Of a stretch of 38,877 nucleotides of DNA, positions 1 to 38,877 are shown piece after piece. Below the pieces are notes generated by a model. That model was not told the origin of the DNA, made no database searches, and worked only from the letters and a program-made list of their open reading frames with translations. The translations under genes and the position numbers were made by a program. The DNA is from Chitinophaga pinensis (GTDB lineage: Bacteria > Bacteroidota > Bacteroidia > Chitinophagales > Chitinophagaceae): positions 1 to 38,877 of the forward strand of contig CAMBTV010000002.1 in assembly GCA_945870835.1 (NCBI GenBank). The letters run 5' to 3'. Within the stretch, counting starts at the first letter, position 1; every line of letters begins with the position of its first letter.

Positions 1-1
1 T

Positions 2-64
2 CGTTCATTGGTTAATAGTTGCTTGATTGTTGCTATTTTTGTTTTCAAATATCCTTCATCGTGA
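2..64 (+). CDS. possible 3' end of an upstream CDS (hydrophobic C-terminus RSLVNSCLIVAIFVFKYPSS*)
   Basis: Open frame from the window edge to TGA at 62-64, hydrophobic, 24 nt before the next CDS; truncated, so very weak. Confidence 0.25.
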   Translation, partial: RSLVNSCLIVAIFVFKYPSS

Positions 65-88
65 GGGAAAAAGAAAAATATTATTTAA

Positions 89-589
89 ATGGCATCTATA
101 CTTTATAAATGGCTAATAGTTTTTGTTTTATCCAATTTTGGTAGGGATAATCATCCAATTTTTTTGAGTGTAACTGAATTAGAGCACAACGCTTCTGAAA
201 AGACAGTGGAAATTAGTTGTAAACTCTTTGTGGATGATTTTGAAAAGACACTGCGGAAAAAATACAATACAAAGGTTGATTTGCTAGATGCTAAGCTAAA
301 AAGTGAAATGAATCGAATAGTGAATGATTATATTCAAAAGCACTTTTCTGTATCAATTGGAGGTAAAAAAGTCAACTTACAATTTTTAGGCTTTGAAATT
401 CAAGAAGAGGGAGTCATTAGTTTTTTTGAGATAAAAAATGTATCTAAGATTGAAAATATTGAATTAGTGAATAATTTACTCTATGAATTCAACGCCCAGC
501 AAATGGGTATTGTTCATATTATGGTAAATGGAGTTCGTAAAAGTAGTAGACTAGATAACCCAAATGAAAAAGTTAGTTTTTCATTTTAG
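89..589 (+). CDS. DUF6702-like conserved protein
   Basis: ORF 166 aa; motif HPIFLSVTELEHNASEKTVEISCKLFVDDFE typical of this Bacteroidetes family. Confidence 0.75.
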   Translation: MASILYKWLIVFVLSNFGRDNHPIFLSVTELEHNASEKTVEISCKLFVDDFEKTLRKKYNTKVDLLDAKLKSEMNRIVNDYIQKHFSVSIGGKKVNLQFLGFEIQEEGVISFFEIKNVSKIENIELVNNLLYEFNAQQMGIVHIMVNGVRKSSRLDNPNEKVSFSF

Positions 590-671
590 AGCACCCACTA
601 AAAAAATGAATAGTTAAGATGGTGAGCTTAAAAGTATAAATAATTTGCTATTACAATTAGCCTTGGATTAA

Positions 672-1970
672 TTATTCCTCTAAGCTTTCTTTTAGTTCAT
701 CTGATATTTTGACAATTAATTTGTCGATTCGTTGACCATCCATGTCTACAATTTCAAATTCAAATCCACGCCATTCAAAGGTTTCTCCTGTAATAGGAAT
801 TCGCTCTAGTTCATGTAAAACAAAACCAGCGATGGTATCAAATTCGTGTTCACCTTCGTTCATCCATTCAGTTTTTTCGAATCGACTCAGAAAGTCATAG
901 AATGTAATTTGAGCATCCACTAAATAACTACCATCGTTGCGTTTCACAATTTCGTATTCTTCTTGACCAGTTTGAGGTACATCACCAACAATGGCTTCCA
1001 ATATATCATTGAGTGTTAGCATTCCTTCAAGGGTGCCATATTCATTAACGATAAAGCAGCTGTGAATTTTTGTTTGTTTTATTTTTTCGAGCACTTGGTA
1101 GGGGCTATTGTTTTCGGGAACAAATAAAGCTGGTTTAGCAAGATCTTTTAAAATAGTTGAGGGGGGTGCTTTCAATAAATCTTTTATATAGATGATGCCC
1201 TTAATATCGTCGACCGTTTTATCACATACAGGGTAAGTGGAATAGTTTATTTGATCATGTTGTTCAGTAATGGTTTGAACAGTATCAAGTATATCGAACC
1301 AAACGATTTCAGTTCGATGGGTCATGAGAGAAGTGATATTTCTGTCACCTAAATGAAAGACTCTTTCGATAATATCTTTTTCTTCCTCTTCGATTGTTCC
1401 ATGTTCACTTCCTTCAGTAATCATGGCTTTAATTTCTTCTTCTGTAATTGCATTGTCCCCGGAAGCTTTAATATTAAAAAGTTTGAAAATAATTTTTGTA
1501 ATATAATTTAATAACCAAACAATGGGATAAGCGAATGAGGATAAAAAATTCATTGGGCCAGCTACCACACGAGCAATTTTTTCTGCCCTAATTAACCCAA
1601 ATCTTTTAGGGACTAATTCTCCCAAAATAATAGATAAAAAGGTAACTATTATTACAATTAAAACGGTGGATAAGGTTTCTGCAAAGGGTTTAAAAAATTC
1701 TATTTTTTCAAGAAAAGGTTTCAAATCAGCGCTAAATTTTTCTCCAGAGTAAACACCCGTTAGGATGGATATTAGCGTAATGCCAATTTGTGCAGTCGAT
1801 AAAAATTTATCAGGATTTTCGGTAAGGTGTAAAGCTGCTTTTGCTTTAAGGTCACCTTTGTTACTCATGCTTTCTAGTCTACCTTTTCTAGCACTTACCA
1901 ATGCAATTTCACTCATTACAAACAGTCCATTTACTAATATCAATGCTAATAAAATAAATATTTCTGTCAT
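672..1970 (-). CDS. hemolysin/CorC-type (CNNM + CBS + transporter-associated domain) membrane protein
   Basis: 432 aa; N-terminal TM domain (ALILVNGLFVMSEIALVSARKGRLE), CBS pair, C-terminal CorC_HlyC-like domain. Confidence 0.88.
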   Translation of the reverse strand: MTEIFILLALILVNGLFVMSEIALVSARKGRLESMSNKGDLKAKAALHLTENPDKFLSTAQIGITLISILTGVYSGEKFSADLKPFLEKIEFFKPFAETLSTVLIVIIVTFLSIILGELVPKRFGLIRAEKIARVVAGPMNFLSSFAYPIVWLLNYITKIIFKLFNIKASGDNAITEEEIKAMITEGSEHGTIEEEEKDIIERVFHLGDRNITSLMTHRTEIVWFDILDTVQTITEQHDQINYSTYPVCDKTVDDIKGIIYIKDLLKAPPSTILKDLAKPALFVPENNSPYQVLEKIKQTKIHSCFIVNEYGTLEGMLTLNDILEAIVGDVPQTGQEEYEIVKRNDGSYLVDAQITFYDFLSRFEKTEWMNEGEHEFDTIAGFVLHELERIPITGETFEWRGFEFEIVDMDGQRIDKLIVKISDELKESLEE

Positions 1971-2130
1971 GATTTGTTTTTCTACAACCGCCGCTTTGTA
2001 TAACGATTGTTGTTACAAATATCTATATTCTATATTAAATCGCTGTTTTTTTAACTATTATAAATTTGACAATTGTATAATATCCTGTTTTTACACTTTG
2101 TTTTTTTAATATTTAAGTGCTTAAGTTTTG

Positions 2131-2733
2131 CTAATCCGAGCTTTGTTTAAAAGATTTCATAGTGTATGAATCTTTATTAAAAAGGCTGGATTTTAGGAGG
2201 TAGCAGGTAAAGTAGGCAACTAGGCAGCCTAATATAGCTCCACCTAATATATCCATTGGATAATGAACACCTATATATACTTGGGCGTAACTGATAAAAA
2301 AAGCCCATAGGAAGAATGGCCATAACTTATTGGCGAAGTATGTTTTTAAAGAATTAAATAAAAAGAAGGCTATTCCGAAATGATTGGCAGCATGGGAAGA
2401 GGTAAAACTTCCGTTTCTTGGGGCATAGTTTAATAAAAGCCTTACCATTCCATACATTTCAGGGTCTGAGCAGGGGCGAAGCCGATTAAAAAAAGGTTTG
2501 AAAAGGTGGCTGCTGATACTATCCGTAAGGGAAACTGTTAATATCATGAAAACAATGATCCATGCGCCTTGCTTTTTTAAATTAATAAGTAGAAACAAAA
2601 AGATAAATAAATATAAAGGAATCCATACCATTGGATTTCTTAGCCAAGGCAATATCCAGTCCAAAAACGAATTGGTAAATTGCCCATTGATCAAGTGGAA
2701 TAAGTATTTATCTAGCTTAATTATTGTTTGCAT
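2131..2733 (-). CDS. PAP2-family phosphatase
   Basis: 200 aa; KPFFNRLRPC, SFTSSHAANHFG and HYPMDILGG match PAP2 motifs. Confidence 0.9.
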   Translation of the reverse strand: MQTIIKLDKYLFHLINGQFTNSFLDWILPWLRNPMVWIPLYLFIFLFLLINLKKQGAWIIVFMILTVSLTDSISSHLFKPFFNRLRPCSDPEMYGMVRLLLNYAPRNGSFTSSHAANHFGIAFFLFNSLKTYFANKLWPFFLWAFFISYAQVYIGVHYPMDILGGAILGCLVAYFTCYLLKSSLFNKDSYTMKSFKQSSD

Positions 2734-2755
2734 TTGAATAAATTAAGATGGCTAA

Positions 2756-3136
2756 TTATTTAAAAGTAAAATAAGTATTAGCAGAAAAATTCCATATGAA
2801 AACTAAAAGAATTGCTAGAAATTTTGCGAAATAAAAATTCATTTTTTTTTTCTTGTGAAAAAAATAAATAAACGAAGTATTGAGTGCCAGTCCTATGAGG
2901 CTGATCATCATGAATTTGGAAAATTCAGTAATCCATAATCGATTTACGCTCTCAAATGTCCAATGCCTATTGATCCAGTAGTTGCATACTACAGCTAGCA
3001 AAAAACCACAGCAATTGGCTATGTACTTATTCCATTTCAACTGCTCCTTTACAATCCAAGTAGTACCGAAATCTATCCCCATACCTAGTAAACCAGTGAG
3101 CCCAAATTTTATTAATTTATAGAACAATGAATACAT
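2756..3136 (-). CDS. GtrA-family membrane protein
   Basis: ORF track gives 2756..3184; the internal Met at 3136 (MYSLFYKLIKFGLTGLLGMGIDFGTTW) is a more likely start and removes the overlap with the upstream gene. Confidence 0.8.
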   Translation of the reverse strand: MYSLFYKLIKFGLTGLLGMGIDFGTTWIVKEQLKWNKYIANCCGFLLAVVCNYWINRHWTFESVNRLWITEFSKFMMISLIGLALNTSFIYFFHKKKKMNFYFAKFLAILLVFIWNFSANTYFTFK

Positions 3137-3161
3137 AATTAATTTATAAGGTTTTACTATC

Positions 3162-4814
3162 CTATCTAATCTTAGCAATCGCAAATGTATCCAATGTTTT
3201 GCTTCGAGATAGGTGGTTGAGAAATTGTATATTTAATTGGCTCACTCTGAACTGGGGAAATGTTTTTAAAATCGTTAAATGTGAGCTATCCTTTTTTAAT
3301 GCTCTTAGATCTCCAATACTAGCAAAATAGAACATTGGATTTTTCGTAGTAGAATCATAAGTAAAACGAGGATTGTTATTATAAATAACTTTTCCTTTAT
3401 AATAAAAATGAAAAGAGGAGGAGCCTGACTTACTAAAGGTTATGGGTTCACTAATGTGATTTAGATTGAGCCATTTTGCTGCCATCATTCCGGATTGGTA
3501 TTGAAGTAAGGAAGGATAGAAAAGGCAATTCAGAAATATTGAAAGTATTAAAGCGAATCCAATATTTTTTACTGCGATAGCGGTTAGCAAATTTTCTGAT
3601 TTGTAACAAAATATACAAGTCAAAGCAATGCCAATTGTAATTACAAACCAACTGATTGAATCAAATTGGTAGGTAACAATGATCCAGGTAATCGAGATAA
3701 TAAGCAATAGGATCAGAAAGCTTTGGAAGAGATTTATTTTTCGCAGTATTTTTTCAGTAGCGACTTCGATCATATAGAAAGCCGAAATAATTGCAAAGTG
3801 AGGGAAAATGGATACAATATAATGAGGTAGCTGAAATTTTGACAAAGAAAACATGAGAAATGATATCATTGCGCTACCACCAATTATCCAACTTAGATTG
3901 TTGGAAGTAGATATATTTTTTCTACTAAATATTTTAAAGACAGCTATTATTAGAAGTATTGACCAAGGTAGAAATGCCCATAAAGTAGTATGCGTAAAAA
4001 ATGTTAAGTCTCCAGACCCCTTGATAGGGCCATTGTTGAAAAAACGACCAAACTGGCTGTCCCAAAAAAAGAAGCGTAAGCCTGATACATGCGTACCGCC
4101 AAAAATTAATTTTTCAGGATGAAGGTCGAATTGTGTATAAAGTGCATAGAGCTCAGGTAAAATAAAAATTAGTGTTAATAGAATAAGTAGGTACCATTTA
4201 GGGTTTAAAAATTCATGCCATTGTTTTGTTTTAATCCAATAAATTATAAAACCGGAAGCAAATATGACGGTAGAAAAAATTCCTTTCGTCATTATTGCGC
4301 AAGCACAAAATAATGCTGCAGCCAATAAATGCCAGCACCAATTTTTGTTAAGTGCTTTATACAAGTGGTAGGTTGCGCCAATAATAAATGCCGTCAAGTA
4401 TATCTCTACTTTACCATCAAAATTGCAGATAACAGTGTGCAACGCAGTAGCATAAATTAGAGTAGCTAGTTGTGCTATTTTTTGAGAATAAAGGGATGCG
4501 GACAGTTTATAACAATAAAAAATAGATACAATAAAAAAAAGGAAGGAAGGTAATTTATAAGAGAAGGCAGAGATTCCAAATAATTTAAAACTGCCGGCTG
4601 CTAGCCAAAAGGGAAGGTGAGGTTTGTCAAGCCATTCAGCTCCTTCTGCCCAAAGGTAAAGCCAATTATCACCTCCTTCAATTTGTTTGGAAATAGAAGC
4701 ATAGAGCGCACCATCTATTTCCATGATATCATTAAATAAACCTAAGGCATTTAAAAAAATAACGATTGCAAGGAACAGTAAAAAAGTAGCTTTAGTTGTA
4801 AAGTCTTTTTCCAA
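3162..4814 (-). CDS. ArnT/PMT-like glycosyltransferase (GT39-type, multi-TM)
   Basis: 550 aa; acidic N-terminal loop motif DGALYASISKQIEGG, many TM helices; apparent TTG start. Confidence 0.85.
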   Translation of the reverse strand: MEKDFTTKATFLLFLAIVIFLNALGLFNDIMEIDGALYASISKQIEGGDNWLYLWAEGAEWLDKPHLPFWLAAGSFKLFGISAFSYKLPSFLFFIVSIFYCYKLSASLYSQKIAQLATLIYATALHTVICNFDGKVEIYLTAFIIGATYHLYKALNKNWCWHLLAAALFCACAIMTKGIFSTVIFASGFIIYWIKTKQWHEFLNPKWYLLILLTLIFILPELYALYTQFDLHPEKLIFGGTHVSGLRFFFWDSQFGRFFNNGPIKGSGDLTFFTHTTLWAFLPWSILLIIAVFKIFSRKNISTSNNLSWIIGGSAMISFLMFSLSKFQLPHYIVSIFPHFAIISAFYMIEVATEKILRKINLFQSFLILLLIISITWIIVTYQFDSISWFVITIGIALTCIFCYKSENLLTAIAVKNIGFALILSIFLNCLFYPSLLQYQSGMMAAKWLNLNHISEPITFSKSGSSSFHFYYKGKVIYNNNPRFTYDSTTKNPMFYFASIGDLRALKKDSSHLTILKTFPQFRVSQLNIQFLNHLSRSKTLDTFAIAKIR

Positions 4815-4889
4815 GTAATTAATTTTTATATTTTGCCAAAGTTAGCTATAAAATTTATAAGGTGAATATAGCTGACTTGAGGGCAAATT

Positions 4890-5636
4890 TTAAATACTTA
4901 TTTTTTCTGCAATTAAAATTAGTCTAGGTGATGTAATCTCATGATAGGTAGATAAATTGTAATCACCCAATACTTCTTTTATTTGTAAACCTTGTTGGGA
5001 GAACATCTTTTCAAAATCAGCTAAATTAAATTTGGCTACTTGCTCTGTAAAAATGAACGGTTCATTATACTGTTGATCTTCCACTACAATTTTTTTATAA
5101 AAGTAATTTTGGTCCATCCATTTGGTTATAAAATAATTTACCCCATCTATTGTTTTTTCAATCTCTTTTTCTTCGTTCGCTTCTACAAACGGGGGGTTAA
5201 GGTAATCCAATACAAAAAATCCATTTTGTTTTAGTGATTTTGAGATCGTCCTTATGGTATCGTTGTGTTCTTTGGAAGTTTTGAAGTATCCGAAACTTGT
5301 AAAAAAATTAAAGGCTAAGTCAAAGTAATTAATCCAAAAAGGAAGGCGCATATCGTGCTTGTAAAAGTGAAGGTTTTCTTTTTCATATTTTAGCGCCTCG
5401 ATAATACTTTCTTCACTAAGGTCAATACCGGTTACATCCATTTTTTTTTGAGAAAGATGAATGGCATGTCTTCCTTTTCCACAGGCAATATCAAGTATTT
5501 TTGAATTACTTACCGGCTGTAAGTGATTGATAAGTTGATCAATAAAATGAGCGGCTTCGTCTTCGTCCCTTTTGATGTAGAGTTGATGATAATAAGGTGA
5601 GTTGAACCAATCTTTAAACCACGATCGGTCTTTCAT
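4890..5636 (-). CDS. class I SAM-dependent methyltransferase
   Basis: 248 aa; ILDIACGKGRHAIHLSQKKMDVTGIDLS. Confidence 0.9.
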   Translation of the reverse strand: MKDRSWFKDWFNSPYYHQLYIKRDEDEAAHFIDQLINHLQPVSNSKILDIACGKGRHAIHLSQKKMDVTGIDLSEESIIEALKYEKENLHFYKHDMRLPFWINYFDLAFNFFTSFGYFKTSKEHNDTIRTISKSLKQNGFFVLDYLNPPFVEANEEKEIEKTIDGVNYFITKWMDQNYFYKKIVVEDQQYNEPFIFTEQVAKFNLADFEKMFSQQGLQIKEVLGDYNLSTYHEITSPRLILIAEKISI

Positions 5637-5655
5637 ATATAACTAGATTAAAGGG

Positions 5656-5964
5656 TTATCCAAAAAATTTGACACACAATGCTATTGAAGCATATACAAC
5701 CGTAACCCAAAAAATACCTTTTGCAGTTTTATCGATTCTAGCATTTACGAATAAGGTAAACAGTAGTGCATTTGCAAAAAGAGATACGCTGATCCAAGCA
5801 GTTATCAAGTTGTGATTCATGGTCATCCATTGATACATTTCCTTCAACGTGAAGTTATTGTATTTTAAAAATTTAAAAATAGAAAACCCAATCATAGGAC
5901 CGATGAGTCCTAATAGAATTCCTAGCAAGAAATTATCTTTTTTAAAGGTTATTTTATTTTCCAA
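5656..5964 (-). CDS. small conserved membrane protein, unknown function
   Basis: 102 aa, three predicted TM segments, overlaps the 3' end of surE by 16 nt. Confidence 0.7.
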   Translation of the reverse strand: MENKITFKKDNFLLGILLGLIGPMIGFSIFKFLKYNNFTLKEMYQWMTMNHNLITAWISVSLFANALLFTLFVNARIDKTAKGIFWVTVVYASIALCVKFFG

Positions 5965-6731
5965 TTTTTTTCTAATGCTTGTTTGAGTTTATAATTTGTT
6001 AAATCAAATTGAATAGGAACTATGCTTACATAATTATTTTCAAGTGCCCATACATCGGTATCTTTTCCTTTATCCATATTTACAAATTTACCTGTAAGCC
6101 AGTAATATTTTTTGCCTTGAGGGTCTTTGCGTTCTTTAAACTCTTCTTCATATTTTGCATAGGCCTGTCTGCAAATTTTAATCCCTTTAATTTGTTTAAC
6201 TGGTACTGAAGGGATGTTAATATTTAATAGCATATGCTTATCCATTTTCTTAAGAAGAATGCTACTTACTATTTTTGTTACATAATGTTTTGCAGGTCCA
6301 AAGTCGGCTTCATAATTGTAGTTCAACAATGAAAATCCAATGCTAGGGATACTTTCAATAGAAGCCTCCATTGCGGCACTCATGGTTCCGCTATAAATAA
6401 CATTGATAGAATGGTTTGCACCGTGATTGATACCACTTAAGCACAGATCTGGCTTACGATGTAAAATTTTGTCTACTGCTAGCTTCACACAGTCAACGGG
6501 TGTTCCACTGGTTTGCCAGGATTCTACGCCATCAAAAAGATCTATTTTGTTCATTCGCAACGGCTGACCAATTGTAATCGCATGCCCCATAGCACTCTGG
6601 GGTTTATCGGGGGCTACAACTACTATTTTGCCTAGTCCTTTTACCGCTTCTACTAAATTACGAATACCTGGTGCAGTTATACCATCATCATTGGTAATTA
6701 GTATAGTAGGTAATGCGGTTGATTTTGCCAT
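5949..6731 (-). CDS. surE: 5'/3'-nucleotidase SurE
   Basis: 260 aa; ILITNDDGITAPGI, PDKPQSAMGHAIT, SGINHGAN, YSGTMSAAMEA. Confidence 0.95.
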   Translation of the reverse strand: MAKSTALPTILITNDDGITAPGIRNLVEAVKGLGKIVVVAPDKPQSAMGHAITIGQPLRMNKIDLFDGVESWQTSGTPVDCVKLAVDKILHRKPDLCLSGINHGANHSINVIYSGTMSAAMEASIESIPSIGFSLLNYNYEADFGPAKHYVTKIVSSILLKKMDKHMLLNINIPSVPVKQIKGIKICRQAYAKYEEEFKERKDPQGKKYYWLTGKFVNMDKGKDTDVWALENNYVSIVPIQFDLTNYKLKQALEKNWKIK

Positions 6732-6760
6732 ATTTTAAAACTGTTTATTTAAATCAAAAA

Positions 6761-7222
6761 TTAATTAAACCATCTGAAGTAGGGTCTTCCAATCAACTGT
6801 CGAAAAGGCCACGGAATAGATATAACAATTAGTAACAGTGCAATACCAAAGAAAATCAACATGCGTTTATGTTTAGCATTATCGGTTTGAGCACTTTTAA
6901 CTTTAGCTCTTCCTATGTGAACGAGAATCCAGGCTAATATAAGCAAGGTCGTATGTTCCATTGTAAAAAAACGGTTGATGGGGTCTTTCATATTATTTCC
7001 TAAATCTTTCAGACGGTCAAACCATCCGTTGGTATAATATAAAACCAATCCGATCAGCAGTTGGATGTCACAACTGATCATGAAAAATAAATTACTTCTG
7101 TTATCATTGGATGAATACGTTCTTTTCGAGAAATAACCAGTCAAGGCATTTATCAATGTCCATAGGCCTAAAATCAAAACAGCCCAACGAAATAGGCTAT
7201 GTAATATTAATATTGTTTGCAT
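6761..7222 (-). CDS. four-TM conserved membrane protein (cytochrome b-like / SirB-like)
   Basis: 153 aa; conserved histidines in TM segments (LHSLFRW, MEHTTLL, WILVHIGR). Confidence 0.65.
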   Translation of the reverse strand: MQTILILHSLFRWAVLILGLWTLINALTGYFSKRTYSSNDNRSNLFFMISCDIQLLIGLVLYYTNGWFDRLKDLGNNMKDPINRFFTMEHTTLLILAWILVHIGRAKVKSAQTDNAKHKRMLIFFGIALLLIVISIPWPFRQLIGRPYFRWFN

Positions 7223-7316
7223 GAGTTTTTTTACAAAAGTAAGGACTAGCCCGTTGATCTTTTAAAATTTGTTAGTGCATGAAAAATTATAAATAGATAA
7301 ATAAAAAATAAAAATA

Positions 7317-7347
7317 TTTGGAATAACTAAAAAAGTTAGTATATTTG
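7317..7347 (+). promoter_or_regulatory. Bacteroidetes-type promoter of the XRE/S24 gene (TTTG-N19-TATATTTG)
   Basis: TTTG at 7317-7320, 19-nt spacer, TATATTTG at 7340-7347. Confidence 0.8.
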
Positions 7348-7363
7348 TACTAATCAAATTAGT
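7326..7363. promoter_or_regulatory. two operator dyads ACTAA-N5-TTAGT flanking the -7 element
   Basis: ACTAAaaaagTTAGT at 7326-7340 and ACTAAtcaaaTTAGT at 7349-7363; same half-sites and spacing. Confidence 0.7.
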
Positions 7364-7369
7364 TATACT

Positions 7370-8122
7370 ATGTCACAGGCTGGCCAAAATCTAAAATATC
7401 TGCGTAAACTTCGCGGATGGACACAGGAGGAATTTGCAGTTAAACTCGGAATTAAACGATCACTGGTAGGTGCTTATGAAGAGGAGCGGGCAGATCCAAG
7501 GCTTGAAGTGCTCGAGATTGTAGGGGATACTTTTAAGCTTAGTTTAGACGAATTATTACTAAAAGACCTCAGTAACACGGGAGAAAGTTTTTTGGCCAAG
7601 CGCAGGCAGCAAAAAATGATGTCCGCCGATAGAAATGTTATTCATTTTGTACCGGTAAAAGCAGCCGCTGGTTATCTTGCTGGATATGCAGACAGTGAAT
7701 TTATAGATGAGTTAAATACATTTACGCTTCCAATGTTGGCTGGTGGAAATTATCGGGCATTTGAAATAATTGGGGATAGTATGATGCCTACACCTAGCGG
7801 AAGTATTATTGTAGGGGAAAAGGTGGATGATTCAGAAGATCTTAAAAATGACCAGGCTTATATTGTGGTTAGTAGAAATGAGGGTATTGTATATAAAAGA
7901 ATTGTAAAGAATAACCGTCTAAAAAATAAATTAACCTTGGTAAGTGATAACCCTCAATATCAGCCTTACCAAGTAAATGCAGAAGACATAGTAGAACTCT
8001 GGCAGGCACAAATGGTTATCAGTAAAGTAAGTGCTCAACAGCGCTGGGATATGAATTCTTTAGCAAGCATGGTGAACAATCTTCAAAGTCAGGTTACTAC
8101 CTTAAAAAAGAAAATGAACTAG
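7370..8122 (+). CDS. XRE-family HTH regulator fused to S24/LexA-like peptidase domain
   Basis: 250 aa; HTH (LRGWTQEEFAVKLGIKRSLVGAYEEERADP), putative cleavage region KAAAGYLAG, catalytic GDSM and YKRI. Confidence 0.93.
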   Translation: MSQAGQNLKYLRKLRGWTQEEFAVKLGIKRSLVGAYEEERADPRLEVLEIVGDTFKLSLDELLLKDLSNTGESFLAKRRQQKMMSADRNVIHFVPVKAAAGYLAGYADSEFIDELNTFTLPMLAGGNYRAFEIIGDSMMPTPSGSIIVGEKVDDSEDLKNDQAYIVVSRNEGIVYKRIVKNNRLKNKLTLVSDNPQYQPYQVNAEDIVELWQAQMVISKVSAQQRWDMNSLASMVNNLQSQVTTLKKKMN

Positions 8123-8385
8123 TTTCTTCAGGTGTAATTTATTAAAGTTCAATAGTTACAAAGGGACCGGAAATTTGTCTCCTTTATTAAAGATTAGCTA
8201 GGATTTGCATGATCCAAAAACAATCTTTGAATAATTTAACTGATTACAAAATCTATATACCTACTGTTCATTTACGATAAAGGGCTAGCACTGTATTGTT
8301 TGTGAGAAAAAACTTAAGTACCAGTCCGTGAATTTTCATAATTTTCAAATTCAGATACATCGATTAACATTTAAAAAAAACAATT

Positions 8386-8817
8386 ATGATCAAATTACAA
8401 ATCATCGGCAATCTTGGTAAAGATTGCATCGTAAAAGAAGTGAACGGAAAAAATGTAATTAATTTTAGCGTAGCGCACACAGAGCGGTACAAAGACAGTC
8501 AAGGAAATCAGAAGGAGCGAACAACCTGGGTAGAATGCGCCTATTGGACTGACAAAACAGCCGTAGCCCAATATCTTACAAGAGGAAGAACTGTATACGC
8601 GGAGGGCTCTCCTGAGGCAGATGCTTACACAAACAAAGAAAATCAACCTGCCGCTACATTAAGAATGAGAGTTCAAAGTGTTCAATTACTCGGAGGAACA
8701 GGAGCAGAAGGGTCATCTCAAAATAATGGATCGATGTCTTCAGCGGCCACTTCAGCATCAAGCTCACCAAGTTCTAAAGTTTCAAGTGAAGTAGGAGCAG
8801 ATGATTTGCCTTTTTAG
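8386..8817 (+). CDS. ssb: single-stranded DNA-binding protein
   Basis: 143 aa; OB fold (MIKLQIIGNLGKDC...INFSVAHTERYKD...WVECAYW) and acidic tip DDLPF. Confidence 0.95.
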   Translation: MIKLQIIGNLGKDCIVKEVNGKNVINFSVAHTERYKDSQGNQKERTTWVECAYWTDKTAVAQYLTRGRTVYAEGSPEADAYTNKENQPAATLRMRVQSVQLLGGTGAEGSSQNNGSMSSAATSASSSPSSKVSSEVGADDLPF

Positions 8818-8836
8818 TATAAATTTATCCTTGAAG

Positions 8837-8906
8837 AAAAGCGAAGCAATAGACTGCCCCCATTAAGTGTCTAACTTTTTTTGGGGCAGTCTATTGTTTC
8901 GCTTTT
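8837..8906 (+). terminator. 24-bp stem hairpin after ssb, likely terminator
   Basis: AAAAGCGAAGCAATAGACTGCCCC (8837-8860) pairs with GGGGCAGTCTATTGTTTCGCTTTT (8883-8906) with one G-U; followed by T-run. Confidence 0.8.
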
Positions 8907-9191
8907 TTAATATTTATAAAATCCAAAATTTAATAAAAAGATTTGTAGGCGCTTTATTCTTTTCTAATCCATTGTTTTTAATTGGGTTAACTTTTTTATT
9001 TTTTGAAATGAATTAATTAAATCTATCATTTTATAGTTGCCTCCCCCCTTATTTATTTATGAACTCTATTTCAGATTGATTGTATTGAATAGGATTTTAA
9101 CTTTTTATTCATACTCATTCCTTAGTTTCATCGTTATTAAAAATCTAGCACTGATTTATTAAGCCTGTAATTGAATAAGCTAAGAAACTAT

Positions 9192-9199
9192 TACATTTG
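9192..9199 (+). promoter_or_regulatory. -7 element TACATTTG of the exbB-like gene
   Basis: TTG (9171-9173)-N18-TACATTTG; start codon at 9218. Confidence 0.6.
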
Positions 9200-9217
9200 T
9201 TATAAATTACATAATCT

Positions 9218-9895
9218 ATGATTGATATTATTTTACAAGTAGATTCTCTCGGTACAGCAGCTGGCTCCGCAGCAAAGGTGGAGTCTGTTTGGAGTTTATT
9301 GGGTAAAGGTGGCCCACTCATGATACCCATGGGTATTTTATTTGCACTGGCTGTTTTCTTTTTTATTGAAAGATTAATGGCTATTAATAGGGCTGGTAAA
9401 ATTGATGATAATTTTATGCGTATTATCCGTGATCATATCGTTACTGGTAATGTTGCTGCAGCAAGAAGTCTAGCAAAAAATACTGACAATCCAGTTGCTA
9501 GAATGATTGAAAAGGGTATTCAACGAATCGGAAAGCCTATTGATGCAATTGAAAAAAGTATGGAGAATGTTGGGAAACTTGAAATGTACAAAATGGAAAA
9601 AAACCTTTCTATTCTTTCTGTAATATCTCGTATCGCACCTTTGTTCGGTTTTGTAGGAACCATTGTAGGATTGGTTTTGTTACTCAAACAATTTGCTACC
9701 ATTAGTAATCCCTCTGTAAGTCAAATTGCTGATGCGATGTATGTAAAATTAATTACCAGTGCAAGTGGTTTGATTATTGGTATGTTGACTTATCTTGGAT
9801 ACAGTTACCTTGATACCCAAATTAACCGAACAGCTAACCGGATGGAATCTGCCAGTAGCGATTTTATAGATATGCTTCAAGAACCGCAGAAATAA
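9218..9895 (+). CDS. exbB: MotA/TolQ/ExbB proton channel family protein
   Basis: 225 aa; PLFGFVGTIVGLVLLLKQFATISNPSVSQIADAMYVKLITSASGLIIGM. Confidence 0.9.
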   Translation: MIDIILQVDSLGTAAGSAAKVESVWSLLGKGGPLMIPMGILFALAVFFFIERLMAINRAGKIDDNFMRIIRDHIVTGNVAAARSLAKNTDNPVARMIEKGIQRIGKPIDAIEKSMENVGKLEMYKMEKNLSILSVISRIAPLFGFVGTIVGLVLLLKQFATISNPSVSQIADAMYVKLITSASGLIIGMLTYLGYSYLDTQINRTANRMESASSDFIDMLQEPQK

Positions 9896-9963
9896 TTATT
9901 TGAAAATTTTTTTTCAAAGTCAATAATAATAAACCAGTTATCAAAATAAATTATCATTAATAA

Positions 9964-10371
9964 ATGAGCCTTAGGAGAAATAATTTAAGACAGCATCAGG
10001 ACGAAGTGGATACAGGTCCATTGAATGATATTTTATTTATCCTATTGATGTTCTTTTTAATGATCTCCACGTTGGCTAATCCTAATGTAATAAAGATGAG
10101 TGTGCCAAGAGCTTCGAGTGATACTAAGACCAAACAAAGTGTAGTAGTGAGTGTAGATAAGGACAAAAATATTTATGTGGGTGCTAGACTTATTCCTTCT
10201 GATTCGCTAGAATCTGCTTTAAGACAATACATTAATCAGGGTGATAGCATTAAGCCAGCAGTAGTAATCAACGCGGATTCGGTGGCTCACTGGGGTGAAA
10301 TCGTTCGAGTAATGAAAGTGGCTCGTCGCTTGGGTGCATCTACATCTGCTACTGTTACTGGAAGTGAATAA
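9964..10371 (+). CDS. exbD: ExbD/TolR biopolymer transport protein
   Basis: 135 aa; DTGPLNDILFILLMFFLMISTLANPNVIKMSVPRA. Confidence 0.9.
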   Translation: MSLRRNNLRQHQDEVDTGPLNDILFILLMFFLMISTLANPNVIKMSVPRASSDTKTKQSVVVSVDKDKNIYVGARLIPSDSLESALRQYINQGDSIKPAVVINADSVAHWGEIVRVMKVARRLGASTSATVTGSE

Positions 10372-10398
10372 GTAAGCTATTAATGGTTTAAGAATGAA

Positions 10399-11268
10399 TC
10401 ATTTTTTGTTGATGATTAGCATTCGATCTTTTCCGAATATATCTTTTTTAATTTCTACCTGATAATCAACTTCAAAAATTGCAGCTGTCTGTATTGCAAA
10501 ATCCTCGTGGAATTCTACAAAGATCTTCCCATTGGCCAAGAGATGCTTTTTACAAAAAGCTGCTATTTTTTCATAAAATATAAAGGGTGAACTATCCGTC
10601 ACAAAAAGGGCTTGGTGAGGTTCATAATGGGTTACATTTTTATCCAATATTTTTTTTTCTTCAAAAGGTATGTAGGGAGGGTTACTGATAATAATATCAA
10701 TATTTGGTAATTGATGCCAACTGTTTTCATTTAAAAAATCAAGAGATATAAAATTAATTTCAGCTTTAAGATTAAGCGCATTTTCTTTAGCTATTTCTAA
10801 AGCACCTTCACTTACATCAGTAGCATGAACTACTGAATTTGTTAAATTATTTTTTAATGCAATAGCGATGCACCCGCTTCCGGTACCAATATCCAAAATA
10901 GATAAAATTTTCCCAGATTCTTGGCTATACTTTTTATTGTTGTAATCGTCTAGTACTAATTGAACGAGCTCCTCCGTTTCGGGTCTTGGAATAAGTACCT
11001 GGTCATTTACTTTAAATTTCATTTTAAAAAACCAGGCTTCCCCTAAAATATATTGAATTGGTTTGTGCTGCATCAGTTCAGTAAGGCAGCTATTTAATTG
11101 AAGAATTATTTTATTTTCCACAACCTGGTCTGGGTTTTTGATTAGGTCAGACCTTTTTACACCAGCCACTGTTTCAAATGTCCAATCCGTTATTGTCATC
11201 GCTTCAAGTGAACTATAAATCTGCTCCAGTTGATGTAGAAACTGTCGGTATATTTCTTTATTTGTCAT
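10399..11268 (-). CDS. prmC: peptide chain release factor N5-glutamine methyltransferase
   Basis: ILDIGTGSGCIAIALKN and IISNPPYIP; ORF track start is 11280 (MFALM), but ATG at 11268 (MTNKEIYRQF) is preferred because the upstream ATG lies inside a TATGTTTG -7 box. Confidence 0.93.
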   Translation of the reverse strand: MTNKEIYRQFLHQLEQIYSSLEAMTITDWTFETVAGVKRSDLIKNPDQVVENKIILQLNSCLTELMQHKPIQYILGEAWFFKMKFKVNDQVLIPRPETEELVQLVLDDYNNKKYSQESGKILSILDIGTGSGCIAIALKNNLTNSVVHATDVSEGALEIAKENALNLKAEINFISLDFLNENSWHQLPNIDIIISNPPYIPFEEKKILDKNVTHYEPHQALFVTDSSPFIFYEKIAAFCKKHLLANGKIFVEFHEDFAIQTAAIFEVDYQVEIKKDIFGKDRMLIINKK

Positions 11269-11273
11269 TAAAG

Positions 11274-11281
11274 CAAACATA
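11274..11281 (-). promoter_or_regulatory. -7 element TATGTTTG for leaderless prmC
   Basis: Reverse strand TATGTTTG-N5-ATG(11268). Confidence 0.55.
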
Positions 11282-11298
11282 GTTAATTTTTCTATTCA

Positions 11299-11306
11299 TA
11301 CTTTTG
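11299..11306 (+). promoter_or_regulatory. -7 element TACTTTTG for ribD
   Basis: TACTTTTG-N4-TTG start at 11311. Confidence 0.55.
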
Positions 11307-11310
11307 CTCC

Positions 11311-12360
11311 TTGATTACTCATGAAACATATATGCGGCGTTGTTTTGAATTGGCAAAACAGGGAGAGGGCAATGTAGCACCTAATCCAATGGTAGGTGCT
11401 GTATTGGTATTCAATGATTTAATTATTGGTGAAGGTTATCACAGCGAATTCGGAAAAGAGCATGCAGAAGTAAATTGTATTAATAATGTTTCCAATGAAC
11501 ATTTGCACTTAATAAATCAATCTACCTTATATGTTTCACTTGAGCCTTGTTCTCATTTTGGAAAAACACCACCTTGTACAAATAGTATCATCGAAAAAAA
11601 AATACCCAAGGTAGTTATAGGTTGTCAAGATAGCTTTTTGCAAGTTGATGGGAGGGGTATTGAAACCTTAAGGACAGCAGGTATTGAGGTGGTTTGTCCA
11701 ATATTAGAAGAAGATGCGTTGGATTTAAATAAACGATTTTTTACATTTCATGCTAAGCATCGTCCCTATATTATTTTAAAATGGGCACAGACTGCCAATG
11801 AGATGATTGCTCAAAATAATTATTCTCGATTATTGATTAGCCATGAAATTACCAACCGCCAAGTTCATAAATGGCGGAGTGAAGAGGCTTCAGTTTTAGT
11901 GGGTACTACCACTGCTTTGCTAGATAACCCTTCTTTAACCAATCGTTTATGGCCGGGAAAAACTCCCATTCGACTTGTTATCGATAGTAATTTAAAAATT
12001 CAAGCTACTTCTTACTTATTAGATGGTAGCGTTCAGACAATTGTTTTTAATTCCATCAAACAAGAGCAAGTAGGTGCTACTTTGTATTTTAAATTATCAG
12101 GAAATAAAAGTTGGGTGTCACAAATATCTGAAGCATTGTATCAGATGAATATTCAAAGTTTACTAGTTGAAGGAGGAGCCAATTTATTGCAGTCTTTTAT
12201 TGATGAAAATTATTGGGATGAGGCGAGGGTAATCACCAATACTGTAATGGAAGTATCTGAAGGACTCAAAGCACCTATTCTTAAAAATGCTGAAAAATAT
12301 TATTCTGAGGCAATCGAAAAGGATTTGATTCAATATTATCGTCGAATTATGGCTAGTTGA
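11311..12360 (+). CDS. ribD: bifunctional riboflavin deaminase/reductase RibD
   Basis: 349 aa; HAEVNCI, EPCSHFGKTPPC, GQGEGNVAPNPMVGAV-type N-terminus and RibD_C reductase domain; TTG start. Confidence 0.94.
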   Translation: MITHETYMRRCFELAKQGEGNVAPNPMVGAVLVFNDLIIGEGYHSEFGKEHAEVNCINNVSNEHLHLINQSTLYVSLEPCSHFGKTPPCTNSIIEKKIPKVVIGCQDSFLQVDGRGIETLRTAGIEVVCPILEEDALDLNKRFFTFHAKHRPYIILKWAQTANEMIAQNNYSRLLISHEITNRQVHKWRSEEASVLVGTTTALLDNPSLTNRLWPGKTPIRLVIDSNLKIQATSYLLDGSVQTIVFNSIKQEQVGATLYFKLSGNKSWVSQISEALYQMNIQSLLVEGGANLLQSFIDENYWDEARVITNTVMEVSEGLKAPILKNAEKYYSEAIEKDLIQYYRRIMAS

Positions 12361-12481
12361 TTTTGTATTTTTTTTCAAACAAATCATTTTAAAATAGTCG
12401 TTGATAATTTTTCAATTCGTAGATTGAGGAGTATTAAAGAGTTTTTTAAGTTTCTTTTATCGATTACATTTTTCAATAAAT

Positions 12482-13090
12482 ATGGGTGAGGCAGAGTCTT
12501 ATAAAACGATTGATCAACCTGCTGTAGCAGAATACAAGGATAGAGGAAGTAAATTTTTAGCTTTCGCATATCCTATTTTGAAGGCAGACGATTTTAAAAA
12601 ATGGCTTCATTTTTTAAAGAAAGAACATCCCAAAGCTGCCCATCACTGTTTTGCTTATCGGATTGGTACAGATGGATATACTTTTAGAGTAAGTGATGAC
12701 GGAGAACCTGCAGGATCTGCAGGTAAGCCAATTTTAGGTCAAATTGATAGCAAGGAAGTAACCAATATTTCAATAATTGTGGTTAGGTATTTTGGAGGTA
12801 GTTTATTAGGTGTACCAGGACTAATCAATGCATATAAAACAGTAACCAATTTTGTATTACAACTTACTCCAATCGTTAAAAAGCAAATCGAGGAATCCTA
12901 TATTATTCATTTTGATTATACACAAATTAATGAGGTGATGGTGGTTTTAAAACAGTATAATTGTACTATCTTGACTCAGGAAATGCAATTATTTTGTAAC
13001 ATTACAACAGGCATTCCTAAAAATCGTATCACGGAAGTGATGTATCGATTTAAAGAATTGCATAATGTGGAAATAAAAAAACTTGTCTGA
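12482..13090 (+). CDS. YigZ/IMPACT family protein
   Basis: 202 aa; EYKDRGSKFLAFAYPI, DDGEPAGSAGKPIL, VVRYFGGSLLGVPGLI. Confidence 0.93.
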   Translation: MGEAESYKTIDQPAVAEYKDRGSKFLAFAYPILKADDFKKWLHFLKKEHPKAAHHCFAYRIGTDGYTFRVSDDGEPAGSAGKPILGQIDSKEVTNISIIVVRYFGGSLLGVPGLINAYKTVTNFVLQLTPIVKKQIEESYIIHFDYTQINEVMVVLKQYNCTILTQEMQLFCNITTGIPKNRITEVMYRFKELHNVEIKKLV

Positions 13091-13128
13091 TAAATTATTT
13101 TTTTATAATTTTTTTTAAAATATTTTAA

Positions 13129-13473
13129 ATGGGAACAGAAAAAAAATACACCAGTTTTTGGAGCTTTTATCCTTATTATCTTACAGAGCACAGCGATGCT
13201 AAAAATCGATCCTTACATTTTATTGGAACCGCTTTAATTATCGGATTTTTAATTGCAGGGATTATTTTTAAAAAATGGCAATTAATTGTTGCAATACCCT
13301 TTTGTGGCTATGGTTTTGCATGGATAGGCCATTTTTTTATAGAAAAGAATCGACCGGCTACTTTTACTTATCCACTGTATAGTTTGGGGAGTGACTTTGT
13401 AATGTTTTGGCATATTCTGACAGGGCAGATAAAAAAGAAAATGGCAGAAGCAAAGGGTCAAATTCAGTCCTAA
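13129..13473 (+). CDS. DUF962/Mpo1-like membrane protein
   Basis: 114 aa; SFWSFYPYYLTEHSDAKNRSLHFIGT and GYGFAWIGHFFIEKNRPATFTYP. Confidence 0.88.
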   Translation: MGTEKKYTSFWSFYPYYLTEHSDAKNRSLHFIGTALIIGFLIAGIIFKKWQLIVAIPFCGYGFAWIGHFFIEKNRPATFTYPLYSLGSDFVMFWHILTGQIKKKMAEAKGQIQS

Positions 13474-13615
13474 TTATCTATGAATAATTGAATGATTAGA
13501 CTGTTCATCATTCCTAATTTTTTTACTAATTTATTCTATTTGGAGCTACTGTAGTTATTGATGTCAAAACAACTTATTTCGAACACCTAAAATTCCGAAA
13601 GGAGTCGGCTGTTTT

Positions 13616-14455
13616 TTAAATTACATTATTTAGTAAATATCCACTCATTTCCTGTTGATATTCTTGGGCAACTATTCTTGCTCTCACCGCAAAATCTTCT
13701 TTTTCACTGGCGTAGATAATGGCACGACTTGCATTTACAAGTAGGCCACAATCTTTATTCAAACCATATTTTGAGACATCCTTCAAGCTACCTCCTTGAG
13801 CACCTACACCTGGCACAAGTAAAAAATTATTAGGAATGATACTTCTTATTCCTTCAAAGTCAGAAGCCTTGGTAGCCCCTGTTACAAACATTAAATTATC
13901 CGGTGTTCCCCATCTAGCAATTTTTTCAATTACTGTTTGGTACAGAGTAATTGGTTTAGATTTTTCTGATAAAGAATCGTTTAAAATTAGCTGTTGAAAA
14001 TCGTCTGAACCTTTGTTACTGGTGAGTCCTAATACAATGGTCCATTTGTTTTCATATTCTAAAAATGGTCTTACACTATCTTCTCCCATGTAGGGGGCAA
14101 CAGTAATGGCATCAAAATTCATTGCTTCAAAAAAAGCTCTGGCATATTGAGTAGAAGTGTTTCCAATATCTCCACGCTTCGCATCTGCAATGGTAAATTG
14201 TTCGGCAGGAATATAGTCAACTGTTTTTTGCATCGCTTCCCATCCTTTGATACCCATGGCTTCGTAGAAAGCAGTATTAATTTTATAACTGACACAGAGA
14301 TCTTGAGTGGCGTCTATTATTTGTTTATTGAATTCAAAAATTACATCTGGATGAGATTGCAAATGTTTTGGAATTTTAGAAAGGTCTGTATCTAACCCTA
14401 CACAGAGGTAAGATTTTTTGTTTTGAATTTGCTGTATCAATTGTTGCCTTGTCAT
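13616..14455 (-). CDS. pyrF: orotidine 5'-phosphate decarboxylase (PyrF type 2)
   Basis: 279 aa; [31 protein letters not shown]. Confidence 0.95.
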
Positions 14456-14459
14456 AGCG

Positions 14460-14467
14460 CAAAGTTA
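14460..14467 (-). promoter_or_regulatory. -7 element TAACTTTG for leaderless pyrF
   Basis: Reverse strand TAACTTTG-CGCT-ATG(14455). Confidence 0.55.
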
Positions 14468-14640
14468 ATTGGAAAAAAGATTAATTCTTGGAATACAAGT
14501 ATCTCAGTATTGGGTAGGAGATATTTTTAATTCCTCTCCAAACCTTATCTTAAATGATTAAAGTATACTTGGTTCAGTTTAATTCAATATTTAATTAGTC
14601 TCGTGTCTATGAATTATGTTTGATAGTAAAAAATAGATAT

Positions 14641-15732
14641 TTATTTTACTTCTTGAATTTCAGTAGGTGCCATATTTGCATTTCTCATAGCGATACCTCT
14701 TGCTGCATTCCCAGCAAAGTTGAGGAATGCTTTTTTAGTAAGCTCGTCATCACTTGCCATTATGGGTATACCGCTATCTCCACCTTCTCGAATAGATTGT
14801 ACAATAGGTATTTGTCCTAAAAAGGGTATATCGAACTCTTCTGCCAAATTTTTCCCTCCATTTTTTCCAAAAATAAAATACTGGTTGTCTGGCAATTCAG
14901 CGGGAGTAAAGTAACTCATATTTTCTACTAGTCCAATTACGGGCACTTTTAATTGGGCTTGTCCAAACATAGCAATTCCTTTTTTTGCATCGGCTAATGC
15001 AACTAGTTGTGGTGTAGTTACTACAATCACTCCTGTAACGGGCACAGATTGTACGATGGTTAAGTGAATATCACCTGTACCAGGAGGCATATCGATCACC
15101 AGATAGTCTAGTTCCCCCCAATTTACTTCGCTAACAAATTGCTTAATTGCACTACTAACCATTGGTCCACGCCATACTACCGCCTGTTTTTCGTCTATCA
15201 GTAGTCCTATACTCATCATTTTAATTCCAAATTTTTCAATGGGCTCTATCAACCCTTTACCATCTACCTCTGTCATCATAGGACGTTCGCCTCTAACACC
15301 AAACATAATGTGTTGGCTAGGCCCGTAGATATCAGCATCCATCAAACCTACTTTGGCGCCTTCTTTTGCTAATGCAAGGGCTAGATTACTTGAAATGGTA
15401 CTTTTTCCAACCCCTCCCTTGCCACTAACCACTGCAATAATGTTTTTTACTCCTCCTAAAATTGATTTGGCATCCTTTCTATTGCTACTAGTATTGCTGG
15501 TAAAATTCACCGTAACCTGCGCCTCTTTGTCTACCAATATTTTCACAGCATTGATGCAGGCATTCATTATCATATCTTTCAAAGGACATGCAGGGGTAGT
15601 AAGTACCACAGTAAAGGAAACTTTTTTACCCTCAATTGCAATGTCTTTAACCATATTGAGCGTTACTAGATCTTTTCCTAAATCCGGTTCCTGTACATTA
15701 CTGAGCGCTCTAAGGATGTCTTCGTTTGTCAT
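14641..15732 (-). CDS. Mrp/NBP35 iron-sulfur carrier ATPase
   Basis: 363 aa; MIP18-like N-terminal domain, VVSGKGGVGKSTISSNLA, DADIYGPSQ, IDMPPGTGD. Confidence 0.95.
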   Translation of the reverse strand: MTNEDILRALSNVQEPDLGKDLVTLNMVKDIAIEGKKVSFTVVLTTPACPLKDMIMNACINAVKILVDKEAQVTVNFTSNTSSNRKDAKSILGGVKNIIAVVSGKGGVGKSTISSNLALALAKEGAKVGLMDADIYGPSQHIMFGVRGERPMMTEVDGKGLIEPIEKFGIKMMSIGLLIDEKQAVVWRGPMVSSAIKQFVSEVNWGELDYLVIDMPPGTGDIHLTIVQSVPVTGVIVVTTPQLVALADAKKGIAMFGQAQLKVPVIGLVENMSYFTPAELPDNQYFIFGKNGGKNLAEEFDIPFLGQIPIVQSIREGGDSGIPIMASDDELTKKAFLNFAGNAARGIAMRNANMAPTEIQEVK

Positions 15733-16057
15733 CGTTCAATTATTTGTTAAAATGCTATTTTGTATGTAAAATTAATCAATGAAGACTTTACTTTGTTTAT
15801 TAATTGCAGAATGTTGTTATTTTGGATACTCAGCATTATATTATAACTTTAACAGCTTATAAAAACGTTTTTTGAATCGTAATTATTAGTAGTTAGAAAT
15901 TGGAATCTGTGAATAAAGGCTACAAAATTATTGAAGAATGATTTGTTAATGATAGTTTCCAGTAAGTAAGGGGACAATTGATTATTTTTTTTGCAAGCTT
16001 TATATATTATGAAATAACTATAGGTTTAGCTTTGGGCAGCCTCTAAGTAAATAGAAA

Positions 16058-16696
16058 ATGAACAAAATTATATTTTTATTTTTTGTTGCAACCTGTCTTT
16101 TGCCTATCACTTCTAAAGCACAGTTTGAGACTTTTAAAGACTCTGTGGTTCAACTTTATGGAGTTGTTATGACAGCGGATAGTCTGCAAGGTTTACCTTC
16201 AGTAAGTGTGGTAGTAAAAGGTCAAAACAGGGGTACAGTCACTAATAATCAGGGTGTTTTTAGTATCGTCGTTTTGAAGGGGGATCAAATAGAATTTTCA
16301 AGTATAGGGTTTAAGCCCAAATTAATTACTGTTCCCAAAGATATTGAAGGCAATCAATACAGTGTATTGCAACTAATGGTAAATGATACGGTTTATTTAG
16401 CTGCTACCATTATCAAGTCTAGGCCTTCTAGGGAACAATTTGAGAGGGATTTCCTTAGGACAGTTGTTCCTGATGACAAATTGGAAATAGCCCGTAAAAA
16501 CAATGACGAGAGTCGAAGACGACTTTTAATGGCAACATTACCAACCGATGGAAGGGAAGCTGCAGGCAGGTATCTTACCCAACAAGCTGTAAAATCTTAT
16601 TATACAGGACAGGTTCCACCAATGAACATTTTTAATCCATTTGCTTGGAATGAGTTCATACAAGCATGGAAAAGAGGGGACTACAAAAAGAAATAA
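16058..16696 (+). CDS. secreted carboxypeptidase-like regulatory domain protein
   Basis: 212 aa; signal peptide plus YGVVMTADSLQGLPSVSVVVKGQNRGTVTNNQGVFSI. Confidence 0.85.
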   Translation: MNKIIFLFFVATCLLPITSKAQFETFKDSVVQLYGVVMTADSLQGLPSVSVVVKGQNRGTVTNNQGVFSIVVLKGDQIEFSSIGFKPKLITVPKDIEGNQYSVLQLMVNDTVYLAATIIKSRPSREQFERDFLRTVVPDDKLEIARKNNDESRRRLLMATLPTDGREAAGRYLTQQAVKSYYTGQVPPMNIFNPFAWNEFIQAWKRGDYKKK

Positions 16697-16786
16697 CCTT
16701 CTTCAGCTTCGCTATCAAAAATCAAAACTTAGATAGTATATTCGAAACAAAATTTAGTTTTTCATTTCAGCAAATAAGCTTTAGAC

Positions 16787-17335
16787 ATGATCAGATCAAA
16801 TACAACATCGAAGCCTTTACTGTTAGATAAAAATTACTTTCTTATTGGTTTTATGGGAACTGGAAAATCTCATTGGGGTAAATTATGGGCAGCTGCCAAT
16901 AAGCTAACATTTGTTGATCTAGATGAGTTGATTGAGAAAGAGGAAGATAATACCATTGCTGAAATTTTTGATACGAAGGGGGAAGATTATTTTAGAAAAA
17001 TAGAGAAGGAGTTGTTAAGAAAATCGGGTGAATTGAAAAATACCTTAATAGCCTGTGGGGGAGGTACACCTTGTTTTTTTGAGAATATGCAATGGATGAA
17101 TGATCATGGAGTAACTATTTTTATCCGATCTAGGCCTACTGAAATATTAGATCGAGTGATGGAAGAAAAAGAAAAACGCCCTTTATTAAAAAAATTAAAT
17201 CAAGAGGAGCTTCTTTTTTATATTGAACAAAAACTAAAGGAGCGGGAACCGTTTTATTCCCAGGCTCAAATAAAAGTAGAATCGGATAGCTTGGATGAAA
17301 ATTCATTTGCTAAAATTGTTTCAGATATCCTTTAA
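16787..17335 (+). CDS. aroK: shikimate kinase
   Basis: 182 aa; Walker A GFMGTGKSHWGK, DLDELIE, CGGGTPCF, RPLL. Confidence 0.94.
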   Translation: MIRSNTTSKPLLLDKNYFLIGFMGTGKSHWGKLWAAANKLTFVDLDELIEKEEDNTIAEIFDTKGEDYFRKIEKELLRKSGELKNTLIACGGGTPCFFENMQWMNDHGVTIFIRSRPTEILDRVMEEKEKRPLLKKLNQEELLFYIEQKLKEREPFYSQAQIKVESDSLDENSFAKIVSDIL

Positions 17336-17348
17336 TAAATTATTTTTT

Positions 17349-17735
17349 ATGCAAAATTTTTATCTTAAAACGGCTGCTATATTAGGAGCGCTTGCTGTTG
17401 CATTGGGTGCCTTTGGAGCCCATACTTTAAAAAAAATCCTTAGTGATAAGTATCTTGAAGTTTTTGAAACCGCTGTTCGATATCAATTTTATCATGTATT
17501 TGCTTTGATTGCAGTAGGTATTTTACTAAAAGCATTTCCTAATAACCAATTGGTTTGGTCTGGTCGTTTATTTTGCTTTGGAATTTTGATATTCAGTGGC
17601 TCACTTTATCTAATGACTTTATTAGAAGCCATGGGAAAGCATGGATTTCAGTGGTTAGGAGCCATAACCCCTTTGGGAGGTATTTGTTTAATTGCGGGTT
17701 GGATTTTTATGTTAGTGGGTATCGTGAAAGGCTAA
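17349..17735 (+). CDS. DUF423 membrane protein
   Basis: ORF track start is 17295, but ATG at 17349 (MQNFYLKTAAILGALAVALGAFGAHTLK) matches the usual family N-terminus. Confidence 0.88.
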   Translation: MQNFYLKTAAILGALAVALGAFGAHTLKKILSDKYLEVFETAVRYQFYHVFALIAVGILLKAFPNNQLVWSGRLFCFGILIFSGSLYLMTLLEAMGKHGFQWLGAITPLGGICLIAGWIFMLVGIVKG

Positions 17736-19615
17736 TCTAATTTATTTTTAATTATCACTAGCGTACCATTGTTATTTTCAATACTAAATTCAAGCTGCAT
17801 ATCCTCCATTCTCTTTTTTATATTTTTTATTCCATTTCCGAATTGTCTAAAAACCCCAGTATTAATTCCAATTCCATTATCATGAATACTGAGTACTAAA
17901 TAATTATTTTCTATTTTTAATGTTACTATTACTTCAGTTGCTTTTGAGTGTTTAATGATATTATTTAGTATTTCCTTAATAGCTAAAAAAACATTTCTTC
18001 TTTTTTCTCCATTAACTGTAGTATCAGGTATATTTTCATCAACGTTGATTTGACAGTTGATTCCAGCATCTTCAAAATAGTCAATCCCATAACTTCGTAT
18101 ATAGGCAATCATGTTATGTAATGTATCATTTTCAGGGCTCATCGTCCAGATGATTGAATTCATATTATTGATTAGTTCATTGGCTGAGGAGGATATTTTT
18201 TCAATCTCTGGAATTATATTTCTCCCCATTCTTTTTTTTGCTAATTCACTGTACAACCTGATCGTGGTAATTCCAGCTCCTAGGTCATCATGCATCTCCA
18301 TGCTGATTCTATTTCGCTCATTCTGCTGTGATTGTAAAAGTGCAATCTGAATTTCGAGATTTTTATTTTCCCATTCTTTTTTTAGTGATTCTTGTTCTTT
18401 TATTATTGCTATTAATGAATTTCTTTCTTTGTGTGCAACGCCTATTAAAAATACTGCCAACAATCCCACAAGTCCAATTTCTAAAAATATCATTGAATTA
18501 TCAAAAACTCCAACTTTGGGAAGTAAATCAATGTGTATTAAATAAGCGATAACAGCGCAAAAAACTAATATTAAATTACCTGCAGCAATATATTTTGCTA
18601 ATTTATTAGCTTTTAAAGAATAAAAACTGATATAAAATGCTGCAACGAAAGTCATGAATATTTTAGTGCCATTTTCAACCGCTTCTTGCAGCATAAAGTA
18701 GTTGGTAAAATAAACTATGAATGTGAAGGCGATTAAAATAGCAATCAATAAATATTTTTCTAATTGAAGAATTGAATTGATTAAGGTGAGTTTAACTTTT
18801 GTTTCAAGAAATTCTCTTGAAAAGTCAATATAAAAAATAGTGCCAACTACTAATAAAGCAAATTGAAAATATTCACTAAAAAAACTACTGAATTCACCAC
18901 TTTGGCGTTTGAGAAGTGCATTGAGAAAAATCATTATAAACATTGAGCTGCAGTATAAAAAAACATATAAATAAGTTTTTTTGTTACTACTTTCATAAAG
19001 CTTGCTTACACAAAAGCCCATCATTATTATTAATATTCCACAGGTAATATAAGAAATAGCAGGGTATCCACTTCCATTATAGCGCCTAAGTAGTTTGAAT
19101 TTTTCGAGGTAGTCTGGATTAATAAACGTCGGGGTTAGTTCATTCTTTGACCTCTTACTGAAATTAATTTTTACAATAAATTGAGCTTTTTCTCCCCCAT
19201 TTAATTTTATGGGTTGATACCCGTCTTTACGACTTTCATCATTAAGCTGTATGAATTTATTATTCATCAGCAATTTGTAAATTCTAATCTTTTTGATATA
19301 GGTTCCGCCTAAAAAAAATATTTTTTTTAATGTATCCTGATTGTTTTCTATAAAATATTTCAAATAAATAGTACTGCTAGTCCAACTATTGGGTATTTTC
19401 TTTTCAAGATTATAAGAGGTATTTTTATTCCACTTTTCATTTAAAATGGTCTCCATTGGTAAACTAACTGTGCTGTCTATAAATATTTGATAATTACTAA
19501 TGAGTTGGAATTGGTCTATTTTAGAGATGTTGATAACACTGCTGTCAGTAAGAGGCTGGGCAAATATGCCGCAAGTAAATAGAGATAAGAAACTGCAGAG
19601 TAATAATTTGTTCAA
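17732..19615 (-). CDS. 7TMR-DISM-type sensor histidine kinase (HisKA_3/HATPase)
   Basis: 627 aa; signal peptide, extracellular 7TMR-DISM region, seven-TM stretch, ERNRISMEMHDDLGAGI H-box, HDNGIGI and GNGIKNIKKRMEDM; apparent TTG start. Confidence 0.9.
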   Translation of the reverse strand: MNKLLLCSFLSLFTCGIFAQPLTDSSVINISKIDQFQLISNYQIFIDSTVSLPMETILNEKWNKNTSYNLEKKIPNSWTSSTIYLKYFIENNQDTLKKIFFLGGTYIKKIRIYKLLMNNKFIQLNDESRKDGYQPIKLNGGEKAQFIVKINFSKRSKNELTPTFINPDYLEKFKLLRRYNGSGYPAISYITCGILIIMMGFCVSKLYESSNKKTYLYVFLYCSSMFIMIFLNALLKRQSGEFSSFFSEYFQFALLVVGTIFYIDFSREFLETKVKLTLINSILQLEKYLLIAILIAFTFIVYFTNYFMLQEAVENGTKIFMTFVAAFYISFYSLKANKLAKYIAAGNLILVFCAVIAYLIHIDLLPKVGVFDNSMIFLEIGLVGLLAVFLIGVAHKERNSLIAIIKEQESLKKEWENKNLEIQIALLQSQQNERNRISMEMHDDLGAGITTIRLYSELAKKRMGRNIIPEIEKISSSANELINNMNSIIWTMSPENDTLHNMIAYIRSYGIDYFEDAGINCQINVDENIPDTTVNGEKRRNVFLAIKEILNNIIKHSKATEVIVTLKIENNYLVLSIHDNGIGINTGVFRQFGNGIKNIKKRMEDMQLEFSIENNNGTLVIIKNKLD

Positions 19616-19658
19616 AGCGGATTCTTTTTTTTCAAACTTACATCAATTATTGGATTTT

Positions 19659-19705
19659 AAAACCTTTCCTCCTTCTAAATAGAAGGATTTTTGGGTAAAG
19701 GTTTT
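19659..19705. other. stem-loop between histidine kinase and ftsK
   Basis: AAAACCTTT (19659-19667) / AAAGGTTTT (19697-19705) outer stem and TCCTTCT (19670-19676) / AGAAGGA (19681-19687) inner stem. Confidence 0.5.
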
Positions 19706-19709
19706 TAAT

Positions 19710-19717
19710 TATCTTTG
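19710..19717 (+). promoter_or_regulatory. -7 element TATCTTTG for leaderless ftsK
   Basis: TATCTTTG-N5-ATG(19723). Confidence 0.55.
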
Positions 19718-19722
19718 TCTCA

Positions 19723-22203
19723 ATGGCTAATAAAGTTAAATCTACTAAGTCTGATACTCGCATTGAGGAGACATTCAAATCTGACGTCGAAGAAAAAGTA
19801 GCTGTTAAACAGTTGCTAAAAGACGAACGTACTCATAAAATAATAGGTGCTGTCTTTTTATTAATTGCGTTTATGTTGTTCATAGCGTTTTCTTCTTATC
19901 TTTTTACTTGGGCCGAAGATCAAGATAAATTTAGCTATCGTATGTTACTAGCTAATAATATAAAAGTCGAAAATTTATTAGGAACCTTAGGAGCTTTTTT
20001 ATCTGAGATTTTTATACGACATGGTTTTGGAATCGCTTCTTATCTTATTTGTACTACTTTTTTTGTAGTGGGTGTTAATTTATTTTTTAAGAAAAAAGTA
20101 TTTTCATTCAGCAGAAATCTGAAATATCTCATAGTGGGATTACCTTTATTGAGCGTGTCAGCCTCTGTAATAATGAATGGAAATAGATTTCCTTTTGGAG
20201 GGGCTGCAGGTGACGCAAGTAGGGAATGGTTATATATGCGTTTAGGCCAAGTAGGAACCATTGCACTGTTGGCAGTTGGTTTGTTAGGTTATATTATCTG
20301 GCGTTTTAATCCAGTTTTTTCATTGCCATCTAAACCAATCTTAGACAAAGATCCACAGGGTGAAAATGAATCCATTGTTTCTGATAACAACGGTTTAGGT
20401 GATCAATTACTTGATCCTGAAGTAAAGGGAAATTATTTGAAGTCAGACGCAGCAATGCTTTTGATAGATGATCAATACAACACTCTCCTTCAGCATGACA
20501 TTCAAATTATTGAAAAAGAAACTCCATTAGCAGCAATTGAAGAGTCTGAACCAATCATTTATGAACCACCTATTGAATTAAAGCAATCAAAAAATAAAGA
20601 AGCCATTCCTTCTTTAGAGCTTGAAATTAAAACTGTGCCAGAAAAGGTGGATGATGATGATCAATTAATCCCAAAAGCTAAACATTCATCACTTGGTACA
20701 CCCTATGATCCAATATTAGATTTAAGAGATTATAAATATCCAACGCTCGATTTATTGGAAGCTCATGGCAGTGAAAAAATTGTGCAGGACCCTAAAGAAC
20801 TTGAACAGAATAAAACGCAGATTTTAGAAACGCTTAAGAATTATGATATTTCCATTCAAAAAATTACTGCTACAGTTGGTCCTACAGTTACCTTGTACGA
20901 GATTATTCCAGCTGCAGGCGTTAGAATATCTAGGATCAAAAATTTGGAAGATGACATAGCCCTCAGTCTCGCAGCATTGGGAATTCGAATTATTGCCCCT
21001 ATACCTGGAAAAGGAACAATAGGTATTGAAGTGCCCAATACTAAGAAAACAATTGTGAGTATGCGTACATTGCTTTCTTCTGATAAATTTCAAAACAATA
21101 ATTTTTCTCTACCAATAGCCATTGGAAAAAAGATAGACAATGAAAATTTTATAGTAGACTTAGCAAGTATGCCGCATTTATTGATGGCAGGAGCTACTGG
21201 CCAAGGTAAATCTGTAGGACTCAATGCAATATTAGTTTCGTTGTTGTATAAAAAACATCCTTCTCAACTTAAGTTTGTGTTAGTAGATCCTAAAAAGGTA
21301 GAACTGAGTATTTATAAAACTATTGAAAAACACTTTTTAGCAAAGCTTCCCGGGGAAGAAGATGCAATTATTACCGATACAAAAAAAGTAGTACATACAC
21401 TGAATGCATTGTGTATAGAAATGGATAATCGGTACGACCTTTTAAAGGAAGCTGGTTGTAGAAATATTAGGGAGTACAATGAAAAATTCATAGCAAGAAA
21501 ATTAAGTCCAGAAAAAGGTCATCAATTTTTGCCGTTTATTGTTCTGGTAGTGGATGAATTTGCTGATTTGATAATGACAGCAGGCAAAGAGGTTGAAATG
21601 CCTATAGCTAGATTAGCTCAATTGGCTAGGGCAGTTGGAGTCCATTTAATTATTGCCACCCAGCGCCCTAGTGTAAATATTATTACAGGTACTATAAAGG
21701 CAAACTTTCCTGCGAGAATTGCATTCAAGGTAAGTAGTAAAATAGATAGTCGTACAATATTAGACGCAGGGGGAGCAGAACAATTGATTGGTAAGGGAGA
21801 TATGTTGATTAGTCACAATGGTGAGCTAGTTCGATTACAATGCGCTTTTGTAGACACTCCTGAAGTAGATAAAATTGTTGATTTTATTGGAAGTCAGCGC
21901 GGATATACTCAAGCTTTTTTATTGCCTGAATATGTAGATGAAAAAGAAATGGAAGGAAAAGATTTTGATCTGAATGACAAAGATTCTCTTTTTGAAGATG
22001 CCGCTCGATTAATTGTTGCCAGTCAGAGTGGGAGCACTTCTTTATTGCAAAGACGAATGAAACTTGGTTATAATCGAGCAGGAAGGTTGATGGATCAATT
22101 AGAAGCTGCAGGCGTAGTAGGACCAAACCAAGGTAGTAAAGTGAGGGATGTGTTGATTAAAACCGACGCTGAATTACAGGAATATTTGAATAAAGGCCTT
22201 TGA
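19723..22203 (+). CDS. ftsK: DNA translocase FtsK/SpoIIIE
   Basis: 826 aa; N-terminal TM region, MAGATGQGKSVGLNAIL, VDEFADLIM, C-terminal gamma winged helix. Confidence 0.95.
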   Translation: MANKVKSTKSDTRIEETFKSDVEEKVAVKQLLKDERTHKIIGAVFLLIAFMLFIAFSSYLFTWAEDQDKFSYRMLLANNIKVENLLGTLGAFLSEIFIRHGFGIASYLICTTFFVVGVNLFFKKKVFSFSRNLKYLIVGLPLLSVSASVIMNGNRFPFGGAAGDASREWLYMRLGQVGTIALLAVGLLGYIIWRFNPVFSLPSKPILDKDPQGENESIVSDNNGLGDQLLDPEVKGNYLKSDAAMLLIDDQYNTLLQHDIQIIEKETPLAAIEESEPIIYEPPIELKQSKNKEAIPSLELEIKTVPEKVDDDDQLIPKAKHSSLGTPYDPILDLRDYKYPTLDLLEAHGSEKIVQDPKELEQNKTQILETLKNYDISIQKITATVGPTVTLYEIIPAAGVRISRIKNLEDDIALSLAALGIRIIAPIPGKGTIGIEVPNTKKTIVSMRTLLSSDKFQNNNFSLPIAIGKKIDNENFIVDLASMPHLLMAGATGQGKSVGLNAILVSLLYKKHPSQLKFVLVDPKKVELSIYKTIEKHFLAKLPGEEDAIITDTKKVVHTLNALCIEMDNRYDLLKEAGCRNIREYNEKFIARKLSPEKGHQFLPFIVLVVDEFADLIMTAGKEVEMPIARLAQLARAVGVHLIIATQRPSVNIITGTIKANFPARIAFKVSSKIDSRTILDAGGAEQLIGKGDMLISHNGELVRLQCAFVDTPEVDKIVDFIGSQRGYTQAFLLPEYVDEKEMEGKDFDLNDKDSLFEDAARLIVASQSGSTSLLQRRMKLGYNRAGRLMDQLEAAGVVGPNQGSKVRDVLIKTDAELQEYLNKGL

Positions 22204-22230
22204 TTAAAAACGCATTATTGATCCTATAAT

Positions 22231-23508
22231 TTATTCCAATATTTTTTCCATCTGTACACTTCTTGAGCCCTTTACCAGTAATTTTACTCCATTATAAGAT
22301 TGTTTTTGGAGCCATTCTTTTGCTTCCTCTGCTTTTTGAAAGAAAAGATATTCATGAATTATATTTTTGAAATCACCTCCTACCAACACCACCGCTTTCC
22401 AATGATATTGATCAATCAAGTTTATAATAGAACGGTGTTCTGCAATACTTTCATTTCCAAGTTCCATCATAGCACCTAAAAATAATATTTTGTCATCTCC
22501 TTGCATTGATGCAAAATTTTCAATAGCAGCTTTCATACTTGAGGGATTGGCATTGTAGGCATCTAATATAATTTGATTTCCACCCTTTTCTATTAATTGG
22601 GATCTGCTATTTGAGGGTAAATAATGCGCTATTGCATTTTGAATAGCCTCTTCTTTTACAGAAAAATATTTACCTACTGCCACTGCTACTAATACATTTG
22701 GAAGATTATATTCACCTACCAAATTTGTTTTTATATTTTTGATATCAGTACCCCTAGTCATTTCTACTTGTAAAAAATGTCCCAACTTATCAGCTCTACC
22801 TGTAATTTCAGCATTTTCGGTTCCGTAAGTTTTTATTGATGAGATACCAACACTTATTTTTTTGAGGTATTCATAGTCATTCATGATAAAGGCAGTGCCA
22901 CCAGTTATTTTCAAGTAATCAAATAATTCTCCTTTTCCTTTTATTACTCCCTGTTCACCTCCAAATCCCTCTAGATGAGCCTTGCCACAATTGGTGATAA
23001 TGCCATGGGTGGGTAAGGTGTATTGGCAGTAACTTTCTATTTCTTTTTGATGATTAGCTCCCATTTCAATCACTGCTATTTCAGCATCTTTTTTTACTGC
23101 TAAAATTGTGAGAGGTATTCCAATATGATTGTTTAAATTCCCCTTGGTACAATAAGTTTTATAAGTGCTTGCCAACACTTCATTTATCAGCTCTTTGGTA
23201 GTTGTTTTACCATTACTTCCAGTGATTGCTATAAATGGGATGGTAAATTGTTGCCGATGAAATTTGGCTAAATCTTGTAATAATTGAAGCGTGTTTTCTG
23301 TTTCAATTAACCTATTGTCTAAAAAATTCACTGGCTCATCAACAATCACATAGGCAGCACCAGCATCAAGAGCTTCTTTAGCAAAGTGATTTCCATTAAA
23401 ATTGGGTCCCTTTAAGGCAAAAAAAAGGTCTCCAGTCTTTATTTTTCTAGTATCCGTTTGGATGGAGGGGTATTGAATAAAAATAGAATATAATTCTTTT
23501 AGCAGCAT
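22231..23508 (-). CDS. murF: UDP-N-acetylmuramoyl-tripeptide--D-Ala-D-Ala ligase
   Basis: 425 aa; DTRKIKTGDLFFALKG, ITGSNGKTTTKELI, EMGANHQKEI. Confidence 0.95.
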   Translation of the reverse strand: MLLKELYSIFIQYPSIQTDTRKIKTGDLFFALKGPNFNGNHFAKEALDAGAAYVIVDEPVNFLDNRLIETENTLQLLQDLAKFHRQQFTIPFIAITGSNGKTTTKELINEVLASTYKTYCTKGNLNNHIGIPLTILAVKKDAEIAVIEMGANHQKEIESYCQYTLPTHGIITNCGKAHLEGFGGEQGVIKGKGELFDYLKITGGTAFIMNDYEYLKKISVGISSIKTYGTENAEITGRADKLGHFLQVEMTRGTDIKNIKTNLVGEYNLPNVLVAVAVGKYFSVKEEAIQNAIAHYLPSNSRSQLIEKGGNQIILDAYNANPSSMKAAIENFASMQGDDKILFLGAMMELGNESIAEHRSIINLIDQYHWKAVVLVGGDFKNIIHEYLFFQKAEEAKEWLQKQSYNGVKLLVKGSRSVQMEKILE

Positions 23509-23512
23509 GACT

Positions 23513-23520
23513 CAAAAATA
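23513..23520 (-). promoter_or_regulatory. promoter for leaderless murF (TTG-N19-TATTTTTG)
   Basis: Reverse strand TTG (23542-23540)-N19-TATTTTTG(23520-23513)-AGTC-ATG(23508). Confidence 0.6.
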
Positions 23521-23574
23521 AGGAAGATCAAATTATTTTCAATAATTAAAAACAGGAAACATGATAGATGAAAT

Positions 23575-23631
23575 ATTCATGCCAACAAAAAACCCTTCAG
23601 AATTTCCGAAGGGTTTTTTGTTGGTATGAAT
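23575..23631 (-). terminator. strong hairpin terminator downstream of gldJ
   Basis: 24-bp stem ATTCATGCCAACAAAAAACCCTTC (23575-23598) / GAAGGGTTTTTTGTTGGTATGAAT (23608-23631), one wobble pair, 9-nt loop. Confidence 0.88.
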
Positions 23632-23635
23632 TAAT

Positions 23636-25201
23636 TTAAATTTTCTTCTTACTATTTTGTTTCCTCTTTCCAAAAATGTTGCCTTCTTTAAAACCAGGTC
23701 CTTCTGGAGAGCCTAAATAAGTTTGAGCACATCTAAAACCAATGCTACTAGAGGATTGGTCTTCATCTAAATATCTTCTAGATCCTGGAGAAAGCCAATA
23801 GGGTCTATCATTCCAGCTACCACCTTTAAATACTCTTGAATGATCACTAATTAAGGTGGTAGTTCCAGTTTGGTAAGAAGAATTACTTAAAGAATCACCA
23901 TCCATAAAGCCAAGTGCATTGTTGTGCTGATAGTTTCTTCTGTTTTTAACATCCGCGTCACTAACATCAGTTTTCTTCAATCTTCCGAGTGAATCTCTTT
24001 CAAGTTCTCCACCACTTCCTTTAAAAAATTTCTGAAATCTATTACCACGGAAGTAATTAAAGTCTTCTCCATCAGAAGGAGTTAGAGGTCTATACACGTC
24101 CATTACCCACTCCGATACATTACCACTCATATTAAACACACCAAACGCATTTGGGTAAAAAGCTTTAATACTTCCTGGAATAGCAGAACGGTCATTCAAT
24201 CCACCGGCAATACCCATATTATCTCCACTTCCTCGCTTGAAGTTGGCTAGGAATTTCCCTTGCCAACTACCTCTTCTATTATCTCTTAATCCATTTGGAT
24301 TATGGCTCCATGAATAAATTTGTTGATTAGAAATCAATTCCTCCCCTGTTTTACCTTCTTTTTTTCTTGGGTTAGGATTTTGGTCTAATAACCCATAAGC
24401 TGCATATTCCCATTCAGCTTCTGTAGGTAAGCGGTAGCCAATATTAAGTATACCATCTTCTATTTTAACAGTTGCTCTTGCTTTACCATTGATATCCTTA
24501 AATTCTGATTTTCTTGGTTTGCCTCTTCCTTGAATTAATTCAGGATTCATGATGTAAGTATCCGTATTAAAGGTAGCATCTGCTCCACCACCCTTCATTT
24601 CTTTTTTTGCAAAATCTTTTTTAAGGTAACCCTTTCCAATCAGAGTTAACTCATTAACTCTGTCGGTTCTCCAAATACAAAAATCATGTGCTTGCAACCA
24701 AGAAACACCCACTACTGGATAATAGTTATAAGAAGGATGACGGAAATAGTATTCTACAAAAGGTTCATTGTATGCAAGTTCTTCACGCCATACAAGTGTA
24801 TCTGGTAGGGCTTTTGCAAGTACAGCTGAATCAGAACTAAATGTATTCTCGAGCCAGTAAATATATTCTCTGTAGTGAACATTGGCTACTTCGGTTTCAT
24901 CAATAAAAAATGAGGGAACGGTAATTCTTTTGGGTGTGTTGTTCCAATCACCCATTACATCATCTTCTTTGGCACCCATTACAAAAGTACCTCCTTGAAC
25001 AAAAATTAACCCAGGACCAGCCTTTGGCGCTTTCATTTTAGCCACATGGAAATTACCCTGATTTTTATCATCATAATTCCATCCTGTGACAGATGACTTT
25101 CCTTTTTTCTTACCGAAAAGACCTCCGTTTTTACAAGCCCCCAATGTGGTGATAAGTATTGCAAGGAGTAACAAACTTTTTATATGAATCATTTTATACA
25201 T
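23636..25201 (-). CDS. gldJ: gliding motility/T9SS lipoprotein GldJ (SUMF1/FGE-like)
   Basis: 521 aa; lipobox LGAC, FGE-sulfatase motifs (GGTFVMGAKEDD, RLPTEAEWEYAAYG, NVSEWVMDVYRP, GGSWNDRPYWLSPGSRRYLDEDQSSSSIGFRCA). Confidence 0.9.
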   Translation of the reverse strand: MYKMIHIKSLLLLAILITTLGACKNGGLFGKKKGKSSVTGWNYDDKNQGNFHVAKMKAPKAGPGLIFVQGGTFVMGAKEDDVMGDWNNTPKRITVPSFFIDETEVANVHYREYIYWLENTFSSDSAVLAKALPDTLVWREELAYNEPFVEYYFRHPSYNYYPVVGVSWLQAHDFCIWRTDRVNELTLIGKGYLKKDFAKKEMKGGGADATFNTDTYIMNPELIQGRGKPRKSEFKDINGKARATVKIEDGILNIGYRLPTEAEWEYAAYGLLDQNPNPRKKEGKTGEELISNQQIYSWSHNPNGLRDNRRGSWQGKFLANFKRGSGDNMGIAGGLNDRSAIPGSIKAFYPNAFGVFNMSGNVSEWVMDVYRPLTPSDGEDFNYFRGNRFQKFFKGSGGELERDSLGRLKKTDVSDADVKNRRNYQHNNALGFMDGDSLSNSSYQTGTTTLISDHSRVFKGGSWNDRPYWLSPGSRRYLDEDQSSSSIGFRCAQTYLGSPEGPGFKEGNIFGKRKQNSKKKI

Positions 25202-25553
25202 GTGCGTACAATTTGCAGATTGATTAACGAATGTTTGTAAAAGTTATTGTGTTAACTACGTAAACTTGGTTGCGAATATAAATAATTTACACGAAATGGA
25301 CTCATAATCAGGTCCGATTTTGTGGATATTTACTGATTTCTTTCATTTTAGTTATTTTTTTTTCAATTTTTATAACAAAATATTCATTTTAGCTTTAAAA
25401 TAGTTGAACATTTATGCGTTTTATTGTAAAAATTGATTCAAATAAATTAACTCCTGAATTTTAAATTTCTATGTTTTTCTCAGCCTGTAATTATTTTTTG
25501 TTTAAAAGCTGTTAGCAATTTTTAAAAAAAATAGCCAATTTTACTATTATTTT

Positions 25554-25574
25554 TAACAAGTTGTTATATATTTG
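25554..25574 (+). promoter_or_regulatory. porV -7 element TATATTTG preceded by dyad TAACAA-g-TTGTTA
   Basis: Dyad 25554-25566 directly abuts TATATTTG 25567-25574. Confidence 0.5.
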
Positions 25575-25662
25575 TCATTCAATCAGGAAATTCCCTGTAT
25601 TTATTAACCTAAAAATTATTCCTTATCGATTCTAAGTCTACCTAACCAAGACAAAATACAGA

Positions 25663-26811
25663 ATGAAAAAGGCTATAATTAAACTAACAGGGTTAGTTGT
25701 TTTACTGGTAAGCGCCACCAGTTATGTTCAAGCGCAGGATCCTACTATCAATGTTGTAACCTCTGCAGTACCTTTCTTAAGAATCTCTCCAGATGCTAGA
25801 AGCGGAGGAATGGGTGACTTGGGGATTGCTACTTCACCAGACGCTAATTCAGCATTTTGGAATTTAGCTAAAACCCCATTCAATACCAACAAAGGGGGCA
25901 TTTCTGTGACCTACACTCCATGGCTCAAGGATCTTGGGTTGAATGATGTTTATCTAGCTTCATTATCTGGATATTATAAATTAGATGAGGAACAAGCAAT
26001 TTCCAGTTCTATGAGGTATTTTAGTTTAGGAAGTATTCAATTTACTGACAATCTAGGAAATGATCTTAGCTCTTACCGTCCAAGGGAGTTTGCCTTTGAT
26101 GCGGGATATTCAAGAAAGTTATCTAGTAAATTGTCCTTGGGCGTTGCATTAAGGTATATTAATTCTAACCTTGCAAGCGGCACTATCAACGGAGTTTCCT
26201 ATAAGGCTGGTTCTTCTGTAGCTGGAGATTTGAGTCTTTTTCATACAGGAACTGCATCTGGTGGCTCTGGCTTTAATTATGGAGTTACTTTGGCTAATTT
26301 AGGTTCAAAAATTTCCTATACAAGTGATGCAAATCAAAAGGATTTTATTCCTGCTAATCTTGGTTTGGGTGTTACTTATACCCGAGAAATTGATAAAACT
26401 AATAAAATAACTTTCGGTATAGATATCCATAAATTATTGGTACCAACGCCTCCATTAGTAGGTGACAGTGCTGGGCTAGTAAGTTACCGTAGTAAAGGGG
26501 TTGTAGGTAGTTGGTTTAGCTCATTTGGTGATGCATCAGGTGGATTCTCGGAGGAGTTGAAAGAATTTCAGACATCTTTGGGGGCAGAATATTGGTATAA
26601 TAACCAGTTTGCTTTACGCGCAGGTTATTTTTATGAAAATCCAACCAAAGGAAATAGACAATATTTTACATTGGGTGCAGGTTTAAAATATAGCACTTAT
26701 GGAATCAATTTCTCCTACCTTTTACCTTCTGGATCAGGGGTAAGTCGTAATCCTCTGTCTAACACTTTAAGATTTAGCTTAGTGTTTGACTTTGCTGAAG
26801 GGAAAAAGTAG
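25663..26811 (+). CDS. porV: type IX secretion outer-membrane shuttle protein PorV
   Basis: 382 aa; signal peptide; VPFLRISPDARSGGMGDLGIATSPDANSAFWN; beta-barrel-like C-terminus. Confidence 0.92.
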   Translation: MKKAIIKLTGLVVLLVSATSYVQAQDPTINVVTSAVPFLRISPDARSGGMGDLGIATSPDANSAFWNLAKTPFNTNKGGISVTYTPWLKDLGLNDVYLASLSGYYKLDEEQAISSSMRYFSLGSIQFTDNLGNDLSSYRPREFAFDAGYSRKLSSKLSLGVALRYINSNLASGTINGVSYKAGSSVAGDLSLFHTGTASGGSGFNYGVTLANLGSKISYTSDANQKDFIPANLGLGVTYTREIDKTNKITFGIDIHKLLVPTPPLVGDSAGLVSYRSKGVVGSWFSSFGDASGGFSEELKEFQTSLGAEYWYNNQFALRAGYFYENPTKGNRQYFTLGAGLKYSTYGINFSYLLPSGSGVSRNPLSNTLRFSLVFDFAEGKK

Positions 26812-26829
26812 TTTAAAATATTTCAGTTT

Positions 26830-26864
26830 AAAAAGCGTTTCGATTTGTGTCGGAACGCTTTTTT
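26830..26864 (+). terminator. intrinsic terminator after porV
   Basis: AAAAAGCGTTTCGA (26830-26843) / TCGGAACGCTTTTT (26850-26863), one wobble, T-run. Confidence 0.85.
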
Positions 26865-26909
26865 ATTTTTAAACTAACGTACCTTCGATATTAATCAACA
26901 AAAAATATT

Positions 26910-27395
26910 ATGAGTTTGAGAATTGGGTTTGGTATTGATTTTCATCAGCTAGTTACTGAAAGGGAGTTTTGGTTGGGCGGAGTTAAAATTGATCATCCCA
27001 AAGGAGCACTAGGCCATAGCGATGCGGATGTATTGTTGCATGCTATTTGTGATGCAATGTTGGGTGCTGCCTGTCTAGGTGATATTGGCGTACATTTTCC
27101 TGATACGGATGACACTTTAAAAAATATTGATAGTAAAATATTACTTCAAAAAAGTTTTGAACTCATAAAAAATGCCGGTTATACAATCGTAAACATCGAC
27201 AGTACTTTATGTTTGCAGGCGCCAAAAATTAAAGACTATGTTCCTCAAATGCAAAAAGTAATAGCTGAAATTCTCTCCTTACAGATTACAGATGTATCTA
27301 TTAAAGCTACGACTACAGAAAAAATGGGTTTTGTGGGAAGGGAAGAAGGTTTGGTGGCCTATGCTTCCATTTTGTTAAATAAAAAATTGGGTTAA
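26910..27395 (+). CDS. ispF: 2-C-methyl-D-erythritol 2,4-cyclodiphosphate synthase
   Basis: 161 aa; GFGIDFHQL, GHSDADVLLHAICDA, DIGVHFPDTD. Confidence 0.95.
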   Translation: MSLRIGFGIDFHQLVTEREFWLGGVKIDHPKGALGHSDADVLLHAICDAMLGAACLGDIGVHFPDTDDTLKNIDSKILLQKSFELIKNAGYTIVNIDSTLCLQAPKIKDYVPQMQKVIAEILSLQITDVSIKATTTEKMGFVGREEGLVAYASILLNKKLG

Positions 27396-27433
27396 GTTTA
27401 TTAAAAAACGATCATCAAAAAGGGTAAACTTAT

Positions 27434-27441
27434 TACCTTTG
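27434..27441 (+). promoter_or_regulatory. -7 element TACCTTTG upstream of dut
   Basis: Exact TAnnTTTG match, about 90 nt upstream of the start codon. Confidence 0.4.
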
Positions 27442-27529
27442 TTGATATTGGATTTGATAATTTTTTTGAATTCAATTATTTGATTTCTTTTGAATTGGTA
27501 GTGCCGAGAAAATATAAAATTGATATCAT

Positions 27530-27973
27530 ATGAATACAATTTCTGTAAACATCATTAACAAATCTTCTAATGAATTACCAGCATATGCTACGGAGGGTTC
27601 GGCTGGTATGGATTTAAGGGCTAATTTGGATCAACCCATTACTTTACAATCTTTGGAAAGGACTCTAATACCTACTGGTTTATTTATTGAGCTTCCAGAT
27701 GGGTATGAAGCACAAATAAGGCCTAGAAGTGGACTTGCAATTAAACAGGGAATCACCTGCCTTAATACACCTGGAACAATTGATAGTGATTATAGAGGTG
27801 AATTAAAAGTCATTCTCATTAATTTGAGTAATGAGCCACAACTTTTGTCTCACGGAGATAGAATTGCTCAAATGGTTATTAGCTCGGTAGATAAAGCAAA
27901 CCTTATTTTGGTGCAGGAAATTAATAGTACACAAAGAGGAGAGGGTGGATTTGGCCATACAGGTAAAAAATAA
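27530..27973 (+). CDS. dut: dUTP diphosphatase
   Basis: 147 aa; [47 protein letters not shown]. Confidence 0.95.
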
Positions 27974-27990
27974 ATTTATCGAAATTAAAA

Positions 27991-28833
27991 ATGAAAAATC
28001 CAACTACTAATAGAATTCATTTCTTCTTTCTTCTTTTCACGACCCTGGTTGTAATTACTTCTGTTGGTTGCAAGACTGCAAAAAAAATACAGGCAGCCGT
28101 TGATAAAAAAGACAGCACCTCCATAAACATCACTCAACCAGTCAACGAAGATTCAATTTTATTAGTTAAAAACGCATTGCAGGAGGTTTACAGAAAAAAA
28201 ATTGACTACAAAACTTTTTCTGCAAAAATCAAGGTTGAATATGAAGATGCAAAAGGAAAGCAGCCCAATATAACTGCCTATGTGAGGGCTTTAAAAGATA
28301 GCCTAATTTGGATTTCAGGTTATGCAACAATTTTTAATGTAGAGGCATTTAGAATTCTAATAAAAAAAGATAGTGTTTTTGTTTTAGATAAAATTAATAA
28401 AGAGGTAAAACTGAGGTCAATTGACTACTTACAAGAAGTTACTGAAATACCATTCGATTTTGAAACACTTCAAAATTTATTAATTGGCAACCCGATTTTT
28501 TTAGATGACAATGTAATTTCTTATAAAGAAACGGATTCGAAAATATTGCTCGCAACGCTGGGGAAATATTTCAAGCACTTATTGACGCTTAATAAAACAG
28601 ATCATTTCTTAATCCACAGCAAACTAGATGATGTGAATATTGTTAGAAATAGAACTGCTGACATTACTTATGGGGATTATGTAAATAATAATGGTGTTAA
28701 TTTTTCCACTTTTAGGGAAATAACAGTTTCAGAAAAAAACAAGTTGGATGTCCTACTAAATTTCAAACAGTATGAGTTTAACAAAGAGCTTGCAATTATT
28801 TTTAATATCCCCGCCAATTATACTAGAAAGTAA
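27991..28833 (+). CDS. DUF4292-like lipoprotein
   Basis: 280 aa; lipobox VGCKTAK; FSAKIKVEYEDAKGKQPNITAYVRALKDSLIWISG typical of the family. Confidence 0.8.
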   Translation: MKNPTTNRIHFFFLLFTTLVVITSVGCKTAKKIQAAVDKKDSTSINITQPVNEDSILLVKNALQEVYRKKIDYKTFSAKIKVEYEDAKGKQPNITAYVRALKDSLIWISGYATIFNVEAFRILIKKDSVFVLDKINKEVKLRSIDYLQEVTEIPFDFETLQNLLIGNPIFLDDNVISYKETDSKILLATLGKYFKHLLTLNKTDHFLIHSKLDDVNIVRNRTADITYGDYVNNNGVNFSTFREITVSEKNKLDVLLNFKQYEFNKELAIIFNIPANYTRK

Positions 28834-28951
28834 AATGGAAGGTTATTGATAGATGGTATTTTTATAATTTAAATTGGTTTAACCTTTTGGTGACTGGAGG
28901 AGCAATGAAAGAGCCCACTTGTTTATTTTTTTATTCTTGTAAAATCTGAAT

Positions 28952-30292
28952 ATGATTAAAAGTTTTTTTTTCTTACTGCTCTCTTTTTTTATAGGGTACT
29001 CTTCATTGGCACAGTCTACCGCACAACAGGAGTTGGAAAAACAAAGGTTGGAATTAAAAAGGGAGATTGAGCAAACACAAGAATTGTTAGATAAAAATAA
29101 AAAAAATACCAAAGAAAGTTTAGGACAACTTTCTCTAATCAATCGCAAGTTAAATTTGCAAGAAAATATTATTGAAAATATTAGTAAGGATATTAATTTA
29201 CTTGACAATTCAATTTATAAATCTCAGCGAGACATCAATAGGCTTCAAGTATTATTGGAAACCCTTAAACAGGAGTACGCCAAAAGTATGTTGTATGCTT
29301 ATAAGAATAGAAGCAGTTCCGATTTTTTAAATTTTATTTTTTCAGCTTCTAGTTTCAATGATGCTATAAAAAGGGTTACATACTTAAAGAGTTATAGAAA
29401 TTATCGAGAATTACAAGGAGATAATATTTTGCGAACCAAAGTGCTTTTGAATCAAAATATTGAAGCGTTGACAGGAAATAAGATTAAGAAGGGACAGGTA
29501 TTGCAAACTCAAAGTAAGGAATTGTCTGTACTAGAAACGCAACAACAAGAAAAAAATCAAATTGTAAAAAACCTTAAGCAACAAGGCAAGGAATTGAATA
29601 ATCAGATTTCTGCTAAGAAAAAGCAAATGCAAAAGGTGAGTAATGCTATTGCCGCAGCTATTAAAAGGGCACAAGAAATGGCAAGAAAAGAGGCCTTGGC
29701 TAAGGCATTCGAAGAAAAAGCAAAACGTGACGCAGCTGAAAGGGCTGCAGAAAAAAATAAGTTGGCTATCGAAAAAGGGAATGCCGCTGTAATCGCAAAA
29801 CCAGCTCCATTGAAACCTGAAAAAGCCTTGCCCATCTCTGTTAGACAAGAAAGTATCTTGTTGGGAAACGATGCGGAAGTTAAGCTGAATGCAAATTTCA
29901 TAAGCAACAAAGGAACATTGCCATGGCCGGTGGATAAAGGCTATATGATTATGCGATTTGGCCCTCAAAAACTTGATATTGGAGTGACAGTTGATAATCC
30001 AGGAATAACTATTGGTAGTGAGATCGGCACATCAGTAAAAGCATTATTTGACGGAGAAGTTTCTTCTGTTACTAATATTGAAAATATGCAGGTTGTTATT
30101 GTTAAGCATGGAGCATATTTTACCACCTATAGTAATTTATCTGGTGTTCATCTTTCACGTGGTCAAGATATTCGCACAGGTCAGGTAGTGGGAAAAGTTG
30201 CACCCAATGATGAGGGAATTGGATCCATTGATCTTATTATTAGCAATGAAAAAAGCAATCTGAATCCTGAGGGCTGGCTGAGGCGAAGGTGA
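28952..30292 (+). CDS. murein hydrolase activator EnvC-like (coiled coil + M23 domain)
   Basis: 446 aa; signal peptide, long coiled coil, degenerate LytM domain (GTSVKALFDGEVSSV...VIVKHGAYFTTYSNL). Confidence 0.88.
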   Translation: MIKSFFFLLLSFFIGYSSLAQSTAQQELEKQRLELKREIEQTQELLDKNKKNTKESLGQLSLINRKLNLQENIIENISKDINLLDNSIYKSQRDINRLQVLLETLKQEYAKSMLYAYKNRSSSDFLNFIFSASSFNDAIKRVTYLKSYRNYRELQGDNILRTKVLLNQNIEALTGNKIKKGQVLQTQSKELSVLETQQQEKNQIVKNLKQQGKELNNQISAKKKQMQKVSNAIAAAIKRAQEMARKEALAKAFEEKAKRDAAERAAEKNKLAIEKGNAAVIAKPAPLKPEKALPISVRQESILLGNDAEVKLNANFISNKGTLPWPVDKGYMIMRFGPQKLDIGVTVDNPGITIGSEIGTSVKALFDGEVSSVTNIENMQVVIVKHGAYFTTYSNLSGVHLSRGQDIRTGQVVGKVAPNDEGIGSIDLIISNEKSNLNPEGWLRRR

Positions 30293-30296
30293 TTAA

Positions 30297-31418
30297 TTAA
30301 TTAATTAATCTATGATACAGCGCTTCATATTTTGGAACTATATTTTCTATGTCGAATTTTTTAGCCTGTAACAGTGCATTGGCTTTAAAGCGATCATGCG
30401 TTTCTTTATTTTGTAAAATAAACAATGCATTTTTACTCATATCTTCTACATCTCCTATTTCGCTCATAAATCCACAATTTCCATTAATAATTATTTCGGG
30501 TAATCCACCTGCGTTGGTTGATATTACAGGCACTTCTGCTGCCAATGCTTCTAATGCAGCAAGACCAAAACTCTCGTATTCACTAGTCAGTAAAAAAAGA
30601 TCGGCTACGGGCAAAATATCTTCCATTTGTTCCTGTTTCCCTAAAAATTTAACATTGTCAACTGAGTTGCTTTTTCTTGCTTCTGCTTCTATCAAAGAAC
30701 GTTCGGGACCATCACCTAATAATAATAATTTAGCGGGGATTTTTTCATTGATTAGAAAAAAGGTTTTAACTACATCTTCTACACGCTTTACTTTTCGAAA
30801 ATTACTTGCATGAACAATAATTTTTTCTCCATTAGGAGCAATTAATTTTTTAAACGCTTCGATTGGTTTCTTATTAAAGCGGTTTACATCAACGAAGTTG
30901 TGGATCACTTCAATTTCTTTTTCTATATCAAAATTTTTGTAGGTTTCAGCTTTAAGGTTATCAGATACAGCAGTTAGAATATCACTTTCATTCATTGAAA
31001 AAGTAACTACTGGCCGGTAGGTTTTATCCCTGCCTATTAGAGTTATATCAGTACCATGTAAAGTAGTTATTACAGGAATTTTAATGCCCTGTTTGGCTAA
31101 AATTTGTTTGGCTATATAAGCCGCAGATGCATGTGGTATTGCATAGTGTACATGAAGCAATTGAATGTCATTATTGGTTATTACATCCACCATCATACTA
31201 GAAAGAGCTGTTTCGTAGGGAGGGTAGTCAAATAACGGGTAGGTAGGAACCCTTACTTCGTGATAAAAAATATTGCCGTGAAAATGACTTAACCTAACGG
31301 GTTGTTGGTAAGTGATAAAGTGTATCTGATGTCCTTTATCAGCAAGGGCTTTTCCCAATTCTGTTGCGAGTACTCCACTTCCCCCAAAGGTAGGATAACA
31401 AACAATTGCTATGTTCAT
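30297..31418 (-). CDS. bshA: N-acetyl-alpha-D-glucosaminyl L-malate synthase
   Basis: 373 aa GT4; CYPTFGGSGVLATELGKALADKGHQIHFITYQQPVRL and LLTSEYESFGLAALEALAAEVPVIS. Confidence 0.93.
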   Translation of the reverse strand: MNIAIVCYPTFGGSGVLATELGKALADKGHQIHFITYQQPVRLSHFHGNIFYHEVRVPTYPLFDYPPYETALSSMMVDVITNNDIQLLHVHYAIPHASAAYIAKQILAKQGIKIPVITTLHGTDITLIGRDKTYRPVVTFSMNESDILTAVSDNLKAETYKNFDIEKEIEVIHNFVDVNRFNKKPIEAFKKLIAPNGEKIIVHASNFRKVKRVEDVVKTFFLINEKIPAKLLLLGDGPERSLIEAEARKSNSVDNVKFLGKQEQMEDILPVADLFLLTSEYESFGLAALEALAAEVPVISTNAGGLPEIIINGNCGFMSEIGDVEDMSKNALFILQNKETHDRFKANALLQAKKFDIENIVPKYEALYHRLIN

Positions 31419-31423
31419 ACAAT

Positions 31424-31549
31424 TTATTTAATATAAAGTTGATTATGATGCAGCCTAAATTGAATCTCTTTAGCCATTTCAAAATAGTTTGCTTTAGAAC
31501 CAATCAATTTAGCACCAATGATTAAAGCATTTGATGCTGTTTGATTCAT
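31424..31549 (-). CDS. candidate 41-aa small protein upstream of bshA (MNQTASNALIIGAKLIGSKANYFEMAKEIQFRLHHNQLYIK)
   Basis: ATG at 31549, TAA at 31426-31424, 5 bp before bshA on the same strand; below the 60-aa cutoff apparent in the ORF track. Confidence 0.45.
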   Translation of the reverse strand: MNQTASNALIIGAKLIGSKANYFEMAKEIQFRLHHNQLYIK

Positions 31550-31601
31550 GAAAACCAATGCAAGTTATCGATTTATTATGGTCGGTATTTTAATTAAGTA
31601 T

Positions 31602-31626
31602 TACATTTGAAATAACAAATTTGTTA
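31602..31626 (+). promoter_or_regulatory. -7 element TACATTTG followed by 14-bp palindrome TAACAAATTTGTTA
   Basis: TACATTTG 31602-31609; palindrome 31613-31626; start codon 31641. Confidence 0.5.
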
Positions 31627-31640
31627 ACTCAATATCAATT

Positions 31641-33014
31641 ATGATACAAAAAACAATAATTCTAGTATTTACTATTTTACTTTCTTTGGGCGCTGCAGCC
31701 CAGAAAGAAGATTCATTAGCCATCAAAAACATTGCTGATAATATATTAATTCATGGAACGGCGTATGAAAATCTTCGGCAGATTTGTAAAAAAATTGGTC
31801 CAAGGTTAAGTGGTTCAACACAAGCTCAAAAAGCAGTAGAGGTAACTGCAAAAATGTTAAAAGATGCCGGAGCAGATACGGTTTACCTCCAGCCTTGTAT
31901 GGTTCCTCATTGGGTTAGGGGTTCAAAAGAAGTAGGGTATATCAATTTACCTAATGGATCTAAATATCCATTAAATCTTTGTTCTCTTGGCAATTCAGAA
32001 GGTACAGGACTGAAAGGAATCTCTGCTCCAATAGTTCAGGTTAATAATTTTATAGAATTAAAGCAATTGGGCAAAGCAGGTATCAATGGAAAAATTGTTT
32101 TCTTTAATTTCGAAATGAATCCTACCTACATAGCAACTTTCAATGCCTATGGTGAGAGTGGTCGTTCTAGAACCGATGGTCCTTCTTTAGCAGCAAGTTA
32201 TGGAGCCGCAGGAGTGCTGGTTCGTTCGTTGGCAAGTAATTTTGACGACTATCCACATACAGGTGTTACTATCTACAACGATTCTTTTCCTAAAATACCT
32301 GCTGTAGCAATTAGTACTAATAATGCCATTTGGTTATCTAAACAAATAACAAAGGGCCAAAAGCTAACTGCATATTTTAAGAATACCTGCACTATGCTGC
32401 CTGATGAACCATCATTTAATGTGGTTGGAGAAATTAGAGGCAGTAAGTTACCAAAGGAAATTATTACTGTTGGCGGTCATTTGGATAGTTGGGATCTTGC
32501 TGAAGGCGCTCAAGATGATGGGGCAGGATGTGTGCAAAGTATTGAAGTTATTAGAGCTTTTAAGGCTACCGGTATTCGTCCACTTAGGACTGTAAGAGCG
32601 GTAATGTTTATGAATGAAGAAAATGGAGGAAGAGGGGGTGATAAATACCTTGAATTAGCCTTGTTAAATAAGGAGAACCATCTTTTTGCTTTAGAAAGTG
32701 ATGCAGGTGGTTTTTCTCCCAGAGGTTTTTCTCTTGACATGCGCGAAGCTCAGGTTAATAAGATTAGACAATGGAAAAACTTATTTTACCCTTATGGAGT
32801 GTATGATTTTTCAGCCTCCGGAAGTGGGTCTGATGTTGGCCCTTTAAAAGTTACCGGTGCCGCATTGGCTGGACTTAGACCAGATAGTCAACGATACTTT
32901 GATGTTCACCATGCCGCTACAGATGTTTTTGAAAACGTAAGTCGGAGAGAACTTCATATGGGAGCCTTGAATATGGCAGCTCTTATCTTTTTGGTAGATA
33001 AATACGGATTATAA
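31641..33014 (+). CDS. secreted M28-family (carboxypeptidase Q-like) metallopeptidase
   Basis: 457 aa; signal peptide; VGGHLDSWDLAEGAQDDGAG, FMNEENGGRGG. Confidence 0.9.
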   Translation: MIQKTIILVFTILLSLGAAAQKEDSLAIKNIADNILIHGTAYENLRQICKKIGPRLSGSTQAQKAVEVTAKMLKDAGADTVYLQPCMVPHWVRGSKEVGYINLPNGSKYPLNLCSLGNSEGTGLKGISAPIVQVNNFIELKQLGKAGINGKIVFFNFEMNPTYIATFNAYGESGRSRTDGPSLAASYGAAGVLVRSLASNFDDYPHTGVTIYNDSFPKIPAVAISTNNAIWLSKQITKGQKLTAYFKNTCTMLPDEPSFNVVGEIRGSKLPKEIITVGGHLDSWDLAEGAQDDGAGCVQSIEVIRAFKATGIRPLRTVRAVMFMNEENGGRGGDKYLELALLNKENHLFALESDAGGFSPRGFSLDMREAQVNKIRQWKNLFYPYGVYDFSASGSGSDVGPLKVTGAALAGLRPDSQRYFDVHHAATDVFENVSRRELHMGALNMAALIFLVDKYGL

Positions 33015-33027
33015 AGTACAATGCAAT

Positions 33028-33459
33028 TTGTTAAATATGGAAGAAAGTGCACTATTAAAAAATTCAAAAAGAAAAATGCCCAGCTATAAAAAAATTCTGT
33101 ATTCAATCTTTTTTTGTTTGATCATTGGGTTGTCAATAGTTGGTTATTGGAAGTACTATTTCACATTCAGTGAGGGATATCGAACTGGGTTAATTCAAAA
33201 ATTATCTTATAAAGGAATTTTTTTTAAAACCTATGAAGGGGAGTTGGTGTTAAGTAGTTTGGTTTCTTCTAACAATATCGCACTGGCTTCAGAAAAATTT
33301 TATTTTTCAGTACCCAGTGACAGCATCGCTAATCTTCTACAAAACTATGAGGGAAAACAAGTGAAACTTCATTATGTACAAAAGAATCATTCTATTTGTT
33401 GGCGAGGCGATAGTGAGTATTTAGTTGATGGTATTACCATCCAGTCAAATTTTAAATAA
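33028..33459 (+). CDS. conserved membrane-anchored protein, unknown function
   Basis: 143 aa; one TM (KILYSIFFCLIIGLSIVGYW) and SEGYRTGLIQKLSYKGIFFKTYEGEL; start may be internal (MPSYKK). Confidence 0.75.
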   Translation: MLNMEESALLKNSKRKMPSYKKILYSIFFCLIIGLSIVGYWKYYFTFSEGYRTGLIQKLSYKGIFFKTYEGELVLSSLVSSNNIALASEKFYFSVPSDSIANLLQNYEGKQVKLHYVQKNHSICWRGDSEYLVDGITIQSNFK

Positions 33460-33463
33460 AAAT

Positions 33464-34162
33464 CTATTGGGCTTGCAATAGAAATATGACTGGCTTTTTA
33501 TGAAAGTCAATTTCTTCTTTTTGCCAATCAGCGACTGTTTTGGTTTTGACAAATTCATTGGTACCCGTTAGCTCCGCGGCTATACAAATCCTTGTAGTTG
33601 CCTTACAATTTTTTAATAGGGTTTCTATTAATTGATTGTTTCTGTAGGGAGTTTCAATAAATATTTCAGTGCTATTTTTTTTTGCAGAACTAGATTCCAT
33701 TTCCTTGATTGTTTTTGCGCGCTCGATATTATCAATCGGAAGGTATCCAACAAATTCAAATTGTTGGCCGTTCATTCCACTCGCCATTAGTGCCAAAAGA
33801 ATAGAACTTGGCCCCACTAGCGGTTTTACAATTACATTTAATTGCTGAGCAAGTTCAACGAGTATTTGCCCAGGATCAGCAATTCCAGGACATCCAGCTT
33901 CGCTAATAATTGCTATATTTTTTCCTTCTTTTATTTTTTGCCGGAAACTAATTTTTTGTTCTTCCTCAGCCTTGTGAATGGTAAACCATTCAAAATCATC
34001 AATTACAATATCCTTACAAATGCTTTTTAAAAAACGTCGAGTGGTGCGTTCATTTTCTGCAAAAATTACCTTACAATCTTTTACTGCATCTATTAAATAA
34101 GTTGGAATCGTTTGAAGTGCTGACTCATCTAATACAGATGGAACTAAGTACACTTTACTCAT
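33464..34162 (-). CDS. RsmI-like SAM-dependent (tetrapyrrole methylase fold) methyltransferase
   Basis: 232 aa; AIISEAGCPGIADPG, VKPLVGPSSILLALMASGMNGQQFEFVGYLP. Confidence 0.9.
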   Translation of the reverse strand: MSKVYLVPSVLDESALQTIPTYLIDAVKDCKVIFAENERTTRRFLKSICKDIVIDDFEWFTIHKAEEEQKISFRQKIKEGKNIAIISEAGCPGIADPGQILVELAQQLNVIVKPLVGPSSILLALMASGMNGQQFEFVGYLPIDNIERAKTIKEMESSSAKKNSTEIFIETPYRNNQLIETLLKNCKATTRICIAAELTGTNEFVKTKTVADWQKEEIDFHKKPVIFLLQAQ

Positions 34163-34251
34163 AGGGTGATTCTTTTATTGAAATATAAATGATTGAGTTT
34201 TTCGATTGATCGAGATATTTTTTTGCCAATGTTTTTATTAAGATTACTAAT

Positions 34252-35007
34252 TTATTGACGGGTTTTATAAAAACTAATGGTAGCAGCTATAACTGAATAG
34301 CTAGGTGCTAAAACCCAACCAACTCCAACTAAAAGATGCATCAGGTAAAATACGATTCCATTTCCAATGGCCAGCCCTTTATGATCGCTGATGAATGCAA
34401 TACTTTGAGAGGAGGATAATTTATTTCTTTCGCAACTATAATCGAGCATTGAAAATCCGAGGTAGTAAGCTTCAATTAATATTGCAAAAAATGGAGTAAA
34501 CCATCCAATGAAAGGAATAAATGATAAAATTAATATTGATAAAATATATACTGATTGCCATAAAGAATTACGCAATACCAATTTCACGCTTCTAGCAATA
34601 TCCTTTAATAGTTGATTGAAACTAAATGGAAATTCCTTGTTTTCCATGATGGCTTCTGTCTTTTCACTTAGGTAAGCAAAAAGTGGAGAACCGATAATTA
34701 AAAAAATATATTTAAATAAAGAAAAATAAAATAGCATCAATACCAATTGAAGAATTACCTGTCCAAAAATAAATAGAAACTTAAGCCAGCTCTCTTCTAA
34801 TGTCAACATCCATTTTTTTAAGCCAGTTAAAGAAAAGAGAAGGTCGATTGCATTTCCACTGCTAATCCAAAATAAGTAAATACCTACGCCGAACAACAAA
34901 GAATAGATAATTCCTGGTATTAAAATCCATTTCCAAAGGCGATGCTTAATGATAAACATATGGGCCAGGTAATAAGATTGAAAGGCTGTAATAATATCTT
35001 TTAACAT
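34252..35007 (-). CDS. EI24/CysZ-family membrane protein
   Basis: 251 aa; multi-TM; LIIGSPLFAYLSEKTEAIMENKEFPFS and FIPFIGWFTPFFAILIEAYYLGFSMLDY. Confidence 0.85.
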   Translation of the reverse strand: MLKDIITAFQSYYLAHMFIIKHRLWKWILIPGIIYSLLFGVGIYLFWISSGNAIDLLFSLTGLKKWMLTLEESWLKFLFIFGQVILQLVLMLFYFSLFKYIFLIIGSPLFAYLSEKTEAIMENKEFPFSFNQLLKDIARSVKLVLRNSLWQSVYILSILILSFIPFIGWFTPFFAILIEAYYLGFSMLDYSCERNKLSSSQSIAFISDHKGLAIGNGIVFYLMHLLVGVGWVLAPSYSVIAATISFYKTRQ

Positions 35008-35213
35008 TCGTTTGGCAAAGCTATTTTAATGGTCATTTCAAAAAGACTAAATAACAAGTTGTTGGTCGAGTTTTAAATTTATTGAGTGTCAAAAATTAAC
35101 TTGTTCTATTGAAAAAGCTATTTGATTGACAAAACAAAATACAATTTAGTTGAATCAGTTAACGATTTGATGCATTTAATATTTAACAGCGTTAGTATTA
35201 TTTCAAAAATTGA

Positions 35214-36218
35214 TTAAAATTTTGGACAAGGAATACCTTTCGTTTGACTCGTTTTCTTAATATAAATTAAGGAAAACTCTGAGCCGCCTCTACTTACTGT
35301 AGCTGCCTTGAGACTAGATGTATTAATATCATAACTAGCTCCAATTCTCAGCCCTTTTATCTCAATGCCTAAATAGGGTATAAGTGCAACATTCATTCGA
35401 ATCCAGGTACCAAAATATAAATTGCTAGGATTGTCAGAATCGCCATTTAGATTAGCAGATATTGCAGCTCCCGCTAATGTTTCACTGGCATTATTTTGAA
35501 TCTGGTGGATCAAAGACGCATTTAGGGATAGTTGGTCATTTAAAGGAAAAGAATATCCTCCATGAATCGTAACTCTTGAGGAAAGATTCCATACTTTGTC
35601 AATAAAACTAAGATTAGGTCTATTGATATGATATATGGAGGCACCCAGGTAATAATTATTTGAACCAGTGCTTGATCCAGAATATAGAATACCTGCATTT
35701 ACGTCTAGGTAATTTTGTGTATCTCCATTGTTTAATCTTTCTGCCGTAGAACCTGTAAAACCATTTTGGGTTAATTGATCTTCAAATGTTAATTTATTAA
35801 AGTCAAGTATAGTGCTGCTGTAGGTAGTCTGAAAACCAGCTCCCAGGGTGTTGTATCCATTTTCATCCAGTGATTTATGGTAGCTTAGCGACAATGAGCC
35901 ATAATTGAGTTTTAAAGCGGCATCCGCACTCTGGTCGCTTAAAGCAGAAAATCCAATTCCAAAAATATCACCTTCGCCAATTTTATTTTTCAACATATTG
36001 AAATCAGCAGAAGCTCCAGTGGTTACATAAGCTTTGGGTATAGAAGGCCATTGATCACGATGGATGGCAGTCATTCTAAAGTCTCCATCAAATTTGCCAG
36101 TAAATGCTGGATTAAGGGTGAGAGGCGAAGCGAAAAATTGAGAAAAATGAGGATCCTGCCCTTTTACAAAAATAAAAAGTAACATAGCCCCTAGTGATAT
36201 GAATAATTTTCTCTTCAT
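35214..36218 (-). CDS. PorP/SprF-family type IX secretion membrane protein
   Basis: 334 aa; signal peptide; GQDPHFSQFFASPLTLNPAFTGKFDGDFRMTAIHRDQWPSI. Confidence 0.92.
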   Translation of the reverse strand: MKRKLFISLGAMLLFIFVKGQDPHFSQFFASPLTLNPAFTGKFDGDFRMTAIHRDQWPSIPKAYVTTGASADFNMLKNKIGEGDIFGIGFSALSDQSADAALKLNYGSLSLSYHKSLDENGYNTLGAGFQTTYSSTILDFNKLTFEDQLTQNGFTGSTAERLNNGDTQNYLDVNAGILYSGSSTGSNNYYLGASIYHINRPNLSFIDKVWNLSSRVTIHGGYSFPLNDQLSLNASLIHQIQNNASETLAGAAISANLNGDSDNPSNLYFGTWIRMNVALIPYLGIEIKGLRIGASYDINTSSLKAATVSRGGSEFSLIYIKKTSQTKGIPCPKF

Positions 36219-36400
36219 TTAAATAATAGCAAATAATTTTTCTTACAATGATTAGTAAATTCTTATCTGCAAGTTCGGACTATTATTTTACAAAAAATTG
36301 CTTCTTATGAGTTTAGTCTTTTGTAATGTATTAATTATACAAATCTTATATATTATTTTTTTGTAAAAAGATAAGAGAATCTATATACTTTAACTCTTTT

Positions 36401-37051
36401 CTAAGATTGTATTTTTTGTCCGAAAGCAAGGTCTCCTGCATCTCCTAAACCTGGAACGATATAACCCTTAGCAGTTAATTCGTCATCTATATCTCCACAC
36501 CATATTGTGGCATTGGTATGAGCCTTTAAAACATATTCAAGGCCTACAGTACAAGCAATAGCACAGACAATGTGCAGCTCTTTTATATTCCCTTCATTTT
36601 TCAAATATTGAATCACTTTTACAAGGGAAGCTCCAGTTGCAATCATTGGATCGCTAATAATTACCACTTTATCTTCTATCACTGGGCAACTCATGTACTC
36701 AAGTTGTATTTCGAAACTCCCGTCTAAATTATGTTTGCGGTAGGCACTTATAAATGCATTTTCTGCCTTATCAAAATAATTCAATAATCCATTGTGCATT
36801 CCAAGACCAGCCCTAAGTATAGTGGCTAATATAGGTTGAAACTGCAATACGCTACAGCTAGCTATTCCTAATGGAGTTGTAACTTCTTTGTTTTTCCAAG
36901 ATAATTTTTTACTGATTTCATATGCGGCTACTTCTGCTATTCGTTCTAGATTTCTTCTAAAACGCATTTGATCACATTGGATATCTTGGTCTCTTAACTC
37001 TGCTATCCAATTACTCACCAACGAATGCTGTTCGCTTAAATTAATTATCAT
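36401..37051 (-). CDS. upp: uracil phosphoribosyltransferase
   Basis: 216 aa; ILRAGLGMHNGLL, ISDPMIATGASLVKVI, YIVPGLGDAGDLAFG. Confidence 0.94.
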   Translation of the reverse strand: MIINLSEQHSLVSNWIAELRDQDIQCDQMRFRRNLERIAEVAAYEISKKLSWKNKEVTTPLGIASCSVLQFQPILATILRAGLGMHNGLLNYFDKAENAFISAYRKHNLDGSFEIQLEYMSCPVIEDKVVIISDPMIATGASLVKVIQYLKNEGNIKELHIVCAIACTVGLEYVLKAHTNATIWCGDIDDELTAKGYIVPGLGDAGDLAFGQKIQS

Positions 37052-37089
37052 ATTGTATGTTAGATTTTAGTAGCAATTTTTTATGAGTA

Positions 37090-38733
37090 CTAATTTTTAC
37101 AATTTACTAAAAATTTAAAATGATCTCCATCAAAAAGTCCGAGATCGCTAAGTTTAATATGAGGTATTACTAAAAGCGCCATAAAAGATAAAGTCATGAA
37201 GGGGGCTTCTAATGTTGATCCTAGCTCATTTTTTACCATTTTGTCAATTGCTGTGTAGGACTCGGCTACATGATAACCATCTTCATTGCTCATTAAACCA
37301 GCAACAGGTAAAGCTAATATTATTTCTCTTTGAGATGAAACACAGCTAACTCCTCCTTTTGTTTTGATTACTAAGTTTACTGCTTTACAAATACTTTCAT
37401 CGTCAACACCAACCGCAATGATATTGTGACTATCATGAGCAACAGTAGATGCAATGGCTCCCTGTTTTAATCCAAAGTTTTTTACAAACGCCTTTGATAT
37501 AGGAGCTTTTGTATATCGATTGATAACTACTAACTTTAAAATATCATTGCTAACATCGCTTACAATTTCGCCTGCTTCAATTTTTGGTATTAATAAAAGT
37601 TGATTGGTGATCAATTGGCCTTCCAATGCTTCTATTACAAAAATTTCTTTTTCATTTCCATACCTAATAGAAAAGTCCTTTACTGATTGTTCTATGCAAT
37701 TGAACTGATTGATTGGTTGCGAAACATTACCATTTATAAAGGACTTTCCATTTTCCGCAACTAATTCACCATCGATATAGGTTTGCAGTACTGAAAAATT
37801 GATCAAATCTTCTACGACTATAAAGTCGGCAGCATCATTTACTCTTAGTAAACCAACGTCCATTTTATAATGTAAAGCAGGATTGATGCACGCAGCTTTT
37901 AAAACCTTTAATGGATGGATACCTTTTGCAATAGCTCTAGCGCAAAGAAGGTTGATATGTCCTTCCACCAAACTATCGGGATGCTTATCATCACTACAAA
38001 ACATTATTTTATCTGGAAACTCGTTTAATAAATCAATTAGAGCATCAAAATTTTTAGCAGCACTTCCTTCTCTAATTAAAATCTTCATGCCATAATTTAA
38101 TTTTTCCAAAGCTTCAGCCTCCGTAAAACATTCGTGGTCGGAACTGATACCAGCATTTATATAATTAAAAGCGTCTATTCCTCTTAGTCCAGGCGCATGC
38201 CCATCAATTGGTTTGTTGTATTTTTTTGCAGAGGCAATTTTTTTTAGCACTTCTTTATCTCCCATCAAAACACCAGGAAAATTCATCATTTCACTCAAGT
38301 ACTTAATTTCATTTTTTTTAAGTAGCGCATCTACGTCTTCTGAGGTCAATACAGCACCGGCTGTTTCAAAATTAGTTGCGGGTACACAACTAGGTGCACC
38401 AAAGTGAAATTTAAAAGGAACTGTTTTACCATTTAAAACCATAAACTCAACCCCCTCCATTCCACATACATTGGCAATTTCATGAGGGTCGCTTACAGTA
38501 GCTACTGTGCCATGTACAACTGCGAGTTTAGCAAATTCACTGGGCACCAACATAGAGCTTTCTATGTGAACGTGGCTATCAATAAAACCGGGAATAATAA
38601 ATGCAGTTTGCGTTTTAATTGTTGATTCAATTTGCTCTATTGATACAATTTTTTTTTGATCAATTGTGATCTCACCAAAAAAAATATTTTCGTTGAAAAG
38701 GTCTACAATATTTCCACTTATTTTCTTTGACAT
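37090..38733 (-). CDS. ade: adenine deaminase
   Basis: 547 aa; [67 protein letters not shown]. Confidence 0.95.
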
Positions 38734-38849
38734 TTTAAATTATATAGTTGAAACAAATATAAGTCCGTTTCTACGAATGGATTGAATGAAATTAAATTAT
38801 CAACAATTTTAATATTGCAAGGTCTTGATTATTTTAAATTTAAAATTTT

Positions 38850-38877
38850 ATGAGTATTATTGCTTGTAGTAGAAATT
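38850..38877 (+). CDS. possible 5' end of a family 2 glycosyltransferase, truncated by window
   Basis: ATG at 38850, MSIIACSRN..., resembles the SIIICSRN N-terminus of GT2 enzymes; only 9 codons visible. Confidence 0.35.

Follow-up and report, generated by a model that had tools for sequence, protein, structure and literature searches.

Among the non-canonical LexA proteins of the Bacteroidetes, a group that recognizes CTAA-N5-TTAG operators was described by Sanchez-Osuna et al. in 2021 (PMC8565304). For Pontibacter actiniarum, whose LexA (WP_025606010.1) belongs to this group, that account reports binding by EMSA and mitomycin C induction by RT-qPCR. The published regulon comprises recA, umuDC, topoisomerase IV and an exonuclease/GIY-YIG gene, and the Chitinophagaceae are named among the taxa with large regulons (PMC8565304). 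The same source reports that spacer changes left binding in EMSA unaffected and regards the non-canonical family as probably derived from phage repressors. Its main text describes two or more motif instances in several promoters and a terminal helix of unknown function, and makes no mention of cooperativity or tetramers.

The locus analyzed here lies in a window of 38,877 nucleotides (the whole stretch of DNA under study). It encodes an HTH_3-S24 fusion with an Ala-Gly bond and a Ser-Lys pair, carries CTAA-N5-TTAG in its own promoter, and shares this motif with SOS genes of the same genome. Judged by its sequence, the gene is a member of the already published CTAA-N5-TTAG LexA group, and neither its kind nor its predicted autoregulation is new.

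Predicted operator pair and promoter layout upstream of lexA

The features of the locus are as follows.

7317-7320, plus strand: TTTG, -33 element of the predicted promoter (direct reading; kept in orthologues)
7326-7340, no strand assigned: predicted operator site 1, ACTAAAAAAGTTAGT, between the -33 and -7 elements
7340-7347, plus strand: -7 box TATATTTG, in the gap separating the two operators
7349-7363, no strand assigned: predicted operator site 2, ACTAATCAAATTAGT, covering the predicted transcription start
7370, plus strand: ATG start codon of lexA
7370-8122, plus strand: non-canonical LexA, 250 aa (Pfam, 45-sequence alignment, AlphaFold2 model, fold search)
8386-8817, plus strand: ssb, downstream of lexA (Pfam SSB)

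The two ACTAA-N5-TTAGT dyads are 23 bp apart, start to start, and flank the -7 box, which follows TTTG after an N19 spacer. An earlier, sequence-only reading of the locus had placed the dyads, their distance and the TTTG-N19-TATATTTG promoter at exactly these positions. The consensus of the Bacteroidetes primary sigma factor is TTTG / TAnnTTTG (PMC7366714). The two sites had been called identical, which is true of their half-sites, whereas their 5-bp spacers differ. Likewise, the extra half-sites proposed as additions to the pair, TTAGT at 7272-7276 and ACTA at 7367-7370, are present but are not conserved in orthologues; for that reason they are probably chance occurrences and were rejected as operator parts.

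No further copy of the motif had been seen in the window by eye. However, a third exact ACTAA-N5-TTAGT copy, ACTAACAGGGTTAGT, lies at 25683-25697, in the opening codons of a PorV-like gene for type IX secretion, where it is probably due to chance. When two mismatches are allowed, the window contains 45 occurrences against 41 expected, equal to chance frequency, and the 2.8-Mb assembly holds 8 exact copies versus 28 of a reversed control pattern, which is no excess. With the genome-wide count at or below the control, motif frequency was rejected as evidence; the evidence is the position and pairing of the sites, not their copy number.

To assess conservation, orthologues were drawn from 80 loci from named contigs plus whole genomes of Chitinophagaceae. 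A match was present in 58 of 61 whole genomes, mostly at 56-83% identity. In a non-redundant set of 98 orthologue promoters (pairwise identity <75%), 83 carry two exact CTAA-N5-TTAG dyads 22 to 24 bp apart, although, as these relatives share descent, the promoters cannot be counted as independent trials. The spacing equals 23 bp in 74 promoters, 22 bp in 6 and 24 bp in 3, and shuffled promoters yielded no pair of exact dyads at 22 to 24 bp. Because most orthologues keep the pair and the shuffles produce none, the paired dyads are not a chance arrangement of the sequence.

The footprint across 110 orthologues shows a block of TTTG, dyad, TAtaTTTG and dyad upstream of the ATG in nearly all of them. 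Among the 94 orthologue promoters with a pair at 22 to 24 bp, TTTG or a T-run directly upstream of site 1 occurs in 92, and the -7 box matches TANNTTTG in 66, or in 92 if a looser form is accepted. At site 1, the half-sites are constant and the 5-bp centre is variable, as expected, at the sequence level, of a palindrome bound by a protein. The twin dyads at the start of lexA are most likely the sites of autorepression by the gene's own product.

Whereas the centre of site 1 varies, that of site 2 (TCAAA/CCAAA) hardly changes among many Chitinophagaceae. This constancy may reflect the transcription start or the leader.

The LexA protein and its predicted regulon

The HTH and S24 domains with an Ala-Gly region that had been recognized by eye were recovered by Pfam as HTH_3 (PF01381, residues 8-62, 2.6e-12) and Peptidase_S24 (PF00717, residues 98-207, 7.9e-09); the LexA winged-HTH domain PF01726 is absent from the Pfam matches of this protein. 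Ala100, Gly101, Ser137 and Lys176 are invariant in an alignment of 45 orthologues, with Ala100-Gly101 as the predicted cleavage bond and Ser137 and Lys176 as the predicted catalytic residues. E. coli LexA has A84-G85, S119 and K156, in the same order and at roughly the same spacing. Confidence in the AlphaFold2 model is modest (mean pLDDT only 65). Its best fold matches in the PDB are the lambda-186 hybrid repressor, LexA proteins and the lambda CI C-terminal domain, and its N-terminus matches the small all-helical HTH domains of ImmR, SinR and P22 c2. In addition, a C-terminal helix (residues about 228-249) shows a 4-3 heptad pattern of hydrophobic residues (L231, V235, L238, V242 and L245), of which L238 and V242 are invariant in the same alignment.

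Across the genome, RCTAA-N5-TTAGY occurs at 19 sites, most of them within coding sequences. Clean promoter sites are listed below by contig position; distances refer to the nearest ATG, taken as the start codon, which may be wrong for some genes.

lexA (this gene): two clean promoter sites
C25:4795: recA, site 85 bp before the start
C126:6823: umuD (then umuC), site 2 bp before the start
C38:11957: gyrB/parE-type gene, site 131 bp before the start
C27:9163: gene with RNase_T exonuclease and GIY-YIG domains, site 20 bp before the start

At the sequence level, these sites bear out the earlier prediction of an SOS-type switch. Of the partners then suggested, recA and, via umuDC, umuC are included; dinB, imuB and dnaE2, on the other hand, are not clearly so. 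An exact site within 250 bp was found at 3 of 23 Y-family polymerase genes in eight genomes, which leaves dinB and imuB weak as general targets, and dinB in this genome has no clear site. Several of the Y-family genes lacking a site are umuC genes behind umuD in umuDC. The neighboring ssb was rejected as a target, as its upstream region (8123-8385) contains no site with up to two mismatches. Among relatives, an exact site is present at 14 of 14 recA loci and 26 of 29 umuD loci, and a genus-mate (G035) has sites at lexA (two), recA and umuD.

Two side observations concern individual sites. The sequence GCTAATTTAATTAGC at L216:1561-1575 (C225:2360) is located 8 bp before a 255-aa ORF without a Pfam match, which is a possible further candidate target. 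At L009:5958-5972, which lies upstream of a parE-type gene, an exact site overlaps TAATTTTG, and directly before this site is a second promoter-like TATATTTG.

The domain composition, the motif at the recA, umuDC, parE-type and exonuclease genes, and its recurrence at recA and umuD in relatives favor the autorepression and SOS-type switch originally proposed, and the EMSA and mitomycin C RT-qPCR data for the same family and motif in relatives (PMC8565304) give it further backing. The best explanation, with a probability of roughly 0.9, is that the gene encodes the SOS master repressor, a non-canonical LexA with twin-dyad autorepression and cleavage-driven derepression of its regulon. Its basis in this genome is the motif, its spacing and conservation, its presence at SOS promoters, and the catalytic residues, joined by the binding and mitomycin induction data of others in relatives. 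RecA-stimulated cleavage, steric repression and cooperativity of this particular protein are what we infer.

In the proposed mechanism, LexA dimers would occupy the two dyads, which both flank and overlap the -7 box together with the predicted transcription start, and the bound dimers would block access of sigma factor and RNA polymerase to the lexA promoter. Through the same motif, LexA would repress recA, umuDC, the parE-type gene and the exonuclease/GIY-YIG gene. Upon DNA damage, the RecA filament would stimulate cleavage of Ala100-Gly101 via the Ser137/Lys176 dyad, and the regulon would be derepressed.

The 23-bp spacing beyond lexA

The spacing recurs at other promoters. In 43 recA, umuD and Y-family polymerase promoters, offsets were scored relative to whichever exact site lies closest to the start codon. 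Six or more of the 8 motif letters match at offset -23 in 67% of these promoters, compared to at most 9% at any other offset. At recA and umuD, the exact dyad is preceded at 23 bp by another copy that is often degenerate (offset -23 or -22 at recA). The umuD gap mostly reads ATAAATTT, so that a -7-like box again lies between the copies; at recA, where the second copy is weak, no -7 box is evident between them.

A class-wide sample of LexA homologues gave 38 high-scoring promoter pairs, 13 of them spaced at 23 bp versus 0.45 expected from shuffles, a result that confirms rather than discovers the spacing, since the pair score was devised after 23-bp pairs had been seen. These 23-bp pairs often have altered half-sites (CTAT, CTAC), with a TATATTTG-like box between the copies. 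The search also returns AT-rich false pairs, for example at lag 27; only lags 23 and 17 show clear dyads above the shuffled background, lag 17 being a small set. CTAA-N5-TTAG-like pairs at 17 bp were observed in LexA homologues of some other families (L254, L255, L258, L266 and L276).

Divergent LexA-like paralogues of the Chitinophagaceae (about 38% identity) use a different dyad, roughly GWTAY-N5-RTARC. In 5 of 12 of their promoters the best-scoring pair is spaced at 23 bp, where a pair of this score has a background of about 0.002 per promoter, and the -7 box precedes both copies. In the upstream 110 bp of L224, L225, L228, L229 and L230, a twin palindrome such as GATACCAATAATATC-N8-GATATCAATAATACC, 23 bp apart, directly follows a TANNTTTG box.

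As the spacing is kept in this divergent group, where the promoter makes no demand on it, contact between two dimers is favored. By analogy, the 23-bp spacing suggests pairwise cooperative binding similar to that of lambda CI: two dimers would sit side by side in mutual contact, with the S24 domain or the C-terminal heptad helix as possible contact surfaces. We give an even chance to the broader proposal that non-canonical Bacteroidota LexA proteins act as cooperative dimer pairs on a fixed 23-bp twin operator, a geometry that would be a family property kept at lexA, recA, umuD and the divergent paralogues, with a spacing that is stable while the recognized letters drift and the heptad helix as the candidate contact.

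The same data could also be explained by a LexA that binds each site independently, one dimer per site, with the 23 bp reflecting nothing more than the requirement to occlude both the -33/-7 region and the start point. The -7 box in the 8-bp gap of both the lexA and umuD promoters would fit such a constraint, as would the 17-bp pairs or single sites of some families. However, the 23-bp pair of the divergent paralogues lies wholly downstream of the -7 box, and recA keeps its weak second copy at -23 (or -22) with no evident -7 box in the gap; we regard independent binding as a possible but less likely account. It does touch the preferred reading, in that the twin spacing at lexA and umuD could partly be a promoter constraint, with the -7 box in the gap.

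Another alternative is that the dyads are no operators at all but one conserved strong promoter with its leader, held in place by the sigma factor and the translation start. In its favor, conservation extends beyond the dyads to the leader and to the -33 and -7 elements, and also to the spacer of site 2, whose unusually constant centre also weighs against the SOS repressor reading, given that published spacer changes did not affect binding (PMC8565304). In contrast, the varying centre between fixed half-sites at site 1, the recurrence of these dyads at recA and umuD with a different distance to the ATG, and the retention of 23 bp in paralogues with a changed dyad placed downstream of the -7 box make a pure promoter and leader highly improbable. 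There is equally little chance that the protein is the CI-type repressor of a resident prophage, with dyads that control only itself or a lysis/lysogeny decision. This would account for the CI-type HTH and S24 fold, the paired operators, as with phage repressors, and the probable phage-repressor origin of the family (PMC8565304), but most of the family members sampled carry the gene (56-98% identity) under a conserved promoter, the genes around it are housekeeping genes such as ssb, and the motif recurs at recA, umuDC and the parE-type gene of the same genome.

Comparison with known systems

The raw sequence of an uncultured Chitinophagaceae genome confirms a chromosomal SOS repressor of the phage-repressor type and yields a list of its likely targets. 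Since the motif alone occurs at chance frequency, the 23-bp pairing, if cooperative, would help explain how a motif of 8 letters gains sufficient specificity in an AT-rich genome. Such cooperative pairing would also indicate that operator spacing can outlast operator sequence in evolution, and the role of the C-terminal helix becomes testable.

With the published CTAA-N5-TTAG group, this locus has in common the HTH_3 and S24 domains, the Ala-Gly, Ser and Lys residues, CTAA-N5-TTAG operators and predicted autoregulation, as well as a predicted regulon of recA, umuDC, a topoisomerase IV/parE-type gene and an exonuclease/GIY-YIG gene. Neither the constant 23-bp twin nor its occurrence in paralogues that use another dyad is discussed in the main text of the published description (PMC8565304); on that text, the geometry is possibly new, and priority is not claimed.

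Canonical LexA of the E. coli type shares the S24 autoproteolysis domain and the SOS role, but it differs in its PF01726 winged HTH and in its unrelated motif, CTGT-N8-ACAG. A parallel in geometry is lambda CI, whose operators are spaced about 23-24 bp centre to centre. Adjacent lambda CI dimers interact pairwise (PMC5880393). The likeness to lambda CI at OR/OL extends to the CI-like HTH, the S24 domain and paired operators at a similar spacing. Unlike lambda CI, the protein described here is a predicted chromosomal SOS regulator with one regulon-wide motif, a C-terminal heptad helix, and two sites rather than three.
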